Part shown: positions 1 through 64,000 of the stretch, in pieces
Layout: each line of letters opens with the position of its first letter
Numbering within the stretch: the first letter of the stretch is position 1
Source: Nitrospirales bacterium
GTDB taxonomy: Bacteria > Nitrospirota > Nitrospiria > Nitrospirales > UBA8639
Direction: 5' to 3'
Assembly: GCA_022825885.1 (NCBI GenBank)
Contig: JAJDVY010000013.1
Span: forward strand, 1-64,000
DNA length: 64,000 nt
Notes under the pieces: generated by a model
Told to the model about the DNA's origin: nothing
Database searches by the model: none
Seen by the model: only the letters and a program-made list of their open reading frames with translations
Translations under genes and position numbers: made by a program

Positions 1-3000
1 CTCGAGGGTCACGCTCCCTTCCGTCGGGATGACGACCTCCCGCGTGCCGGTCTGACCGGCCGCGGTATAGTCGCCGCTCTGGGTCACGGCGAGGCTCACC
101 GTCAGCGCCGCATGCGGCGCCGGGGTCGCCGTGAGGGTGAAGGTCGCCGGGGCTCCCTCCGTCACCCCGTTCCCGCCGGAGATGCCGATCACTGGATCGT
201 CATTGTCGCTCACGGCAACTGAGGCGGTATCGTCCGGAGAGTCCTCCACCGTGTAGCCCGTGCCGGCCTGGAGCATGGCCGTGATGCTACCGTCGGCCTT
301 GTCAGCCGTATCGTCGGTGGTAGTGACGGTGAATGTCGCCGTCCCGGACGTGCCCACGGTCACCGTCCTCGCCCCCGCCTGGCCCCCTGAGGCGAAGCTG
401 CCGCTGTCGGTCACGTCCACCGTAACCGTAATCTCGCCCTGCGGCGCGGGATTCGCGGTCAGCGTGAAACTCGCCGTACCGCCTTCCGTAATGCCCCCGC
501 CGCCCGCAATGCTCACCACCGGCGTGACCGCCAGCGGATCGTCATCGTCGGCAACCGCAACCGCCGCCGTGGCCGGGATGCCTACCGTGTACCCGGTCCC
601 GTCCGCCACCGTTGCGGACACATTGCCGTCGGGCTCGTCGATGCCGTCGTTCTCCGTCGCCAGGGTCAGCGTGGCCGAGGTCCGGCCCGCGAGGACCGTC
701 ACCGTCCGCATTCCTTCATCGCCCTGGGTCAGGAAATCACCCGCCGCGTCGTCATCCACGTTCACCGTCACCGCCAGGTCCGATGACGGCGCCGGGTTCG
801 AATGCACGGTGAACACCGCATCGCCGCCCTCGGTGATGCCGCTGCCCCCCGTGATCGTGATCCCGGGTTCGGGCTCAGGCTCGGGATTGACGCTGCCCGC
901 GTTCTCCAGGCACTCCAGCGCCTCCACCACTGGGTTCCAGCGGCCCGGCGAGTACTGCTCCCGCATCTGCTTCGCCCCCGCGACGTCCATCGCCGCGTGG
1001 CCGTTGTCGTCCCCGAACGCCGCCAGCACCTGCTTCCAGCGCGTCACGTGCGCATTGCCGTAGTGCGTCTCCCCGGCATAGCCCTCCACGGCCGGCTTCA
1101 CGTCCGCATAGCACGCGGACGGCGCAACAGTGTCCTGCGCCGCGGCGGACTGCGTCCCCGTGCCGCCCGGACCCACCTCGATGGTCGCCGTGCCCGCGAG
1201 GGCGTCGAACCGCTGCACATTGCCGTCTTCCCGGAACTCGGGCGTCACCGTCACCGTGAGGGTCATCGGCTCCGCCGCGTCGTGGTCGAACGTCCAGCTC
1301 GTGCCCGTGTGGCCGTTCGAGCCCTTCTGGATGTAGTTCCCCTGATACGCCAGGGCGCTGGTCGATTCGTACTCCACACGGTAGGACGTCGCGTGCGGAA
1401 CCGCGTCCCACGTCGCCCTCGCCGTGTTCCCGTCAACCGCCGTCACCTGCAGGTTGGTCACCGCCGTCGTGGGGACCTGATCGGCCTGGGACTGGTCCAT
1501 GGCCATCTGGAAGGCACTCCCCGTGTCACGGACCAGCACCGTGTGCCCGGACGGGCAGCTCGACGCCTTCCCGTCGTTCACGTTGAAACGGGTCCCGTAG
1601 GCCGGGTTATGAAGGGGGTTGCCGTTGCCGTCGGTGAGCGTCCGCCGGTGGTCCGTCGATGTCGGCGGCGCGTTTCCGGACGTCCCGCCGATCGTGTAGT
1701 CCCTGCCCGGACGCACCCAGGCGCAAAGATGGTAGTCCCCGGTCACGCCGTACGTGGGAACCCGGAACCAGGCGTCCGGGCCGGCCGTGATGATCGTGCT
1801 CGACCAGACTTCATTGGTCCAGGGAACCCGCGCCGCCACGTTGATGCGCCGCACACTGGACCCGCCCGGCGGAGTGGCGATCTTCACCCGGAAATCCGCG
1901 AACCCGCCCTCGTCCACCGCCCCGCCGGTACTGTCAATCGTCACCTCCGTGTCCGTCACCCCAAAGTCATCGTTCCTGATCGTGTAGGTCCCCGGATGGA
2001 CCTGTATCAACTCCCGATGCGCCGACGAAAGCAACTGCACGGTCAAGACCACCGTCTCGTCCGGCTCGGCGTCATTATCCCTCCTCACATCGATCTCGAT
2101 CCTGTCTGAGGAAAATCCATCCGAACCGAACCCTAGATTGCTCCGGCACCGGGCATTCACGGTGCCGCCACCGACGAGCAACCGGTAGTCCTCGCCCGCA
2201 CCCCAGGTGCCGTCGTGATCCCGGGTCGCCGTGCCGCCGGAAATGCATACATTGAAGGTGACCGGCCCCGAGATGTTGTACTTGGGGTTCTTGACCAGCT
2301 GCACCCTGATCTGCCGTCTGGTGGTGCTGGTTCTTCTTTCATTGGTGTCTTCGGAACCGGAATCGCTGTAGACGACTATAGAATGATGATAGAACGTCTT
2401 CCGGGGCGGGGGGGTGATCACCCGGGGCCGGTCGTCGTTCAGGATCGTGAAGGACTGCCGGGCGTTCGCGGCGGTCAGCCTGACCCCGTACTTCATCTGG
2501 CTGCGATCGGTGTAGTCGTAGGGAACATTATTACCGTAGGTACGACCGTCACCCAGGTAGATCAGAGGTTTGAGCTCCACGTCCACCTTCTCGTCCGGCT
2601 CCACATCCGTGTCGCCCAGTACCCGGATACCGATCAGGTCCCCCGTCGCGGTATTCGTCTGGCCCGCCCTGATGACCGACCTGTGACACGTGGGGCGGCC
2701 GTTCTGCACCACTCCCCCCTTGATCAACCGGAAGTCGTCGTTGCGGGTCGCATAGTTCTCGCCACCGGACGCGCTCGAGAAACAGAGCATGTAACCCACA
2801 TTGCCCGCCACCGACTGCGTCAAGGTCACCTGGAAAGTGTGGTCGGTGTGACCGCTGTCCCTCTCGCTCGCACTCGAAAAGGTCGACGCATTGAGTGCCA
2901 GATCCTGCGCCTGCGCCACGCCGACAACGCCCGGCAGCAGCGACAGACCCAAAAGGAACATAACCGCCAAACCCGACAAACGGCGCACAGTGCCAAGGCA

Positions 3001-3045
3001 AATGAAACACGAACAGAGGGAAGCCCCCAACATGGGAACGTTCAT
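1..3045 (-). CDS. Large secreted Calx-beta repeat protein, 5' part, runs off the left edge
   Basis: An uninterrupted minus-strand frame runs from ATG at 3045 to the window edge (1015 codons, no stop). A strong ribosome site (AGGAGA) lies just upstream. Residues 1-46 look like a long signal peptide ending in VVGVAQA, with likely cleavage before QDLA. Then follow Calx-beta-like modules with acidic D-D/N-D-D ends (about 47-480), a fibronectin type III domain (about 528-618), a Cys-containing segment from ACYADVKPAV (about 645-722), a PEPEPEPG linker and at least three classic Calx-beta repeats (GITEGG...F.L.A.PAP pattern, about 725-1015+). Such proteins are secreted or surface adhesins. The missing C-terminus could be a barrel like the one at 60636-64000, which is inference. 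Long open frames on the other strand here (for example 802-2109) are shadows of this biased coding sequence. Confidence 0.85.
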   Translation of the reverse strand, partial: MNVPMLGASLCSCFICLGTVRRLSGLAVMFLLGLSLLPGVVGVAQAQDLALNASTFSSASERDSGHTDHTFQVTLTQSVAGNVGYMLCFSSASGGENYATRNDDFRLIKGGVVQNGRPTCHRSVIRAGQTNTATGDLIGIRVLGDTDVEPDEKVDVELKPLIYLGDGRTYGNNVPYDYTDRSQMKYGVRLTAANARQSFTILNDDRPRVITPPPRKTFYHHSIVVYSDSGSEDTNERRTSTTRRQIRVQLVKNPKYNISGPVTFNVCISGGTATRDHDGTWGAGEDYRLLVGGGTVNARCRSNLGFGSDGFSSDRIEIDVRRDNDAEPDETVVLTVQLLSSAHRELIQVHPGTYTIRNDDFGVTDTEVTIDSTGGAVDEGGFADFRVKIATPPGGSSVRRINVAARVPWTNEVWSSTIITAGPDAWFRVPTYGVTGDYHLCAWVRPGRDYTIGGTSGNAPPTSTDHRRTLTDGNGNPLHNPAYGTRFNVNDGKASSCPSGHTVLVRDTGSAFQMAMDQSQADQVPTTAVTNLQVTAVDGNTARATWDAVPHATSYRVEYESTSALAYQGNYIQKGSNGHTGTSWTFDHDAAEPMTLTVTVTPEFREDGNVQRFDALAGTATIEVGPGGTGTQSAAAQDTVAPSACYADVKPAVEGYAGETHYGNAHVTRWKQVLAAFGDDNGHAAMDVAGAKQMREQYSPGRWNPVVEALECLENAGSVNPEPEPEPGITITGGSGITEGGDAVFTVHSNPAPSSDLAVTVNVDDDAAGDFLTQGDEGMRTVTVLAGRTSATLTLATENDGIDEPDGNVSATVADGTGYTVGIPATAAVAVADDDDPLAVTPVVSIAGGGGITEGGTASFTLTANPAPQGEITVTVDVTDSGSFASGGQAGARTVTVGTSGTATFTVTTTDDTADKADGSITAMLQAGTGYTVEDSPDDTASVAVSDNDDPVIGISGGNGVTEGAPATFTLTATPAPHAALTVSLAVTQSGDYTAAGQTGTREVVIPTEGSVTLE

Positions 3046-3142
3046 TTTGTGTTCTCCTCTTTTAAATTTGACTCCGGGAAATTGGATTAACGGAACCAAT
3101 TGATGGTTTACGCATTCTCCTGAATCGCTTGTTCCAAACGCA

Positions 3143-3354
3143 TCATCGGACTGATTTCGGACTTAAAATTACCATCTGGAAAATAGAGCAATACCAATAA
3201 TCGCTGCAGACGTAGACATGATGCTGATAAAGCGTCCGCGCCTGCGCCACGCCGGCAACGCCCGGCCGAGCTGGAGCGTTCCCATGCCGCCGACGATGCA
3301 TGCCGAGGCAATGCCCTGTACTCCCGCCTGTCTTTCGCGTCCGATTGCTGTCAT
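3143..3354 (-). pseudogene. Frameshifted remnant of a Calx-beta protein start
   Basis: ATG at 3354 follows an excellent ribosome site (GGAGG, 7 nt spacing) and begins a signal-peptide-like frame (MTAIGRERQAGVQGIASACI). The continuation that matches the neighbouring adhesin lies in another frame: PGVAGVAQARTLYQHH resembles LLPGVVGVAQAQDL at its signal-peptide end. The DNA there agrees at about 28 of 33 positions. The next stretch (3190-3235) resembles a different internal part of the adhesin gene (about 2355-2395, coding FYHHSIVVYSDS). The remnant is therefore a mosaic of two separated segments with a frameshift. It may be a decayed paralogue or a recombination scar. A short functional peptide is possible but less likely. 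Confidence 0.45.
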
Positions 3355-3424
3355 GGTCTGCCCTCCAGTGGGCACAGGTGCAGCATCCAAGGTACACAGC
3401 CGCACTCCCTGCGCCGATGAATAA

Positions 3425-3812
3425 GGCGCCTATTATTCATACTGAAAGATCAAGAATCAAGTTATTTATACTGAAAAGTCAAGAATCAAGTGCCGTGCCA
3501 TCGCCTTCACCGGGCTTGTCACCGCTGTCGGTCTGCCCTCATTCCCTTCGCGGGGTCCTACGCGACGTCCTACGCTAGGCCCGTTCGCTTCGCTTCCTTC
3601 GGCTTCGCTCAGGACAAGCAGGACAGGCAGGATAGGCAGGATAGGCAGGATAGCAGGACAAGCGGTGACGGAATGAGGGAAAGGGAAAGATAAAGATAAA
3701 GGCAAAGATAAAGGCAAAGACACTGGATCCCCGATCGGAGTCGGGGATGACAGGAGGGGGAGTCAAGGATGACAGGAGGAGAACAAAGAGGATGACAGGA
3801 GGGGAGCCTTCC
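3425..3812. repeat. Intergenic repeat cluster
   Basis: This stretch has no credible gene. It holds a direct duplication of a 20-odd-base segment around TCAAGAATCAAGT (3450-3490), a run of CAGGATAGG units (about 3618-3655), AAAGATAAAGGC units (about 3688-3716), the dispersed element head (CACTGGATCCCCGATCGG.. at 3721-3746), and three 22-23 bp tandem units carrying GGATGACAGGAGG (3743-3810) that abut the transporter stop codon. The head-plus-tail architecture recurs at 8221, 37725, 50260-50489 and 58130. Confidence 0.7.
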
Positions 3813-3817
3813 CCTTT

Positions 3818-5182
3818 TCAATACAGGCCAATGGCGTGGAGGAGGATAATTGATACCGCGATGGGGGCGACGATGCGGATTAAGACGTGCCAGAGGGCAT
3901 AGCCGGCTTCACTCTTCATGTCGAGTTCCTCCCGGCTCATGGTTTTCGACATCACCCAACCGGCAAAGAGGGCCATGCTGATCGCACCGATCGGCAGCAT
4001 GAGATTTGAGGTGAGAAAGTCGAGGTGTTCGAAGAAGTTCAATCCCAATACCTTGACGTCCGCCCAGACGTTGAACGACAAGACCGTGCCGAACCCTAAG
4101 AGCCACGTGGCCAGCCCGGTCCACAACGCGGCCGCGCGACGGGTCACGTTGAAATTTTCGATCAGCATGGTCACCGCGGGTTCGGTCAATGAAATGGCTG
4201 ACGTCCAGGCGGCAATCAGCAACAACACGAAAAAAAGCGTGCCGAACAACGTCCCGCCCGCCATGTGGCCGAACGCCACGGGAATGGTTTCAAAAATGAG
4301 CCTGGGCCCGGCTCCGGGTGCGAGACCGTTCGCAAAGACAATGGGAAAGATCGCCATGCCTGCGATCAGGGCCACCACCGTATCGGCCACGGCCACGGCG
4401 ATGGACGTGCCGGCAATGGACGTGTCTTTGGGAATGTAGGACCCATAGACCATGATGGTGCCCATGCCCAGGCTCAGGGTAAAAAACGCGTGCCCCAGGG
4501 CCGTGAGTACGCTGGTCCCCGACAGGTGGGTGACGTCCGGTGAGAATAAAAAAGTCAGCCCTTGCATGAAGTGGCCGGTCGTCATGGCATAGCCCAGAAG
4601 AATGAGCAACAGCACAACCAGCATCGGGATGAGAGCGGTGACGGCTTTTTCCAGTCCATTGCGTACCCCCCGGGCCACGATGACGATGGTGATGGCCATG
4701 AACGCCGTATGCCACCCCACCTGTGCCAAGGGGCTGCCGACAAAGTCTCCGAAAAGGCTCGTGGCCCCATCTCCGGTCAAGCCCGAGAAATCACCGATGG
4801 CGGCGTGAACAATATACCCGATGGTCCATCCGCCGATGACGCTGTAATACGACAGGATCAGGACGCCGGCCAGGGTGCCGGCCCACCCGATGAGTTGCCA
4901 GCCCTGGCTGGCGTTGGCTTCCCCCGCCAGCGTCCGCATGGTGTTGATCGGCGTTTGCCTGCCGCGACGTCCGAGCATCACCTCCGCCATCAGCAGTGGA
5001 ATGCCCAATCCCGCCACACAGAGGATATAGACCAGGACAAAGGCTCCGCCGCCGTTCTCCCCTGTAATGTAGGGAAATTTCCAGATATTGCCGAGGCCGA
5101 CGGCGGAGCCGGTCGCCGCCATGATAAAGGCTAAACGGGAAGACCATTGGCCGTGGATGGATTGTCGGTCACCTGTGCTCAT
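3818..5182 (-). CDS. Sodium-dependent transporter, NSS/SNF family
   Basis: A 454-residue integral membrane protein of the neurotransmitter:sodium symporter family (LeuT-like), which imports amino acids or other small amines with Na+. The N-terminus carries the family TM1 signature around GSAVGLGNIWKFPY and ENGGGAF in TM1-TM2. About 11-12 hydrophobic segments follow. The open frame extends upstream, but the start chosen is ATG 5182 (MSTGDRQS) because the upstream 57 residues are polar and basic with no family resemblance. The gene stands alone, divergent from the ThyX-like gene. The substrate cannot be told from sequence. Confidence 0.85.
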   Translation of the reverse strand: MSTGDRQSIHGQWSSRLAFIMAATGSAVGLGNIWKFPYITGENGGGAFVLVYILCVAGLGIPLLMAEVMLGRRGRQTPINTMRTLAGEANASQGWQLIGWAGTLAGVLILSYYSVIGGWTIGYIVHAAIGDFSGLTGDGATSLFGDFVGSPLAQVGWHTAFMAITIVIVARGVRNGLEKAVTALIPMLVVLLLILLGYAMTTGHFMQGLTFLFSPDVTHLSGTSVLTALGHAFFTLSLGMGTIMVYGSYIPKDTSIAGTSIAVAVADTVVALIAGMAIFPIVFANGLAPGAGPRLIFETIPVAFGHMAGGTLFGTLFFVLLLIAAWTSAISLTEPAVTMLIENFNVTRRAAALWTGLATWLLGFGTVLSFNVWADVKVLGLNFFEHLDFLTSNLMLPIGAISMALFAGWVMSKTMSREELDMKSEAGYALWHVLIRIVAPIAVSIILLHAIGLY

Positions 5183-5291
5183 CACCGCGCGCGCTTCGGT
5201 TTTTCCGGTGGATTTCCAGTGGGGGCTACTTCCCGGCCGGACCAGTTCCGGCCCGGGTCGTCCTCTGTGGCTTTTTTGGTGGTTGCGTTCG

Positions 5292-5320
5292 AGTGTAGAC
5301 ATCATGGCAAGTCGTTTCAA
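5292..5320 (-). promoter_or_regulatory. Possible sigma70 promoter for the NSS transporter
   Basis: On the minus strand TTGAAA (5320-5315) and TACACT (5297-5292) are separated by 17 nt. Transcription would start near 5285, about 100 nt before the transporter ATG. The -10 box is imperfect. Confidence 0.35.
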
Positions 5321-5366
5321 GAGATTTTTGTGGCGTTGTCCGGCAGCGGTCATGATCGCGCGCGAC

Positions 5367-5396
5367 TTGAGATTGGTTTGGCGGCCTGATTATAGT
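5367..5396 (+). promoter_or_regulatory. Probable sigma70 promoter for the ThyX-like gene
   Basis: TTGAGA (5367-5372), an 18 nt spacer and TATAGT (5391-5396) predict a start near 5403. This argues against the ATG at 5399 as the translation start and for GTG at 5444. Confidence 0.55.
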
Positions 5397-5443
5397 GAAT
5401 GGCTTCCGGCGGGGTGCGTGAAGCCGGAGCGTTTGGAGGAAAC

Positions 5444-6937
5444 GTGACCGTCGAGAAAAAACCCGCGCGCCGGGTGATCGTCCTTGCGCCGATGCCGCCT
5501 GAGAAGGCGGCCTATGCCCTGGCCCGGTACAGCCGTTCCCCGGATTCCATTGAAGACAGTTTGCGGTGGGTCCATGGGCACTCGTCCGGGAAGTTTTGGG
5601 AACAGTTTTATTTTGCCTATGGCCATGCGTCCATCGCCGACCTGGGGCACGTGACCGTGTGCCTGGAAGGCATTTCCGAACTGGCGGCCATTCGTCTGGA
5701 AGATGAACCGCTGTGGGATGGACAGGCCAAATCCAGCCGGTATCAGAACTTTGCCGTGTCCGGCTGTTACGTGCCGTCAACCATCCGTGATTCCGAACCC
5801 GAGGCGTTCTATCGCGGGATTCTCGGCAGCCTGTTCAATCTCTATCGTACCTTCCATGATCCGCTGCTGGACCATTTGCAACGACGCTATCCCAGACCCG
5901 ATTCCATGAGCGAGGCGAATTACGGGCGAACTTTGGCCGCGCGCGTGTACGATATCACCCGGTACCTGCTGCCCCTGGCCTCCACGACGAACGTCGGAGA
6001 AGTGGTCAGTATCAGGACGCTGGAAAAACAAATGACCCGGTTCCTGTCGACGCAACTGCCCGAACTTCAGGCTCTCGGGCAAGAATTGCAGGAAGCCTGT
6101 GCCAGAGCTCCTTCCAACGTGTGGGGAGAGTTGTGCGGGGAGCCCGTCACGCCCGCGGAACCGTTGGCGCCGACGTTGGCCCGTCACGCCAAGGCCAACG
6201 AATACCAAACGGAGGTCTACCGGGACCTGTCCCGGCACGCCAAGAAGATCTTTCGCAAGGCAGGCTTGGATCAACCGTCGGCCTGGGCCGGCCAAACGGT
6301 GCCGGTTGATCTCCTCGAACCGCATTCGCTGATGGACGAACTGGTCACGAGTCTGTTGTATCGCGTGAGTCAGGCGCCGTATCGCCGGATTTTGGAATTG
6401 GTGCGGGACTGGCCGGAGAAGGACAAGCGGGAAATCCTTGACGTGGCGTTGCGCCGTCGCGGGTCCCATGACGAATTGATCAAGGAATTTCGGTGCGGCT
6501 ATCCTCTCATCTTCGACGTGTTGATGGACATCGGGGGGTGGCGGGACTTGCACCGGCATCGACGATGCCAGCAGATCCAGCAGAACTTTACCACCGTGCA
6601 CGGCTACGAGATCCCGTCCCCGTTGTATGAGGCCGAACTGGACCGGGAATATCACATGGCGATGGACGCGGTTCAACAGGATATCGAACGGCTGCGGGGC
6701 ATGGACCAGGAAGCCTCGATTTACGCGATCCCCTTCGGGTTCAGGGTTCGGTGTGTCTTTAAAATGGACTATGCCCAGGCGGAATACATGTGTCAGCTCC
6801 GGTCAGGGGTCAAAGGCCATTGGTCCTACCGCACGGTGGCCTGGGAGATGAAACGGCAAATCATGAAACAGTATCCTCACCTGGGCGAATTGATTGCCGC
6901 CACCCCGCCCGACGTCGAGGATACGCTGACGCGCTGA
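5444..6937 (+). CDS. ThyX-like protein with two tandem ThyX folds
   Basis: A 497-residue protein related to FAD-dependent thymidylate synthase, about twice the length of classical ThyX (220-250 aa). The first half has the ThyX hallmark YGHASIADLGHVTVCLEGIS and a KSSRYQNF segment. The second half has a second motif-like stretch RDLHRHRRCQQIQQNFT. Classical ThyX carries RHRxxSxNExSxR; here the elements are split and diverged, so whether it makes dTMP is uncertain. The double form occurs in several phyla, usually annotated as thymidylate synthase. GTG 5444 is preferred (GGAGG just upstream; a promoter -10 box covers the region before ATG 5399). Followed by two palindromes and the TPR gene. Confidence 0.7.
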   Translation: MTVEKKPARRVIVLAPMPPEKAAYALARYSRSPDSIEDSLRWVHGHSSGKFWEQFYFAYGHASIADLGHVTVCLEGISELAAIRLEDEPLWDGQAKSSRYQNFAVSGCYVPSTIRDSEPEAFYRGILGSLFNLYRTFHDPLLDHLQRRYPRPDSMSEANYGRTLAARVYDITRYLLPLASTTNVGEVVSIRTLEKQMTRFLSTQLPELQALGQELQEACARAPSNVWGELCGEPVTPAEPLAPTLARHAKANEYQTEVYRDLSRHAKKIFRKAGLDQPSAWAGQTVPVDLLEPHSLMDELVTSLLYRVSQAPYRRILELVRDWPEKDKREILDVALRRRGSHDELIKEFRCGYPLIFDVLMDIGGWRDLHRHRRCQQIQQNFTTVHGYEIPSPLYEAELDREYHMAMDAVQQDIERLRGMDQEASIYAIPFGFRVRCVFKMDYAQAEYMCQLRSGVKGHWSYRTVAWEMKRQIMKQYPHLGELIAATPPDVEDTLTR

Positions 6938-7024
6938 GTAGGGAACAACGATCGTTGTTCCCTACGGTGATGAGAGAACGGGTGAGGGGTGCGTCGCAGG
7001 GAACAACGATCGTTGTTCCCTGCG
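6938..7024. repeat. Two near-identical perfect palindromes in direct repeat
   Basis: Palindrome 1 (6938-6965, 28 bp) and palindrome 2 (6995-7024, 30 bp) share the core GGAACAACGATCGTTGTTCC with no loop. Each is followed by CGGTGATGAGAGAA then CGGGT, so the repeated unit is about 45 bp. They start right after the ThyX-like stop and end 23 nt before the TPR start. No T-tract follows, so they are not typical intrinsic terminators. A REP/BIME-like element, a protein-binding site or an mRNA processing structure are all possible. Confidence 0.85.
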
Positions 7025-7047
7025 GTGATGAGAGAAACGGGTAAGCG

Positions 7048-8073
7048 ATGAGCGAAGAACAGACGATCGAACAAGCCGTGCTGCGAGGGGATTGGGACGC
7101 GGTGCTCGATGCCGCGACTGCCTGGACGCAGGATGAGACCGCGGGACCCAGGGCGTTTTTTGCCTTGAACGTCGTGTATCTGTTGAAAGGCGAGTTTGCC
7201 CTGGCGTGGAAGATGTATGCGAAGTCGTTACAGGAGGAGGCGGATATTGCGAACGTCCGTGAATGGGTCGATCGCCTGAGCCGGACTTATCCGGAGGAGG
7301 GCCGCGCGCACTTGCTGCATGGGATGTTTCTGGCGCAGTCCGGCCAATCCGAGCAATCGATTGCCCGTTATCACAAGGCCATGGAATTGGCCCCGGATTC
7401 GCCTTTCCCCCATTTTTTCCTGGCGCAAATCCATCAACGGATGGCCCAAACGGATAAGGCGATCAAGGCCTATCGCCAAGCCGTCAAATTGGATCCGGCT
7501 TATACGGCCGCCCGGTTGAACCTGGGCGCGGCCTACCAGGAGCACGGCCAGTTGGAAATGGCCATTCCCCAGTATCGCGAACTGATTAAACTCGCGCCCG
7601 GGGATCCCTTGGGCTACGTGAATTTGGCCTGTGCGTTGGCCGAACAGGGGAAGATCGACGCGGCCATTCGTGAATATAAAACCGCGGTGCAATTGAATCC
7701 GGAAGATTACGAAGTCCACTATGCGCTGGCCGGGGTCTATGACCAAAAAGGCCGGCACGACCTTGCCTTGCGGGAATACCGGGAAGCCTTACGCCTCAAC
7801 CCGGAGTTCGGACCCGCGGCCACCGAAGTCGGGTGGATGTTATTGGACAAGGGCCAGGTCGATGCGGCGCTCGACAGTTTCAGCGTGGCGATCAAAGCCG
7901 ACCCCAACGACGCGAGGGCGACGTTCGGCGTGGGGCGGGTCTATGATCTCAAACGGAAACCCGCCATCGCGGGAGATCATTATCAACAGGCTCTGCAACT
8001 GGAAAAGGATCCTGTCAAGAAAACCGCCATCCTGAATTTTATCGACAAGATCGTCGGCGGGTATCACGATTGA
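7048..8073 (+). CDS. TPR repeat protein
   Basis: A 341-residue soluble-looking protein composed almost wholly of tetratricopeptide repeats. About seven or eight 34-residue units are visible from residue ~30 to ~330, each with the W/L-G-Y-A-P pattern (for example AIKAYRQAVKLDP, AIREYKTAVQLNP, ALREYREALRLNP). No signal peptide or membrane segment is visible. TPR proteins are scaffolds for protein complexes; the partner is unknown. It lies downstream of the ThyX-like gene across the palindromes, possibly in the same transcript. Its ribosome site is weak. Confidence 0.8.
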   Translation: MSEEQTIEQAVLRGDWDAVLDAATAWTQDETAGPRAFFALNVVYLLKGEFALAWKMYAKSLQEEADIANVREWVDRLSRTYPEEGRAHLLHGMFLAQSGQSEQSIARYHKAMELAPDSPFPHFFLAQIHQRMAQTDKAIKAYRQAVKLDPAYTAARLNLGAAYQEHGQLEMAIPQYRELIKLAPGDPLGYVNLACALAEQGKIDAAIREYKTAVQLNPEDYEVHYALAGVYDQKGRHDLALREYREALRLNPEFGPAATEVGWMLLDKGQVDAALDSFSVAIKADPNDARATFGVGRVYDLKRKPAIAGDHYQQALQLEKDPVKKTAILNFIDKIVGGYHD

Positions 8074-8138
8074 GGCAGGCGGGTATCCTGCAAACATGAT
8101 ACGGCTGTCATTCCAAGCGAAATACCAGAATGGTCATC

Positions 8139-8399
8139 CTTGTATGTGTTCATTTATTCCCTTCGCTCAGGACAGGCAGGGCAGGCAGGGCAGGCGTTGA
8201 CAAGATTCATTGTCTCTTTCTGTCATCCCCGACCCCGATCGGGGATCCAGTGTCTTTGGTTTTTCCTTTATTCGCAAGGCAAAAGACCCTGGATTCCCGA
8301 TTAAAGATGTCGGGAATGACCGAAAGAGAGGTCAGGGGTCCAGCGTCTTTGGTTTTGTCTTTCCGTCACTCTGTCAACGAATTACTGAACACATACAAG
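8139..8399. repeat. Composite dispersed element bounded by 14 bp inverted repeats
   Basis: CTTGTATGTGTTCA (8139-8152) and its exact complement TGAACACATACAAG (8386-8399) bracket 261 bp. Inside is an inverted copy of the dispersed head (TCCCCGACCCCGATCGGGGA, 8227-8246), its tail including CAAGATTCATTGTCTCTTTC, a GGCAGG tandem run (about 8173-8194) and a second variant with TTCCCGATTAAAGATGTCGG. The same tail and the same 14-mer occur at 58181-58236. No transposase is encoded. Open frames across this region are products of the repeat, not genes. Confidence 0.65.
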
Positions 8400-8444
8400 A
8401 ATGACAAATCACAGAAAGAGAATGTTCAGGGCTTGGATGCAGGG

Positions 8445-8711
8445 TCAGAGTTCCTGAATGGATTGCCGGAGCATGGAAAGCTGTTCGGACGAATTCCCGG
8501 TTTTTTCCAATTCCGTTTTGAGTTGGTCTCTGAGGTATGAGGAGTAGCCTACCCGGTCCAGGAAGAATTCCAGAAACGGGCCTGACAACGTGCTTTCCTG
8601 CTTCAAGGCTTCCACGTCCTCGTCACTGACCGGCACGTACGTGCTTCCGATATGCAGGATGACTTTGTAATAGTCGCCTTCACCGCGACGTTCGAAACGT
8701 ACCCCGTTCAT
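8445..8711 (-). CDS. Small conserved-looking hypothetical protein
   Basis: An 88-residue acidic protein (MNGVRFERRGEGDYYKVIL...) of unrecognised family. It has a beta-rich first half and a helical C-terminus (LRDQLKTELEKTG..LSMLRQSIQEL), with no signal peptide or membrane segment. ATG 8711 is chosen; GGAGGAG lies about 14 nt upstream, rather far. ATG 8753 would add 14 residues (MGVILTTGG) without a ribosome site. It is isolated between the repeat element and serC on the opposite strand. The codon pattern looks genuine, but function is unknown. Confidence 0.5.
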   Translation of the reverse strand: MNGVRFERRGEGDYYKVILHIGSTYVPVSDEDVEALKQESTLSGPFLEFFLDRVGYSSYLRDQLKTELEKTGNSSEQLSMLRQSIQEL

Positions 8712-8994
8712 GTTCGTCTTTTCGGCTCCTCCGGTCGTCAGAATGACCCCCATTGTATGCAAACGGATGACGTGATGACAAGAGAGGCGCTTCTTCTCGA
8801 ATGTGCAACGCAACGACCCGGGATCGACGGCTGATTCGGTCCTCGTGATTCTTGACCCCCCCTAGGCCATATGATAGCGTACTTTCTTTCTGTTCTTCAT
8901 CTGCACGCAGTGTTCAGGTCCATTACTCTAAGAGCCGTTAACGTCCATGACCGCTTGGTAAGTCCATTCACGTTATCTCATCCGGGAGTTTTTC

Positions 8995-10077
8995 ATGCCG
9001 AGAGCGTATAACTTCAGTGCCGGCCCGGCCATGTTGCCTGAGGCCGTCCTGCAACGAGCCCAGGCCGAATTGACGGATTGGCACGGGGCCGGGGCCTCCA
9101 TTATGGAGATGAGCCACCGTGGAAAAGAATTTGTTTCGGTTCATGCCGAGGCCGAACGGGACGTCCGTGATTTATTGGGCGTGCCCGAGACGTACAAGGT
9201 TCTCTTTTTGCAAGGAGGGGCCACCGGGCAATTTGCCGCCATTCCCATGAATCTGTTGCGCGGGAAAAGCAAGGCGGATTATATCCTGACCGGGTCCTGG
9301 GGCAAAAAAGCCATCGGCGAGGCCAAGAAGTATTGCGAAGTGAACGTTGCGGCTTCTTCCGAAGGCGAGCAATTTACGACCATCCCCCCGTTTGACCATT
9401 GGGCGTTGAATGCCGATGCCGCGTACGTCCATTACACGCCCAATGAAACCATTGAAGGCGTTGAATTTCACCGGATTCCCGAGACCGGTGACGTTCCGCT
9501 CGTCGGTGATCTGTCTTCGACCATCCTGTCCCGTCCCGTCGACGTGAGCCGGTTTGGGTTGCTGTATGCCGGCGCCCAGAAAAACATCGGTCCGGCCGGC
9601 GTCACGCTGGTGATCGTGCGGGAGGACTTGATCGGCAACGTCCTGTTGATGACCCCCGGTGTGTGGGATTACGCGCAACAGGCCAAAGCCGATTCCATGT
9701 TGAATACGCCACCGACCTACAGCCTGTATATCGCCGGTCTGGTTTTCAAGTGGGTGAAGGAGCAAGGGGGGCTTTCGGTCATGGCCGAACGCAATGAACG
9801 CAAGGCCAAAAAGCTGTATGCCGCGATCGATGGTTCCGGTTTTTATCGGAACCCGGTGGATCTCTCCTGCCGGTCATGGATGAACGTGCCGTTCGTCCTG
9901 GCCGATCCGGAATTGGACGGCGAGTTTCTGGCAGGAGCGTCCCAAGCCGGATTGACCACGCTGCAGGGGCATCGTTCGGTGGGCGGCATGCGTGCCAGCA
10001 TTTATAATGCCATGCCCGAGTCCGGCGTGGATGCCTTAATCGACTACATGGCGGATTTTGAAAAACGGAAAGCGTAA
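8995..10077 (+). CDS. serC: Phosphoserine aminotransferase
   Basis: 360 residues, the normal length for SerC, a PLP enzyme that converts 3-phosphohydroxypyruvate and glutamate to phosphoserine and 2-oxoglutarate. The N-terminus RAYNFSAGPAMLPEAVL is the family signature. The PLP-lysine region is LLYAGAQKNIGPAGVT and the end contains GGMRASIYNAMPE. A good ribosome site (GGGAG) precedes ATG 8995. It lies 10 nt upstream of serA, so two consecutive steps of serine synthesis are co-transcribed. The enzyme may also act in the pyridoxal phosphate pathway. Confidence 0.96.
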   Translation: MPRAYNFSAGPAMLPEAVLQRAQAELTDWHGAGASIMEMSHRGKEFVSVHAEAERDVRDLLGVPETYKVLFLQGGATGQFAAIPMNLLRGKSKADYILTGSWGKKAIGEAKKYCEVNVAASSEGEQFTTIPPFDHWALNADAAYVHYTPNETIEGVEFHRIPETGDVPLVGDLSSTILSRPVDVSRFGLLYAGAQKNIGPAGVTLVIVREDLIGNVLLMTPGVWDYAQQAKADSMLNTPPTYSLYIAGLVFKWVKEQGGLSVMAERNERKAKKLYAAIDGSGFYRNPVDLSCRSWMNVPFVLADPELDGEFLAGASQAGLTTLQGHRSVGGMRASIYNAMPESGVDALIDYMADFEKRKA

Positions 10078-10087
10078 GGAATCGATC

Positions 10088-11680
10088 ATGAACATTCTGG
10101 TCAGTGACAGTTTGTCGCCACGAGGAGTGGCCGTTCTTGAACAGGGCGGGTTCCACGTTGACGTGAAAACCAAGTTGCCCAAGGAGCAGCTCCTGGAAGA
10201 GATCAAAGCGTATGACGGCATTGTCGTTCGGTCAGGCACGAAAGTGACGGCCGAGGTGATTGACGCCGGCAGCCGGCTCAAGATCATCGGGCGCGCCGGG
10301 ACGGGTCTTGATAACGTGGATTGTGAGGCCGCCACCCGCCGGGGCATCGTCGTGATGAATACGCCCGGTGGGAATACGGTGACGACGGCGGAACACACCG
10401 TGGCCCTGCTGGTGTCCATGAGCCGGAAAATTCCCCAGGCCGCCGTGTCGACCAAGGCGGGTCAATGGGAAAAGAGCAAATTCATGGGGACGGAGTTGTA
10501 CAACAAAACTCTCGGCCTCGTGGGGTTGGGGCAGATCGGGGCCTACGTCACCAAGTTGGCGCAGGGTCTGGCCATGCAGGTGATCGGCTATGATCCCTAT
10601 CTGTCCCCGGAGCGCGCGCGGGAAATGGGCATCCAGTCGGTGGGATTGGACGAGTTGTTCAGACGGGCCGATTTTATCTCGGTTCATACCCCGTTGACCA
10701 ATGAGACCCGTTCGTTGATTAATGCCCAAGCCATACGACAGATGAAAGACGGCGTGATGATCGTCAATTGCGCGCGCGGCGGGATCATCGACGAGCACGA
10801 TATGTTTGAAGCCCTCACAAGCAAGAAAGTCGCCGCCGCGGCCTTCGACGTGTTTGTGGAAGAGCCCGTGAAGCCGGACCATCCGTTGCTGACCCTGGAC
10901 AACTTCATCTGCACGCCTCATATTGGGGCCTCGACCGGGGAAGCCCAGGAAAACGTCGCCATCTCGATTGCCGAACAGTTCGTCGACTATTTCAATAAAG
11001 GCGTGGCTCGCGGCGCGGTGAACATTCCGTCGGTGCCCCCGGACGCCTTGTCACAACTCCACCCGTACATCGGGCTGGCCGAACGAATGGGATCATTTCA
11101 GGCGCAGTTGATTGATGAAGGCATCGAAGAGGTGACGGTGGAGTACCGGGGAGACGTGGCGGCGCTTTCCCTTGCGCCCCTGACGGTTGCGATCCTGAAA
11201 GGCCTGTTGACGCCAATTTTACAGGATACGGTGAATGCCGTGAATGCGCCCGTTCTTGCGAAGCAACGCGGGATCGAAGTCAAGGAGGTGAAGTGGAGCG
11301 ACGCGGGAGATTATACGAGTTTGATCCGTCTTCACGTGAAAGCCGGCGCGCACACGCATCAGTTGGACGGCATCCTGTATAACAAGAAGGATCCTCGCAT
11401 CGTTGAAAGTAACGCCTACGCGGTCGAGGTGGTTCCCAAAGGCCATATGCTCTTGATCTACAACATCGACCGTCCCGGTGTGATCGGCACGGTCGGGCGT
11501 ATTCTCGGGGAACACGACGTGAACATTGCCCAGATGCAATGTTCCCGCGGACAGAAAGGCGACAATTCGTTATTGGTCATTAGTTTGGATCATCCGCCGT
11601 CCCTTCAGGTGTTGGATAACATCAAACGCGAAACGGACGTTGTTTCGGCTCGCTTGGTGGATCTGTCAGACGTCTCGTAA
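10088..11680 (+). CDS. serA: D-3-phosphoglycerate dehydrogenase
   Basis: 530 residues, the long form of SerA (catalytic domain, intervening ASB domain, ACT domain). It oxidises 3-phosphoglycerate with NAD+, the first step of serine synthesis. The NAD-binding motif is GLVGLGQIGAYVTKLAQ and the catalytic region contains NCARGGIIDE and CTPHIGAST. A C-terminal ACT domain (HMLLIYNIDRPGVIGTVG, about 455-530) suggests feedback by serine. ATG 10088 follows AAGGA. An upstream in-frame ATG at 10058 lies inside serC and is rejected. Confidence 0.96.
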   Translation: MNILVSDSLSPRGVAVLEQGGFHVDVKTKLPKEQLLEEIKAYDGIVVRSGTKVTAEVIDAGSRLKIIGRAGTGLDNVDCEAATRRGIVVMNTPGGNTVTTAEHTVALLVSMSRKIPQAAVSTKAGQWEKSKFMGTELYNKTLGLVGLGQIGAYVTKLAQGLAMQVIGYDPYLSPERAREMGIQSVGLDELFRRADFISVHTPLTNETRSLINAQAIRQMKDGVMIVNCARGGIIDEHDMFEALTSKKVAAAAFDVFVEEPVKPDHPLLTLDNFICTPHIGASTGEAQENVAISIAEQFVDYFNKGVARGAVNIPSVPPDALSQLHPYIGLAERMGSFQAQLIDEGIEEVTVEYRGDVAALSLAPLTVAILKGLLTPILQDTVNAVNAPVLAKQRGIEVKEVKWSDAGDYTSLIRLHVKAGAHTHQLDGILYNKKDPRIVESNAYAVEVVPKGHMLLIYNIDRPGVIGTVGRILGEHDVNIAQMQCSRGQKGDNSLLVISLDHPPSLQVLDNIKRETDVVSARLVDLSDVS

Positions 11681-11750
11681 CGGTCCCTCTTGTTCAATGG
11701 CTCGCCGCCTCCAACCACGCCCGGAGCGCCGCACGGTTACTTCAGGGGCC

Positions 11751-13058
11751 ATGCCCCGTTCCCTGATCCCGATCGGGATGACCACCCTCTTGCCTGACGC
11801 GGCCGAGCGCGTACGTCAGTTGGAACAGGCGTTATTTGAGGGGTTTACCCGATGGGGCTATCGCGAAATCATCCCCCCCACCTTTGAGTACCTGGACGTG
11901 CTTTCGGCCGGGTTGCCGGCCGATATTCTGGAAAAATGTTACAAAGTCGCCGATTGGACGACCGGCCGTATCTTGGTGCTTCGCCCCGACGTGACTGCCC
12001 AGATCGCGAAAATCGTGGCGATGGGCATGGCCGGGCCACAACTTCCTCTCCGATTGAGTTATCGTTCCACGGTGTTTCGCTACGAGCCCGAACACGCCGG
12101 ACGGGAACGCGAAGTATTCCAGTTGGGGGTCGAATTGATCGGGGTCGATGACGCGTCGATGGATGCCGAAATTCTGACCTTGCTCATCGAATCCCTGAAG
12201 GCCGTGGGCTTGTCCCATTTCAAGATTTCTCTCGGACACGTTGGCTTTTACCAGGCGTTGCTGGCGCAGTCGGGGCTCTCGGAACAGGGGCGCAAGCAGG
12301 CGGAACTCGCCGCGGCGCATAAGGATTTGCCGAAGCTGGAACGAATCCTGAAAGCCGAACGCGTCTCACCCAAACAGGCCCGTCCGATCCTCGAAGCCCC
12401 GGGGCGGTACGGACGCGAAGAGGTGTTGCAATGGGGCCGGGCCCTCGCCGGTCGCAATGCGCGGTTGCTGGCTCCCATTGAACGGTTGAGCCGCGTCTAT
12501 GCGCGGCTCAACGCGGCCGGCGTCAAGGAACACCTGCTCCTGGATCTGGGAGAGTTTCGCGGTTTCGATTACTATGACGGCGTCGTGTTCGACGTGTTTT
12601 CCGACAACGTCGGCTGTGAACTGGGAGGCGGCGGACGCTATGACCATTTAATCGGACAATTCGGCCAGGATCTCCCTTCTACGGGATTTGCCCTGGATCT
12701 GGACCGCCTGTTCCTGGCGCTGGGGAAGGAGGGAGATAAATGGGCTCTCGAAACGCCCAGCGTGTTGGTGGCGGCTCCCGACTCTCATTTTGGAGAGGCG
12801 TTCCACGTCAGTCAGTTCCTTCGTTCGCACGGGTTGGTGGTGTACCAGGAAACCGTGTCCCGGTGGGATTCCACCCGGCTCCGCAAGATCCGGGCCCGTC
12901 TCCGGGCTTCGGGCGCGTCGTGGGCCGTGATGGCGGGCCTGCCTTCCGTCCCGACCCGGGAAGTCGGGGTCCTGGCAAAACAGGCAAAGACCGCACGAAC
13001 CGTTTGTCTCCAAGACCTTCCCGACCTGATCCTTCAAGGTACGCATGCTCACGTCTGA
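11751..13058 (+). CDS. hisZ: ATP phosphoribosyltransferase regulatory subunit
   Basis: About 435 residues with a class II aminoacyl-tRNA synthetase-like fold (IPIGMTTLLPDAAERV, RPDVTAQIAKIV, GFDYYDGVVFDVF, GGGGRYDHLIGQFG) and a C-terminal anticodon-domain-like segment. HisZ pairs with short-form HisG for the first step of histidine synthesis. It lacks the full set of catalytic motifs of HisS, so HisZ is preferred. No hisG is in the window. ATG 11751 is used; ATG 11697 would add 18 residues and neither has a strong ribosome site. The 3' end overlaps dnaB by 14 nt. Confidence 0.8.
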   Translation: MPRSLIPIGMTTLLPDAAERVRQLEQALFEGFTRWGYREIIPPTFEYLDVLSAGLPADILEKCYKVADWTTGRILVLRPDVTAQIAKIVAMGMAGPQLPLRLSYRSTVFRYEPEHAGREREVFQLGVELIGVDDASMDAEILTLLIESLKAVGLSHFKISLGHVGFYQALLAQSGLSEQGRKQAELAAAHKDLPKLERILKAERVSPKQARPILEAPGRYGREEVLQWGRALAGRNARLLAPIERLSRVYARLNAAGVKEHLLLDLGEFRGFDYYDGVVFDVFSDNVGCELGGGGRYDHLIGQFGQDLPSTGFALDLDRLFLALGKEGDKWALETPSVLVAAPDSHFGEAFHVSQFLRSHGLVVYQETVSRWDSTRLRKIRARLRASGASWAVMAGLPSVPTREVGVLAKQAKTARTVCLQDLPDLILQGTHAHV

Positions 13059-14391
13059 CGTTTCCGATCTTCGGCTGCCGCCCCAGAACCTCGATGCCGA
13101 GCAATCCATCCTCGGGGCCGTTTTGCTGGAAAACAGCGCGCTCAATAAAGCGCTTGAGGTGATCGTCGAAGAAGACTTTCACCGGGGGGCGCATCGAACC
13201 ATTTTTGCGGGGATGATCGAACTGGCTGACCGCAATGAAGTGGTTGATCAGATCACGTTGACGGACCTGCTCAAAACCAAGGGCCAATTGGAGCAGGTCG
13301 GCGGCGCGGCGTACGTGGCTGAATTGGTCCAGGCGGTACCCAGCGCGTCGAATATCCGGCACCACTGCAAAATCGTGCGGGAAAAGTCCCTGTTGCGCGG
13401 GTTGATCCGGGCCGCGACGGAAATTGTGACGAAAGGGTATGACGGACTTGGAGAGTCGGAAGACCTCTTGGAATACGCGGAACAGGAAATCTTCAAGCTG
13501 GGCCAGGGTCGCTTGGGCCGGTCGTTTGTCCCGATGCATCAAATCGTCAAGGAGAGCATTGAGATTGTCGATCGACTCTTCAGCCGGAAAGAACGCATTA
13601 CGGGCGTGCCCAGCGGATATCGCGTGATTGACGATATCACCGCCGGGCTGCAACCGTCCGACCTCATCATTATTGCCGGTCGTCCGAGTATGGGGAAAAC
13701 CAGTCTGGCTCTGGGCATGGCCGAATATGCCGCGATTCGCGCGAATCTGACCGTGGGGATTTTCAGCCTGGAAATGTCTCAGGCCCAGTTGGTGCTTCGG
13801 ATGCTCAGTTCCCAGGCTTTCCTGGATTCTCACGCCCTTCGGACGGGGCAACTGACTTCTGAGAATTGGCATGCCTTGTGTGCGGCGGCTGATCGTTTGG
13901 AAAGCGCCAGGATTTTCATCGATGATTCCGGAGGGCTGACGGTCCAGCAAATGCGCGGCAAAGCCCGGCGCCTCAAGGCCGAACACGGCTTGGACCTGTT
14001 GATTATCGACTACCTCCAACTCATGCAGGGCCGCAGTGATTCCGAATCGCGACAGCAGGAGATTTCCGACATCAGTCGATCGCTCAAAGCCTTGGCTAAG
14101 GAATTGAATATCCCGGTGGTGGCGCTTTCCCAGTTGAGCCGGGCCGTGGAAAACAGAACGGACAAACGCCCCGTTCTCTCCGATTTGCGGGAATCCGGGG
14201 CCATTGAGCAGGACGCGGACGTGGTGATGTTCATTTATCGCGAGGAGGTTTATAATCCTGATACGGAGGAAAAAAGGGGGACAGCCGATATTTTGATCCG
14301 GAAACATCGCAATGGCCCGACGGGCGACCGGCAACTGTCTTTCCAGGAGCAATATGCCAAGTTCGCCGATCTCGAGACCCAGCACTCCTGA
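13045..14391 (+). CDS. dnaB: Replicative DNA helicase
   Basis: 448 residues, normal for DnaB, the hexameric fork helicase. The N-terminal domain has LPPQNLDAEQSILGAVL. The RecA-like ATPase core has Walker A GRPSMGKTS (about 212-220), Walker B LLIIDYLQLMQG, and the DnaB motif ALSQLSRAVENR followed by DLRESGAIEQDADVV. The start overlaps the hisZ 3' end by 14 nt, with AAGGT upstream, implying translational coupling. No intein interrupts the P-loop, a frequent insertion site in this family. Confidence 0.97.
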   Translation: MLTSDVSDLRLPPQNLDAEQSILGAVLLENSALNKALEVIVEEDFHRGAHRTIFAGMIELADRNEVVDQITLTDLLKTKGQLEQVGGAAYVAELVQAVPSASNIRHHCKIVREKSLLRGLIRAATEIVTKGYDGLGESEDLLEYAEQEIFKLGQGRLGRSFVPMHQIVKESIEIVDRLFSRKERITGVPSGYRVIDDITAGLQPSDLIIIAGRPSMGKTSLALGMAEYAAIRANLTVGIFSLEMSQAQLVLRMLSSQAFLDSHALRTGQLTSENWHALCAAADRLESARIFIDDSGGLTVQQMRGKARRLKAEHGLDLLIIDYLQLMQGRSDSESRQQEISDISRSLKALAKELNIPVVALSQLSRAVENRTDKRPVLSDLRESGAIEQDADVVMFIYREEVYNPDTEEKRGTADILIRKHRNGPTGDRQLSFQEQYAKFADLETQHS

Positions 14392-14413
14392 CGTCGTGGA
14401 TGGAGAAAGGGCA

Positions 14414-16315
14414 ATGAGCCAGTTGAGACGACTCCCAAGAAGGTATGTCGGAGGGGCCTGCGCAAAGCCCGGCGGATGGCAGGAACGGGTGCTGGTGATG
14501 TTCCTCCTCATTCCCCTGTTGGTGGTGTCTTGCGCCGCGGTCCCCGAATCCGAGCGCGGCGCTGCCATTGACCCCGAATCCGTCGCCCTTCCTTCTCCGG
14601 CGTACTATCATTTTTTGCAAGGCTACCTGGCGGAACTCGCGAATGACGTTCCCAAGGCCGTTTCCGAGTATCGGGCGGCCCTGGAATTCGATCCCGATTC
14701 GGCATTCCTGCGCGTGCGGTTGGCCGCCCTGGAATTTTTGTCCGGGAACATGCAGAGAGCCATGGCGATGTTGGATCAAGTCGAATCAGCGCAGGTGCGG
14801 GATGCGCCCGTATTGGTTGAAATGGCCAGGATCTACGCAGGCGGCGGTCAGTTTGACCGTGCGTTGGGGTTCTATGACGAAGCGATCCGTTTGAATCCCG
14901 AACGGGGGGAGACCTATTTTGACAAAGGTGTCTTACTGCTCAATCTCAAGCGACCCGGGGAGGCCGAAACGGTCCTCGCCCGGGGTCTTGACCATGCCCC
15001 GGAATCCCATTTCGGATATTTCTACCGAGGCAAAGCCTTGGAGGCCCAGGGGAAACGAACAGAGGCCAAGGAAGCCTACCGCCAGACGATCGAGCGGGCC
15101 GAGCGGTTTGAACCGGCTTACCAGGCCCTGCTGAAGCTGTATGAGTTCGACGGGAACCTTGAGGAAGGGATCCGTCTTTACGAGCAGTTCGTGGCCTCGG
15201 CAACGCCTCGCGACGAGACGTTCCGCAAGGACTTTGTCCGTTTCCTGATGAAACAAAAAGACTACGAGCGAGCCTTGAGTCTCCTGGAGCAGATGATCGT
15301 GGACCAGCCCCAGGACGTGAAGGTGCAAATCCAAAGGGCCCTGGTCTACGTCGAAATGGAAGAGCCCCGCCGGGCCGTTACGGAGTTGGAAGGCATCCTT
15401 CAAGCCCATCCATCCGAGCTTCGAGTTCGAGATTACCTGGGATGGCTGTATGAGCAAATCGACGACGTCGAAGGGGCGCTTGACGCCTACCGGACCAATA
15501 TCGACCTGGATGCGACGTTTTACGACAGTCACATTCATCTCGGAATTTTACTGTATCAACTCACGCGCTATGATGAAGCGGTGCAGCACCTGACCCGGGC
15601 GGCCGGGTTGAAACCCGGTAACCCGGAAACGCACCTTTTGCTGGGATTGAGTTACCTGCAGGCCGATCAATTTGAACGGGCCTCGTCTGCGTTTGAAAAA
15701 GGATTGGAATATCACCCGAACGATGAAAATCTGCGATTTAACCTTGGCGCCGCGTATGATAAGCTCAACCGGTTCCCCGACGTGGTTCGGGAAATGGAAG
15801 CGGTGCTGGCCCTTAATCCCGATCATACCGACGCGCTCAATTACCTCGGTTACAGTTACGCCGATCGAGGCATCAATGTGGAAAAAGCCGTGGAATTGAC
15901 GCGCCGCGCCGTCGCACTCAAGCCGGACAATGGCGCGTACGTCGATAGCTTGGGGTGGGCGCTCTTCAAAGTCGGGCGGGTGGCCGAAGCCCTTCGGGAA
16001 ATTCAGCGAGCAGCCGAACTCGTCCATGACGACCCGGTCATTTTTGAGCATTTAGGAGAAATTTATTTGATCCAGGATCACCAGGATGCGGCCAAAGCTG
16101 CATGGCTCCGTGCGCTGGAATTGGATCCTCATAATGAAAAACTCATCGAACGGTTTCGTGAAGTGGGCTTTGGCAATCCGCCTCATTTGCGGCAGGAGCC
16201 GTTGAAGGACGACGCTCAAGTGAGCCAGTATGCGGACTCCGTCATATCCGGAGTTCCCGTTCCCCGGGCAGGCGGACACGTGAGTTCGCCCGCGACACGG
16301 CGAGTCAACCCCTGA
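14414..16315 (+). CDS. TPR lipoprotein
   Basis: 633 residues. The N-terminus has a basic region, a hydrophobic stretch and a lipobox ending LLVVSC, with the lipidated Cys at residue 40. The remainder is an array of about 14-16 tetratricopeptide repeats (for example AVSEYRAALEFDPDSAFL, ALGFYDEAIRLNPERGE). It is probably anchored in the outer or inner membrane facing the periplasm and acting as an assembly scaffold. It starts 22 nt after dnaB and ends 11 nt before a pilin-like gene, so a role in pilus or secretion assembly is plausible but unproven. An upstream frame extension inside dnaB is rejected. Confidence 0.8.
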   Translation: MSQLRRLPRRYVGGACAKPGGWQERVLVMFLLIPLLVVSCAAVPESERGAAIDPESVALPSPAYYHFLQGYLAELANDVPKAVSEYRAALEFDPDSAFLRVRLAALEFLSGNMQRAMAMLDQVESAQVRDAPVLVEMARIYAGGGQFDRALGFYDEAIRLNPERGETYFDKGVLLLNLKRPGEAETVLARGLDHAPESHFGYFYRGKALEAQGKRTEAKEAYRQTIERAERFEPAYQALLKLYEFDGNLEEGIRLYEQFVASATPRDETFRKDFVRFLMKQKDYERALSLLEQMIVDQPQDVKVQIQRALVYVEMEEPRRAVTELEGILQAHPSELRVRDYLGWLYEQIDDVEGALDAYRTNIDLDATFYDSHIHLGILLYQLTRYDEAVQHLTRAAGLKPGNPETHLLLGLSYLQADQFERASSAFEKGLEYHPNDENLRFNLGAAYDKLNRFPDVVREMEAVLALNPDHTDALNYLGYSYADRGINVEKAVELTRRAVALKPDNGAYVDSLGWALFKVGRVAEALREIQRAAELVHDDPVIFEHLGEIYLIQDHQDAAKAAWLRALELDPHNEKLIERFREVGFGNPPHLRQEPLKDDAQVSQYADSVISGVPVPRAGGHVSSPATRRVNP

Positions 16316-16326
16316 GGTAGCGCGTG

Positions 16327-16812
16327 ATGATTGAATCGAGACAAGACGGGTGGAAGCGTGCGCGTGCGGTTCATGCGATTCGGGACCGGTATGGGTTCAG
16401 TTTGACGGAGTTGATGATTGTCGTGGCCATCATCGGCATTTTGGCCGTGATTGCCATTCCGAATTTTCTGAAATATCAGGCCCGGGCCAAACAATCGGAA
16501 GCCAAAACCAACCTGGTCGCGATTCATACCAGCGAAACGGCGTATTTTGCCGAGCATAATGTCTACGTCGACGATTTCAATCAGATCGGGTTCGCCGTGA
16601 CGGGCTCCTCTCAATTGTATTATTACGAATTGGGGAACAGCAGTTACGGAACCCTTCCGCCGGGCTGTACGGCTTCCACCTTGGATGTCGTGTCGGAGAC
16701 AGGGTTTACGGCCGTGGCAACCGCCAATATCGATGGTGACCCGACCTGTGACGTGTGGACCATCGACGAAAATAAAACGTTGGTGAACGTCACGAATGAC
16801 GTGGCCTCCTAG
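16327..16812 (+). CDS. Type IV pilin-like protein
   Basis: 161 residues with a classical class III signal: a 23-residue basic leader ending DRYG, then FSLTELMIVVAIIGILAVIA. Prepilin peptidase would cut before Phe; Glu at +5 is present. The head domain contains two Cys (PPGC and DPTC) that could form the pilin disulfide loop. It may be a major pilin, minor pilin or type II secretion pseudopilin. GTG at 16324 is an alternative start. GAGG lies 9 nt before ATG 16327. It is last in the serC-to-pilin run, directly after the TPR lipoprotein. No prepilin peptidase or PilB/PilC is in the window. Confidence 0.85.
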   Translation: MIESRQDGWKRARAVHAIRDRYGFSLTELMIVVAIIGILAVIAIPNFLKYQARAKQSEAKTNLVAIHTSETAYFAEHNVYVDDFNQIGFAVTGSSQLYYYELGNSSYGTLPPGCTASTLDVVSETGFTAVATANIDGDPTCDVWTIDENKTLVNVTNDVAS

Positions 16813-16860
16813 TTGCTTGTCCTTTCTCCCCCTTTTTCCCTTCTTCCAGCGGTAATATCC

Positions 16861-16890
16861 TTGACTCTCTTCGAGGGGGTCTGTTATAAG
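16861..16890 (+). promoter_or_regulatory. Probable sigma70 promoter for shc and the hopanoid run
   Basis: TTGACT (16861-16866), an 18 nt spacer and TATAAG (16885-16890) predict a start near 16897 and a 5' leader of about 93 nt before shc. Confidence 0.6.
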
Positions 16891-16989
16891 CCACCAACCC
16901 CTGATCATGTGGGAGAGTGAGTGAAATTCCCGGTCGTTGGACCTACACGCTTCTCTCGACGCATCCTGTCGATACCAGTTAATTGACAC

Positions 16990-19155
16990 ATGGATCTTTT
17001 GATAAATTTTCTGGGGCGGTTGTCCCAGAGTTTTTTTCCCTCTGCCCCCCATCAGGCCCAACCACGTCACCGGAAGCCGCATAACCCTTCCCTGAAACTG
17101 ATCTCCAACAATCGTGGAGTGGCGGGAGAGGTGGACGGTGTGCAGGGCCGGTCCGCCCCATCAACCGTAGGCCACGCGGAAGCCGTGGAAGACGCCTTGG
17201 CGCGGAGCACGGGGTGGCTTCTCGACCAACAAAATCCGGAACATGGCTATTGGGTGCAGGAATTGGAGGCGGATACGACGTTGACCTCGGAGTATTTGAT
17301 GTTGCGCCGGTACATCGGGGCCGTTGATAAAGAGCGGGAAGCCAGAATGGTCCGCTATTTTCAACGCACCCAACTTGAAGACGGTGGATGGCCGATTTAT
17401 ACCGGAGCCCCCATGGACGTCAGCGCCTCGGTCAAAGCCTACTTTGCCTTGAAATTGGCCGGGGTCCCACAAGATGATCCGGCGATGTGTCGAGCTCGCC
17501 AGGCGATCCTGGACAAAGGCGGCGTGGTTTCAGCCAACGTTTTTACGAAAATTGCGTTGGCCTTGTTCGGACAATACGATTGGAAAGGGCTTCCGAGCAT
17601 GCCCCCCGAAGTCGTGTTGGCCCCCAAGAAGTTTGCCTTTAACATCTACGCCATCTCGTACTGGTCCAGGGCCGTCGTCATTCCTCTCCTGATCGTGTAT
17701 GCCGTGCGTCGGGAATGCCGGATCTCCCCGGAACAGGGGATTGAGGAGTTGTTCAGTACGCCTCGTGAGCAAGTCAATTATCGCGACGTCCCGCCGTTTC
17801 AAAAAGATCCCGAACTCATCAGTTGGCGGAACTTTTTTGTCTGGGTTGACCGGATTCTCAAGGTCTATGAGAAGCATCCGCTGCGGTTTGTCCGGAAAAA
17901 AGCCATGAAGCACGCCGAGGCGTGGTTGCTGGACCATATGCAAGGTGAGGGAGGGCTTGGAGCCATTTACCCGGCCATGGCCAATTCGATCTTTGCCTTG
18001 ATGGCCCTTGGCTACCCGGTGTCGTATCCGTTGATCCAGAAGGCTCTTCGAGAAATCGAGGCATTGGAAATCGACGCGCCGGCTTCAGTGGATGGACCAT
18101 CCACGCTTCACTTGCAGCCGTGTCATTCTCCAATTTGGGATACGGCGTTAACCGTCAATGCGCTCATTGAGAGAGGTCTCCCCCTTGACCATGAAGCGCT
18201 GTCGCACGCCTCTTCCTGGTTGTGCTCCCGACAAACGCGGAAGGTGGGAGATTGGATTGTCTCTTCTCCCACGGCTACGCCAGGCGGATGGTATTTTCAG
18301 TTTGAAAATGAATTGTATCCCGATGTCGATGATACGGCGGCCGTCCTGACCGCCTTGGCGAAAGTTTCGCCGTTGCAGCCTGCCGACCGGGATGAGGCCG
18401 TTCAGCGAGGGCTGCAGTGGGCATTGGCCATGCAAAGCTCGAATGGCGGTTGGGCGGCCTACGACCGGGATAATGATCAACTGATTTTCAACAAGATTCC
18501 CTTTGCGGATCATCAGTCGTTGCTTGATCCTCCCACGGCTGACCTCACGGGCCGGTGTCTGGAGATGCTCGGCGCCCTGGGTTATGACGGGTCACACCCT
18601 GCCGTGCCCCCGGCGCTTGAGTTCCTTCGACGGGAACAGGAAGCCGACGGCAGTTGGTATGGGCGATGGGGAGTCAATTATCTCTACGGGACCTGGTGCG
18701 TCGTCGTTGGCCTTCAGGCTATTGGAGAGGACATGTCCGCGCCATGGATTCGACGCGCCGTTGCCTGGGTTGAATCCAAACAAAACCTGGACGGCGGATG
18801 GGGAGAATCCTGCTTGTCGTATGCCGACCGAGCGTGGGCCGGGAAAGGCGAAAGCACCCCCTCGCAAACGGCGTGGGCCCTGCTGACCTTGTTGACCGCG
18901 GGCTTGTCCGATTCCTTGAGCGTCGCAAGGGGCATTAATTTTTTGCTTCGTCACCAACGGGGAGATGGGACGTGGTCAGAACCATTCCACGTCGGCACCG
19001 GATTCCCCAGGGTGTTCTATCTTCGGTATCACGGCTACAGCAAGTACTTCCCCATGTGGGCGCTGGCCATGTATCGTAACGTTCGGATGCGCCGTCAAAC
19101 GAAGGCTCAAGCGCTGCAATCCGTCGCGCAATCAGCCAGGCAACGGCAGTCCTGA
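16990..19155 (+). CDS. shc: Squalene-hopene cyclase
   Basis: 721 residues, slightly longer than usual because of a basic N-terminal extension of about 60 residues. The enzyme cyclises squalene to hopene on the inner membrane. The catalytic DVDD motif (DxDD type) is at residues 445-448 after FENELYP. Several QW-type repeats are visible (for example QLEDGGWPIY, QSSNGGWAAYDRD, QEADGSWYGRWG, QNLDGGWGES). No clear ribosome site precedes ATG 16990. It heads the hopanoid block with hpnG, hpnM and hpnH downstream, and dxs and ispG supply precursor. Confidence 0.95.
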   Translation: MDLLINFLGRLSQSFFPSAPHQAQPRHRKPHNPSLKLISNNRGVAGEVDGVQGRSAPSTVGHAEAVEDALARSTGWLLDQQNPEHGYWVQELEADTTLTSEYLMLRRYIGAVDKEREARMVRYFQRTQLEDGGWPIYTGAPMDVSASVKAYFALKLAGVPQDDPAMCRARQAILDKGGVVSANVFTKIALALFGQYDWKGLPSMPPEVVLAPKKFAFNIYAISYWSRAVVIPLLIVYAVRRECRISPEQGIEELFSTPREQVNYRDVPPFQKDPELISWRNFFVWVDRILKVYEKHPLRFVRKKAMKHAEAWLLDHMQGEGGLGAIYPAMANSIFALMALGYPVSYPLIQKALREIEALEIDAPASVDGPSTLHLQPCHSPIWDTALTVNALIERGLPLDHEALSHASSWLCSRQTRKVGDWIVSSPTATPGGWYFQFENELYPDVDDTAAVLTALAKVSPLQPADRDEAVQRGLQWALAMQSSNGGWAAYDRDNDQLIFNKIPFADHQSLLDPPTADLTGRCLEMLGALGYDGSHPAVPPALEFLRREQEADGSWYGRWGVNYLYGTWCVVVGLQAIGEDMSAPWIRRAVAWVESKQNLDGGWGESCLSYADRAWAGKGESTPSQTAWALLTLLTAGLSDSLSVARGINFLLRHQRGDGTWSEPFHVGTGFPRVFYLRYHGYSKYFPMWALAMYRNVRMRRQTKAQALQSVAQSARQRQS

Positions 19156-19198
19156 TTGGCGTCATCTTTTCTCACTTCAACGGTTTCCGGAGTCTTCC

Positions 19199-19960
19199 CT
19201 GGAAAATATCGCTGTCTTTGCCGCGACCCCTTGGGAGTTCAGCGCCATTGGACAGGCGTTGCCTGCGAGCCAGGTTGAGCGGATCAACGGGGTCAAGTGG
19301 CGTCGATGGGCGAATGCTTCCCGTTTCATTGCCGTCATTCAAACCGGGATCGGGTTGGCAAATGCGCGGGCCGCGTGTGAGGCGGTGTTTCCGAAAAGAC
19401 CCTGGACCGTGTTTATTTCCTCGGGGTTTGCGGGCGCCTTGGTTCCTTCGCAAATCGGCGATTTGGTGATTCCCGAACAGGTCGTCCGGGAGGATTCGAG
19501 TCTCACGGGGCTCGTTCCCGATTCCTCTATTCTCTGCAGTGCCTCGTATCGGCAACACGCTTGCCAAGCGGCGAAGGTATCCAAGAGCGCGGTTCTCTCC
19601 GGTCGGTTGGTTACGGTCAGAAATATCGTCTGGTCGGCTAGAGACAAATGGGCCATTGGCCGGGCTTTTGAAGCGAGCAGCCTGGATATGGAAAGTGCGG
19701 CTATCGGGTCAATGGCTGCCCGGCATGGCATCCCGTTCTGCGTGGTCCGGTCGGTTTCTGACCTGTTAGAAGAAGATTTACCCTTCGATCTCAATCTGTT
19801 TCGCCGGCCGGGCACGTTCGTGCAAGGGACGTGGGCCGTGGCCACCACTCCGGGAAAATGGTCGGGGTTCAATCGACTGCGTCGGCAAAAAAACGCGGCC
19901 TCGGTCCGGTTGGCTGGATTCTTTGAAATCTTTTTCTCCATGACGGAAAATAGCAGCTAA
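19199..19960 (+). CDS. hpnG: Hopanoid-associated phosphorylase (HpnG), apparent CTG start
   Basis: A nucleoside phosphorylase-fold protein of 253 residues that releases adenine from adenosylhopane to give ribosylhopane. Visible motifs are ENIAVFAATPWEF at the N-terminus, the GIGLANARAACEAV and SSGFAGALVPSQIGD strands, and the SLDMESAAIG segment with its purine-binding Met-Glu. No ATG, GTG or TTG lies in frame between the shc overlap and the first conserved strand. CTG at 19199 has GGAG 6 nt upstream and gives the expected length, so a non-canonical start is proposed. It lies 43 nt after shc. Confidence 0.8.
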   Translation: MENIAVFAATPWEFSAIGQALPASQVERINGVKWRRWANASRFIAVIQTGIGLANARAACEAVFPKRPWTVFISSGFAGALVPSQIGDLVIPEQVVREDSSLTGLVPDSSILCSASYRQHACQAAKVSKSAVLSGRLVTVRNIVWSARDKWAIGRAFEASSLDMESAAIGSMAARHGIPFCVVRSVSDLLEEDLPFDLNLFRRPGTFVQGTWAVATTPGKWSGFNRLRRQKNAASVRLAGFFEIFFSMTENSS

Positions 19961-19964
19961 AGCA

Positions 19965-19989
19965 TCGACCCGGTTTGAGTCCGGGTCGA
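19965..19989 (+). other. Perfect 9 bp hairpin after hpnG
   Basis: TCGACCCGG (19965-19973), a 7 nt loop and CCGGGTCGA (19981-19989) form a strong stem directly after the hpnG stop. No T-tract follows. It could attenuate transcription or protect the upstream mRNA end. Confidence 0.5.
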
Positions 19990-20051
19990 GATGGTATCCA
20001 TGTTGAAAAATCCCGTATTGACCGGACTTGTTGACAAGAAAGGAAATGGTT

Positions 20052-20708
20052 ATGCCTCAGCGACTTCCAGGAATTGCGAGAACGGTTGACATACGCATCC
20101 CCATCTTGATCAGCGCACTGACTCTGGGGTTGTCGATCTTTGGATTTTCTTCGTCACTCTCCGCGGCTGTGGAGCCAGGTTCAGCCATGGAGGCGATGAA
20201 AGAGACCATTGATCAGGCCCTGAAGATCATGGAGGATGAGTCTCTCAAGTCGCCGGAAAAGTCCCGGGAACGGTTGGCAATTCTGGAAGACATCATCGGA
20301 AAGCGTTTCGATTATAGGGAAATGGGGAAACGAACCCTGGGGAAACATTGGCGGCAATTCAGCGAAGCCGACCGGAAAGAATTCGTGCGGCTGTTTCAGC
20401 GCTTCTTATCCAAGACGTACGCCGGAAACGTTGATGGCTATTCCGGCGAACAGGTTCACTATCTCAAGGAACGGAGAAAAGGAAATTTTGCGGAGGTTCA
20501 AACCGCGGTGACCTCGGACAAGTCGACCGCCTCTATCTATTATCGCTTGCTGAAGAGCGCGAATGCCTGGAAGGTGTATGACGTGGTCATAGACGGCGTC
20601 AGTTTGGTCAAAAATTTTCGAAGCCAATTTGGACGTATTATCGAGGCCGAATCGGCAGAGGGTCTTCTTGAGAAATTACGGGCGAAGACCGCCGTGTCCG
20701 GGTCCTAG
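20052..20708 (+). CDS. hpnM: Hopanoid-associated MlaC/Ttg2D-like transport protein (HpnM)
   Basis: 218 residues with an N-terminal signal or anchor (IRIPILISALTLGLSIFGF) and a mature domain of the toluene-tolerance Ttg2/MlaC family (KRFDYREMGKRTLGKHWRQF, FVRLFQRFLSKTYAG, AWKVYDVVIDGVSLVKNFRSQF). MlaC proteins are periplasmic lipid carriers; next to hopanoid genes the member is called HpnM and is linked with hopanoid trafficking. ATG 20052 is chosen (AAGGA, 7 nt). ATG 20046 and TTG 20028 are alternatives. No Mla ABC transporter genes are nearby. Confidence 0.8.
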   Translation: MPQRLPGIARTVDIRIPILISALTLGLSIFGFSSSLSAAVEPGSAMEAMKETIDQALKIMEDESLKSPEKSRERLAILEDIIGKRFDYREMGKRTLGKHWRQFSEADRKEFVRLFQRFLSKTYAGNVDGYSGEQVHYLKERRKGNFAEVQTAVTSDKSTASIYYRLLKSANAWKVYDVVIDGVSLVKNFRSQFGRIIEAESAEGLLEKLRAKTAVSGS

Positions 20709-20726
20709 GACGTCCTGTAGCCGTCT

Positions 20727-20755
20727 GCCGTCGTTGTTTCCGCATCGACGGCTTT
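20727..20755 (+). terminator. Weak candidate terminator after hpnM
   Basis: GCCGTCG (20727-20733) and CGACGGC (20746-20752) form a 7 bp stem with a 12 nt loop followed by only TTT. The short T-run makes efficiency doubtful. Confidence 0.3.
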
Positions 20756-20851
20756 CGCGGGTGGGAGAAGGGTCGGAACAGGATGGTAGCATTTCCTAGT
20801 GGGATTTCTTGACATCATCCCTTTATTTTGTGAAACTGAGTCTTCACGTCA

Positions 20852-20880
20852 TTGAATTTTCACTGAATCCGATATATCAT
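20852..20880 (+). promoter_or_regulatory. Possible sigma70 promoter for dxs-ispG
   Basis: TTGAAT (20852-20857), 17 nt and TATCAT (20875-20880) in a locally AT-rich stretch would start transcription near 20887, about 33 nt before dxs. Confidence 0.45.
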
Positions 20881-20919
20881 AGTGCATCACAATGCATTAT
20901 TCGGAAGTGAAATAAGATT

Positions 20920-22803
20920 ATGTCTCTCCTGAAAGGAATCGAAGGGCCGTCCGATCTCAAAAAATTGTCGCCTGAACAATTTCCGGATTTATGCCAGGAA
21001 ATTCGCGACCAGATTATTGCCGTGATCTCGAACGTCGGCGGGCACCTTGCTTCCAATCTCGGCGTCGTTGAATTAACCGTCTCGCTTCATTACCTGTTAA
21101 ATACGCCCGATGATCTGATTGTCTGGGATACCAGCAATCAAACGTATGCCCATAAGCTGTTGACCGGTCGACGAGAGCAGTTCCATACGATTCGGCAATT
21201 CGGCGGATTGAGCGGGTTTTGCAAGCGGGAAGAAAGTGTCTATGATACGTTTAATGCCGGTCACGCGGGTACGGGTGTTTCTGCAGCCGTGGGTTTTGTG
21301 GAAGCCCGGGAACAACAAAAGCAGTCTCACAAGGTCGTTTGCGTCGTGGGAGACGGTGCGTTGACTTCCGGACTGACCCTCGAAGGGCTTCAGCAAGCAG
21401 GTGATAGCCGGAAAGATCTGTTGGTGATTTTGAACGATAATCAAATGTCGATTTCGAAAAACGTCGGGGCAATCTCTGCCTATCTGAACCGGACCATTAC
21501 CGGTGAGTTGGGCGTTCGTCTGCAAGAAAAGGCGAATCGGCTCATGGAGACGATCCCCCGCATTGGCGGACAGGTGAAGAAAGTGGCCGGCCGGGCTCAA
21601 TCGTTGGCAAAAGGGTTGGTGTCGCCCGGGATGCTGTTTGAGGAATTGGGATTTCGGTACGTCGGGCCCCTCGACGGTCACGAATTTGAATATTTACTGC
21701 CGACCTTGGAGAACGTACTCAAGCTGGAAGGTCCCACCTTATTGCATGTCGTCACCAAGAAGGGCCTGGGCTATAAGCCGGCGATGAGCGATCCCGTGTG
21801 GTTCCACGCCAGTTCACCCTTTGACCGCGACACGGGAAAACCCAAGAGTAAAGCCGCAAAACCTTCGTATAGCAGTATTGCCGTCAACACGCTCGTTCAA
21901 TTGGCCAATGAAGATCCGCGTATCGTGGCGATTACCGCTGCGATGTGTGAAGGGACGGGATTGACCGCCTTTGAGCAGGCCTTTCCCGACCGGCTGTATG
22001 ACGTGGGGATCGCCGAGCAACATGCGGTGACGTTTGCCGCGGGTATGGCCACGCAAGGCATGCGTCCCGTGATCCCGATCTATTCGACTTTCTTGCAACG
22101 CGCCTATGACCAGGTTATTCATGACGTGGCCACGCAGAACCTGCCGGTGACGTTCTGCATCGATCGGGGAGGACTCGTGGCGCAGGATGGGACGACCCAC
22201 CACGGGGTGTTTGATTTTGCGTATCTCCGGCATATGCCGAACATGGTGATCATGGCCCCCAAGGATGAAAATGAATTACAGCATATGGTCAAGTCGTGTA
22301 TCAGTTCCGATCGGCCCGCCGCCGTTCGGTATCCTCGGGGCTCGGGGTTGGGCGTAAAAATGGACCAGGTCCCGGAAACCCTGCCTCTCGGCAAGGGCGA
22401 GTTGTTGCGAGAGGGGACGGATATTGCGTTGCTTGCGATTGGTATCGCGGTGCATCAAGCGATGGAGGCGGCCGAGCGGCTGGAGGGGGAAGGGATTTCC
22501 GTTGCGGTCGTGAATGCCCGCTTTGTCAAACCGATTGATGCCGGGTTGATCGGCACCGTGGCCAGACAGGTGAAGTGTCTGCTTGCCATAGAGGAAGGCT
22601 CGGCAATGGGCGGGTTCGGGTCCGCGGTTCTTGAGGTCCTCTCCGAGGAAGGCATTGTCAACGTGCCGACCAAGTGTATAGGGTTGCCTGACTGGTTCAT
22701 TGAACAGGGTCCGCAGGATTTCCTGCGCGAGAAATACGGGTTGACGGCTGACGGCATTTATCAACAAGCCAAACAATTGGTTGCGCGCGTCTCCGTTCGA
22801 TAG
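20920..22803 (+). CDS. dxs: 1-deoxy-D-xylulose-5-phosphate synthase
   Basis: 627 residues, typical of DXS. A TPP-dependent enzyme that condenses pyruvate and glyceraldehyde 3-phosphate, the first MEP-pathway step. The TPP/Mg motif is GDGALTSGLTLEGLQQ with NDNQMSIS. The transketolase-like central domain has DVGIAEQHAVTFAAGMA and the C-terminal domain ends near GLPDWFIEQGPQDFLREKYG. It lies 24 nt before ispG. The hopanoid genes around it consume the product, so the neighbourhood is a triterpenoid supply block. Confidence 0.97.
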   Translation: MSLLKGIEGPSDLKKLSPEQFPDLCQEIRDQIIAVISNVGGHLASNLGVVELTVSLHYLLNTPDDLIVWDTSNQTYAHKLLTGRREQFHTIRQFGGLSGFCKREESVYDTFNAGHAGTGVSAAVGFVEAREQQKQSHKVVCVVGDGALTSGLTLEGLQQAGDSRKDLLVILNDNQMSISKNVGAISAYLNRTITGELGVRLQEKANRLMETIPRIGGQVKKVAGRAQSLAKGLVSPGMLFEELGFRYVGPLDGHEFEYLLPTLENVLKLEGPTLLHVVTKKGLGYKPAMSDPVWFHASSPFDRDTGKPKSKAAKPSYSSIAVNTLVQLANEDPRIVAITAAMCEGTGLTAFEQAFPDRLYDVGIAEQHAVTFAAGMATQGMRPVIPIYSTFLQRAYDQVIHDVATQNLPVTFCIDRGGLVAQDGTTHHGVFDFAYLRHMPNMVIMAPKDENELQHMVKSCISSDRPAAVRYPRGSGLGVKMDQVPETLPLGKGELLREGTDIALLAIGIAVHQAMEAAERLEGEGISVAVVNARFVKPIDAGLIGTVARQVKCLLAIEEGSAMGGFGSAVLEVLSEEGIVNVPTKCIGLPDWFIEQGPQDFLREKYGLTADGIYQQAKQLVARVSVR

Positions 22804-22827
22804 GTCTTGACCTGAAGAAGCCTTGCG

Positions 22828-23988
22828 ATGAGGATCACGCGAAAAAAAACCAGACAGATTCAGGTCGGTTCAGTCAAGATCGGGGGGGGGGCGCCCATTG
22901 CGGTCCAGTCCATGACTGTCCCTCATCCGAGTGACGTCCGTGGAACCGTTGAGCAAATTCACCGGATGGAAGCGGCCGGGTGCGAGCTTGTGCGTGTTGC
23001 CGTACCCGATCAAGAGGCCGCGACGGCCCTGCCCAACATCAAAGCGCAGACTTCGATCCCTTTAATAGCGGACGTGCATTTCGATCATCGCCTGGCGCTC
23101 AAAGCGGCCGAAGTCGTCGATTGTGTTCGCATCAATCCCGGAAACATCGGGCCATGGTGGCGATTGGCCGAAGTCATCAAAGCCGTGCAAGACCGGGGTA
23201 TTCCCCTCCGGGTGGGCGTCAACGGCGGTTCGTTGGAGCGCCCCCTGTTGGAGAAGTACGGGTATCCCACGGCCGAGGCCCTGGCAGAATCGGCCTTGAA
23301 TGCCGTCCATGCCATTGAGGATATGGGCTTCACAAACATGAAGGTGTCGTTGAAAGCCTCGGACGTGCACATGGCCGTTGACGCGTATTGGTTGTTTGCC
23401 CATCAATCGGACTATCCCCTTCATATCGGGATCACCGAGGCGGGGACCGCCAGCACCGGCGCAGTCAAATCCGCCATCGGATTGGGCTGGCTGTTGTCTC
23501 ACGGGATCGGAGACACCTTGAGAGTCTCGCTGGCCGCCGACCCCGTGGAAGAAGTGAGGGTCGGTTTTGAAATTCTCAAATCCTTGGAGCTTCGTCATCG
23601 CGGAGTGAACGTCATTGCCTGTCCGACCTGCGGCCGGGTCGAGATTGACGTGGTGCGACTGGCCGATGAACTGGAAAAACGGCTCAGTCATATTACAATG
23701 CCCTTAAACGTGTCCGTCTTGGGCTGCGTCGTGAATGGTATCGGCGAAGGGAAGGAGGCGGATATCGGCATTGCGGGAGGGCAGGGCATGGGCATTCTGT
23801 TCAAAAAAGGGAAACTCGTTAAGAAAGTGCCGTCGGAACAACTGATGGACGTCCTCATCGAAGAAGTTGAATTGATGGCGTTGGAGCAGAATGACTCACC
23901 TGCGGGGACGTCTTCTTCCCCGTCCCCGATTGCTGCGGATTCTGACTCGTCATCCGGTCGTGAACTCCCCGTTCTGTCCTCGCGCTGA
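22828..23988 (+). CDS. ispG: 4-hydroxy-3-methylbut-2-enyl-diphosphate synthase
   Basis: 386 residues. An iron-sulfur enzyme of the MEP pathway that converts the cyclic diphosphate MEcPP to HMBPP. The N-terminus TRKKTRQIQVGSVKIGGGAP and ITEAGTASTGAVKSAIGLGW are family signatures. Cluster cysteines are in IACPTCGRVEID (two Cys, about residue 265) and SVLGCVVNGIGE (about 300). The last 35 or so residues are a low-complexity Ser/Pro tail (SPAGTSSSPSP...) not seen in typical IspG. Co-transcribed with dxs. Confidence 0.96.
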   Translation: MRITRKKTRQIQVGSVKIGGGAPIAVQSMTVPHPSDVRGTVEQIHRMEAAGCELVRVAVPDQEAATALPNIKAQTSIPLIADVHFDHRLALKAAEVVDCVRINPGNIGPWWRLAEVIKAVQDRGIPLRVGVNGGSLERPLLEKYGYPTAEALAESALNAVHAIEDMGFTNMKVSLKASDVHMAVDAYWLFAHQSDYPLHIGITEAGTASTGAVKSAIGLGWLLSHGIGDTLRVSLAADPVEEVRVGFEILKSLELRHRGVNVIACPTCGRVEIDVVRLADELEKRLSHITMPLNVSVLGCVVNGIGEGKEADIGIAGGQGMGILFKKGKLVKKVPSEQLMDVLIEEVELMALEQNDSPAGTSSSPSPIAADSDSSSGRELPVLSSR

Positions 23989-24047
23989 CTCACGTCGTCC
24001 CAATGCATGGTGCTTTGCGGCGGACAGCCGCGGTGACCGGTCTCTCC

Positions 24048-24076
24048 TTGTCAGGGGTTGAGGGCCTCGTTATAAT
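24048..24076 (+). promoter_or_regulatory. Promoter of tRNA-Cys
   Basis: TTGTCA (24048-24053), 17 nt and a perfect TATAAT (24071-24076). The predicted start near 24083 is almost at the mature 5' end of the tRNA. Confidence 0.75.
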
Positions 24077-24084
24077 GTTGCCCG

Positions 24085-24160
24085 GGCGCCGTACCCAAGT
24101 GGCTAAGGGAGCAGTCTGCAAAACTGCGATTCAGCGGTTCGATCCCGCTCGGCGCCTCCA
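24085..24160 (+). tRNA. tRNA-Cys (anticodon GCA)
   Basis: A full cloverleaf can be folded: acceptor GGCGCCG pairing with CGGCGCC, U8-A9, anticodon stem GCAGT/ACTGC around loop CTGCAAA with GCA at 24118-24120, T-loop GGTTCGATCCC, discriminator T and an encoded CCA (24158-24160). It sits between ispG and hpnH. Confidence 0.95.
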
Positions 24161-24207
24161 TTGCCATTTCATCTCATGAGTCGAATAGAAAGGGTCTTGG
24201 GAAAACC

Positions 24208-25224
24208 ATGGCTGTTCCGCTCTCCCAGATGCTGACAGTCACCAGCTACGTGTTCTCGCAAAAACTGAAGGGCGTTAAACGCTATCCATTGGTGTTGATG
24301 TTGGAGCCGCTCTTTCGGTGCAATCTGGCCTGTGCCGGTTGTGGAAAGATCCAATATCCCGAGCACGTCCTGGACCGGCGGTTAACGCCCGAACAATGTT
24401 GGGCTGCGGCTGAAGAGTGCGGCGCTCCCATTATCAGCATTCCCGGCGGGGAGCCGCTCATTCATCCCGAGATGTCGGAGATCGTTCAAGGGTTGGTGCG
24501 CCGCGGGAAATTTGTCTATTTGTGCACGAATGCGATTCTGCTGGAACGCAAAATGGATGAATATACCCCTTCCAACCGTTTGATCTTCAGTATCCACATG
24601 GACGGGTTGCGTGAAGAACATGATTTCGCCGTCTGTCGTGACGGGGTCTATGACGTCGCGACGAGAGCGATCAAAGCGGCCTTAAAACGAGGATTCCGGG
24701 TCACCACCAACACGACCCTTTTCAGCGATGCGAATCCGCCTCGGGTTCGGGCCTTTTTTGACGAAATGATGGATCTTGGCGTGGAGGGGATGATGATATC
24801 TCCGGGCTACAGTTACGAAAAGGCGCCGGACCAGCATGGCTTCTTGAAGCGGCGTCGGACGCAGGAACTGTTTGCCGCAGTGTTTGCGGAGAGGAAACGC
24901 CGGTGGCGATTCAACCAATCCCCCTTGTTTTTGGAATTTCTTATGGGCAAACGTGATTATCAATGCACCCCATGGGGAAATCCCACCTATAATATTTTCG
25001 GCTGGCAGAAGCCGTGTTATCTTTTGCAGGATGGATACGTATCGAGTTTCAGGGAATTGCTCGAGACGACCGCGTGGGACCGGTACGGCGTCGGGCGCAA
25101 TGAGAAATGCCGGGATTGTATGGTGCATTGCGGGTTCGAAGCCTCGGCCGTGGAGGAAACGTTTGGTTCATGGTCCGGGTTGACCGGAACCGTGAAGGCG
25201 ATGTTGTTTCCCAACGCGACCTGA
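24208..25224 (+). CDS. hpnH: Radical SAM adenosylhopene transferase
   Basis: 338 residues. HpnH adds the 5'-deoxyadenosyl group to hopene, the first step of hopanoid side-chain synthesis. The radical SAM cluster motif CNLACAGC gives Cys 38, 42 and 45 in CxxxCxxC. SIPGGEPLIHPEMSEI (the GGE motif) and FSIHMDGLREEHD follow. A C-terminal Cys cluster (NEKCRDCMVHCGFEA) is present. The product adenosylhopane is the substrate of HpnG, encoded 4 kb upstream. The stop codon overlaps the next start (TGATG). Confidence 0.95.
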   Translation: MAVPLSQMLTVTSYVFSQKLKGVKRYPLVLMLEPLFRCNLACAGCGKIQYPEHVLDRRLTPEQCWAAAEECGAPIISIPGGEPLIHPEMSEIVQGLVRRGKFVYLCTNAILLERKMDEYTPSNRLIFSIHMDGLREEHDFAVCRDGVYDVATRAIKAALKRGFRVTTNTTLFSDANPPRVRAFFDEMMDLGVEGMMISPGYSYEKAPDQHGFLKRRRTQELFAAVFAERKRRWRFNQSPLFLEFLMGKRDYQCTPWGNPTYNIFGWQKPCYLLQDGYVSSFRELLETTAWDRYGVGRNEKCRDCMVHCGFEASAVEETFGSWSGLTGTVKAMLFPNAT

Positions 25225-25598
25225 TGGACCTGCTCCCGGTTCCCATTGTAGGGATGTCTATGTCTCAGGATGGGCCGGAAGATCCTGCCGAACAAAGCCT
25301 CCATGGAGCGGTTGTTTATCCAAACTCTGAGCAGGAATTGCTGAAAGTCATTGAATCGGCTTTCGGCTACCGAGGTGACATCATGCTGGAATTGAAGTCC
25401 CGGGAATGTATCAGCGGCTATCTGTTTAATCGCGTGCTCGATGGCCCGCATTCCTATGTGGAGATGTTTCAACCCGGTCAGGCAGGCCCACGGAGGATTC
25501 CCTGCCACGAGATTCACGCCTTCCATTTTACGGGGTACGATACGGCTTCCGGAAAATCCTGGGAAGCGTGGGTTCAAACACGCCGGCAGGAGAAGTAA
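25224..25598 (+). CDS. Unknown protein coupled to hpnH
   Basis: About 124 residues from ATG 25224, which shares the A of the hpnH TGA stop, implying translational coupling. ATG 25254 or 25260 would give shorter forms. No signal peptide, membrane segment or recognised domain is visible. The core (GYRGDIMLELKSRECISGY, FQPGQAGPRRIPCHEIHAF) looks beta-rich and soluble, with two Cys. It is not one of the standard Hpn proteins I recognise. The coupling suggests a role with HpnH or in hopanoid modification. Confidence 0.65.
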   Translation: MDLLPVPIVGMSMSQDGPEDPAEQSLHGAVVYPNSEQELLKVIESAFGYRGDIMLELKSRECISGYLFNRVLDGPHSYVEMFQPGQAGPRRIPCHEIHAFHFTGYDTASGKSWEAWVQTRRQEK

Positions 25599-26082
25599 AA
25601 GGACGGGCTGAATTTCTCGCAACCTTGGACCTTTTCAGGCCCTGATTATTGACAGATGAAAGCCCCGTATGCTAGAAGTCACGGACCTTTTTACCCAGAA
25701 TTTTTCTCCCCGTCAAACGGTTGCTGAAGGACTGAGGTGTGGTCTCTCCAAAGGAAAAACTGATTATCTGGATAGGCTCTCCGAAGTGGCAAGTCCCGGA
25801 CTCGATTCTACGCGGCCCGTCACATGCTATCCCGCCCAGTTATGACTATGTTGTGGCTCGTCGAGGGGGCCATGGCATTTAAGAACGTGACCACCGGTCA
25901 TCCTGATTGTGTAGGCAGATAGAGGCAAAAAGGCCAGGGGAAATTTTTGTCCGAAATGCATGATGTGGAGAAACGAATTTCCCTCGTGAGGTTGAGCACG
26001 GGTTTCTCAGGGAAAAGAAAAGAGCAGAGTTTTTGACGTACAGATCGTTTTTTGACAGACCAAAGCGACTATAGGGGGGGTT
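25599..26082. other. 484 bp leader region before the respiratory cluster
   Basis: No gene is seen. TTGACA (25649-25654) with TAGAAG (25673-25678) at 18 nt is a weak promoter candidate. An imperfect hairpin pairs GAGAAAC (25968-25974) with GTTTCTC (26002-26008), with an inner CGTG/CACG stem. A second TTGACA (26052-26057) lacks a correctly spaced -10. A G-run (26074-26080) serves as ribosome site for the first cytochrome. The unusual length suggests a regulated leader. Confidence 0.35.
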
Positions 26083-26736
26083 ATGGAAAAGGATACATTC
26101 CAAACAGTGAAGGGTCTTGTTGCCGTTGTGGCACTGGGATTGACGTTGTCAGCCTGCGGAGAAGCCAAACCGCCGGCTCCACCGCCCCCGGCGCCCCCGG
26201 AATATGCCGATAAACATATGCCGGCAGACTATTGGAATAACCCGGACATTATTGCGCAAGGGAAGGCGATCTTCACCGGGGCGGAAAATATCGACGTCAA
26301 TTGTGCCAGTTGTCATGGAAAAGACGGCAAACCCGTGAAGGCCGGGGCTCGAGATTTTCGCAAAGGTGACTTTATGAAGCTGTTCTCTGACTCCCAATGG
26401 TTCTGGCGCGTGTCCGAAGGGGTCAAGGGAACAAAGATGAAGGCTTGGAAATCCAAGCTTTCCGAGGATGATCGGTGGAAGGTGATTGCGTTTGAAGCCA
26501 CGTTCGGCTTGAAAGGCATGGAGTACAGCGTTGCGCAAAAGAAATGGGTGCCCCAAGGCACGGCGGCTTCCGTGGCTCCGGCGGCTGACGAGGCAGCTCC
26601 CGCAACTGAAGAGGCGGCGGTTCCTGAAGAAGCGGCTCCTGCAACTGCAGAGCCGGCGGCTGAGGAAGCGGCGGCTCCGAATGGAGAAGCGGCGGCTCCG
26701 AACGGAGAAGCGGCCGGCGGAGAATCTCCCCAGTAA
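26083..26736 (+). CDS. Mono-heme cytochrome c lipoprotein
   Basis: 217 residues. A lipobox ends LTLSAC (lipid Cys 25), then a Pro-rich spacer, one CASCH heme site (C74-H78) and a likely distal Met ligand in KGTKMKAWKSKL. The last 65 or so residues are Ala/Pro/Glu-rich repeats (EEAAPATAEPAAEEAA, and two copies of AAAPNGE), probably a flexible tether. Exposed on the periplasmic side of a membrane. First gene of the respiratory cluster, 54 nt before the first bd-like gene, so a likely electron acceptor or donor of that complex. Confidence 0.85.
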   Translation: MEKDTFQTVKGLVAVVALGLTLSACGEAKPPAPPPPAPPEYADKHMPADYWNNPDIIAQGKAIFTGAENIDVNCASCHGKDGKPVKAGARDFRKGDFMKLFSDSQWFWRVSEGVKGTKMKAWKSKLSEDDRWKVIAFEATFGLKGMEYSVAQKKWVPQGTAASVAPAADEAAPATEEAAVPEEAAPATAEPAAEEAAAPNGEAAAPNGEAAGGESPQ

Positions 26737-26790
26737 CGCGGGCGATTTCCACGTTCTTTTGCGGCATAAACCGGAAGGAGGCCACCACCC

Positions 26791-28503
26791 TTGAAAACCT
26801 TAATCCGCAGTTTTGTGATTTTGCCAGGCCTTCTGCTTGGGGGGCTTGCCATTGCCTATGCCCAAGCTCCGGCTCCCCCGCCTGTGGAATTTCCCTATAC
26901 CGGAAATCGGACCGGGGTATGGATCGTGGCCCAACTCCACATTTTGTTTGCCGCGTTTATTCTGGGGGCCCCGATATTCGCCGTGGTGTCGGAATGGCTG
27001 GGCTATAAAAACCAGGATCCGAAATATGACCGGTTAGCCAAGGAAGTCACCAAAGTCACGGTGATCCTGTACAGTATGACCGCCCTAACCGGCGGGCTGT
27101 TTATTTTTGTCCTGCTCGCTACCTATCCCGATTTCACCACCTGGCTCATCAAGCATTTTTTCATGATTTTCGCCGTGGCGTATCCGCTCCTGTTTATTCT
27201 GGAGACGATCGTATTGTATACGTACTTTTACTCTTGGGATGCGCTGAAGGGCGAAAAGAAAGCCCGGCATATTGCTCTCGGGGTCTTGTTGAACGTCGTC
27301 GGCACGGTGACGTTGTTTGTCATCGACGGTCCCACGGCGTTCATGAATACGCCCGCCAAATCCGCGGAGGGGGTCTCTCTGATTCAGTTCGTCCAGAGCG
27401 CGGGTTTGTGGGATAAGGTGGCGAATTACAGTTGGATGCCCTTGAATCTGCATCGGTTGGTCGGAAACGTGACGTTCGGTGGATTTATTGCGGGACTGGT
27501 GGCGGCGTATATGTATATGGGGGCCAAGACGGATGAAGAGCGCTCATACTACGATTGGATGGGCTTTGTGGGGAACATGATCGGCGTGGGCGCCCTTCTG
27601 TTCCTGCCCTTCATGGGGTATCTCCTGGCCTATGAACTCTGTGACTATGATGCGTCCATTTGCCCGTACATGATGGCGGACCAGTTGTCGATGTTTTTTG
27701 AAATGCAGGGGGCCATGGTCGGTCTGATCTTTCTCGCCAGTAATTATTACATCTGGCTGAGCATGAAACGGATTCAAGGCGTGGAGCAGGTTCGTATGTC
27801 CGGGATGGTCATGGTTGCCGTCGTGCTCATTCCGGTGGTCATGGGAGTTGCCTGGAAACTGTTCCCGCCGCCTGAATGGCAGTCGCTGATCTTCCTGGCT
27901 TTGCTGATCGTGCTTCCGCCGATTCTGAGCAAGCTGCCGGGTTTGCGATTTACGGTGTCCTCCTTCACCATGATCAAGGTCGGTTTTCTGATGATCGTGG
28001 TCGCCAACGCCATCTGGATGACGCCTCATGGCTTTGTGGCGACACAAGCGTTGGCCACTGAAGAATTGGAGCTTCCCTCGTGGGCCAGTGAGTTGGCCCT
28101 GATGCCGGCAAAAAATGCGGCGGCGTTTACGCTGGTCTTTCTGACCATCGTCAACTACCTTCTTTACAACCGGGCCATCAGGAGCGGGACGATTATCTGG
28201 GGGAAGATCGACTTCACGTCCCAATTCGTCCTGATCTTCCTGGCGTTCAGTGCCATCTGGACGATGGGCTTGATGGGCACGGTTCGATCCCTCACGAGAA
28301 AGTATTTCCACGTGTATAACCTTGTGCCGGACTTTACCCCCGAAGCCTTCACGCCTACCTTGGCGTATTCCGCCTGGTGGATTACAGGTGTGACCCTGGT
28401 CTTTTATCTCGTGGTGAGTTTTGCCATTGTCGTGACGTTAAGAACCACCGGGCAGAAAACCGATGCCCCGCAAGCGGCTCCGGTGCCTGCCGGTGCGGAG
28501 TAA
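26791..28503 (+). CDS. Cytochrome bd-like subunit I, copy 1
   Basis: 570 residues with an N-terminal signal-like stretch (LLLGGLAIAYAQA) and about 12-14 membrane helices. The N-terminal half resembles CydA: VAQLHILFAAFILGAPI with His 50 at the place of the first heme ligand, LFILETIVLYTYFYSWDAL (Glu 138 at the E. coli Glu107 position, no equivalent of Glu99), and NLHRLVGNVTFGGFIAG (His 221 at the H186 position). The quinol-binding Q-loop motif GDESGYE of true CydA is absent, and no CydB follows. It is therefore unlikely to be a canonical oxidase. Start is TTG 26791 after AAGGAGG. Confidence 0.8.
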   Translation: MKTLIRSFVILPGLLLGGLAIAYAQAPAPPPVEFPYTGNRTGVWIVAQLHILFAAFILGAPIFAVVSEWLGYKNQDPKYDRLAKEVTKVTVILYSMTALTGGLFIFVLLATYPDFTTWLIKHFFMIFAVAYPLLFILETIVLYTYFYSWDALKGEKKARHIALGVLLNVVGTVTLFVIDGPTAFMNTPAKSAEGVSLIQFVQSAGLWDKVANYSWMPLNLHRLVGNVTFGGFIAGLVAAYMYMGAKTDEERSYYDWMGFVGNMIGVGALLFLPFMGYLLAYELCDYDASICPYMMADQLSMFFEMQGAMVGLIFLASNYYIWLSMKRIQGVEQVRMSGMVMVAVVLIPVVMGVAWKLFPPPEWQSLIFLALLIVLPPILSKLPGLRFTVSSFTMIKVGFLMIVVANAIWMTPHGFVATQALATEELELPSWASELALMPAKNAAAFTLVFLTIVNYLLYNRAIRSGTIIWGKIDFTSQFVLIFLAFSAIWTMGLMGTVRSLTRKYFHVYNLVPDFTPEAFTPTLAYSAWWITGVTLVFYLVVSFAIVVTLRTTGQKTDAPQAAPVPAGAE

Positions 28504-28521
28504 CGGAGGTGGGAAGCAAGT

Positions 28522-29328
28522 ATGGCTGAGCAAAGTTTGACGCGAAACATCATCAAAAAAGGCATCGTCGGCGTCCTCTTGGGGGTGATCCTGGCAGGGG
28601 TGGCCAAAGCCACGCATTTCCCCTTCGTCTTTCAGGTCATGTTCTTCATTTATGCCATGCTCGGCGCCGGCGTGTTCATCCTGCTTGATGCGCCCTCTCT
28701 GAGTCGTCTTGAGGGAATCAAGGCGATCATCGGTCTGGTGTTGTTTTATCTGGTGCTTTCGGGGGTGTACATCGGCGGGGCGACCAGCCTGCCTCAGTAC
28801 GACCCGGAAGTGGAAAAAGGAAAGATCGAGAAGATCCTGAAAGCGCGCCGGGCAAGGACTCAGCAAGGCAAAGCCGAAGAATTGATCGCACGAGCCAAAG
28901 CCCTGAATGAGCGCGCCGTCTCGATCGAGCAACAATTGAAAGTTCTTGGTGGCGGCGTGCAGGTCGTGGAGGAAGCCGCGACGCCCACCTCAACGGCAGC
29001 GGCCGGGGACCTAGTGGCGCTTGGTAAAGAGCAATGGGAACTGCAAGAGTGTTACAACTGTCACAAACTCTTTGGGCAAGGTGGTAAGAAGCGAGGGCCG
29101 GAGTTGGACAATATCGGCAATCTCATGACGTCTGAAGCCCTCAGGGAAAAGATTCTCGACCCCAAGAGTTGGAAGGCCGAAGGATTCGACAAGCAGTACA
29201 AGAAAGGCAAAATGCCGAACAAATATAAAGACTTGATGTTTGACGAAGAGATCGACGCGTTGGTGGCCTTTTTGGCGACGTTGAAAGATACGTCGGTCAA
29301 TACCCCGAAGCCCATCAAAATGAAATAA
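28522..29328 (+). CDS. Membrane-anchored mono-heme cytochrome c
   Basis: 268 residues. Three hydrophobic N-terminal helices (about 13-32, 35-53 and 65-86) are followed by a coiled-coil-like charged segment (about 95-140) and a C-terminal cytochrome c domain with CYNCH (C177-H181) and a plausible Met ligand in KGKMPNKYKDL. The heme domain is periplasmic. It sits between bd-like copy 1 and the Rieske gene, 18 nt after the former, and is probably a subunit of the same complex. Confidence 0.85.
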   Translation: MAEQSLTRNIIKKGIVGVLLGVILAGVAKATHFPFVFQVMFFIYAMLGAGVFILLDAPSLSRLEGIKAIIGLVLFYLVLSGVYIGGATSLPQYDPEVEKGKIEKILKARRARTQQGKAEELIARAKALNERAVSIEQQLKVLGGGVQVVEEAATPTSTAAAGDLVALGKEQWELQECYNCHKLFGQGGKKRGPELDNIGNLMTSEALREKILDPKSWKAEGFDKQYKKGKMPNKYKDLMFDEEIDALVAFLATLKDTSVNTPKPIKMK

Positions 29329-29339
29329 TCTGGTGGTTG

Positions 29340-30278
29340 ATGCAACCCAAAATTAAGGCAAAGGCGCGGTGCGCCGACGGGGAAGTCGGCAGTATTTCCA
29401 AGGTCATCGTCGATCCGTTATCCCTCGAGATCAGTCACGTGGTGGTCAGGGAAGGGAACGGCGTGGATCGCCAGGTTCCGATCGCCCAGGTCCAGGAAAT
29501 CCCGCACGAAGAAGAAATCATCTTACGGGGTTCATTGGAGGAATTCAGGGCATGTCCCGTACTCGACCGGGATGCCTACGTCACGCATCATGACGTGGAA
29601 ATTGCGCACCTGGAAGACCGTCTTCACGTGGAGCCCGGCGAAATTCTCGTGCCCTATCCCCGGTTGGAGCAGGGGATGCCCCGTCGCAGCTTTTTCATGA
29701 ACATGACGCACGCCATCGGAACGTTGATCGCCCTTCCGTTGGCGTTCCCCGTTTTGAAATATCTCATGAAGCCCATGTATAAGCCGTTCGACAATTCTTG
29801 GTTTTCCGTGGGGAACGTCCGCAAAATCAAAAAGGAAAACATCGGCTACCAGTTCAAGTTTACGCGGGGCTTCAAAGAAGCCTTCATGCCCGAACAGCAG
29901 ATTGAAAAAAACATCTGGGTGGTCAAGGCCACGCCTGAAGTGCAAAAGGCGGTCTACGGCGGGAAAGACAAAAAGTTTTATGACCATAAGGGAGACATGG
30001 TGTGGGTGAATAAGGCCAAGGCGCCCTACATCGGTTTTTCCGGAAAATGTCCGCACTTGGGATGCGGGTACAAGTGGCGCAGGACAAAGAATTTTCCTGA
30101 CGGGGTCTTTCTGTGTCCCTGCCATTTAAGTATCTATGATGAAGCGGGCAAGGTGCTGGATGGTCCGGCCCCGCGGCCTCTCGACGTCCTGCCGATGCAA
30201 GTCAACGCCGCCGGGGAAGTGCAAATCATCGACGTCGAATACAAGGCCGGAGTGAAAGGCCAAATCCGCCTTCTGTAG
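29340..30278 (+). CDS. PRC-barrel / Rieske iron-sulfur fusion protein
   Basis: 312 residues. Residues 1-90 or so form a PRC-barrel-like beta domain (CADGEVGSISKVIVDP...). A membrane anchor follows (HAIGTLIALPLAFPVLKYLM) and then a Rieske [2Fe-2S] domain with CPHLGC (Cys237, His239, Cys242) and CPCH (Cys259, Cys261, His262); both cluster ligands and the disulfide pair are intact. The PRC barrel before the anchor is unusual for bc-type Rieske proteins and would be cytoplasmic. ATG 29340 is preferred to TTG 29337. Lies 7 nt before cytochrome b. Confidence 0.85.
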   Translation: MQPKIKAKARCADGEVGSISKVIVDPLSLEISHVVVREGNGVDRQVPIAQVQEIPHEEEIILRGSLEEFRACPVLDRDAYVTHHDVEIAHLEDRLHVEPGEILVPYPRLEQGMPRRSFFMNMTHAIGTLIALPLAFPVLKYLMKPMYKPFDNSWFSVGNVRKIKKENIGYQFKFTRGFKEAFMPEQQIEKNIWVVKATPEVQKAVYGGKDKKFYDHKGDMVWVNKAKAPYIGFSGKCPHLGCGYKWRRTKNFPDGVFLCPCHLSIYDEAGKVLDGPAPRPLDVLPMQVNAAGEVQIIDVEYKAGVKGQIRLL

Positions 30279-30285
30279 CGTCATC

Positions 30286-31392
30286 ATGGCCGACAATACC
30301 ACCAACGTACCCAACGCTTTTGAAAAAGTCGTCGATTTCGTCGATGAACGGGTCGGCCTGAAAACCATTCAGGCCAAAATGTTGAATGAACCCGTTCCCG
30401 GCGGGTCTCGATGGGCCTATGCGTTCGGGTCGTGTTTGTTGTTCATCTTTATCATGCAGGTGGTGACGGGGATTCTGTTGATGTTTTATTACGTCCCGAG
30501 CACCGATCATGCGTATGCAAGTACGCAGTACATCATTCATGAAGTGGACTACGGATGGTTTCTGCTGAGTTACCATTTCTGGGGCTCCTCGGCCATGGTG
30601 GTGATGGTGTTCGCCCATATGTCGCAAGTGTTCTTGTGGGGGGCGTATAAAAAACCCAGGGAACTGATTTGGTTGGTCGGGCTGGCCCTCTTTGGCCTGG
30701 TCCTGGCATTCGGCTTCACGGGCTACCTGCTCCCGTGGGACCAAAGGGCGTATTGGGCCACGGTTGTGGGCGTCGAGATCATGGATAAGACCCCGATCGT
30801 CGGGGATTTTATGAGTCGATTTTTGAAAGGGGGGCCGACCCCGGGTCAAATGACCCTGAGCCGGTTCTTCGTCATTCACGTGATGGTGTTGCCCGCGGGG
30901 TTGATGGGGCTGGCCGGTCTTCATCTCTTCCTGTTCCGCAAGGCCGGACCCGCCGGTCCGTTCCGTGGCACTCCCGAACAAATCAAGGCGAAGACGGATT
31001 ATTTCTTTCCCAGACAAATCTGGAAAGACATCGTGGCCATGGCCACGGTCTTCCTGATTATTTGTACGTTGACGTTCATTGAGCCGGTGGTGTTGTTGGA
31101 AGAGGCCACGCCGGACCCGGGGGATTATCATCCGGAACCTGAATGGTATTTTCTGTTTCTCTTCCAGCTCTTGCGATTGAAAATCTTTGGCGGAGAACTC
31201 GGTCAGTTTCTGGGAGCCGTGGCGATTCCCGGAGCGTTCATGGGGTTGCTGGCGGCGCTGCCTTTTCTTGACAGGAATCCGGAGCGGAATATTTTTAAAC
31301 GGCCGATTGCGTTGATCGGCTGGATCGCCATTATGGCGATGATCCTGATTTTCACGGTTTCCGCGATTCTGAATAGAGAATTTCTGGATTAA
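30286..31392 (+). CDS. Cytochrome b of a bc/b6f-type complex
   Basis: 368 residues covering the b6-like four-helix part and a subunit-IV-like C-terminal part. Heme ligands are visible: His97 and His111 in helix B, His198 and His213 in helix D; the 14-residue gap in helix D is the b6f-type spacing. The Qo-site PEWY is intact at residues 285-288. About eight membrane helices. With the Rieske protein upstream it can oxidise quinol and bifurcate electrons. It is 6 nt before an unknown membrane protein. Confidence 0.92.
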   Translation: MADNTTNVPNAFEKVVDFVDERVGLKTIQAKMLNEPVPGGSRWAYAFGSCLLFIFIMQVVTGILLMFYYVPSTDHAYASTQYIIHEVDYGWFLLSYHFWGSSAMVVMVFAHMSQVFLWGAYKKPRELIWLVGLALFGLVLAFGFTGYLLPWDQRAYWATVVGVEIMDKTPIVGDFMSRFLKGGPTPGQMTLSRFFVIHVMVLPAGLMGLAGLHLFLFRKAGPAGPFRGTPEQIKAKTDYFFPRQIWKDIVAMATVFLIICTLTFIEPVVLLEEATPDPGDYHPEPEWYFLFLFQLLRLKIFGGELGQFLGAVAIPGAFMGLLAALPFLDRNPERNIFKRPIALIGWIAIMAMILIFTVSAILNREFLD

Positions 31393-31397
31393 TCAGT

Positions 31398-32333
31398 ATG
31401 TCGAACGCCAAACTCGGGCTCCTGGTTTTGTGGCCAACTTTCTGGACGGGCTTCCCCCTGAAGATGGTGGCCGCGTTGCTTATGTTGGCGTCCGGCGTTC
31501 ATCCCTGGGAAGGGACCGGTCTTGAAGCGTTGCTGGTCCTTTCCATTCCCATCGACATTTGGGCGCTTGGTCTGTGCTCCCGGACCGTTTTTCTGGAACG
31601 GTTGAGCGTGGACCCGCCAAAGGGAATGGGCCTGCGCTTGTGGGGGCTGTGGGCGGTCTTTTCCGTCGTCTATCTTCCCCTGTTGTTTATGATTATGAGC
31701 GGGGTCAAGTCCCTTGCCCAATCCGCGGTCCATGCCACGTTGCATTTTGTTGAAAGCAACGTCATCGTGATTCCCATTGCGGAAAAAATCAGCTTGGAAT
31801 TGGTCATGTGGGGATTGCCGGCCACTATCGTCCTGATCGTCCTGGTGTATGGCTGGTTGTTCGGATTGGGTGCCTTGGCGCAACGCTTTGTTCGCGCGTC
31901 AACGCCCGTCGAGGGGGCGTTTCAGGACGTGGTCTCGAAATGGGATCTTCTCCGGATTCCGCGAGATCAGCCACTCTTGCTGACGGCCTTTACCGGAACC
32001 GGCATCGTGTTGATCATGGTGTTTTGGGGGTTGATCCCCGTGAGTACGCCGCATCCTCATGAAGAATACGAATTTGTGGACGCCGGGAAGGTAGAAGAAA
32101 AGATCGTACCCAAAAAGGTGATTCAAAGCGCGGAGCAGGTCCTGGCGCGCGCCGAAGCCACGTTGAAAGAACTGGAAAAAGACAATCCCGTGGCGGAAGC
32201 GCCGAAAGAAGAGAAACAAGCGGCAGCCCAGGAGAAGCCGGCGGTCCCACCGGCGCCTGCGGCCGCAGAAAAGCCGGCGGCGACTCCCGCTTCCGATGGG
32301 CATAGCCACGACCATGGCGATCATCAGCATTAA
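31398..32333 (+). CDS. Unknown membrane protein with His-rich tail
   Basis: 311 residues with about five hydrophobic segments in residues 5-215, a charged coiled-coil-like stretch (VIQSAEQVLARAEATLKELE), an Ala/Pro/Glu linker, and a C-terminus rich in His and Asp (DGHSHDHGDHQH) that could bind a divalent metal. I do not recognise the family. It lies between cytochrome b and bd-like copy 2 with short gaps, so it is likely an accessory or assembly subunit of the complex. Confidence 0.7.
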   Translation: MSNAKLGLLVLWPTFWTGFPLKMVAALLMLASGVHPWEGTGLEALLVLSIPIDIWALGLCSRTVFLERLSVDPPKGMGLRLWGLWAVFSVVYLPLLFMIMSGVKSLAQSAVHATLHFVESNVIVIPIAEKISLELVMWGLPATIVLIVLVYGWLFGLGALAQRFVRASTPVEGAFQDVVSKWDLLRIPRDQPLLLTAFTGTGIVLIMVFWGLIPVSTPHPHEEYEFVDAGKVEEKIVPKKVIQSAEQVLARAEATLKELEKDNPVAEAPKEEKQAAAQEKPAVPPAPAAAEKPAATPASDGHSHDHGDHQH

Positions 32334-32360
32334 TGATCCTATACCAATGAAGGCTCACAC

Positions 32361-34217
32361 ATGCAAAACCACGGCATAATCCAACGGTTGAAGTCCCTGG
32401 TGCCAACGGTGAAACCTTCGTCCCTCTTGGGATGGAGTGTTTTTTGGGGGCTCGTGCTTCTCCCGGCGCTTGTCTGGGCTCAGGATGCGGCTACCCAAGC
32501 GATGTCCGTCGAGTACCGGGACATTCCGGGACTCGGAAGCCGCAACGTGGTCTGGGTTGTGGCCCAGCAGCATTTGCTGCTTGCCGGGTTCGTGTTGGGC
32601 GTTCCAATTTTTGCCTGGGTGTGCGAAATCGTCGGATGGAAGACCAAGGAAGCCCGGTACGACAAACTGGCGAAAGAGTTTACCAAGCTCCTGACGTCCG
32701 CGTACGCCACGACGGCTCTGTTCGGAGGCATTCTGCTCTTTTTGCTGATCGGGCTGTACCCGAAGCTCATGGCGTATTTATCCGATATCTTTTTCCCGTC
32801 CTTCATCGTGTATTGTCTGTTGTTCCTGTTGGAAACCGTGACCTTGTACCTGTACTGGTACGGATGGGACGCCATGCAAGGGAACAAAAAGACGTTTCAT
32901 CTGTTTTTGGGCTTCCTGCTGAACGTCTTTGCCCTGGGGATCATGATCGTGCCCAACGCGTGGGCCACGTTCCAGGCGAGTCCCGTCGTGGTGGCGGAGG
33001 GGACGGCGATTGATCGGGCATGGGCGGCCACGTGGAACCCGACGTGGTGGCCGGTGAACATTCATCGACTCATTGCCAACGTGGTGTTGGGCGGGTTTAT
33101 TTGCGGGGCGTATGCCGGTATCCGGTATCTCCTGGCGGCCAGCCAGGAGGAGCGGGAGCATTATGATTGGATGGGCTACGTCGGAAACTTCATCGGCGTA
33201 TTCGGTATGCTTCCTCTTCCCTTCGCCGGGTATTGGCTCATGCGCGAGATCTATCAATACAACCAGCAGATGGGTATCACCCTTATGGGCGGGTTCCTGG
33301 CATGGCTTTTCATTCTTCAAGCCATGCTCATCGGGGTGCTGTTTCTCGGAGCCAATTACTATTTTTGGATGGGAATTACATACCGGATTCCCGGCTCCGA
33401 GCGAGGGTATAGACGACCGATCCTGGCCATGTTGATCGTGCTCATGGTGTGCTTGGGCGTCTGGATGACCCCCCACTCCCTGGTCGCCAGTCTTGAAGAG
33501 GCCAGAAAAATGGGCGGGACCCATCACCCGTTGCTTGGGGTGTTCGGGGTGATGTCCGCAAAAATGACGGTATCCAACCTCATGATTCTGGTCACCTTTA
33601 TGAGCTTTATCATGTATTGGCGGGCCGGAAAGCAGGAAACGGCCGGGTGGGCAAAGATCGCCAAATCCGTGATGGGAGCCTTGCTGGTGCTCGCGGGAAT
33701 TGCGGTGATCGTTCTCGGGGTCTGGGGGTATTTTGTTCCGGCAATCATCCGGATCAATTATTTTTCCGTCGCACAGGTGTTGATCGTCCTGTTTATCATG
33801 CTGACGTTTACACCCTTGACGGCCATCCTGATGAAAAGCGCCAAAACCACGACGGAAATGGTCTGGGGACAAATGCCGATCCGGGCCGGGTATGCGTTGG
33901 TCTCCAATGCGGTCATGGTCATTCTGTTGATGTCGCTGATGGGCTATGCCCGCTCATCGTCCAGGGTGCATTGGCACATCTACGGCGTGATGAGAGATAC
34001 GTCCGACTACGCCTATTCTCCTGCGTTGGGCTACGCGGCCGCCTTCATGTCCCTGAACACGTTTGTGTTCTGCCTGTTGGTGGCGTTCATCTTTTGGGTC
34101 GCCACGATGGGTGACAAGGGGAAGAAAACTCCGGACCGGAAACAGCCCGAACCGGCGGACATTCCGGCAGGCGTGACCCCGGCCATGGCCGGCGGTTCCC
34201 CGCGGGAACAGGACTGA
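32361..34217 (+). CDS. Cytochrome bd-like subunit I, copy 2
   Basis: 618 residues with an N-terminal hydrophobic signal-like region ending LPALVWAQDAA, then about 14 helices. The pattern matches copy 1: VAQQHLLLAGFVLGVPI (His71), LLFLLETVTLYLYWYGWDAM (Glu158), VNIHRLIANVVLGGFI (His235), and a shared DWMGYVGNFIGVFG segment. The Q-loop motif and CydB are missing. It is a clear paralogue of copy 1, implying an ancient duplication, and the pair may form a heterodimer taking the place of CydA/CydB. The C-terminal tail is Pro/Glu-rich. Confidence 0.8.
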   Translation: MQNHGIIQRLKSLVPTVKPSSLLGWSVFWGLVLLPALVWAQDAATQAMSVEYRDIPGLGSRNVVWVVAQQHLLLAGFVLGVPIFAWVCEIVGWKTKEARYDKLAKEFTKLLTSAYATTALFGGILLFLLIGLYPKLMAYLSDIFFPSFIVYCLLFLLETVTLYLYWYGWDAMQGNKKTFHLFLGFLLNVFALGIMIVPNAWATFQASPVVVAEGTAIDRAWAATWNPTWWPVNIHRLIANVVLGGFICGAYAGIRYLLAASQEEREHYDWMGYVGNFIGVFGMLPLPFAGYWLMREIYQYNQQMGITLMGGFLAWLFILQAMLIGVLFLGANYYFWMGITYRIPGSERGYRRPILAMLIVLMVCLGVWMTPHSLVASLEEARKMGGTHHPLLGVFGVMSAKMTVSNLMILVTFMSFIMYWRAGKQETAGWAKIAKSVMGALLVLAGIAVIVLGVWGYFVPAIIRINYFSVAQVLIVLFIMLTFTPLTAILMKSAKTTTEMVWGQMPIRAGYALVSNAVMVILLMSLMGYARSSSRVHWHIYGVMRDTSDYAYSPALGYAAAFMSLNTFVFCLLVAFIFWVATMGDKGKKTPDRKQPEPADIPAGVTPAMAGGSPREQD

Positions 34218-34284
34218 AGGGCGAGACGAGGCATGATTGAGAACCCATTGACGTTGGCATTTCCAACCCGGAGCGAGAGAACTC

Positions 34285-34893
34285 ATGAGTGAAGTGGCAT
34301 TACTGCAATTGATCGGTCTCACGGTCGTAGGACTTGGAATCTGTATCCTGCTCTTCATCAAGGCGAAGTTCCTCAGGGTGGTCGGCTTCGTGGTGATCGT
34401 ATTGGGGACGTTTACCCTGATTGCCTTGGGGGTGCCGCAGATGCCCTCCCTTCCTCCGGCGATCGAAACCTTTGACATTGCCGAAGTCAAAACGCCGGAT
34501 GATCTGGCCTCGATCGGTCAAAAGATTTTCTTCAGCAAAGGCCAGTGCGCCTTGTGTCATTCGATCGGCCCCAGTGAATCAGCCAGGTGTCCGGATTTGA
34601 AAGGCATCGGGGCGAAACTCGCCCCGGAATTCATCTATGAAAGCCTCACCGACCCTCAAGCCTATATTTATCTGGATTTCAGGCATGAGGGTCTGCCCAA
34701 GGAATATCCGGCACGGATGCCGTACATCCATAAAAATCCGATTGCCTTGTCGCAACAAGAGATTTATTCGGTCATTTCCTTTCTCCAGAAAATGAGCGGA
34801 GAACCCATTAGCATCAAGGTGGAAGACGTGATGAATATCGGCAAGGAAAGCGAGGTGGAAGTCGCCTCCCTCGCCGTCAATGGAGCACCTTAA
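34285..34893 (+). CDS. Membrane-anchored mono-heme cytochrome c
   Basis: 202 residues. Two N-terminal helices (about 6-25 and 29-49) anchor a cytochrome c domain with CALCH (C88-H92) and a Met ligand candidate in ARMPYIHKNPI. A second Cys (ESARCPDLKG) lies near the heme. It is 67 nt after bd-like copy 2 with a modest ribosome site (GAGAGA). A likely periplasmic electron carrier within the complex. Confidence 0.85.
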   Translation: MSEVALLQLIGLTVVGLGICILLFIKAKFLRVVGFVVIVLGTFTLIALGVPQMPSLPPAIETFDIAEVKTPDDLASIGQKIFFSKGQCALCHSIGPSESARCPDLKGIGAKLAPEFIYESLTDPQAYIYLDFRHEGLPKEYPARMPYIHKNPIALSQQEIYSVISFLQKMSGEPISIKVEDVMNIGKESEVEVASLAVNGAP

Positions 34894-34908
34894 CCAGAAG
34901 GATGAACG

Positions 34909-35634
34909 ATGAAAGGTCCTCTTGCGAAAACGGCTATCCTGTTGGTGGGAATGTATGTCTTTCTCAAATTCATACTCCCATTGTTTACGGCACCGCTGCC
35001 GGCCAGTCTGATTTTCCTGTACCTGGCTCTGACCTTTGCCTCTGCGATGATTTTCTACACCATGAGCGGGGGAGGCCTCGATGAATTCATGGGACCGGTC
35101 GGGCGATTCCTCACGGGTTCGGGACAGGCGGGTATTGCCGGGACCGCGCGCATTCTGGTGTTCATATTGTTTCCCTTGTTGGTGGGTTGGCAGGCGTACA
35201 CCCGGCTTGCCCCCAGCGATATGCCGCCGGCGGAAAACCGAACCATTCATCCCGCGCCTCCGGGCGAGTTTGTCGGGTTGGCCAACCCGTATCCGCGAAC
35301 GCAGGAAAATATCATGATGGGGAAAGGCTTGTATGCGGCGTTTTGTTCTCCCTGTCACGGAGCCAATTTCGACGGAAAAGGCCCGGCGGCAGTGGGTTTC
35401 AATCCTCCTCCGGCGAATTTCAGCGATCCGGGGACCATTGCCCAATTACAGGAATCCTATCTTTTTTGGCGGATCAAGAAAGGTGGCGTGGGGCTTCCGG
35501 TCGAAGCCATGCCTTGGAAGTCAGCCATGCCGAGATGGGAAGTGGAATTGCCGGATGAATGGATCTGGAAAATCATCATGGGTGAATATGACGGCGCCGG
35601 CCAGTCTCCACGGACTTGGGAAGAAGAGGAATAA
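34909..35634 (+). CDS. Membrane-anchored mono-heme cytochrome c
   Basis: 241 residues. Three N-terminal hydrophobic helices (about 8-28, 33-52 and 78-97) precede a cytochrome c domain with CSPCH (C146-H150) followed by the usual GxxFDGKGP pattern, a common class I-like loop, and a Met ligand candidate in AMPRWEVEL. The C-terminus is acidic (WEEEE). It is 15 nt after the previous cytochrome and belongs to the same operon. Confidence 0.85.
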   Translation: MKGPLAKTAILLVGMYVFLKFILPLFTAPLPASLIFLYLALTFASAMIFYTMSGGGLDEFMGPVGRFLTGSGQAGIAGTARILVFILFPLLVGWQAYTRLAPSDMPPAENRTIHPAPPGEFVGLANPYPRTQENIMMGKGLYAAFCSPCHGANFDGKGPAAVGFNPPPANFSDPGTIAQLQESYLFWRIKKGGVGLPVEAMPWKSAMPRWEVELPDEWIWKIIMGEYDGAGQSPRTWEEEE

Positions 35635-35712
35635 GGAACGGGTTGAGGTTGCGCCCTCGCAGGTCCGGCGAACGTCGGACGTGGAGAAGGGAAGGATCCA
35701 AGGAGCAGGAAA

Positions 35713-36549
35713 ATGGGATATAAGAAGATCTTCAACGTCGCGCTCGGGCTTACCCTCATAGTCACGGGAGTCGGGGTTTCCTGCGTGTTCGCGAGCGATC
35801 CGCCTCCGGAAGGCGAAACCGGCAGCGTGGCCGTTCGTCTCTTTTTGACTGAGGGAGCCGTCCCTGCGGATGATCCGAATGCCGCCGTGTGGAACACGAT
35901 CGAGCCTGCGGAATTCAAGTTGGCTCCACAAGTGCATTGGCCGGACCGCATTCAGGAAGTCACGGTGAAGTCCGTGAATGTGCGCGGGGTCCATAATGGT
36001 CAGGATATGGCGATCCTGCTGGAGTACGCCGACCCGTCTGAAGATGCCGCGGATGCCGCCGCAGTCGAGTTCATGGTCGGCGATAAAATGGCCCATTTCG
36101 CCCATGGACAGGAAATGCTGCAAGTCGAGGGGGGAGACGTCAATATCTGGTATTGGAAAAAAGAACACGGCAAAGCGACCGACATGACGGCCAAGGGCTT
36201 CAAAACGCTTCGTCCGCAAGAAAACCAGGACGTCTCGGCATCGGGATTTTGGCGGGACGGAACCTGGCGCGTCGTCTTTTCACGGCCCTTACAAACGCCT
36301 GATGAGTTGGACGTCCAAGTCACGCCGGGAGAATGGCGAAACGTGGCGTTCGCGTTTTGGGACGGGGAAATCGTGGATGGAGCCGTGAAAGAAAAAGGGT
36401 CGCAAAAAGCCGTTTCATCATGGTGGTACATTCGGGCCGAGCCGCCACCGGACAATTCCATTTATGGATACGTCGTGTTGGGTATCGTGCTTGCTGCCGG
36501 CTTTGAGTTTTTCCTGGTAAGAAAAATTCGGAGGGGCAACGAATCATGA
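35713..36549 (+). CDS. Heme-b subunit of ethylbenzene dehydrogenase gamma / NxrC type
   Basis: 278 residues with an N-terminal signal or anchor (GLTLIVTGVGVSCVFA), a beta-rich domain and a C-terminal helix (YGYVVLGIVLAAGFEFFLV). The order VAVRLFLTEGAVP, HWPDRIQEVTVKSVNVRGV, DGTWRVVFSRPLQ, VAFAFWDGE matches the gamma subunits of type II DMSO-reductase enzymes (ethylbenzene dehydrogenase, selenate reductase, nitrite oxidoreductase), which carry a heme b ligated by Met and Lys. No alpha or beta subunit is nearby, so it probably serves as an electron-transfer module of this complex. The stop overlaps the next ATG by 4 nt. Confidence 0.75.
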   Translation: MGYKKIFNVALGLTLIVTGVGVSCVFASDPPPEGETGSVAVRLFLTEGAVPADDPNAAVWNTIEPAEFKLAPQVHWPDRIQEVTVKSVNVRGVHNGQDMAILLEYADPSEDAADAAAVEFMVGDKMAHFAHGQEMLQVEGGDVNIWYWKKEHGKATDMTAKGFKTLRPQENQDVSASGFWRDGTWRVVFSRPLQTPDELDVQVTPGEWRNVAFAFWDGEIVDGAVKEKGSQKAVSSWWYIRAEPPPDNSIYGYVVLGIVLAAGFEFFLVRKIRRGNES

Positions 36550-37628
36550 AGGGAGAGCAAGGCGTGCAGCGGATACTGATTAAGGTCGCCATCGTGGTCG
36601 TCGCGGTGTTTGCCGTCACGAGCGGCTGCGCGTTGTTTGAAGATGAACGGACGGCAAAAGGCCGCAAACTCTATAATCATTACTGCATGCACTGTCACGG
36701 CGAAAGCGGACAACAGCAGGAGGGTTTCAATTGGGGACGCATGCCGGATCCCCGTCCTCGGGACCTGTCGGAATCCGAGGCGATGTCCACCTTTGCCGAC
36801 GAAGAAATCTTCAACACGATTTCCCGGGACATGCGCGATACCACGTTGCAGGAAGTGCTCGACGATGAAAACTACTTCGCGGTCTCGACCATGCCGACCT
36901 TCAAATATACCCTTTCCGAAGAGGAACTGTGGGCCGTGGTCGGATACGTGCGTACGCTTCACGGCGGCTCGTTGACGTTTGACGTTGAAGGGCGGAAAGC
37001 CGAGTTGGAGTCGCAGTTCAAGGCTGCCGAGGCGGCACATGATCAAGCCAAACAGGTCATGGATGAAGCTTTGGCGAAACAGGAAGCCGAAGAAGCCGCC
37101 CGGGAGGCCGCCGAGGAAGAAGCCGAAGAAGATGACGAAGATATGGATATGGAAGACGACGAGGATGCCGATCTAGAAGAAGAGGATGAAGAAGAGGAAA
37201 TCGTGCTTCCCGAAGAAGAGGCCTATGAAAAAGTGGCGGAACAATTTGAGGCCGCCAAGGCCGCCTGGGAAAATTTCTCGAAACGTCCCAAGATGACGCA
37301 AATCGCGCGTCCCGACCTAACCGTGGCGGAGCCTGAACGAGTAGCCCTGGAAGAAGAAGGGAAGAGCCTGTATTTCGACAAATACGGATGTAACGGGTGT
37401 CACAGTATCGGAGACGCCGGCGGTCTGGTGGGTCCGGCCTTGGACCGTGCCGGATTCCGTCTCAATGATACCTGGGTCTATCGCTGGGTCCGTTACCCGC
37501 AAGGCATGAAAAAGCATACGCGCATGCCGAACTTGGGACTCGATGATCATGATGCACGAGCCGTAACGGCGTATCTCGATACCCTGCGGGCGCCAAAACC
37601 GGACAACCCCATTCCCCCGCCGGAATAA
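36546..37628 (+). CDS. Di-heme cytochrome c lipoprotein with acidic linker
   Basis: 360 residues. A lipobox ends VTSGC (Cys28). Heme site 1 is CMHCH (C47-H51) with a Met candidate in STMPTFKYTL; heme site 2 is CNGCH (C282-H286) with HTRMPNLGL as distal Met. The two domains are joined by about 100 residues of helical, strongly acidic sequence (runs of D/E around 180-225, for example EEDDEDMDMEDDEDADLEEE). The linker may interact with a basic partner or metal. Overlaps the upstream gene by 4 nt (ATGA) and ends the cluster. Confidence 0.88.
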   Translation: MKGEQGVQRILIKVAIVVVAVFAVTSGCALFEDERTAKGRKLYNHYCMHCHGESGQQQEGFNWGRMPDPRPRDLSESEAMSTFADEEIFNTISRDMRDTTLQEVLDDENYFAVSTMPTFKYTLSEEELWAVVGYVRTLHGGSLTFDVEGRKAELESQFKAAEAAHDQAKQVMDEALAKQEAEEAAREAAEEEAEEDDEDMDMEDDEDADLEEEDEEEEIVLPEEEAYEKVAEQFEAAKAAWENFSKRPKMTQIARPDLTVAEPERVALEEEGKSLYFDKYGCNGCHSIGDAGGLVGPALDRAGFRLNDTWVYRWVRYPQGMKKHTRMPNLGLDDHDARAVTAYLDTLRAPKPDNPIPPPE

Positions 37629-37654
37629 CGCGGTTCACGTAACTCAAACAACCT

Positions 37655-37850
37655 CCTTCCGGCATTCCTGACATCTTTATCGGGAATCCAGTGTTTTTCG
37701 TCTTCACGAACGAAGGAAAAAGCAAAGACACTGGATCCCCGATCTGGGTCGGGGATGACAAGCAAGAGACAACAAAATTGTCAGCGAATGCCTGCCCTGA
37801 GCCCAGTCGAAGGGTGCACGGGCATGACAGAAAGAGGACACCCCGAAGGC
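37655..37850. repeat. Dispersed repeat block after the respiratory cluster
   Basis: The 226 nt between the last cytochrome and the prenyltransferase holds no gene. It contains a Cys-Gly-like inverted segment CATTCCTGACATCTTTATCG then GGGAATCCAG (37661-37691) followed by GTGTTTTTCG, which could terminate transcription; a copy of the head CACTGGATCCCCGATC (37729-37744) with GGGTCGGGGATGACA; and a diverged tail. Confidence 0.6.
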
Positions 37851-37854
37851 ACGC

Positions 37855-38748
37855 TTACAGCGTTCCTGTCCAGATCGCAACCAGGAGTACCAGGCCGATG
37901 AGCGTGTGTTGTTTGAACATGGCAAAAGCCTCAGAGGGGGAGACCTCGTCGCGCAGGCGCCAGACCTGTTGACTCAAGAACCCCGTGACTCCGGCCAGTC
38001 CTCCATAAAACACCGCATTCAGATTCTCCAACCAACCCGCCGTGGCCAAACACCCCAGCATGGCCATCTCGATGATGCCTACGGCTATCCACACGTGAGA
38101 GCCGAAGAAAATCGCCGACGAGTTCACCCCGATACGAAGATCGTCCTCAACGTCCTGGAGCGCGTAAATGGTGTCGTAGGCCACAGCCCAGCAAAGCGTG
38201 GCGGCAAAGAGCAGCCAGACTGCGGGATCGAGTTGGTTGCGAACGGCGGCCCAGGCCATCACGGCCCCCCACCCGAACGCCATCCCGAGAAAAAGTTGAG
38301 GGACGTGAAAGAACCGTTTCGTAAAGGGATAGATTGTGGCCAGGACCAATGCGACCGGGCCGAGCCGTATGGCCAGTGGATTCAAAAACAACAGGAGGCT
38401 CACGGCTATGGCAAGGAGGACGCCGAGGAACAGGATGGCATGCCAGGGGCGAAGGGCCCCACTGGCGAGAGGCCGGGTTTGGGTGCGGGTGACTTGCCGG
38501 TCGAATGAACGATCGGCCAAATCATTGATGATGACTCCGGCGCTTCTCATGATGAACGATCCTCCCGCGAATAGGACAATCAGCAGAACGGATGGACGGC
38601 CTTTTGACGCCAGGACCAACGCCCATAGGGTTGGAATCATGAGCAGGAGAGTGCCCGCCTGATTCGATAGCCTGATCAGAGAGCTCAGGTGGGCAAACGA
38701 GAAACGGGGAATCGATGCCGAAGCAGGTTTACCAGCAGGGGAGGACAT
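37855..38748 (-). CDS. ubiA: UbiA-family prenyltransferase
   Basis: 297 residues with about eight helices. The two Asp-rich motifs are present: NDLADRSFDRQVTRTQTRPL (first) and YDTIYALQDVEDDLRIG (second), closest to 4-hydroxybenzoate polyprenyltransferase. These enzymes attach the isoprenoid tail to a quinone head group. In an organism using menaquinone the same family could act in the futalosine route, so the substrate is not certain. ATG 38748 is preferred to TTG 38784. Convergent with the respiratory cluster, with which it would share the quinone pool. Confidence 0.82.
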   Translation of the reverse strand: MSSPAGKPASASIPRFSFAHLSSLIRLSNQAGTLLLMIPTLWALVLASKGRPSVLLIVLFAGGSFIMRSAGVIINDLADRSFDRQVTRTQTRPLASGALRPWHAILFLGVLLAIAVSLLLFLNPLAIRLGPVALVLATIYPFTKRFFHVPQLFLGMAFGWGAVMAWAAVRNQLDPAVWLLFAATLCWAVAYDTIYALQDVEDDLRIGVNSSAIFFGSHVWIAVGIIEMAMLGCLATAGWLENLNAVFYGGLAGVTGFLSQQVWRLRDEVSPSEAFAMFKQHTLIGLVLLVAIWTGTL

Positions 38749-38816
38749 CGTTTCAACGTAGCGTAGGAGAAAAAATGGTGTCAATCATGCTTGACAGCCC
38801 CCTGTGTCACTCCTGT

Positions 38817-39060
38817 AAATGTTCAGTCATTTGATGACAGAGTGAAAGAAACGACTACACCATGATTGTCATTCTGAGCTTGTCCCGAGCAGCGCGAGGG
38901 ACCTAGCGAAGAATCTCTCGCTCGCCAACCGAACGCTGTGAAAAGCAGATTCTTCACTTCGTTCAGGATGACCATGCGATGTTTTGTTTCTGATGTCACA
39001 ATGCACACGCGCGGTCGGTCTCGCCCCAACTATTTTATATGTCGTGAACCAGCATGGTCA
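38817..39060. repeat. Intergenic region with dispersed repeat fragments
   Basis: TGTTCAGTCATT (from 38820) matches the dispersed element end seen at 58215-58227 in inverse. Next comes a TCATTCTGAGCTTGTCCCGA-type repeat (38868-38890) and its partner TTCACTTCGTTCAGGATGAC (38952-38971), which form an inverted arrangement with GCGAAGAATCTCTCGC. No gene is seen. Confidence 0.5.
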
Positions 39061-39061
39061 G

Positions 39062-39090
39062 TTGACACAACTCATTTCAGAAAATAAGAT
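39062..39090 (+). promoter_or_regulatory. Promoter of tRNA-Thr
   Basis: A perfect TTGACA (39062-39067), 17 nt and TAAGAT (39085-39090). The predicted start near 39097 gives a 50 nt leader before the tRNA. Confidence 0.75.
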
Positions 39091-39147
39091 GACCGTCGGG
39101 TCGGCAGCAGCAGTCTCCCGCCGCATTCACGACTCGTTCTCTCCAAG

Positions 39148-39222
39148 GCCGGCGTAGCTCAGTGGTAGAGCAGCTGATTCGTAATCAGCAGGTCGGTGGT
39201 TCAATCCCACTCGCCGGCTCCA
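39148..39222 (+). tRNA. tRNA-Thr (anticodon CGT)
   Basis: Cloverleaf: acceptor GCCGGCG with CGCCGGC, U8-A9, D-arm GCTCAGTGGTAGAGC, anticodon stem GCTGA/TCAGC around TTCGTAA with CGT at 39180-39182, T-loop GGTTCAATCCC, discriminator T and an encoded CCA (39220-39222). Confidence 0.95.
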
Positions 39223-39362
39223 TACGCGTCATCCGTGAGGTATCCTCCCCTGTTGCTTCACTGAAAGATAACGCTTAAAATATCCGTCAGGACAGCATGA
39301 CCGAACACGCCCTTTGTACGGTGGTCAGGTCTGGTGCATCCCGGGATGAAGAGGAGGTCTCG

Positions 39363-39635
39363 ATGAAATTGAGAGCCGGCAATTTTGTCGTGTATGAGAA
39401 AATCAAAACCTCAACGCATCCCAGTCCGCGAGCCGAGAACGTCTTCCCCTCCCGCCACGGGGATACCTATTCCTACGTAATCAAGAAGTTCTGGAAGGTG
39501 CGCAGGATTTTTCAAGATAACACCATCGAAGTCGAAACCCGTCGCGGCAAACGGCACACCTTGTTACCCGGTGATCCTTGTCTGCGCAAAGCCGGACTAT
39601 GGCAATGGGTGTTTTTCAATGACCGGTTTTTTTGA
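39363..39635 (+). CDS. Small basic hypothetical protein
   Basis: 90 residues from ATG 39363, which has a near-perfect ribosome site (AGGAGG, 5 nt spacing). The upstream in-frame start at 39297 lacks one. The sequence (MKLRAGNFVVYEKIKTS..., FWKVRRIFQDNTIEVETRRG, HTLLPGDPCLRKAG) suggests a small SH3-like beta-barrel that may bind nucleic acid or protein. Not recognised as a named family. It follows tRNA-Thr and converges on a small membrane protein. Confidence 0.65.
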   Translation: MKLRAGNFVVYEKIKTSTHPSPRAENVFPSRHGDTYSYVIKKFWKVRRIFQDNTIEVETRRGKRHTLLPGDPCLRKAGLWQWVFFNDRFF

Positions 39636-39738
39636 AAGGGACGCCGTCGTGGAGCAAGGTTCTTCCTTCCTTCTCCACGCGAAGGGAACCCCCACGGCTG
39701 ATTGAGTCTCCATGAAATGGAGGGCCAACGCGCGGTGG

Positions 39739-39993
39739 TTACGTGTCCGAGTGTTTCTTGCCGGACCCTAGCGCCGAAAACAGGACGCCTCCAACCAAGA
39801 CTCCGACGACAAACACCATACCGAAAACCAAACCGGCTTGCACTTCCGACCAATTACGCAGCAGTTTAGCCAACATCGGAGACGGAGGGATGTTGACGTG
39901 TCCTTCCCAGCCCAAGGCTTCATCAAGGGTGGGACGTTCTGCCGACGGTTGATGGCCGGCCTGATTCATTGATCCTGAAGTGTAAGACGTCAT
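39739..39993 (-). CDS. Small single-pass membrane protein
   Basis: 84 residues. A polar N-terminus (LDEALGWEGHVNIPPSPMLA) is followed by one membrane helix (AGLVFGMVFVVGVLVGGVLF) with GxxxG spacing and a short basic tail. GGAG lies 8 nt before ATG 39993. Family and role unknown. Its neighbour on the same strand encodes a LapA-like protein. Confidence 0.6.
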   Translation of the reverse strand: MTSYTSGSMNQAGHQPSAERPTLDEALGWEGHVNIPPSPMLAKLLRNWSEVQAGLVFGMVFVVGVLVGGVLFSALGSGKKHSDT

Positions 39994-40104
39994 GATACTT
40001 GCTCCATGATGGTTATGGGGATCGTGGAACGGTTGGCTGCTATGGTGTCAATCTCCCGGACCCGTGTCAAGGTTTCCCATCGGGGTCTGGGTCCGGATTG
40101 GCGT

Positions 40105-40404
40105 TCAATCGAGAGATGGGGGCCGGTGTCGCTGTGGTCGGGAAACGTCTGATGGTGGCGTTTCTTCCAATTCCCTCACCCGTCTGTTGAGTTCGGCGAT
40201 TTCCTTTGACTTCCGGATGCGGGACGGCATGGACGCCAGGATATGAATCAGTATGCCCAGACAAAGGGTCGTCAATAACACCAGGACGAGCGACCCTTCG
40301 AACGTCCAGCCGAAAAATTGGATGGAAACCGTCTGGTCGTTCTGGAGGGAAAAAGCGACGGTGAAAAAAACAATAACGAGGGTTGCAATTAATGGAAAGG
40401 GCAT
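40105..40404 (-). CDS. LapA-domain (DUF1049) membrane protein
   Basis: 99 residues with two membrane helices (LIATLVIVFFTVAFSL and LVLVLLTTLCLGILIHILA) separated by the conserved NDQTVSIQFFGWTFEG turn, then a coiled-coil-like cytoplasmic segment (SKEIAELNRRVRELEE). This is the LapA/YciS pattern, a protein that in enterobacteria takes part in regulating lipopolysaccharide assembly; in other phyla the role is not defined. Confidence 0.75.
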   Translation of the reverse strand: MPFPLIATLVIVFFTVAFSLQNDQTVSIQFFGWTFEGSLVLVLLTTLCLGILIHILASMPSRIRKSKEIAELNRRVRELEETPPSDVSRPQRHRPPSLD

Positions 40405-40618
40405 TGGTCAACACCCGTGGTCGTACCGAAACATTTCTCTTGAGTATATACCGAACGTGTCGTTGACGTACACCCCGCGGATTCCAGGATGAACGGCGCC
40501 GTTCTCCCCTGACCGCCGTTGTGCAAGGTCCGTTGATGCCGGGAGAGGCATTTGGTAAGCTCACGTTCCACGTTTTTTCCTTTCATTCACCGTTGAATTG
40601 ACTGTCGAGGGGCGAACA

Positions 40619-42169
40619 ATGGGCAAGTTGAGCCATGCGTTGATCAGTGTGTCTGATAAGACGGGTGTCGTGGAGTTTGCCAGGGGATTAGTCGAACTGG
40701 GGGCCACCATTCTTTCCACCGGCGGCACGGCCAACGCCATACGCACGGCCGGTGTGCCGGTCACGGAAGTGTCTTCTCATACCGGGTCTCCCGAGATTTT
40801 GGGCGGCAGGGTCAAGACTCTGCATCCTAAAATTCACGGAGGCCTGTTGGGTCGTCGGGGACGGGCCGACGACGTGCAACAAATGCAAGAGCAGGGGATT
40901 GAGCCCATCGACGTGGTCGTGGTCAATCTCTATCCGTTCGAATCGACGATTGCCAAACCGGATTGTCCCTTCGAGGATGCCATTGAAAATATCGATATCG
41001 GAGGCCCGTCCATGCTTCGCTCGGCCGCCAAAAATCATGCTGACGTCGTGGTGGTCGTGGATCCGGGTGACTATGGTCGCGTGCTGGAGGCCTTGCAGTC
41101 CGGCTCCGTCCCGTTGACGCTTCGCCGTGAATTGGCCAGGAAAGTGTTCCGGCACACCTCACGGTACGATGGCCTGATTGCAAATTATCTGGGCCGGCAA
41201 GGCGAAACGGCTGATAAATTTCCGGCATCCCTGTCTCTCACGTACGAACGGGCCGAAATCCTGCGATACGGCGAAAACCCGCATCAGGAAGGCGCGTTTT
41301 ATCGGGAGATCGGCGGTACGGAACCTTCGATTTCCCTCGGTCGTCAACTGCACGGCAAGGCCATGTCCTACAACAATTACCTGGACGCCAACTCGGCGTT
41401 GGAGTTGGCGAAAGAATTCAGTGACCCGGCCGTGGTCATCATCAAACACAATAATCCCTGTGGCGTGGCCCTTGGCGAGACTCCGGTCGAGGCCTACCGG
41501 AAGGCCAGGGAAACCGACCCGGTCTCGGCCTTCGGGGGAGTGATTGCCTGCAACCGGCCCGTGGATCCGGACATGGCCAAAGAAGTCACGTCGACGTTCG
41601 TCGAAGTCCTGATCGCGCCCGTGTTTACCGACGAAGCCCTGGCCGAACTGCAACGGAAAAAGGACTTGCGGTTATTGACGGTGGGTTCGCTCGAAAGCCA
41701 GACCCGCGACGGCTATGACTTGAAAAAACTCGTGGGAGGATTGATCCTGCAGGATCGAGACTTGGGCGCCCTGGCGGACGTGAAAGCCCTGACGGTGCCA
41801 ACCAAACGGAAGCCCACGGATGACGAATACGCGGCCTGTGCCTTTGCGTGGAAGGTATGCAAGCACGTGAAGTCCAATGCCATTGTGTTTGCCAATGCCA
41901 CGCAGACCGTGGGCGTCGGCGCGGGCCAGATGAGTCGCGTTGATTCCGTCAAATTGGCTGAGATGAAGGCCAATCTGCCGATCAAGGGCTGTGTCATGGC
42001 CTCGGACGCCTTTTTCCCGTTCCGCGATGGATTGGATGCGGCCGTCCGGGCAGGCGTGACCGCGGTCATTCAACCCGGAGGCAGCATCCGGGACGAAGAA
42101 GTGGTCAAGGCCGCGGATGAACAGGACGTGGCGATGATATTGACGGGCATGAGGCATTTCCGTCATTAA
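40619..42169 (+). CDS. purH: Bifunctional AICAR formyltransferase / IMP cyclohydrolase
   Basis: About 516 residues, the usual PurH length, catalysing the last two steps of IMP synthesis. The N-terminal MGS-like cyclohydrolase domain has ALISVSDKTGVVEFARGL and VKTLHPKIHGGLLGRR. The C-terminal transformylase has the KHNNPCGVA motif with the catalytic Lys-His and ends with IQPGGSIRDEEVVKAADE. ATG 40619 with GAGG upstream is chosen over TTG 40598. It is followed after about 190 nt by purD. Confidence 0.97.
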   Translation: MGKLSHALISVSDKTGVVEFARGLVELGATILSTGGTANAIRTAGVPVTEVSSHTGSPEILGGRVKTLHPKIHGGLLGRRGRADDVQQMQEQGIEPIDVVVVNLYPFESTIAKPDCPFEDAIENIDIGGPSMLRSAAKNHADVVVVVDPGDYGRVLEALQSGSVPLTLRRELARKVFRHTSRYDGLIANYLGRQGETADKFPASLSLTYERAEILRYGENPHQEGAFYREIGGTEPSISLGRQLHGKAMSYNNYLDANSALELAKEFSDPAVVIIKHNNPCGVALGETPVEAYRKARETDPVSAFGGVIACNRPVDPDMAKEVTSTFVEVLIAPVFTDEALAELQRKKDLRLLTVGSLESQTRDGYDLKKLVGGLILQDRDLGALADVKALTVPTKRKPTDDEYAACAFAWKVCKHVKSNAIVFANATQTVGVGAGQMSRVDSVKLAEMKANLPIKGCVMASDAFFPFRDGLDAAVRAGVTAVIQPGGSIRDEEVVKAADEQDVAMILTGMRHFRH

Positions 42170-42355
42170 GGTTCATTGATTGCGTTATCGGGCGCATGGC
42201 GGTGTTGTGTCCTCGCTCAACCCTCGACTATCCGGTTTGATATGTCTCGGGTTTCGTTGCGGGACGCCTTGCCCTGCATCCCGCTATCACAATAAACCTG
42301 TCTCCGGCGGTCTTCGTCGGGGATCAAAGATTCCTTGAGCCGTAAGGCGAACCCT

Positions 42356-43624
42356 ATGAAGATCCTGGTTGTCGGTAGTGGCGGGCGTGAGCATGCCTTG
42401 GTGTGGAAACTCGCCTCGAGTCCCCGGGTGAGCCAACTCTATTGCGCTCCCGGGAACGCGGGGATCAGTCAACTCGCCACGTGCGTATCTGTTCCGGCGA
42501 CGGATTTGGCCGGACTGAAAGCGTTCGCCGAAGACAACGCCGTGGACCTGACCGTGGTCGGTCCCGAAGCGCCCTTGGCGTTGGGCATTGCGGACCTGTT
42601 TCGAGAAAACAAGCTGAAGGTCTTCGGCCCGACCAGGAACGCCGCCAAGATCGAATCCAGTAAATCGTTTGCCAAGAACCTGATGATGCGCCAGCGGATT
42701 CCGACCGCGGAGGCGAGGGTCTTTGAAAGCGTCCGGCCTGCGCTGGACTACCTGGAACGATGTGCATTGCCCATCGTCGTGAAGGCGGACGGGTTGGCCC
42801 AAGGGAAAGGCGTGGTAGTGGCCAGGACGGCGCAGGTGGCGAAGGACGCGGTCATCAGCATGCTCGAACATCGGACCTTCGGCGACGCCGGCACGCGAGT
42901 GATGATCGAAGAATGTCTTGAAGGGGAGGAACTGACCCTGATGGCGTTTGCCGACGGGAAAACCGTGGCCCCCATGCTGGCCGCCCAGGATCACAAGCGG
43001 CTTGGGGAAGGCGACACGGGTCCCAATACCGGCGGCATGGGGGCCTATGCGCCCGCGCCGCTGGCCACTCCGGCATTGCGCTATGCGATCATGCGAGACG
43101 TGTTGCATCCCGCGATCGAAGGGCTGTCTCGCGTGGGCAGTCCGTTTTTCGGGGTCCTGTACGCGGGGCTGATGGTCAAGGACGGGACGCCCTACGTCCT
43201 GGAATTCAATGCGCGGTTCGGCGACCCTGAGACCCAAGTCGTGTTGCCGTTGTTGAAAACGGATCTGGCCGATGTCCTCGAAGCGGTCGTGGAGCATCAG
43301 TTGGATCAGATTCATCTCGAATGGTTCGAGGAGTCGGCCGTGTGCGTGGTCATGGCGTCGGGCGGATACCCGGGCAAGTATGCGCAGGATCTGCCAATCA
43401 CCGGACTCCGGGACGTGTCCGGCCGGGACCGGGTCGCGGTCTTTCACGCGGGGACGGCCTGGAACGGTCCGGACGTTGTGACGGCCGGAGGGCGGGTGTT
43501 GGGGGTGACGGCCTGGGGACCTTCTCTCAGGGCGGCGCATGACCGGGCCTATGAAGCGGGGCGGCGCATCTCGTTTGAAGGGCAATATTTCCGCACTGAT
43601 ATTGCCGGGCGAGTGTTGACGTAA
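42356..43624 (+). CDS. purD: Phosphoribosylamine-glycine ligase
   Basis: 422 residues, standard for PurD (GAR synthetase), an ATP-grasp enzyme of purine synthesis. N-terminal MKILVVGSGGREHALVWKL, ATP-grasp signature IVVKADGLAQGKGVVVA, and FNARFGDPETQVVLP with metal ligands. ATG 42356 follows AAGG at 9 nt. The next gene starts 27 nt later, so purH, purD and tsaC may form one transcript. Confidence 0.97.
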   Translation: MKILVVGSGGREHALVWKLASSPRVSQLYCAPGNAGISQLATCVSVPATDLAGLKAFAEDNAVDLTVVGPEAPLALGIADLFRENKLKVFGPTRNAAKIESSKSFAKNLMMRQRIPTAEARVFESVRPALDYLERCALPIVVKADGLAQGKGVVVARTAQVAKDAVISMLEHRTFGDAGTRVMIEECLEGEELTLMAFADGKTVAPMLAAQDHKRLGEGDTGPNTGGMGAYAPAPLATPALRYAIMRDVLHPAIEGLSRVGSPFFGVLYAGLMVKDGTPYVLEFNARFGDPETQVVLPLLKTDLADVLEAVVEHQLDQIHLEWFEESAVCVVMASGGYPGKYAQDLPITGLRDVSGRDRVAVFHAGTAWNGPDVVTAGGRVLGVTAWGPSLRAAHDRAYEAGRRISFEGQYFRTDIAGRVLT

Positions 43625-43651
43625 GCCGCCTCACGTTCAGGTAAGACGGTC

Positions 43652-44317
43652 GTGGCCAAAATCGTTGCAGTTCCTTCAGATCCTCCACCTTCCTTTTTTG
43701 TTCCCATTGCGGACCTCGTCCATCGCGGCGGACTGCTGGCTGTCGGGACGGAAAGCTCGTATGCATTGGCCGCATCCGCGTCGGGTTCTCACGCCTTGGA
43801 CCGGGTGATGAAGGCGAAGGGCCGGCCTTCGGGCAAACCCCTTCTCGTGCTGATCGGGGAACGGAGCCAACTCGATACGCTGGCCGGGTCCGTTCCATCC
43901 TGGTTCTCTGTACTGGTCAACGCATTCTGGCCCGGTCCGTTGACCGTCGTTGTCCCCGCGCAATCCGGGCTTTCCCCCGTGTTGACGGCCGGGATCGGGA
44001 CCATCGGAATTCGAGAGCCCGCGCCGGCGTTCCTGCGGGCCTTATTGCGTCATACGGGTCCGTTGACCGGGACGAGCGCCAATCGGTCCGGGCAGGTTCC
44101 GTGTCTGACCGCCGAGGAAGTGGAAGCCTCATTGGGTCACGACGTCGATCTCATTCTGGATGCCGGCCCGGCTCCGGGCCATGAGCCATCCACCCTGTTG
44201 AGCGTGGTGGATGCGCCGGCCATTCTCCGGGCAGGGCCCGTATCCGCGGAGGAGATTCAAGCCGTACTGTCGCAAGCCGGGTTTCTTGTTCCCGTCAGGG
44301 AGACTGCCGTAGAATAA
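43652..44317 (+). CDS. tsaC: Threonylcarbamoyl-AMP synthase (Sua5/YrdC family)
   Basis: 221 residues, short TsaC form. The enzyme makes threonylcarbamoyl-AMP from Thr, bicarbonate and ATP for t6A tRNA modification. The family pattern is visible: [33 protein letters not shown] (KxR..KP), [10 protein letters not shown] and [14 protein letters not shown] 43652 is the start. It is adjacent to a threonine aldolase, another threonine-using enzyme, but the functional link may be incidental. Confidence 0.88.
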
Positions 44318-44364
44318 AGCAGGGAACGTTGAGTACGATGACGGGCATACATGAAAGACCAACG

Positions 44365-45396
44365 ATGATTGACCTGCGAAGCGATACCGTCACCAAGCCG
44401 ACTCCGGGTATGCGAGAAGCCATGGCGCAGGCCGAAGTCGGTGACGACGTCTATGGTGAAGACCCGACGGTCAATGCCCTGGAGGCCGCGGCTGCCCGCA
44501 TGTTGGGAAAAGACGCGGCCCTGTTTGTGCCGACCGGGGTGATGGCGAATCAACTGTGTCTTCGTCTCCATACCCGTCCGGGCGATGAAGTGCTCGTGGA
44601 AGGGACGGCTCATATCATTCGTTATGAAGGGGGATCGGCTTCGGCCTTGTCGCAAGTCCAATTGTGCTGTATCGACGGCGACCGGGGCCTGTTGACGGCC
44701 AACAACGTGGTCGCGGCCATCCGGCCGAAAGACGTGCATAATCCGCCAACGACGCTGCTGTGTCTGGAGCAGACGCATAATTTCGGAGGCGGGTCGGTTT
44801 ATCCTTTGTCCGCGATCCGTGAGATCACCAAGTTGGCGGCGGACCAGGGGCTTGCGTTGCATTTGGACGGTGCCCGGTTGTTCAATGCCGCGGTGGCCAC
44901 GGGGGTATCCGCAGCCGAGTTCGCGCAGCCGTTCGATACCGTGTCGTTCTGCCTGTCCAAGGGGTTGGGGGCTCCGGTCGGCTCGTTGATCACCTCGACC
45001 AAGGACCGGATCGCCAAGCTCCGGCGTTTGCGAAAAATGTTCGGCGGGGGCATGCGGCAGGCCGGCATTCTCGCGGCTGCGGGCCTCTATGCCCTGGATC
45101 ACCACGTCACCCGGCTCAGGGAAGACCATGGCAATGCCAAGAGTTTTGCCCTGCAACTGCAACAGATTCCCACGGTGTACGTGGACCCCGACCACGTCGA
45201 AACGAATATCGTCGTGTTCGAGGTCGTGCGAAGCGACCGTTCGACGCAGGAACTCCTGCAAGCGTTCAGGGAAGCCGGGGTTTTGTTGAATGCCATCGGC
45301 GATCACCTGTTTCGTGCGGTCACCCATTTGGACGTGTCGAACGCGGACGTTGAACAGGCGACGCATACAATCGGCAACGTGCTGGCAAACGTATAG
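44365..45396 (+). CDS. ltaE: Low-specificity L-threonine aldolase
   Basis: 343 residues from ATG 44365 ([20 protein letters not shown], the family start). ATG 44338 would add nine residues. A PLP enzyme cleaving threonine or allo-threonine to glycine and acetaldehyde. [15 protein letters not shown] and the PLP-lysine segment [15 protein letters not shown] are intact. It provides glycine, useful for purine synthesis next door. Confidence 0.92.
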
Positions 45397-45408
45397 GCTG
45401 TATTTGTT

Positions 45409-45615
45409 ATGGCAACGCGTGACCGGGATTGGCCGGGATATACGGTGTGGTTCTTTTGTCCCGGTTGCGAGCGGCTGTGGACTTATCAAGGTCCGGACGT
45501 GGTTGCCTTGGACCGGAACATGGCCCTGGGTCCGGCCGTGGCCAGTGAAGGGATTCACAGTCGAACGTGTGTGAATTGTGACGGGTCGAAAACGGTTGCG
45601 GCTGCGGAGATTTGA
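45409..45615 (+). CDS. Small zinc-ribbon-like protein
   Basis: 68 residues with two CxxC knuckles (CPGC at about 17-20 and CVNC at about 54-57) separated by 33 residues, the layout of a small treble-clef or zinc ribbon. Aromatic-rich N-terminal part (WPGYTVWFFCPGCERLWTY). No clear ribosome site, but it starts 12 nt after the aldolase stop, so it may be translated by coupling. Function unknown. Confidence 0.5.
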   Translation: MATRDRDWPGYTVWFFCPGCERLWTYQGPDVVALDRNMALGPAVASEGIHSRTCVNCDGSKTVAAAEI

Positions 45616-45624
45616 GTTACCGGG

Positions 45625-46050
45625 CTATTCCAAAGGAACGGCTTTGCCCTGAACGTCGGTTTCCCCTTCCTTGACCGTGGTTTTTTCCAGGGTCCATTCC
45701 ATGGGCGTAATCGTGAGGGTGTGGCCTTTCAAGGTATAGAACTCGCCCTGCGAGATCACGAGCCGGCCATTCTCCTCAAGCGTCATATTGAGGACTTCCT
45801 TCCCGCTGTCCTGATGCCGCATCACCAGGCTCGTGGGACTTCTCTCGAGTGCATAGGCCTGACCTTCATTAATCGCCAACGTGCTGTCCGTGAGTTTGGC
45901 CGGCATTTTACCCCCCGTCTCGAACAGGGCAAAATTCACTTTCGGGAATCCGCCGGAGGAACGTGGCTCAATGTCGATCTGCGGCACGCCTTCGACTTCA
46001 ATCGTGCCGTTGCTGTTACGGTACAGGTGAGGTCCGATTTGAATGTCCAT
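45625..46050 (-). CDS. Hypothetical protein downstream of comM
   Basis: 141 residues, beta-rich and soluble-looking, with no signal peptide. AAGGA lies 5 nt before ATG 46050, and the gene starts 12 nt after the comM stop on the same strand, so they are likely co-transcribed. The pattern of alternating hydrophobics (LVISQGEFYTLKGHTLTITP) suggests a small beta-sandwich. No family recognised. Confidence 0.6.
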   Translation of the reverse strand: MDIQIGPHLYRNSNGTIEVEGVPQIDIEPRSSGGFPKVNFALFETGGKMPAKLTDSTLAINEGQAYALERSPTSLVMRHQDSGKEVLNMTLEENGRLVISQGEFYTLKGHTLTITPMEWTLEKTTVKEGETDVQGKAVPLE

Positions 46051-46062
46051 TCGAGTCCTTGC

Positions 46063-47589
46063 TTAAGATGTGGTCATTCGGTCCATGTTCCGATATTGGA
46101 TCGCCTCGGCCAGATGCGACGGTTCAATAGCCTCTGAGTCTGCCAAATCCGCAATCGTTCGTGCAACACGCAGGATCCGGCCATAGGCGCGAGCCGAGAG
46201 CCCCAAACGGGTCACGGCTTGATCAAGAAGTTGCTTGCCGGCTTGGTCAATCCGACAATGGGTTTTCATGTGCCGGGGTTTGAGTTGGGCATTGGCAGAC
46301 AGGGACTCGGCGGCATACCGGTTCGCCTGGATATGACGGGCGTCGGCCACGCGTTTCCGAATGACGTCCGAGCGTTCGGCCGGTTGATCGTGACCCAGGT
46401 CCGACGCCGGAACCGCAGGCACTTCCACGTGAATGTCGAGCCGGTCCCGGAGCGGTCCTGACAGCCGGCCTCGATACCGCCGGATCTGGTGGGCGCTACA
46501 GATACATTCCCGCGTCCGGTCGCCGTGAAATCCGCACGGGCAGGGGTTCATGGCCACGATCAACATGAACCGCGCCGGATATTGGAGCGACGCGTTGACT
46601 CGCGTGACGGTGACCGTTCCCTCTTCGAGCGGCTGTCGCAAACCATCCAGGACCGATCTCTTGAACTCCAGCACTTCATCCAGAAAGAGGACGCCGTTGT
46701 GCGCCAAAGAGACCTCCCCCGGCTTGGGAATGCTGCCGCCTCCGATGAGGCCCGCGTCCGAGACGTTGTGATGGGGAGCGCGAAAGGGTCTGGTGGTCAT
46801 CAGCGATTGGTTCGTCAGCAAGGTACCTGCCACGCTATGGACCCGGGTGGTTTCAAGGGCCTCCCGGATGCTGAGTCGAGGCAGAATCCCGGGCAGGCGT
46901 TGGGCCAACATCGTTTTTCCCGAACCCGGCGGTCCGATGAGCAGGACGTTGTGTCCTCCGGCTGCGGCGATTTCCAATGCGCGTTTGGCGTGGAATTGGC
47001 CGCGGACTTCGGCGAAATCTTCTTCCGGTGCGCCGGCGGACTGGAAAAACAATTGCCGGTCGACGATGAGAGGGGCGATGCGTTGCTTTCCGGTCAGGAA
47101 TTCAACGACTTCGGGAAGCGTATGCACGCCGTAGACTTCGACGTCGTCGATCACCGCAGCCTCACGTGCGTTCTCGGCGGGGAGAATCAGGGGATGCCGG
47201 TTCTGGCATAACATGCCGATGGATAATCCGCCCCTGATGGGTTTAATGCGACCATCGAGAGACAGTTCACCCACCAGCACGTAACGTTGAGCTGTTGCCT
47301 GATCGATGATGCCTTCGGCGATCAACATGCCGACGGCCATACTCAACTCGAGTCCCGCACCCTCCTTTTTCAAGCCGGCCGGCGCCAGGTTGACCGTAAT
47401 CTTTTTCGGAGAGAGGGCGAAGCCGGTATTTTTCAGGGCCGCACGGATACGGTCCCGGCTTTCCCGGACGGTTGCATCGGGCAGCCCCACGATGGAAAAT
47501 TGAGGAAGGCCGCCGCCGATATCGACTTCGACCTCGATCAAATGGGCGTCGAGTCCATGCAGTCCGGCACTGAAGACTTTTGCAAGCAA
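46063..47589 (-). CDS. comM: ComM/YifB family AAA+ helicase-like protein
   Basis: 508 residues, full length. N-terminal Lon-protease-like domain (GGGLPQFSIVGLPDATVRESR), then the Mg-chelatase-type AAA+ core with Walker A GPPGSGKTMLAQRLPG, Walker B LFLDEVLEFKRSVLD and MNPCPCGFHGDRTRECIC. In transforming bacteria ComM extends recombination joints during DNA uptake; in others its role is less clear. TTG 47589 (LAKVFSAGLHGLD) is the start, with GAGG upstream. A good promoter lies at 47633-47662. Confidence 0.93.
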   Translation of the reverse strand: MLAKVFSAGLHGLDAHLIEVEVDIGGGLPQFSIVGLPDATVRESRDRIRAALKNTGFALSPKKITVNLAPAGLKKEGAGLELSMAVGMLIAEGIIDQATAQRYVLVGELSLDGRIKPIRGGLSIGMLCQNRHPLILPAENAREAAVIDDVEVYGVHTLPEVVEFLTGKQRIAPLIVDRQLFFQSAGAPEEDFAEVRGQFHAKRALEIAAAGGHNVLLIGPPGSGKTMLAQRLPGILPRLSIREALETTRVHSVAGTLLTNQSLMTTRPFRAPHHNVSDAGLIGGGSIPKPGEVSLAHNGVLFLDEVLEFKRSVLDGLRQPLEEGTVTVTRVNASLQYPARFMLIVAMNPCPCGFHGDRTRECICSAHQIRRYRGRLSGPLRDRLDIHVEVPAVPASDLGHDQPAERSDVIRKRVADARHIQANRYAAESLSANAQLKPRHMKTHCRIDQAGKQLLDQAVTRLGLSARAYGRILRVARTIADLADSEAIEPSHLAEAIQYRNMDRMTTS

Positions 47590-47632
47590 GGCTGCCTCGT
47601 GTGAGGGGTGAATGAAACGCGGAGCGTGAACG

Positions 47633-47662
47633 ATTATAGTTGTGGGTTTTTCTGGTTTTCAA
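47633..47662 (-). promoter_or_regulatory. Promoter of comM
   Basis: On the minus strand TTGAAA (47662-47657), 18 nt and a perfect TATAAT (47638-47633). The predicted start near 47626 is about 37 nt before the TTG start codon. Confidence 0.65.
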
Positions 47663-47696
47663 CGTAACAGTCTAATTCAAGGTTCCTGAAGGACGC

Positions 47697-49223
47697 ATGA
47701 TGACATTTCGAAAACATGATCGGTCTCAAAGGCTCGACGGAGGTGTTTGGTTGTCCGGCCTGTTGATTTCCTGTCTCCTGTGCGGGGCCGTGCCGCGGGC
47801 AGCCGGCGAATCCGGTTCAGGTCATTGGATGACCGGGGCTCCGGCGCCGACGGCAAGGACCGAAGTGGCCGTGGCTGTGTTGGATGGACTCATTTACGTT
47901 GTCGGAGGATTCGAGCAATCGAGTTCGCGACCGACCCGGCAATCGTCCATCAGCGCCAAGGTTGAGGTGTATGACCCGGCAATCAATCACTGGTCTTCAA
48001 AGCCGGACCTTCCCGTGGGGGTGCATCATGCCGGTGCCGCGGCGCTCGATGGTTCGCTGTACGTCGTTGGCGGGTTTGCCGGGACTGCGAACATGATCTG
48101 GCGTCCGTCCAACCGCGTCTTTCGGTTCGATCCGGCCGGCGAGACATGGACGGAACGGGCCCCGCTTCCCACGGCTCGTGGCGGCTTGGCCGTGACGACC
48201 CTGCAAGGGAAGCTGGCTGCCGTCGGCGGCTATGACGGCCGTGAGAACCCCACAGCCGTTGAAGTCTATGATCCGGCTATCGATCAATGGACCGCAGTCG
48301 CGTCCTTGCCCACTCCTCGTGATCATTTGGCCGCGGTCACGATTGGTGCGACCCTTTATGCGATCGGCGGACGGGTACGGTTGAACTACCGGCAGAACCT
48401 GTCCACGGTGGAAGCGTATCATGCGGAGTCCAACCAATGGGTTTCCAAAGCCGGGCTGCAGACGCCCAGGAGCGGCATTGCCGCCGGTGTGGTGAACGGG
48501 TGGATCTACGTTTTTGGCGGAGAGTACGGGAAGGGGACTTTTCATCAGAATGAACGGTACGGCCCGCGATTCGATCATTGGCAGACGATGGCGCCCATGC
48601 CGACCTCGCGTCATGGTTTGGGTGCCGCGGCAGTGGACGGCTACATCTACGTGCTGACCGGCGGTCCTCGACCGGGTGGGTCGTACAGCCGGCTCAATGA
48701 GATTTTCATTCCTCCTGCCCCAGCTCACCCGATGCAATCCGGACGGACGCCGGCCGCGCATATCGGATCCGTCATGGCGCTCCTGGCCACCTTTCATGAG
48801 GCCGGAGCGTTGCCGCCGGACTCCAGCCGTCAGGCTGATCGACTCATCCATGCGCTGATCCAGTCACAGTCGATGTTTCTCAAAAGTCCCGACCCCGTCG
48901 TACGGAATTTTTTGGTATCCGCCCTGTCTGAGAAGTTCAGCGAGAAGAAGGCGGCTTCATTGAGTCAGGCGTTTGCCTCGCAGGGATGGACTTCGGAGAC
49001 GCTTGAAGCATTGGTGGACCATTCCGTGTCGCGAGTCATGGGTCACGAACCGCGTTTGGAAGAGGTGTTTCGCGAGTACCGCGTCACCGCGGCCGACTGG
49101 ACGTTGGTTGAGCAGGTGTTTGCCAAGGCAAGGGAGGAGCTTCTCAAACAGGGAAAGCAGGTGCATAGGGTCTTCACCGCCCAACGCGCGTCCATGCCGG
49201 GCGCGAGGCAGCCTCCGCCCTAA
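47697..49223 (+). CDS. Secreted Kelch-repeat protein
   Basis: 508 residues. A signal peptide (about 17-37, WLSGLLISCLLCGAVPRAAG) precedes six Kelch blades (GLIYVVGGFEQ, GSLYVVGGFAG, GKLAAVGGYDG, ATLYAIGGR, GWIYVFGGEYG, GYIYVLTGG; about 45-335), a beta-propeller. Residues 350-508 form a mostly helical, non-Kelch domain (AHIGSVMALLATFHEAGALP..., VEQVFAKAREELLKQG) that I do not recognise. ATG 47697 has AAGGA close by; ATG 47700 is equally possible. Probably periplasmic and binding. Its 3' end overlaps the convergent gene by 4 nt. Confidence 0.8.
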   Translation: MMTFRKHDRSQRLDGGVWLSGLLISCLLCGAVPRAAGESGSGHWMTGAPAPTARTEVAVAVLDGLIYVVGGFEQSSSRPTRQSSISAKVEVYDPAINHWSSKPDLPVGVHHAGAAALDGSLYVVGGFAGTANMIWRPSNRVFRFDPAGETWTERAPLPTARGGLAVTTLQGKLAAVGGYDGRENPTAVEVYDPAIDQWTAVASLPTPRDHLAAVTIGATLYAIGGRVRLNYRQNLSTVEAYHAESNQWVSKAGLQTPRSGIAAGVVNGWIYVFGGEYGKGTFHQNERYGPRFDHWQTMAPMPTSRHGLGAAAVDGYIYVLTGGPRPGGSYSRLNEIFIPPAPAHPMQSGRTPAAHIGSVMALLATFHEAGALPPDSSRQADRLIHALIQSQSMFLKSPDPVVRNFLVSALSEKFSEKKAASLSQAFASQGWTSETLEALVDHSVSRVMGHEPRLEEVFREYRVTAADWTLVEQVFAKAREELLKQGKQVHRVFTAQRASMPGARQPPP

Positions 49224-49969
49224 CCCTCTTGCCCTTTGCCTCTTGCTTTCCGGACCGGCTCAAGGCGGATCAAGCAAAGCGGGTCGCCGACGATGGCGGT
49301 CGGGTAGAGTTGTTCTTCGATGCGAAACGGGACCTGATGCCGGGTGAGCCATTCCGTCATCCACGCGACTTCCTCTACCGTGGTGGAGAGCAGGCCGGGG
49401 CGTGAGAGTTTGGGTAAACACGCATCCAGCAGCCCCTCGATCTGAGTTCGTTCCTGCTGAAAGGCCACGGGATCAAATCGCGCGGGGTCTGCCCGCCCAT
49501 AGGCCAACGCCGAGGTTTCCGGAAAACATTCGGGGTCATTGAGCACGCTGGCGATCCACAGGTGATCGAAGGTGCCAGGGGCCGTTTGGGCATTGGTCGC
49601 GTGAATGGCAAACGGCAGGCCGTCGCACGCCCGGTTCAGGATATCCACTTCCCGTTTTCGAAGATTATAGGCCTGAATGGTCCGGTTCATTTCAAGGGTT
49701 TCCACTATCAGCATGGGCAGTTCCGCCACACCGGCCCCCACGTAGAGGCTTCTTCCCTTTTGCGAGAGACGCGGCTTCAAGGCCTCTCCGATCCTGATGC
49801 CCATGGTTTGGCATTGTTTTCTGTGGACCTTCCAAAAGGCCGCGCCGCCTTCATCGCAATACACGTCGCCGAGTATAGTGTAGTTCAGTTTGGCAAAGAC
49901 TTCCCTGACCACCTGCCTGGTTCGGGGTCGCGGGGAAAGGCCGTTGGCGTTTCGCGGGTTCGACGGCAT
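49220..49969 (-). CDS. Hypothetical protein, possibly SAM-binding
   Basis: 249 residues. The central strand-loop-helix SLYVGAGVAELPMLIVE followed by QAYNLRKREVDIL and FDHLWIASVLNDPE resembles a Rossmann-type methyltransferase core (binding loop GAG, acidic end), but conserved catalytic motifs are not clear. Soluble. Several Cys and His (DVYCDEGG, KVHRKQC) could bind metal. Convergent with the Kelch gene (tail-to-tail overlap of 4 nt). Function unknown. Confidence 0.65.
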   Translation of the reverse strand: MPSNPRNANGLSPRPRTRQVVREVFAKLNYTILGDVYCDEGGAAFWKVHRKQCQTMGIRIGEALKPRLSQKGRSLYVGAGVAELPMLIVETLEMNRTIQAYNLRKREVDILNRACDGLPFAIHATNAQTAPGTFDHLWIASVLNDPECFPETSALAYGRADPARFDPVAFQQERTQIEGLLDACLPKLSRPGLLSTTVEEVAWMTEWLTRHQVPFRIEEQLYPTAIVGDPLCLIRLEPVRKARGKGQEG

Positions 49970-50489
49970 GGGGCGGAGCTTCTCCCGGAGTCACGATCCG
50001 CCGGATTGGCCATAGCGTAGAAAAACCTAAGTTAAAAATCCTAGGAGACGTTGACTCTCATTCAGGGAATGTGATGAAGTATTTTGTTTGTTGCGCGCGA
50101 AAAAGGCAATCCCACGTGTCTTTTGATAGAGAAAACACCGGAATCTGTCATTCCGAGCGTAGCGAGGAATTTCTCACTCAGCAACCAAATGCCTCAATGA
50201 CCCTCCAGTCTGGCATTCCCGCGAAAGCGGGAATCCAGAACCTTTGTGAATGGAGGAGAAAGAAAAGACACTGGATCCCTTAAGCGGTCATTCCCGACAT
50301 CTTTCATCGGGAATCCAGTGCCTTTTGTTTTTAAGGGTGAAGAAAAAGAAAAACCCTGGATCCTCGATTAAAAATAGCCTGTCCTTGACGTTCTTAATCG
50401 AGGATCGAGGATGACAGCAGAGAAGGTCGAGGATGACAACGGGGAAGGTTGAGGATAACGGCAGGGAAGGTCGGGGATGACAGAAGGAG
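49970..50489. repeat. Mixed dispersed repeat cluster upstream of kdsD
   Basis: No gene lies here. In order: TCATTCCGAGCGTAGCGAGG (50150-50169); the widespread ATTCCCGCGAAAGCGGGAAT palindrome (50215-50234); CACTGGATCCC (50269-50279); TCATTCCCGACATCTTTCAT with CGGGAATCCAG (50289-50319); inverted TCGATTAA...TTAATCGA segments (50364-50403); and a 22 bp tandem repeat, three full units (50407-50472) plus a partial unit, with core GAGGATGACAGCAGAGAAGG. The last unit runs up to the kdsD ribosome-site region. Confidence 0.75.
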
Positions 50490-50508
50490 ATTCCTGCGAA
50501 CGTTGATC

Positions 50509-51474
50509 ATGGACGTCCTGGCTGAAATGCAGCGAGTGATTGATCTGGAGGTACGGACGATCAATGCGCTCAAGCCGGCCTTGGGCCCGGAGTACGAAGA
50601 AGCCGTGCGCTGGATTTTCGACTGCCGGGGACAGGTCGTGGTTACCGGGGTGGGAAAATCCGGCATCATCGGACAGAAGATCGCGGCCACGATGGTCTCC
50701 ACGGGTACGCCGGCGTTGTTTCTGCACAGCGCCGACGGGCTGCATGGCGGCGTCGGGATCATCAAGAAAGAGGATATCGTGCTGGCTATCGGAAAATCGG
50801 GTGAAAGTGACGAATTGCTCGCGATTCTCCCCGCCGCCAGAAAGATCGGCACAAAGGTTATCGCGATAACGGCCAAACCGCATTCAACCATGGCCAGGCA
50901 TTCCGATCTGATCCTGCTGACGCCGCTAGAAGAAGAAGCCTGCCCGCTCAACATGGCGCCGACGTGCAGCACGACAGCGGCCTTGGTGGTCGGCGACGCC
51001 CTGGCCGTGGCGCTTATGAAATTGCGGGATTTTCAACCCGATGATTTTGCCGTCAATCATCCCGGCGGCCAATTGGGGAAGCGGTTGCTGCTGACCGTTG
51101 GCGATCTCATGCGTTCCGGTCAAGACAACCCGGTTGTCCACGAGGCGCGAGACGTGCGGTTCATGTTGACGGAGATGACGCGACAACGGGCAGGGGCCGT
51201 TTCGATCATTGATGAAGCGCAACAATTGACGGGCCTGGTCACCGACTATGACGTTCGTCGCGTGCTGGAGGCGCAAAAGGACGTATTCGCGCTGACGATC
51301 CAGGACATCATGAACGCGACCCCGGAATTCGTGTTCGAGGATGAGAACGCGTACGCGGCCCTGGAAAAAATGGAAAAACGCGAGAAACCCATTTCCGTCT
51401 TACCCGTCTTGAATCGTCAAGCCCAGGTCGTCGGCATGATTCATCTCCACGACCTTGTGGCCCGCGGGCTGTAG
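50509..51474 (+). CDS. kdsD: Arabinose-5-phosphate isomerase
   Basis: About 321 residues, the normal KdsD length, interconverting ribulose 5-phosphate and arabinose 5-phosphate for Kdo and lipopolysaccharide synthesis. SIS domain with VVVTGVGKSGIIGQKIAATM, LAIGKSGESDELLA, and CPLNMAPTCSTTAAL; then two CBS domains (about 200-320). In-frame upstream codons are repeat sequence; ATG 50509 is chosen. The repeat-derived GAAGGAG is 18 nt upstream, rather far, so initiation may be weak. Supports a Gram-negative envelope. Confidence 0.92.
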   Translation: MDVLAEMQRVIDLEVRTINALKPALGPEYEEAVRWIFDCRGQVVVTGVGKSGIIGQKIAATMVSTGTPALFLHSADGLHGGVGIIKKEDIVLAIGKSGESDELLAILPAARKIGTKVIAITAKPHSTMARHSDLILLTPLEEEACPLNMAPTCSTTAALVVGDALAVALMKLRDFQPDDFAVNHPGGQLGKRLLLTVGDLMRSGQDNPVVHEARDVRFMLTEMTRQRAGAVSIIDEAQQLTGLVTDYDVRRVLEAQKDVFALTIQDIMNATPEFVFEDENAYAALEKMEKREKPISVLPVLNRQAQVVGMIHLHDLVARGL

Positions 51475-51503
51475 GGAGAGGGTGGATCCCTGCACCATTC
51501 CCG

Positions 51504-53438
51504 TCATTTGACTCTCGTGCCGGGCTCAAGTTCCTGGTCCTCGAACGTGACCAACCCCTGGACTTCTGCATCTCCCGCGGCCAGGACCATGCCCTGAGAT
51601 TCCACGCCCATCAGTTTCGCCGGTTTCAGGTTCGCCACGACCACAATCGTTTTCCCGACGACGTCTTCGGGCCCGTATTTCTTCCCGATTCCCGCCACGA
51701 TCTGCCGTTGTTCGCTTCCGATGTCCACCTGGAGTTTCAGGAGCTTGTTTGATTTGGGGACACGTTCGGCCGTGAGAACTTTGGCGACTTTCAACTCGAC
51801 TTTTTGAAAATCCTGAATGCCGATCCGGCTGTCTTCATCCTGGGCCAGAGGAGCGGCTGCCTCGGGTTGGGGCTTGGCAGGAGATGGCGTGGCGACTGCT
51901 TCGACTCTCGGGAACAAGGCTTTCCCTTTGACCACGGTGGCGCCGGAGGCCCCGCCCCAGACAATGGGAGCTTTCAGGAGCGCTTGTGAAAAATCCAGAC
52001 CGAGGCCGAGTTGCCGGGCCATCTCCTCTGCGGTCTGCGGCATGAAGGGATACGCGGCCAGGCAGAGGAACCGGAGGGTCTCCGCGGCATGAAAGAGCAC
52101 GGTCCGGAGACGCGGTGTTGCGGCGGGATCTTTGGCAAGTACCCAGGGCGCGGTCTTGTCGATGTATTGATTGCCGAGTTGCACCAGGCCCCACGTCGCT
52201 TCGAGTGTGCGATTGAATTCCATTCGCCGGAGATGCTGGGGCATGGTTGTGTGAATGAGAGCTTCGGCCGCGGCTTGGAGTCCGGTGTCAAGCTCGGTCA
52301 TGGCGGAAGGGTCCGGAGCCGGCACCATACCCTGACAACACCGTTGGATTAACGTGACGGTCCGGCTCAACAGGTTGCCCAGTCCATTGGCCAGGTCGGC
52401 GTTGATGCGGCCGATAAGGGACTCGCGAGAAAAATCTCCGTCCTGTCCGAACGGGATCTCGCGGAGCATAAAATAGCGAAACGCATCCGCGCCGAACTGG
52501 TCGACCACGGCGTACGGGTCGATCACGTTGCCCCGGCTCTTGGACATTTTCTCGCCGTCCACCGTCCACCAGCCATGCGCAAAGATTGTGCGGGGCAGGG
52601 GGATTTCCATGGCCATGAGCATGGTGGTCCAGTACACGGCATGCGTCGTCAGAATGTCTTTCCCGACCAGGTGCACGGTCGCCGGCCACAGGCGATCAAT
52701 CGAGGGCTGGGCCGGCAGGTATTCCAACGCCGACACATAATTCACCAGCGCGTCGAACCACACGTACGTGACGTAGTCGGTATCGAAGGGCAGTTCAATG
52801 CCCCAGGATAAGCGGGATTTGGGACGCGAGATCGAAAGATCTTCCAGCGGCTTTTGCAAAAATCCCAGCACTTCGTTGCGGCGGGACTCCGGACGGATGA
52901 ACGCCGGGTTGGCGTCGAGATGGTCGAGGAGCCGTTGCTGGAACCGGCTCATGCGAAAGAAGTAATTAATTTCGCTGAGTTGTTCCACGGGGCGGTGACA
53001 GTCGGGGCAGCGGCCGGCGTCCACGTCTTTCTCCGTCCAAAACCGTTCGTCGAACGTGCAATACCAGCCGGTGTATTCCGCGCGGTAGATGAGTCCGGCG
53101 TCATGCAGTTGCCTGAGGAATCGTTGCACCACGGCTTGATGCCGGGCATCCGTCGTGCGAATGAATCCGTCGTTGGAAACGTCGAGTTTTTGCCAAAGGG
53201 TTTGAAATTGCGGAGTCAACCGGTCGCAATGCTCCTGCGGAGCAATCCCGGCTTTGGCCGCGGCCTGCTGGACCTTTTGGCCGTGTTCGTCCAGGCCCGT
53301 CAGAAAAAAGACCTCCTGCCCAAGGAGCCGGTGCCAGCGTGCCAGCACGTCCGCCGCGACCGTGGTATAGGCATGCCCGATGTGCGGCACGTCGTTCACG
53401 TAATAAATCGGCGTGGTGATGTAGAAGGGCTCAGGCAT
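51504..53438 (-). CDS. metG: Methionyl-tRNA synthetase
   Basis: 644 residues with C-terminal tRNA-binding (Trbp111-like) domain. N-terminal TPIYYVNDVPHIGHAYTT (HIGH motif), KMSKS motif in GEKMSKSRGNVIDPY, and an anticodon-binding helical domain. The last 110 or so residues (GIQDFQKVELKVAKVLTAER...GMVLAAGD) form the EMAP-like OB fold for dimerisation. A single CPDC knuckle is present. ATG 53438 overlaps the upstream toxin stop by 1 nt (TAATG). A low-complexity Pro/Ala/Glu linker joins the OB domain. Confidence 0.97.
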   Translation of the reverse strand: MPEPFYITTPIYYVNDVPHIGHAYTTVAADVLARWHRLLGQEVFFLTGLDEHGQKVQQAAAKAGIAPQEHCDRLTPQFQTLWQKLDVSNDGFIRTTDARHQAVVQRFLRQLHDAGLIYRAEYTGWYCTFDERFWTEKDVDAGRCPDCHRPVEQLSEINYFFRMSRFQQRLLDHLDANPAFIRPESRRNEVLGFLQKPLEDLSISRPKSRLSWGIELPFDTDYVTYVWFDALVNYVSALEYLPAQPSIDRLWPATVHLVGKDILTTHAVYWTTMLMAMEIPLPRTIFAHGWWTVDGEKMSKSRGNVIDPYAVVDQFGADAFRYFMLREIPFGQDGDFSRESLIGRINADLANGLGNLLSRTVTLIQRCCQGMVPAPDPSAMTELDTGLQAAAEALIHTTMPQHLRRMEFNRTLEATWGLVQLGNQYIDKTAPWVLAKDPAATPRLRTVLFHAAETLRFLCLAAYPFMPQTAEEMARQLGLGLDFSQALLKAPIVWGGASGATVVKGKALFPRVEAVATPSPAKPQPEAAAPLAQDEDSRIGIQDFQKVELKVAKVLTAERVPKSNKLLKLQVDIGSEQRQIVAGIGKKYGPEDVVGKTIVVVANLKPAKLMGVESQGMVLAAGDAEVQGLVTFEDQELEPGTRVK

Positions 53439-53731
53439 TATTCACTCTTCAGTCTTGAACGATCATTGCGCTGGTCCCAGACACGCAATACTTCGATTCG
53501 ATCGCCAACCGCTCGGTAGATGAAGGAGAACGGGGTTCGTGGGATCGAGAATTCCCGCACGTCTTCTATCTCCTCAACCGGGTGGCCCACGAACGGATTA
53601 TTTCGGATGATACTGCAAACGTTGCCATATTGCTTGGCAGCACGCTTCGCACCATCCGGGAAGACGTGAGCGTAGTAGGTGCGCATCCACAGCAAATCCG
53701 AACGTGTGGATGGCAGGAAGACGAGCTTCAT
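53438..53731 (-). CDS. RelE/ParE-family toxin
   Basis: 97 residues with the RelE/ParE fold pattern: SDLLWMRTYYAHVF, a KRAAKQYGNVCSIIRNNPFV helix, GHPVEEIEDVREFSI (PVxE..D.R.F), and FIYRAVGDRIEVLRVWDQR at the C-terminus. The family includes mRNA interferases (RelE) and gyrase inhibitors (ParE); which applies cannot be told. It follows the antitoxin by 3 nt. Its stop overlaps the metG start, so it is embedded in an essential operon. Confidence 0.85.
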   Translation of the reverse strand: MKLVFLPSTRSDLLWMRTYYAHVFPDGAKRAAKQYGNVCSIIRNNPFVGHPVEEIEDVREFSIPRTPFSFIYRAVGDRIEVLRVWDQRNDRSRLKSE

Positions 53732-53734
53732 CAG

Positions 53735-54019
53735 TCACGTTGGACCGGACTGAATGTCGGGTTTAGGCGGTGGAAGTTCACGGTCCGTATCCCAAGAGGA
53801 AATCCAGGCGTCCATCGTATCCTGCGAGATGAAGACTCCCTCATCGGCTTCCGCTATGGCCGCGCGGATTGCCGCTCGTTTTTCTGCCCGGCCGCGCAGC
53901 ATCGCCTCGATTGCTTTGGCGGCAAGATAAGACGTTGAACGCTCCTCGCGCATTGCCTCTTGTTCAAGGCTTCTCTTGAGATCCGCGTCGATTCGCAAGC
54001 TCAGTCGTTCCGTTGTCAT
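53735..54019 (-). CDS. RHH (CopG-like) antitoxin
   Basis: 94 residues. An N-terminal ribbon-helix-helix DNA-binding domain (ERLSLRIDADLKRSLEQEAM, ERSTSYLAAKAIEAML) and a C-terminal tail (ADEGVFISQDTMDAWISSWD) that would wrap the toxin. ATG 54019 with GAGG at 8 nt is chosen; ATG 54034 and TTG 54037 are alternatives. Expected to neutralise the toxin and repress its own promoter at the palindrome 54054-54072. Confidence 0.82.
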   Translation of the reverse strand: MTTERLSLRIDADLKRSLEQEAMREERSTSYLAAKAIEAMLRGRAEKRAAIRAAIAEADEGVFISQDTMDAWISSWDTDRELPPPKPDIQSGPT

Positions 54020-54053
54020 ACTGTCAATCCTCATCAATGTGTCAGTCGGCGGG

Positions 54054-54090
54054 TGTCATCTATTGTATGACAATGGGGCAGGGTTGTCTA
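54054..54090 (-). promoter_or_regulatory. Toxin/antitoxin promoter with overlapping operator
   Basis: On the minus strand TAGACA (54090-54085), 17 nt and TACAAT (54067-54062). The inverted repeat TGTCAT-N7-ATGACA (54054-54072) covers the -10 box, and further TGTCA half-sites lie at 54015, 54022 and 54040. This is the expected layout for ribbon-helix-helix autoregulation. Confidence 0.6.
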
Positions 54091-54123
54091 GAAGTCTGCC
54101 CCAACAGAAACTTTTCATGTTCT

Positions 54124-55140
54124 TCAGGCGGCGTCACGATGGATGGTTTCATGAAAGCGGAACAGGAAATTTTCCAGGCAGAGCTGGAGGTTCAAATTCT
54201 GCGTGGGGGCCTGTTCCAGGGTTTGCAGGGCGTCCATGAGTTTCACGATGTCAGCCGGGGTTAAGGATTCGGCGATTTGTTCAAGCAGCGGGATTTGCGA
54301 TTGGTGCAACAGGAGGTCCTGCCGGGGTCCGAGGGTCATCAGCAGCAGGTCACGCAGTCCGTGCGAAAGCCAGTCGATCACGTCAGGGAAGGGTTGGGAT
54401 TTCGAGAATTCCTCGGCTTGCTGGAGCACGGCCGTCGCATGAGCCAGGGTCCCGGACCGGCACAAATCAAAAAACCGGTCGTGGCGGCTGCGGAGGTCCG
54501 CAAGATCCGCGCGCAGGGCCATGCCGATACGGTTTCCGCACACACGGGAAAGAAAGCGGACGTCCTCAATCGCCATGGCCTGTTTCAGGGCCAAGGCCCC
54601 TTCGAATTGATCCGGAGTCGCGGGCGCAAACCTGAGCGTCAAACAACGGGAACGCACGGTAGCCAACAGACGCAACGGTTGGTTGGTGATCAGGATAAAC
54701 AGGCTGTGTTCCGGCGGGTCTTCGAGCGTTTTCAAAAACGCGTTCGCGGCGTTGGCGGTGAGGCGGTCGGCATCGTCGATGAGGCAGATCTTACGCGCGC
54801 CCAGCAGCGGCCGGTAAATCACGTGACGTTCGATTTCACGGATTTGGTCGACTTTGATTTGCGGGTTGGCTTTGTCCCGTTCCGGTTCGATGACCAACAG
54901 GTCGGGATAGGTGCCGGAGTTGATTTGCTCACACGCGCGACAGTGGCCGCAGGAGTCCGGTTGAGCCGAGGAGGGCGGGGTTTCGCAGGACAGGGCCTGC
55001 GCGAACCGCAGGGCCATGAGGCGTTTGCCGATGCCGTCGTCCCCCGAGAAGAGGTAGGCATGGCCGATGGCCTGCCGGGTCAGCGCCGTCCGGATTTTCT
55101 TTTTCGGTCCTTCCTGACCGATGACGTCGGCAAACGGCAT
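54124..55140 (-). CDS. holB: DNA polymerase III delta-prime subunit
   Basis: 338 residues. N-terminal AAA+ domain: MPFADVIGQEGPKKKIRTAL, phosphate loop SGDDGIGKRLMAL, Zn-binding Cys cluster CGHCRAC, LIDDADRLTANAANAFLKTL and the SRC motif in TVRSRCLTLRF. Delta-prime is the stator of the clamp loader. It is 5 nt downstream of tmk, a common pairing. The DnaX-like C-terminal collar domain follows. Confidence 0.9.
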   Translation of the reverse strand: MPFADVIGQEGPKKKIRTALTRQAIGHAYLFSGDDGIGKRLMALRFAQALSCETPPSSAQPDSCGHCRACEQINSGTYPDLLVIEPERDKANPQIKVDQIREIERHVIYRPLLGARKICLIDDADRLTANAANAFLKTLEDPPEHSLFILITNQPLRLLATVRSRCLTLRFAPATPDQFEGALALKQAMAIEDVRFLSRVCGNRIGMALRADLADLRSRHDRFFDLCRSGTLAHATAVLQQAEEFSKSQPFPDVIDWLSHGLRDLLLMTLGPRQDLLLHQSQIPLLEQIAESLTPADIVKLMDALQTLEQAPTQNLNLQLCLENFLFRFHETIHRDAA

Positions 55141-55145
55141 AGGGG

Positions 55146-55871
55146 TTATGAATGCTTGACCGTCAGGAGTTGTTTCTTCAGCCTCTGTTCGAGCAGAGGG
55201 GCGATCAACGTGATCAGGTGCCGGGCAATTGCCTGGACCGACCGGCCGGCGTTGATCGTATGAATCCGTTTCGGAGCTTGTTGGGCCAGGCTCAGAAATC
55301 CTTTCCGCACGCGTTGATGAAAGTCCGCGGTTTCATGATCCAGGCGATTCACGTCGGTGCTGTTCAGCCGGCGTCGCAATCCTTGGGACACGGGCAGATC
55401 GAACAAAAAGGTCGCGTCGGGAGTCAAGCCCTTGGCGGCCCATCGCGTGAGTGACCGCAGTTCGCGTATCGGAAGTCCCCTGCCGTATCCCTGGTACGCC
55501 AGCGTCGAGTCGGAAAAGCGATCGCAGATGACCACGGCCCCGTGTTGCAAAGCCGGCAGGAGCCGGTCGGCGACGTGTTGACTGCGGGCCGCCAGGATCA
55601 GGGCGGCTTCGCATTCAGGAACCAGCGGGTCCGCCGCGTGCAGTCCGCGCGCAGGCCGAAGAAAGACCTCGCGGATGTGTTCGGCTACGGGGGTGCCGCC
55701 GGGCTCACGTGTTTCGAGCACCTCGAACCCTTGGTCCCGGAGATGTCGGGCGAGGGCGTGGGCCTGGGTGGATTTGCCGCTCCCTTCGATGCCTTCGAAC
55801 GTGATGAAAAGGCCTTTTCGACGAGGACGTTTCGGCGAGGACGGGGTCCCTTGTGATCGTCTGTTTGCCAC
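55146..55871 (-). CDS. tmk: Thymidylate kinase
   Basis: About 241 residues from GTG 55871 with a basic N-terminal extension of roughly 20 residues before the conserved FITFEGIEGSGKSTQAHALA (P-loop). DRFSDSTLAYQGYGRGLP is the family DR(Y/F) motif. Phosphorylates dTMP to dTDP, the step after thymidylate synthase. The ATG just upstream (at about 55878) is out of frame. A longer frame to 56075 overlaps the divergent DUF502 gene and is rejected. Heads the tmk-holB-(TA)-metG run. Confidence 0.88.
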   Translation of the reverse strand: MANRRSQGTPSSPKRPRRKGLFITFEGIEGSGKSTQAHALARHLRDQGFEVLETREPGGTPVAEHIREVFLRPARGLHAADPLVPECEAALILAARSQHVADRLLPALQHGAVVICDRFSDSTLAYQGYGRGLPIRELRSLTRWAAKGLTPDATFLFDLPVSQGLRRRLNSTDVNRLDHETADFHQRVRKGFLSLAQQAPKRIHTINAGRSVQAIARHLITLIAPLLEQRLKKQLLTVKHS

Positions 55872-55941
55872 GGCGCATCGTAATCTAACCCGTTGATATT
55901 CGCAAGAAAAGGGGTTGCAGGAAGGTCTCCGGCTTTGTAAC

Positions 55942-56628
55942 ATGCCAGTCACCATGTCCAGTGCGGTGTTCAAGCGATATTTTCTGACCGGCTTGTTGGT
56001 GGTCACGCCGATTTGGGGGACGGTCCTCGTCCTGAAGACCCTGTTCGTCACCGTGGACAGCATTCTGGGGAACATGCTGGCCGAGGTGGTGACTGAGGAC
56101 TACTACGTGCCCGGACTGGGGATCCTGACGCTGCTGTTTCTGATCCTCTTTGCGGGGTTCATGGGGACGAATTACATCGGGGGCCGGTTGGTGAAACGGT
56201 GGGAAGAGTCCCTGGAACGGGTGCCCGTGGTCCGGGGGATTTACGCGACGTTGAAATCGATGATGGACATCCTGTCGTTCAAGCAGCGGAAGAAGTACAA
56301 CAAAGTGGTGATGATTCAATTCCCCAAGGACGGAAACTACTGCTTGGCTTTCGTGACCGGGGAGACCAGGGAAGAAGTCCAAACCCTGGCGCCGGAACCC
56401 CTGGTCCACGTCTACGTCCCGACGTCGCCGAATCCCACGTCCGGATATTTTTTGTTGGTCCCGGAGCGGGAAGTGGTGTCCGTGGACATGAGCGTGGAAG
56501 AGGCCATGAAATTAATCGTCTCGGGCGGGCTCTATTCTTCCGGGAAACCCATGAACGTGCCGACCTTCGATACGGCGCGCGAGTCCGCTACCTTTCCTGA
56601 GCAAAAGGTCGAAGTCCGGACGGGATAG
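55942..56628 (+). CDS. DUF502 family membrane protein
   Basis: About 228 residues. Two N-terminal membrane helices (FLTGLLVVTPIWGTVLVL and GLGILTLLFLILFAGFMGT) followed by a soluble domain (RVPVVRGIYATLKSMMDILS, VVMIQFPKDGNYCLAFVTGE, VPTSPNPTSGYFLLVPEREV). This is the DUF502 pattern, a widely distributed protein without an established function. Start ATG 55942; ATG 55954 is also possible. Divergent from tmk and 41 nt before glmU. Confidence 0.85.
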   Translation: MPVTMSSAVFKRYFLTGLLVVTPIWGTVLVLKTLFVTVDSILGNMLAEVVTEDYYVPGLGILTLLFLILFAGFMGTNYIGGRLVKRWEESLERVPVVRGIYATLKSMMDILSFKQRKKYNKVVMIQFPKDGNYCLAFVTGETREEVQTLAPEPLVHVYVPTSPNPTSGYFLLVPEREVVSVDMSVEEAMKLIVSGGLYSSGKPMNVPTFDTARESATFPEQKVEVRTG

Positions 56629-56669
56629 CCTCCACGTTCTTCACCACGCCTCACGGTGAGGCATCATCC

Positions 56670-58214
56670 ATGAAAAAGTTTTCCGCGATTGTCATCGCAG
56701 CGGGCCGGGGTAAACGCATGCGGTCCAGGACGACCAAGGTGCTGCACCCCGTGGCCGGGCGACCCATGCTCTGGTACATGGTTGCGTTGGCCGGGCGGGT
56801 CGCGGACGCGCGCGTGGCGGTTGTCATCGGACACCAGGCTGACCGGGTTCGTGAGTTTCTGGACCAATCCAAAGCGGATTTCGAGCCCTTCGACGTGGTC
56901 CTGCAACGCGACCAGTTCGGGACGGGCCATGCCGTGCAACAAGCCCAAGCCGTCCTGATGCCCAACGGGAAGGCCGCGAGCAGGTCTTGTCTCATCCTGA
57001 ACGCGGATACGCCGTTGCTGAGCCGGGCGACCGTCCAGCGGCTGCTGGCCCGTCATGAAAAAGAACAAGCCACCCTGACTCTCCTGAGTACGGACCTGCC
57101 CGAGCCCCGGGGCTATGGGCGCGTGGTCAGGGGCCCCAACGGGCACGTCCTCAAGGTGGCGGAGGAAGCGGATGCCACCAGGGCCGAGCGCGCCATTCGT
57201 GAAGTCAACGCCGGTATTTACGTGGTCGATACGTCGTTCCTGTTCAAGGCCCTGGCCCGGGTGAGCAGGCAGAACGCGCAAGGGGAATATTATCTGACCG
57301 ACGTCGTGGGTTTGGCCGTGGCCGAAGGGCGCAAGGTCGTGGGGCTGAAGACGCCTGACTCCGAAGAATGTCTCGGGGTCAATACCCGTGAACACCTGGC
57401 CGTCGTCGAAGAGGCGATGCGCCACCGCATCCGGTCGCGATGGTTGAACGCGGGCGTGACCATGCCGGATCCCCGGGTCACGTACATCGACGATTCGGTC
57501 ACGATCGGCATGGATACCGTGCTCTACCCGGGCGTGACGCTGGAAGGGCAAACCAGGATCGGGGCCGGCTGCGTCATTCGCTCCGCTTCCCGGATCACGA
57601 ACAGCCTGGTCGGGAAGGCCGTCACCATCCGGGACAGTTCAGTCGTGGAGAATGCGGTGATCGAAGACCATGCCGTCATCGGGCCGTTTGCGCACGTTCG
57701 TCCCGGCTCGGTGCTGAGGAAACGATCCAAGGTCGGCAATTTTGTCGAAGTGAAAAACACGGACCTGGGTGCCGGGTCCAAGGCGAATCACTTGACCTAT
57801 TTGGGTGATACAACCATCGGGAAACGGGTCAATATCGGCGCGGGCACCATCACGTGCAATTACGACGGCTATAAAAAAGACCGGACGACGATCGAGGACG
57901 AGGCGTTCATCGGCAGCGACACGCAATTGATCGCCCCCGTCAGGGTGGGGAAGGGCGCCGTGGTGGGCGCAGGCTCCACCATCATGGAAGACGTGCCTGC
58001 ACATGCGCTGGCGCTGTCCAGGACCCCGCAGGTCACCCAAGATGACTGGGCCGCCAAGCGCCGCGCCTATCAATCGGGGACGTCATCGTCCAAGCAGAAA
58101 TCCGCCCCCTCGTCCCGCGGCAGAAAAAAAGCAAAGACGCTGGATCCCCGATCGGGGTCGGGGATGACAGCAGGAGGGTCGGGGATGACGGAAAGAGACA
58201 ACGAATCTTGTTAA
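56670..58214 (+). CDS. glmU: Bifunctional GlmU (GlcNAc-1-P uridylyltransferase / GlcN-1-P acetyltransferase)
   Basis: 514 residues versus the usual 450-460. The N-terminal uridylyltransferase has AIVIAAGRGKRMRSRTTKVL; the C-terminal left-handed helix domain ends with GKGAVVGAGSTIMEDVPAHAL. It makes UDP-GlcNAc for peptidoglycan and LPS. The last 40 or so residues are not family-like: from about 58125 the frame is encoded by the dispersed repeat (GRKKAKTLDPRSGSGM...), so a repeat has extended the C-terminus. A ribosome site (GGTGAGG) precedes ATG 56670. The next gene is glmS. Confidence 0.95.
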   Translation: MKKFSAIVIAAGRGKRMRSRTTKVLHPVAGRPMLWYMVALAGRVADARVAVVIGHQADRVREFLDQSKADFEPFDVVLQRDQFGTGHAVQQAQAVLMPNGKAASRSCLILNADTPLLSRATVQRLLARHEKEQATLTLLSTDLPEPRGYGRVVRGPNGHVLKVAEEADATRAERAIREVNAGIYVVDTSFLFKALARVSRQNAQGEYYLTDVVGLAVAEGRKVVGLKTPDSEECLGVNTREHLAVVEEAMRHRIRSRWLNAGVTMPDPRVTYIDDSVTIGMDTVLYPGVTLEGQTRIGAGCVIRSASRITNSLVGKAVTIRDSSVVENAVIEDHAVIGPFAHVRPGSVLRKRSKVGNFVEVKNTDLGAGSKANHLTYLGDTTIGKRVNIGAGTITCNYDGYKKDRTTIEDEAFIGSDTQLIAPVRVGKGAVVGAGSTIMEDVPAHALALSRTPQVTQDDWAAKRRAYQSGTSSSKQKSAPSSRGRKKAKTLDPRSGSGMTAGGSGMTERDNESC

Positions 58215-58236
58215 CGAATGACTGAACACATACAAG
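58128..58236. repeat. Dispersed element overlapping the glmU 3' end
   Basis: AAAGACGCTGGATCCCCGAT (58132-58151) begins the head; two tandem units with GGGGATGACAG follow (58160-58200), then ACGAATCTTGTTAACGAATG and the 14-mer TGAACACATACAAG (58223-58236). The same order is present in inverse at 8139-8256. The first part is translated as the GlmU tail. Confidence 0.7.
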
Positions 58237-58270
58237 AGCAAAAATGATGCATTTTGGTGACAAATAGCCT

Positions 58271-60100
58271 ATGTGTGGAATCATAGGATATATCGGGGAC
58301 GACAATGCCGGCGGCGTATTGCTGCAAGGACTGCGGCGATTGGAGTACCGGGGCTATGATTCCGCGGGTATTGCCGTGTTGCAGCATGGCCGGATCGAGA
58401 TCCGGCGAAGCGTTGGCAAACTGCGGCACCTGGAAGACACGCTGAAACACGAACACCTTGCCGGGACAATCGGCATCGGTCATACCCGATGGGCCACGCA
58501 CGGCAAACCATCAGAACAGAACGCTCATCCGCATCGATCCGGCAACGTCGTCATCGTGCACAACGGCATTATCGAAAATTACCTGGCCCACAAGCGGGAA
58601 TTGGAACACGCGGGCTACCGGTTCGAATCCGAAACGGATACCGAAGTCATTGCGCATCTGCTGGCGTTTCATATGGAAGAGGGGCACTCTCTCGAACAGG
58701 CGTTTCGCGCGACGGTGCGGGAATTGCACGGAAGCTATGCCATTGCCGGTATGTGCCTGAGCGAACCCGAGACCTTGGTGGTGGCCAAGTCGGGTTGTCC
58801 GCTGGTGCTGGGGCAAAGCGAGAAGGCCGCGTTTCTGGCTTCCGACGTGACGCCGTTACTCGCCCACACCCGTCACGTGACGTATTTGGAAGACGGGGAC
58901 GTCGGGACGTTGACCCCGCTCGGCGTGACGGTGACCGGCGCACACGGCCAGCCCGTCGGCAGAGACGTGGTCCGAATCGACTGGGACGCGGAGGCCGCGG
59001 AAAAGGGCGGGTATCCGCACTTCATGCTCAAGGAAATTCATGAGCAACCCCAGGCCCTCCTCGATACCTTGCGGGGCCGCTACAGTTATGACTCGGGTGA
59101 AGCGGATCTGCCGGATCTGGCAATCACGCCGGACCAGTTACGGGATGCCCGGTCGATCTGGATCGTCGCGTGTGGAACCTCCTGGCACGCCGGCCTGGTG
59201 GGCAAATATCTGTTTGAGGAACTCGTCCATAAGCCGGTTCAAGTCGATATCGGCTCGGAATTCCGGTATCGCAACCCAATGGTTCAGCAAGGGGACGTGT
59301 TTGTCGCCATTTCCCAATCCGGAGAAACCGCGGATACGCTGGCCGCCGCCAGGGAGGCCAGGCGGTTGGGCGCGCACGTCCTGTCGATCGTGAACGTGGT
59401 CGGGAGCACGCTGGCCAGGGAATCGGACGGCGTCATTTACACCCGTTGCGGCCCGGAAATCAGCGTGGCCTCGACCAAAGCCTTCACCGGCCAACTCATG
59501 GCCCTGTATCTTCTGGCCCTGCACGTCGGGCGAGTGCGCCAAATCCTGAGCGTGGAAGACGGGCAATGGTGGCTGGATCAATTCATGGCCCTGCCCGGGC
59601 ACGTGGAAAGCGTCATCAGGCGGGAAGCCGAATTCGTGGCGATGGCGAAACGATTTTACCGGAAGAACAACTTTCTCTATCTCGGACGAGGGATCAATTA
59701 TCCGATTGCGTTGGAGGGTGCGCTCAAACTCAAGGAAATTTCCTACATCCACGCGGAAGGCTACGCGGCGGGAGAAATGAAGCACGGCCCCATTGCCCTG
59801 ATCGATGAAGACATGCCGGTGGTGGTCCTGGCTCCACGGGACCGGCTATACGAAAAAACCGTCAGCAACCTGATGGAAGTGAAGGCACGGAGTGCGCCGG
59901 TGATGGCGTTGGTGAGCGAGGGCGAAGAAGAACTGGAAGCCCTGGCCGATTGCGTGTTCAGGATTCCCGACACCCATGCGTTGCTCTCTCCGATTCCCTT
60001 TACGGCCGCGCTTCAATTGTTGGCATACCACGTGGCAATCTTGCGCAATATCGACGTGGACCGTCCGCGAAACCTGGCCAAAAGCGTGACCGTGGAATAG
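58271..60100 (+). CDS. glmS: Glutamine-fructose-6-phosphate aminotransferase
   Basis: 609 residues. Catalytic Cys follows the initiator Met (MCGIIGYIGDDNAGGVLL, with RRLEYRGYDSAG), the glutaminase half is followed by two SIS domains (ACGTSWHAGLVGKYLFEEL, ISQSGETADTLAAAREAR), and it ends KSVTVE. It makes glucosamine 6-phosphate, feeding GlmU next door. The 56 nt upstream hold a repeat end and no room for a glmS ribozyme. Supports co-regulation with glmU. Confidence 0.97.
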   Translation: MCGIIGYIGDDNAGGVLLQGLRRLEYRGYDSAGIAVLQHGRIEIRRSVGKLRHLEDTLKHEHLAGTIGIGHTRWATHGKPSEQNAHPHRSGNVVIVHNGIIENYLAHKRELEHAGYRFESETDTEVIAHLLAFHMEEGHSLEQAFRATVRELHGSYAIAGMCLSEPETLVVAKSGCPLVLGQSEKAAFLASDVTPLLAHTRHVTYLEDGDVGTLTPLGVTVTGAHGQPVGRDVVRIDWDAEAAEKGGYPHFMLKEIHEQPQALLDTLRGRYSYDSGEADLPDLAITPDQLRDARSIWIVACGTSWHAGLVGKYLFEELVHKPVQVDIGSEFRYRNPMVQQGDVFVAISQSGETADTLAAAREARRLGAHVLSIVNVVGSTLARESDGVIYTRCGPEISVASTKAFTGQLMALYLLALHVGRVRQILSVEDGQWWLDQFMALPGHVESVIRREAEFVAMAKRFYRKNNFLYLGRGINYPIALEGALKLKEISYIHAEGYAAGEMKHGPIALIDEDMPVVVLAPRDRLYEKTVSNLMEVKARSAPVMALVSEGEEELEALADCVFRIPDTHALLSPIPFTAALQLLAYHVAILRNIDVDRPRNLAKSVTVE

Positions 60101-60116
60101 GGATCGAACGTCGTTC

Positions 60117-60629
60117 ATGAACACGTTTCATCTCTGGCTGGTCCCGACGGGTGCGGGGCGCGACCGGCTTGCCGGCGTGATTGCCGGTCTGAGCACCCGG
60201 TATCATGGTCCGGCGTTCGATCCCCATCTCACCCTGCTTGGCGGACTCAAGGGCGAGGAGGGTGCCCTGGTTGCCTGTACGAACCAATTGGCGCGTGTGC
60301 TTCAGCCTTTTGAGGTTCGACTCATGGGGCCGGGCTCTGCCGCGTCATATTTTCGCTGTGTTTATCTGCCGGTGGAGTTGTCTCCACCGGTCCTGGAGGC
60401 GCATCAACGGGCCACGCAGCTTTTCGACCGGCAACCGGCGAGTACGTTCGACCCGCACGTGAGTCTCTTGTACGGGGTGTTTGCTGAAAACGTGAAGCGG
60501 GCGATCATCAAAACCCTGCCCTCCGATTTGCCGGGCAGCGTTCCCGTCTCACGCCTCCAACTCATTCGAGCCGATTCCATGAACCCGCAGGATTGGCGGG
60601 TCGTGAAGACCTTGGATTTGTCGTTGTAG
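60117..60629 (+). CDS. 2H phosphoesterase (cyclic phosphodiesterase / RNA ligase-like)
   Basis: 170 residues with the two catalytic HxT/S motifs: FDPHLTLLGG (about 40-49) and FDPHVSLLYG (about 116-125), spaced as in the 2H superfamily. Plant and yeast cyclic phosphodiesterases and bacterial 2'-5' RNA ligase-like (LigT) proteins belong here. The substrate is unknown; cyclic nucleotide or RNA 2',3'-cyclic phosphate are candidates. 16 nt after glmS. The stop is 6 nt from the convergent adhesin end. Confidence 0.85.
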   Translation: MNTFHLWLVPTGAGRDRLAGVIAGLSTRYHGPAFDPHLTLLGGLKGEEGALVACTNQLARVLQPFEVRLMGPGSAASYFRCVYLPVELSPPVLEAHQRATQLFDRQPASTFDPHVSLLYGVFAENVKRAIIKTLPSDLPGSVPVSRLQLIRADSMNPQDWRVVKTLDLSL

Positions 60630-60635
60630 CCGCGT

Positions 60636-63600
60636 CTACCAGGTCCGGGTCAGACTCAAGGCGAGGCCCTGGGCCGGTGCGGTCCGGGCCGCCTCCCGGT
60701 GGGTGGCCGTCAGGCTCAGGGTCAGGTCCGTGGCCCGTGTGGGCAGCAGACGCCAGCCCAGCGACAGGTTCCGGCTCGCCGGGGCCCAGCCATACGCCAC
60801 GTGCGGCACGCCCAGGCCGGACTTCAGCGGCAGCCCCCAGCCGAATTCGGCCGTCAGGTGCAGGTTCGCCGGCCCCGGCACAGGCAGCACCGCCACCGGA
60901 TTTTCCGTCCAGAACGTACCGGCCCCGGAACCGGGGGTGCCGCCGGCCCCATACGTCTGCCGGAGTGTCAGGGTGGGCCCGGCCGCAGAGACCGGATCAG
61001 GGTCCCACTGGACCGTGGCCGTACCGCCCCATGTCTCAAACTCCCGGTCACTATGGGCCAGGAGGGTCTGTCCGGCTACATCGAGGGTCAGGCCTTGGGC
61101 CGGAGCTTCCCAGCGGACGCCCCCGCGCACTTCCAGGCCCAATCCGGCCTCGGCATCCCCGGTATCCTGCCGGAGCCCCAGGTCCAGCCGGGGCACGAGG
61201 GAGCCGCCCTCGGCCAAGGGCCGCCGCCAGGTCCCCTCCAGGCCCAGCCGGAACAAGCCCACGTTTGCCTCAATTTCATCTAACCCCTGGGCTTCGGCGG
61301 CTTCCGCCGTAGTGCGCAGAAAGCGGGCTTCCGAGCGCACGGCCAGGGCCAAGCCGCCCGTGGGGTCCGGCTCCCGGATCTGTCCGCGCATCCCCCCGGC
61401 GGCCAGAAGCAGGGCGGTGTCCGTCTCCACCTCCGGTTCCGTGGGCAAGGTCAGGGTCAGGGTGCCCCGGCCATACCCCAGCGTGCCCCAGAGGGTCACC
61501 CGCTCCGTCACGTCCACGCCCACGTACGGCGTCACCAGCGTCAGGCTGGACTCCAGGTCCCCTTGATGTTTTGTGCTGGCCGAATCCCCCTCTCCCCGGG
61601 TATGAGACACGGCCACCCCCAGGATCCAGGAGCCCTGCGCCCAATCCACCCCCAGGGTGCCGCCAAGCGTATCTCCGTCCACGTTCCAAGCGCCGGCTTG
61701 TCCGGCAAAGCGGGTCCAGGCGCCTTGGCCCCAGAGGGCATAGGAGCCTCCGGTGGCGGAGGGGTCACTGGTGAGGGCAAAAGCACTCCCGGCCAGCAGG
61801 TCGCGGACGTTCAGGAGGCGGCCGCCGGGATTCAGGCGAGGATCCGGTGGGTCGGTCTGCTCCGGCGTCAGCCGGGCCTGGTCCGTGGCCGGGTCGTCCC
61901 CGATGCGATCAAGGGCCAGCCCGGCCACGGTGCCGGTGAGGCCCGGGGTTCGGCTGGCCGAGAGCCGGGTCGTAATACCGGTGACGGTCTGCCCGGTGAC
62001 GGTGCGGCCGAAGCGGGCCAGCCAGGGGTTGGTCATGGCCGTCAGGTCCGCGCCTACGCGCACCCGGACCCGCGGCAACGCTCCCGTGGCCAGGGCTGCG
62101 TAGACCGGATCATGCGATTGCATGGTGGCCGTGAGCGTCGTGAGGCCATCCGCCACGGCAGTGACCGTCACCCGCTGAGAGGTCTGCCAGGTGACCGGGG
62201 AAAAGGTCAGGGTGGCGGGGGTGGCGGCGGCCACCTGGGTCCGTAAACTGGTGAGTGTCACAGTGACCGGGGCCGTGGGCTGGGAGGTCAGGTGTAGCGT
62301 GACCGTGGCCGTCTCTCCGGCCTCCGTCAGATGCACGGTGGAAGAAGAGCCCCTGATCCCGGCGGTGTCGTCATCCGTGATGGTCAGGGTATGGACAGTG
62401 GCCGTGCCCACCGTATAGCCCGGGCCGTCGATGAGCGTCAGGATGACCGTTTCCGGTTCCTCGGCTACGTGGTCGTCCCGGAGGGCCACCGGAATCGTGA
62501 CCGTGGCCTGATTGGCCGCCACGGACAGGATTCCGGCAGGGGGGAGGGTGTAATCATTCCCGGCCCCGGCCGTCGCCGTGCCCCCGGTGGTATAGGTCAG
62601 GGTGAGCGCCGCTGTCGGCGGGGGCGCCAGGGTCACAGATACCTCCTGCGTGCCTGCGTTCTCGGCTGCGCGGGTCGTGGCTGACGCAAAGGCCACCTCC
62701 AGCGTCACCGGTGGGTCGTCATTGTCGGTGACTTCCACCGAGGCGGCCTCGTTCGTGGGATGTGGCGAATAGCCGTCGCCGGGCTCGACGGTCGCCGTCA
62801 GGGAGCCATCGGGCTCGTCCTCGACGTCATCTACCGTGGCGACGGTCAGCCGGGCGGTCCCGTCGGAGCCGAGGCTCACCGATCGCGTCCCGGTCTGGCC
62901 GCTCGTCGCGAAATCGCCGTCCTGCGTCACTTGGACGTGTACAATGAGGCTGGTTGTCGGCGCCGGGTCGGCCGTGAGTGTGAAGATAGCCTCACCGCCC
63001 TCGGAGATGGCCTCGCCGGCCGTTATGCTCACGTCCGGCGTGACTGGCGGCGGTGGCGGTGGGGGCGGGGGGCTAATCACGTCGTTGTCGGTGACCCTGA
63101 CCGCCACTTCCCCACTCACGTTGTTGTAGCCGCCGTTTGACGCCTCATGCATAATTCTTACCGAATTATGACCTCTAACAGTATCCTCTATGGCCGACAC
63201 CGTCACCGTCTGCGCCGTGCTCCACAGATTGCTGCCGGTGCGAGTGAAGGTGAGTGAGGCCGGATTCACGGTCACCACGTCCGTGTTGCTCGAAGTGATG
63301 GCGACCGTCACGGACGCCGTGGGCTCCGTCGCCAGCTTCACCGTATAGGAGCGCGTACCGCCCTCGGCCACCGTCAGGGACGGCGGAGAGAACACCAGCC
63401 CAGGGGTGTCGTCGTTTCTGATGGTGAAGGTGGCTGATCCGGCTGTGGTCGAAATGATCACCCCCGTGGGCGCGTCGCGCAACTCGACCACCACGGTTTC
63501 ATCGGGTTCTTCCACCGTGTCTCCATGGATCAACAGCCGCACCGACTGGCTTCTGCTGTTTGCGTTGATGGTGGCGGTGTAGCAGTCGTCGTTACCCAAG

Positions 63601-64000
63601 GTGAGCGGCGTGTCATTGTTGGCGTTCACGAACTGATAGTCCGCGCTGCTCCCGCGGGTGGCGGTGCCGGTGTTCTTCAGGCAGGCCTTGAAGGTGGTGG
63701 TCTGTGACCGCGGCGGATTCAGGTTCAGCGTGACCGTGGCATAGGTTTTGGCCCCGGTCGTGCCCTCGTCCCGTTCGGCGTGCGAGAGCGTGACCGAGAG
63801 GGTTGGGGTGGTCGGCGGATCCTCGATCGAGAAATTCGCCAGGTTGTCGGTTTTGCTCGTCCCGCCCGCGCCCAGGCCCGTGTGAGTGAGCGTGCCCAGG
63901 CCGATGTGCACCGTCTCCGGCGTTGTTTCCGTCGAGCCGTCGTCCGTGGCGGTCAGGGTAATGGTTGCCACCGTGGCAGTGGTGCCCGTGGTCGGGCCGG
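60636..64000 (-). CDS. Large Calx-beta repeat protein with C-terminal barrel, runs off the right edge
   Basis: The open frame continues past 63971 to the window edge, so only the 3' part (1121 codons) is seen; the GTG at 63971 is internal. Order: Calx-beta modules with repeated VTDND/ITDDD ends (to about residue 600 of the seen part), a nine-Pro tract (about residue 300), the segment NPWLARFGRTVTGQTVTGI typical of long surface repeat proteins, and a C-terminal region of about 330 residues with alternating strands ending LALSLTRTW, an autotransporter-like barrel with aromatic last residue. Plus-strand ORFs here are shadows. Outer membrane anchoring is inferred. Confidence 0.85.
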   Translation of the reverse strand, partial: GPTTGTTATVATITLTATDDGSTETTPETVHIGLGTLTHTGLGAGGTSKTDNLANFSIEDPPTTPTLSVTLSHAERDEGTTGAKTYATVTLNLNPPRSQTTTFKACLKNTGTATRGSSADYQFVNANNDTPLTLGNDDCYTATINANSRSQSVRLLIHGDTVEEPDETVVVELRDAPTGVIISTTAGSATFTIRNDDTPGLVFSPPSLTVAEGGTRSYTVKLATEPTASVTVAITSSNTDVVTVNPASLTFTRTGSNLWSTAQTVTVSAIEDTVRGHNSVRIMHEASNGGYNNVSGEVAVRVTDNDVISPPPPPPPPPVTPDVSITAGEAISEGGEAIFTLTADPAPTTSLIVHVQVTQDGDFATSGQTGTRSVSLGSDGTARLTVATVDDVEDEPDGSLTATVEPGDGYSPHPTNEAASVEVTDNDDPPVTLEVAFASATTRAAENAGTQEVSVTLAPPPTAALTLTYTTGGTATAGAGNDYTLPPAGILSVAANQATVTIPVALRDDHVAEEPETVILTLIDGPGYTVGTATVHTLTITDDDTAGIRGSSSTVHLTEAGETATVTLHLTSQPTAPVTVTLTSLRTQVAAATPATLTFSPVTWQTSQRVTVTAVADGLTTLTATMQSHDPVYAALATGALPRVRVRVGADLTAMTNPWLARFGRTVTGQTVTGITTRLSASRTPGLTGTVAGLALDRIGDDPATDQARLTPEQTDPPDPRLNPGGRLLNVRDLLAGSAFALTSDPSATGGSYALWGQGAWTRFAGQAGAWNVDGDTLGGTLGVDWAQGSWILGVAVSHTRGEGDSASTKHQGDLESSLTLVTPYVGVDVTERVTLWGTLGYGRGTLTLTLPTEPEVETDTALLLAAGGMRGQIREPDPTGGLALAVRSEARFLRTTAEAAEAQGLDEIEANVGLFRLGLEGTWRRPLAEGGSLVPRLDLGLRQDTGDAEAGLGLEVRGGVRWEAPAQGLTLDVAGQTLLAHSDREFETWGGTATVQWDPDPVSAAGPTLTLRQTYGAGGTPGSGAGTFWTENPVAVLPVPGPANLHLTAEFGWGLPLKSGLGVPHVAYGWAPASRNLSLGWRLLPTRATDLTLSLTATHREAARTAPAQGLALSLTRTW

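Follow-up and report, generated by a model that had tools for sequence, protein, structure and literature searches.

A conserved complex III/bd-like gene cluster of Nitrospirales with a CydA-like protein as candidate cytochrome-c-fed terminal oxidase

Introduction

The closest described counterpart of the locus considered here is a region of the Nitrospira moscoviensis genome that carries CIII_1 (Rieske and cytochrome b), bd-like_1, bd-like_2 (a putative complex IV), alt_nxrC_1 and several cytochromes c (Mundinger et al. 2019; PMC6606698). This cluster is highly transcribed, and a III/IV supercomplex has been suggested for it, as a suggestion only (PMC6606698). Two cytochrome c genes lie between bd-like_2 and alt_nxrC_1, and alt_NxrC_1 (NITMOv2_0740) is a 30.5 kDa protein with a signal peptide, one transmembrane helix and no heme c (PMC6606698 Table 2). 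Another cluster, alt_nxrC_2/bd-like_3, has also been described and is conserved in anammox bacteria (PMC6606698).

Other bd-like systems bear on the same question. A NIDE0901-like OR-N2 protein and an OR-N1 protein have been treated as the likely terminal oxidase of most Nitrospirales (PMC12342949). The sponge-symbiont genus bin75 (Ca. Nitrosymbion), a nitrite oxidizer, is reported to have four bd-like oxidases and neither cbb3 nor cydAB (PMC11812461). In Ca. Manganitrophus, the TO_1 and TO_2 complexes combine a bd-like protein with a periplasmic heme-b NxrC-like subunit; TO_2 has, in addition, two MrpD-like subunits and was reported as restricted to Ca. Manganitrophaceae (PMC9040806). No O2-reductase activity or other biochemistry of the proteins treated here is reported in the literature found.

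Here we analyse a cluster of eleven genes, g1 to g11, in a 64,000-nucleotide stretch of DNA (the window) from a member of Nitrospirales. The cluster is of the conserved 'complex III-1 / bd-like' type of Nitrospirales. In our preferred reading, to which we give a probability of about 0.65, genes g1-g6 (module A) would encode a b6f-type quinol/cytochrome c oxidoreductase that includes a CydA-like heme protein, g2, and genes g7-g10 together with g11 (module B) a CydA-like terminal oxidase that receives its electrons from cytochrome c. Sampled genomes, loci and contigs are denoted by G, L and C numbers.

Gene content of the cluster

The eleven open reading frames are all on the plus strand, between positions 26083 and 37628, and are separated by gaps of at most about 80 bases (Table 1). 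Their number, strand and positions are as in the first-pass annotation, whose gene identities also agree with Pfam and NCBIfam domain searches. A promoter scan performed at chance level (7 found against 6.4 expected).

Table 1. Features of the eleven-gene cluster, in window coordinates
Feature	Position	Strand	Evidence
g1, periplasmic monoheme cytochrome c, 217 aa, Pro/Ala-rich tail	26083..26736	+	PF13442 E 2.1e-9; one CXXCH
g2, CydA-like, = bd-like_1 of N. moscoviensis	26791..28503	+	PF01654 (Cyt_bd_oxida_I) E 2.6e-15
g3, membrane-anchored monoheme cytochrome c, bc module	28522..29328	+	PF00034 E 2.2e-12; one CXXCH; TM-like stretches
g4, Rieske, N-terminal PRC-barrel-like domain	29337..30278	+	PF00355; CPHLGC + CPCH; first ATG 29340
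g4 PRC-barrel-like N-terminal domain	29337..29672	+	conserved in aligned orthologues
g5, b6f-type cytochrome b with fused subunit IV, 368 aa	30286..31392	+	PF00033 + PF00032
g6, membrane protein, no known family	31398..32333	+	conserved core = C-terminal TM + TPHPHE
g7, CydA-like, = bd-like_2 (putative complex IV)	32361..34217	+	PF01654 E 2.4e-13
g7 Tyr151 codon, replaces E. coli CydA Glu99	32811..32813	+	
g7 His388-His389 codons, pair only in g7-type proteins	33522..33527	+	
g8, membrane-anchored monoheme cytochrome c	34285..34893	+	PF00034; one CXXCH; fused to g7 in nine related loci
g9, membrane-anchored monoheme cytochrome c, recurring cassette	34909..35634	+	PF13442; one CXXCH
g10, NxrC-like periplasmic heme-b gamma subunit, C-terminal TM	35713..36549	+	EB_dh / DMSO reductase II gamma
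g11, diheme cytochrome c	36546..37628	+	two CXXCH; PF13442 with two stretches

Counting CXXCH motifs, with one each in g1, g3, g8 and g9 and two in g11, bears out the five cytochrome c proteins and six hemes initially proposed. The cytochrome b and Rieske proteins, described at first sight as intact, do contain HX13H, HX14H and PEWY (at residue 285 of g5) together with CPHLGC and CPCH. In these motifs g4 and g5 resemble a cytochrome b6f/bc complex, from which the window differs in the PRC-barrel on the Rieske protein and in the extra CydA-like and g6 subunits; at the g5 position equated by eye with the heme c_n cysteine of cytochrome b6f there is an alanine. The PRC family PF05239 was matched by 13 of the 17 members of the g4 N-terminal alignment (best E 4.6e-5), and a PDB profile search with the same region returned chance-level matches only, including a reaction-centre H chain at E 1.2. 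The assignment of g10 as an NxrC-like heme-b subunit stands on matches to PF09459 (E 8.2e-22) and TIGR03477 (E 2.1e-30, below the cut-off of that model).

For g6 there was no Pfam or NCBIfam match, and a PDB search gave chance matches only. Its initial description as an unknown protein with a His tail therefore holds for the missing family and fails for the tail, which was rejected as a meaningful feature: His is absent from the last 25 residues in 40 of 59 orthologues. Conserved instead is the TPHPHE motif, and in L186 and L189-L191 only residues ~185-280 of g6 are kept.

The reported properties of alt_NxrC_1 and the two cytochromes c that precede its gene identify g10, g8 and g9, from which it follows that g7 is bd-like_2 and g2 bd-like_1; the link from window genes to NITMOv2 tags is made through gene order, protein size and approximate position.

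Conservation across the order

The same eleven genes occur in identical order and strand in N. moscoviensis NSP M-1 (L102), where a g1 orthologue likewise opens the cluster, and in N. defluvii NOB1 (L116). The N. moscoviensis CIII_1/bd-like cluster differs from that of the window in sequence divergence only, with identities of 39-86% across the cluster (76% for g2, 84% for g7, 86% for cytochrome b and 39% for g6); Rieske and cytochrome b, the two bd-like proteins and the placement of g8 and g9 before g10 are all shared.

Gene-order comparison across Nitrospirota genomes, one of the checks initially proposed, revealed full collinearity of the eleven genes on a single strand in 69 of the 113 fetched loci longer than 9 kb that contain g2, and many of the loci without the full order stop at contig edges. 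Such collinearity is far beyond chance, and the cluster is near-universal in the order Nitrospirales. A plasmid search with g2 gave no match.

It is evident, then, that the cluster has already been described and is a standard, ordinary one for nitrite-oxidizing Nitrospira. The first-pass annotation had presented a novel hybrid operon and had named a described complex of exactly this composition as what would refute it; the N. moscoviensis region is such a counterpart, at the level of the gene cluster only (PMC6606698). The operon itself is thus not new; what deserves attention is g7, whose chemistry is unproven, and a variant that bears MrpD subunits.

The CydA-like proteins g2 and g7

Both CydA-like proteins have retained the cytochrome bd fold. 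AF2 models of g7 and g2 (pTM 0.81 each) recovered only cytochrome bd chains at E<1e-3 in a PDB fold search. A motif search found neither GDESGYE nor GRQPW in g2 or g7, and the models have extra helices where the canonical quinol loop sits. The loss of GDESGYE from both proteins and of CydB from the genome had been noticed at first reading, and both observations hold, the genome having no CydB match.

E. coli CydA and the canonical CydA proteins of relatives were aligned with the g2, g7, bd3 and bd4 types. The equivalents of His19 and His186 are kept in all aligned g2, g7 and bd3/bd4 sequences, in agreement with the earlier claim that the heme ligands are retained, and that of Glu107 is kept in nearly all. 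The Glu99 position is Tyr in every aligned g2, g7, bd3 and bd4 sequence. The Glu445 position is Leu, rarely Val, an assignment made less certain by the poorly aligning C-terminal half. A wider set agrees; the exceptions are the divergent sequence L226, two fused proteins with Ser/Thr at the Glu107 position and two of the order's g2 orthologues with Gly there. Glu99 and Glu445 are important for O2 reduction in E. coli, according to the title of Murali & Gennis 2018 (cited in PMC8585947). Any O2 chemistry of g2 or g7 would therefore have to differ from that of canonical cytochrome bd (CydAB), since both glutamates and the quinol loop have been lost. In sum, the window shares with CydAB the fold and the H19, H186 and E107 equivalents, and departs from it in having no CydB and no Q loop, in the exchanges E99 to Tyr and E445 to Leu, and in the extra helices and histidines of g2 and g7.

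Among these histidines, the adjacent pair His388-His389 is confined to proteins of the g7 type, whether or not they are fused, from several families; at this position bd3/bd4 proteins have Gln-His, the G202 and G192 proteins Tyr-His, and g2 nothing comparable. His539 (g7 numbering) is invariant in all aligned g2, g7 and bd3/bd4 proteins and may be a substitute ligand.

Two separable modules

Judged outside the order, the cluster consists of two separable modules. G004 and G008 (L054, L199) have g1-g6 but lack g7, g9 and g10, and several other families carry g7-g8-g9-g10 with no g1-g6 (L194 and L195 are examples). The gene pattern of a CydA-like protein, two cytochromes c and an NxrC-like protein is seen again in G202 and G192 (L224, L225) and, with bd4 as its CydA-like member, on contig C28 of the window genome (L056). 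Module B, with its bd-like protein and periplasmic heme-b NxrC-like subunit, also resembles TO_1 and TO_2 of Ca. Manganitrophus.

At nine loci (L180-L187, L198) a single polypeptide of 775-831 aa, containing one CXXCH, combines the g7 homologue with the g8 cytochrome c; this fusion is direct evidence for a partnership of g8 with g7. Moreover, in L180 (G079) and in L186 (G301, from another family) the place of g7 and g8 is taken by the fused gene together with a pair of antiporter genes, and the operon around the swapped cassette is otherwise intact. The additional genes of L180 are assigned as monovalent cation/H+ antiporter subunit D by scores above curated cut-offs (704 against 564 and 674 against 663 bits). 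The two MrpD-like subunits of L180 and L186, which the window operon does not have, are as in TO_2. This swap inside the operon marks g7 and g8 as one exchangeable functional unit. G079 has nitrite oxidoreductase (NXR), and no heme-copper oxidase or CydB match was found in it.

Could the eleven genes then encode several unrelated enzymes that are merely adjacent? The separability of modules A and B across the phylum would fit such a reading. It is nevertheless very improbable, set against the collinearity of 69 loci, the coordinated high transcription in N. moscoviensis (PMC6606698) and the exchange of the oxidase cassette in situ within the operon.

A closer competitor, though in our judgement an unlikely one, is that g2, as a putative OR-N1 protein, and g7 make up one heterodimeric CydAA'-type oxidase, as proposed for OR-N1 plus OR-N2, which probably form CydAA' (PMC12342949, PMC10839748). 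The OR-N CydAA' of Murali et al. 2021, as relayed by the same two papers, is alike in the CydA fold, the lack of a quinol site, the adjoining cytochromes c and the CydA-like pair, and g2 and g7 share an operon throughout the order. Within the order g2 and g7 are paired; in other families they are found apart in many genomes. Seven class-level genomes from several families (G229, G241, G251, G295, G256, G258, G287) have the g7 type without the g2 type, and G152, G161 and G169 each have a single CydA-like protein, of the g7 type; conversely, g2 occurs without g7 in G004 and G008. The g7-g8-g9-g10 cassette found alone points the same way, with the caveat that a bd3/bd4-type protein could partner g7 where present. 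Going by these distributions, a g2+g7 heterodimer would not be obligatory.

The cluster, NxrC-like g10 included, is also not tied to nitrite oxidation: it is found without NXR in G239, G244, G282 and G301, the last with the swapped cassette.

Which protein reduces O2?

The window genome (G000; 2.38 Mb, 95.5% complete) encodes four CydA-like proteins and an NxrA whose match to the solved nitrite oxidoreductase structure (PDB 7b04) scores 1546 bits; searches for heme-copper oxidase (PF00115) and CydB (PF02322) gave no match. It appears to belong to genus bin75, the g2 of 'Nitrospira sp. bin75' (L064) being 94% identical to that of the window. Four CydA-like proteins, no cbb3, no cydAB and nitrite oxidation are features likewise ascribed to Ca. 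Nitrosymbion (PMC11812461). The single-contig relatives G007 and G020 have NXR and neither heme-copper oxidase nor CydB. Across the order, 47 of 147 sampled genomes, some of them metagenome-assembled, have neither a PF00115 nor a CydB match (E <= 0.001), and in these 47 the CydA-like proteins are the only O2-reductase candidates among the two families searched. The argument is not universal, however, as G009 (90% complete) has NXR but no CydA-like, heme-copper oxidase or CydB match. In more distant Nitrospirota, g7-type or g7-like proteins stand beside true heme-copper oxidases (G152, G161, G169, G153, G202 and others), so a g7-type protein need not be an oxidase there.

Within the order, g7 would be the best O2-reductase candidate among the CydA-like proteins, judging from sequence comparison. 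It is favoured because of its class-specific His pair and its fusion to a cytochrome c, and because bd3/bd4 types are reported in anaerobes: a bd3-type cluster is present in anaerobic anammox bacteria (PMC6606698, PMC3578206). The other CydA-like protein of the operon, g2, travels with the bc module and has no His-His pair.

The first-pass annotation had suggested that the CydA-like proteins may serve as transmembrane electron wires or in reverse electron flow, here as quinone-reducing modules, rather than as O2 reductases. The lost quinol loop and E99 and E445 equivalents would suit such a role, as would the paralogous cassette of bd4, two cytochromes c and an NxrC-like protein on contig C28, and reverse electron flow has been proposed for the corresponding bd-like_3 cluster, noted in anammox bacteria (PMC6606698). 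On the other hand, this role would leave an NXR-bearing genome without any detected O2 reductase, and the His-His pair sets g7 apart from the anammox-shared paralogues. With no heme-copper oxidase or CydAB detected and with g7::g8 fusions at hand, we regard wiring as improbable, and as disfavoured for g7 in particular; g2 may have such a role.

Proposed electron flow and significance

In the preferred reading, a cytochrome-c-fed oxidase in module B, electrons from nitrite oxidoreductase would pass through cytochromes c, and perhaps the heme-b gamma subunit g10, to g8, then to g7 and finally to O2, with g9, g10 and g11 joining g8 in feeding g7. The two modules would meet at the periplasmic cytochrome c pool. 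Part of the flow could run through module A, with g3-g6 as the quinone/cytochrome c oxidoreductase, in reverse, driven by the proton-motive force, to the quinone pool for CO2 fixation; a reverse complex III acting onto methyl-plastoquinone has been proposed (PMC12324825). We infer O2 reduction by g7, this direction of electron flow and physical association.

A further and more tentative proposal, which we hold to be possible and short of probable, is that g7 and g8 constitute a bd-fold O2 reductase with a different active site, having cytochrome c rather than quinol as donor, a Tyr where E. coli CydA has Glu99 and an additional site with the His-His pair that may bind copper, and joined in some relatives by a fused cytochrome c and two MrpD-type subunits. 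The MrpD cassette in the operon suggests that the oxidase step may be coupled to ion pumping in some members, and the TO_2-type complex, reported as Manganitrophaceae-restricted, has a counterpart in an NXR-bearing Nitrospira genome. If the proposal is true, the MrpD variants would represent a redox-driven pump on a cytochrome bd scaffold.

Nitrospira are major nitrite oxidizers, and the question of how their electrons from nitrite reach O2 when there is no classical oxidase has stood open since their first genome. The present comparison narrows that question to g7, its donor g8 and the residues Tyr151, His388, His389, His537 and His539, all of which are now testable.

The operon and its flanks

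The Rieske protein of the eleven-gene operon (g4) carries at its N-terminus a PRC-barrel-like domain that is kept across the aligned orthologues, with PF05239 matched by 13 of the 17 members (best E 4.6e-5), and our literature search found no single paper combining a PRC-barrel, a Rieske protein and cytochrome b. For the membrane protein g6, the His-rich tail was rejected as a conserved feature; conservation there is limited to TPHPHE, right behind the last TM helix. The operon is flanked by genes for HpnH and a UbiA-type prenyltransferase, the latter of which may be linked to quinone synthesis.

Coordinates of the features discussed
Feature	Location	Strand	Remarks
HpnH adenosyl-hopene transferase	window 24208-25221	+	TIGR03470 above cut-off
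PRC-barrel-like domain, g4 N-terminus	window 29337-29672		PF05239
g6 His-rich tail	window 32246-32330		not conserved
UbiA-type 4-hydroxybenzoate prenyltransferase	window 37858-38784	-	TIGR01474 above cut-off
Paralogous cluster, same genome, contig C28	L056:7346-18994		CydA-like bd3 and bd4, two cytochromes c, NxrC-like diheme protein
g7::g8 fusion, then two MrpD-like antiporter subunits	L180:9518-15321		
g7::g8 fusion, then two MrpD-like antiporter subunits	L186:10040-15902		

Variation across genomes

The paralogous cluster corresponds to the described alt_nxrC_2/bd-like_3-4 region. Two Nitrospirales genomes, G004 and G008 (loci L054 and L199), have g1-g6 and lack g7, g9 and g10, as well as NXR, heme-copper oxidase (HCO) and CydB, their remaining CydA-like content being g2 and a bd4-type cassette only. 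Another member of the order, G009 (90% complete), has three NXR alpha-like genes and no match for CydA-like proteins, HCO or CydB; either the genome is incomplete, or the organism is not an aerobic nitrite oxidizer. G152, whose genome contains several HCO genes, has a g7-type gene on contig C140 (L193); upstream of it are COX2, a match to heme-copper oxidase subunit I and a gene of the UbiA family.

At L180 and L186, the fusion and MrpD-like pair stand in place of g7-g8 within the same operon. While TO_2, the Ca. Manganitrophus complex with two such subunits, was reported as restricted to Manganitrophaceae (PMC9040806), the L180 pair belongs to an NXR-bearing Nitrospira.
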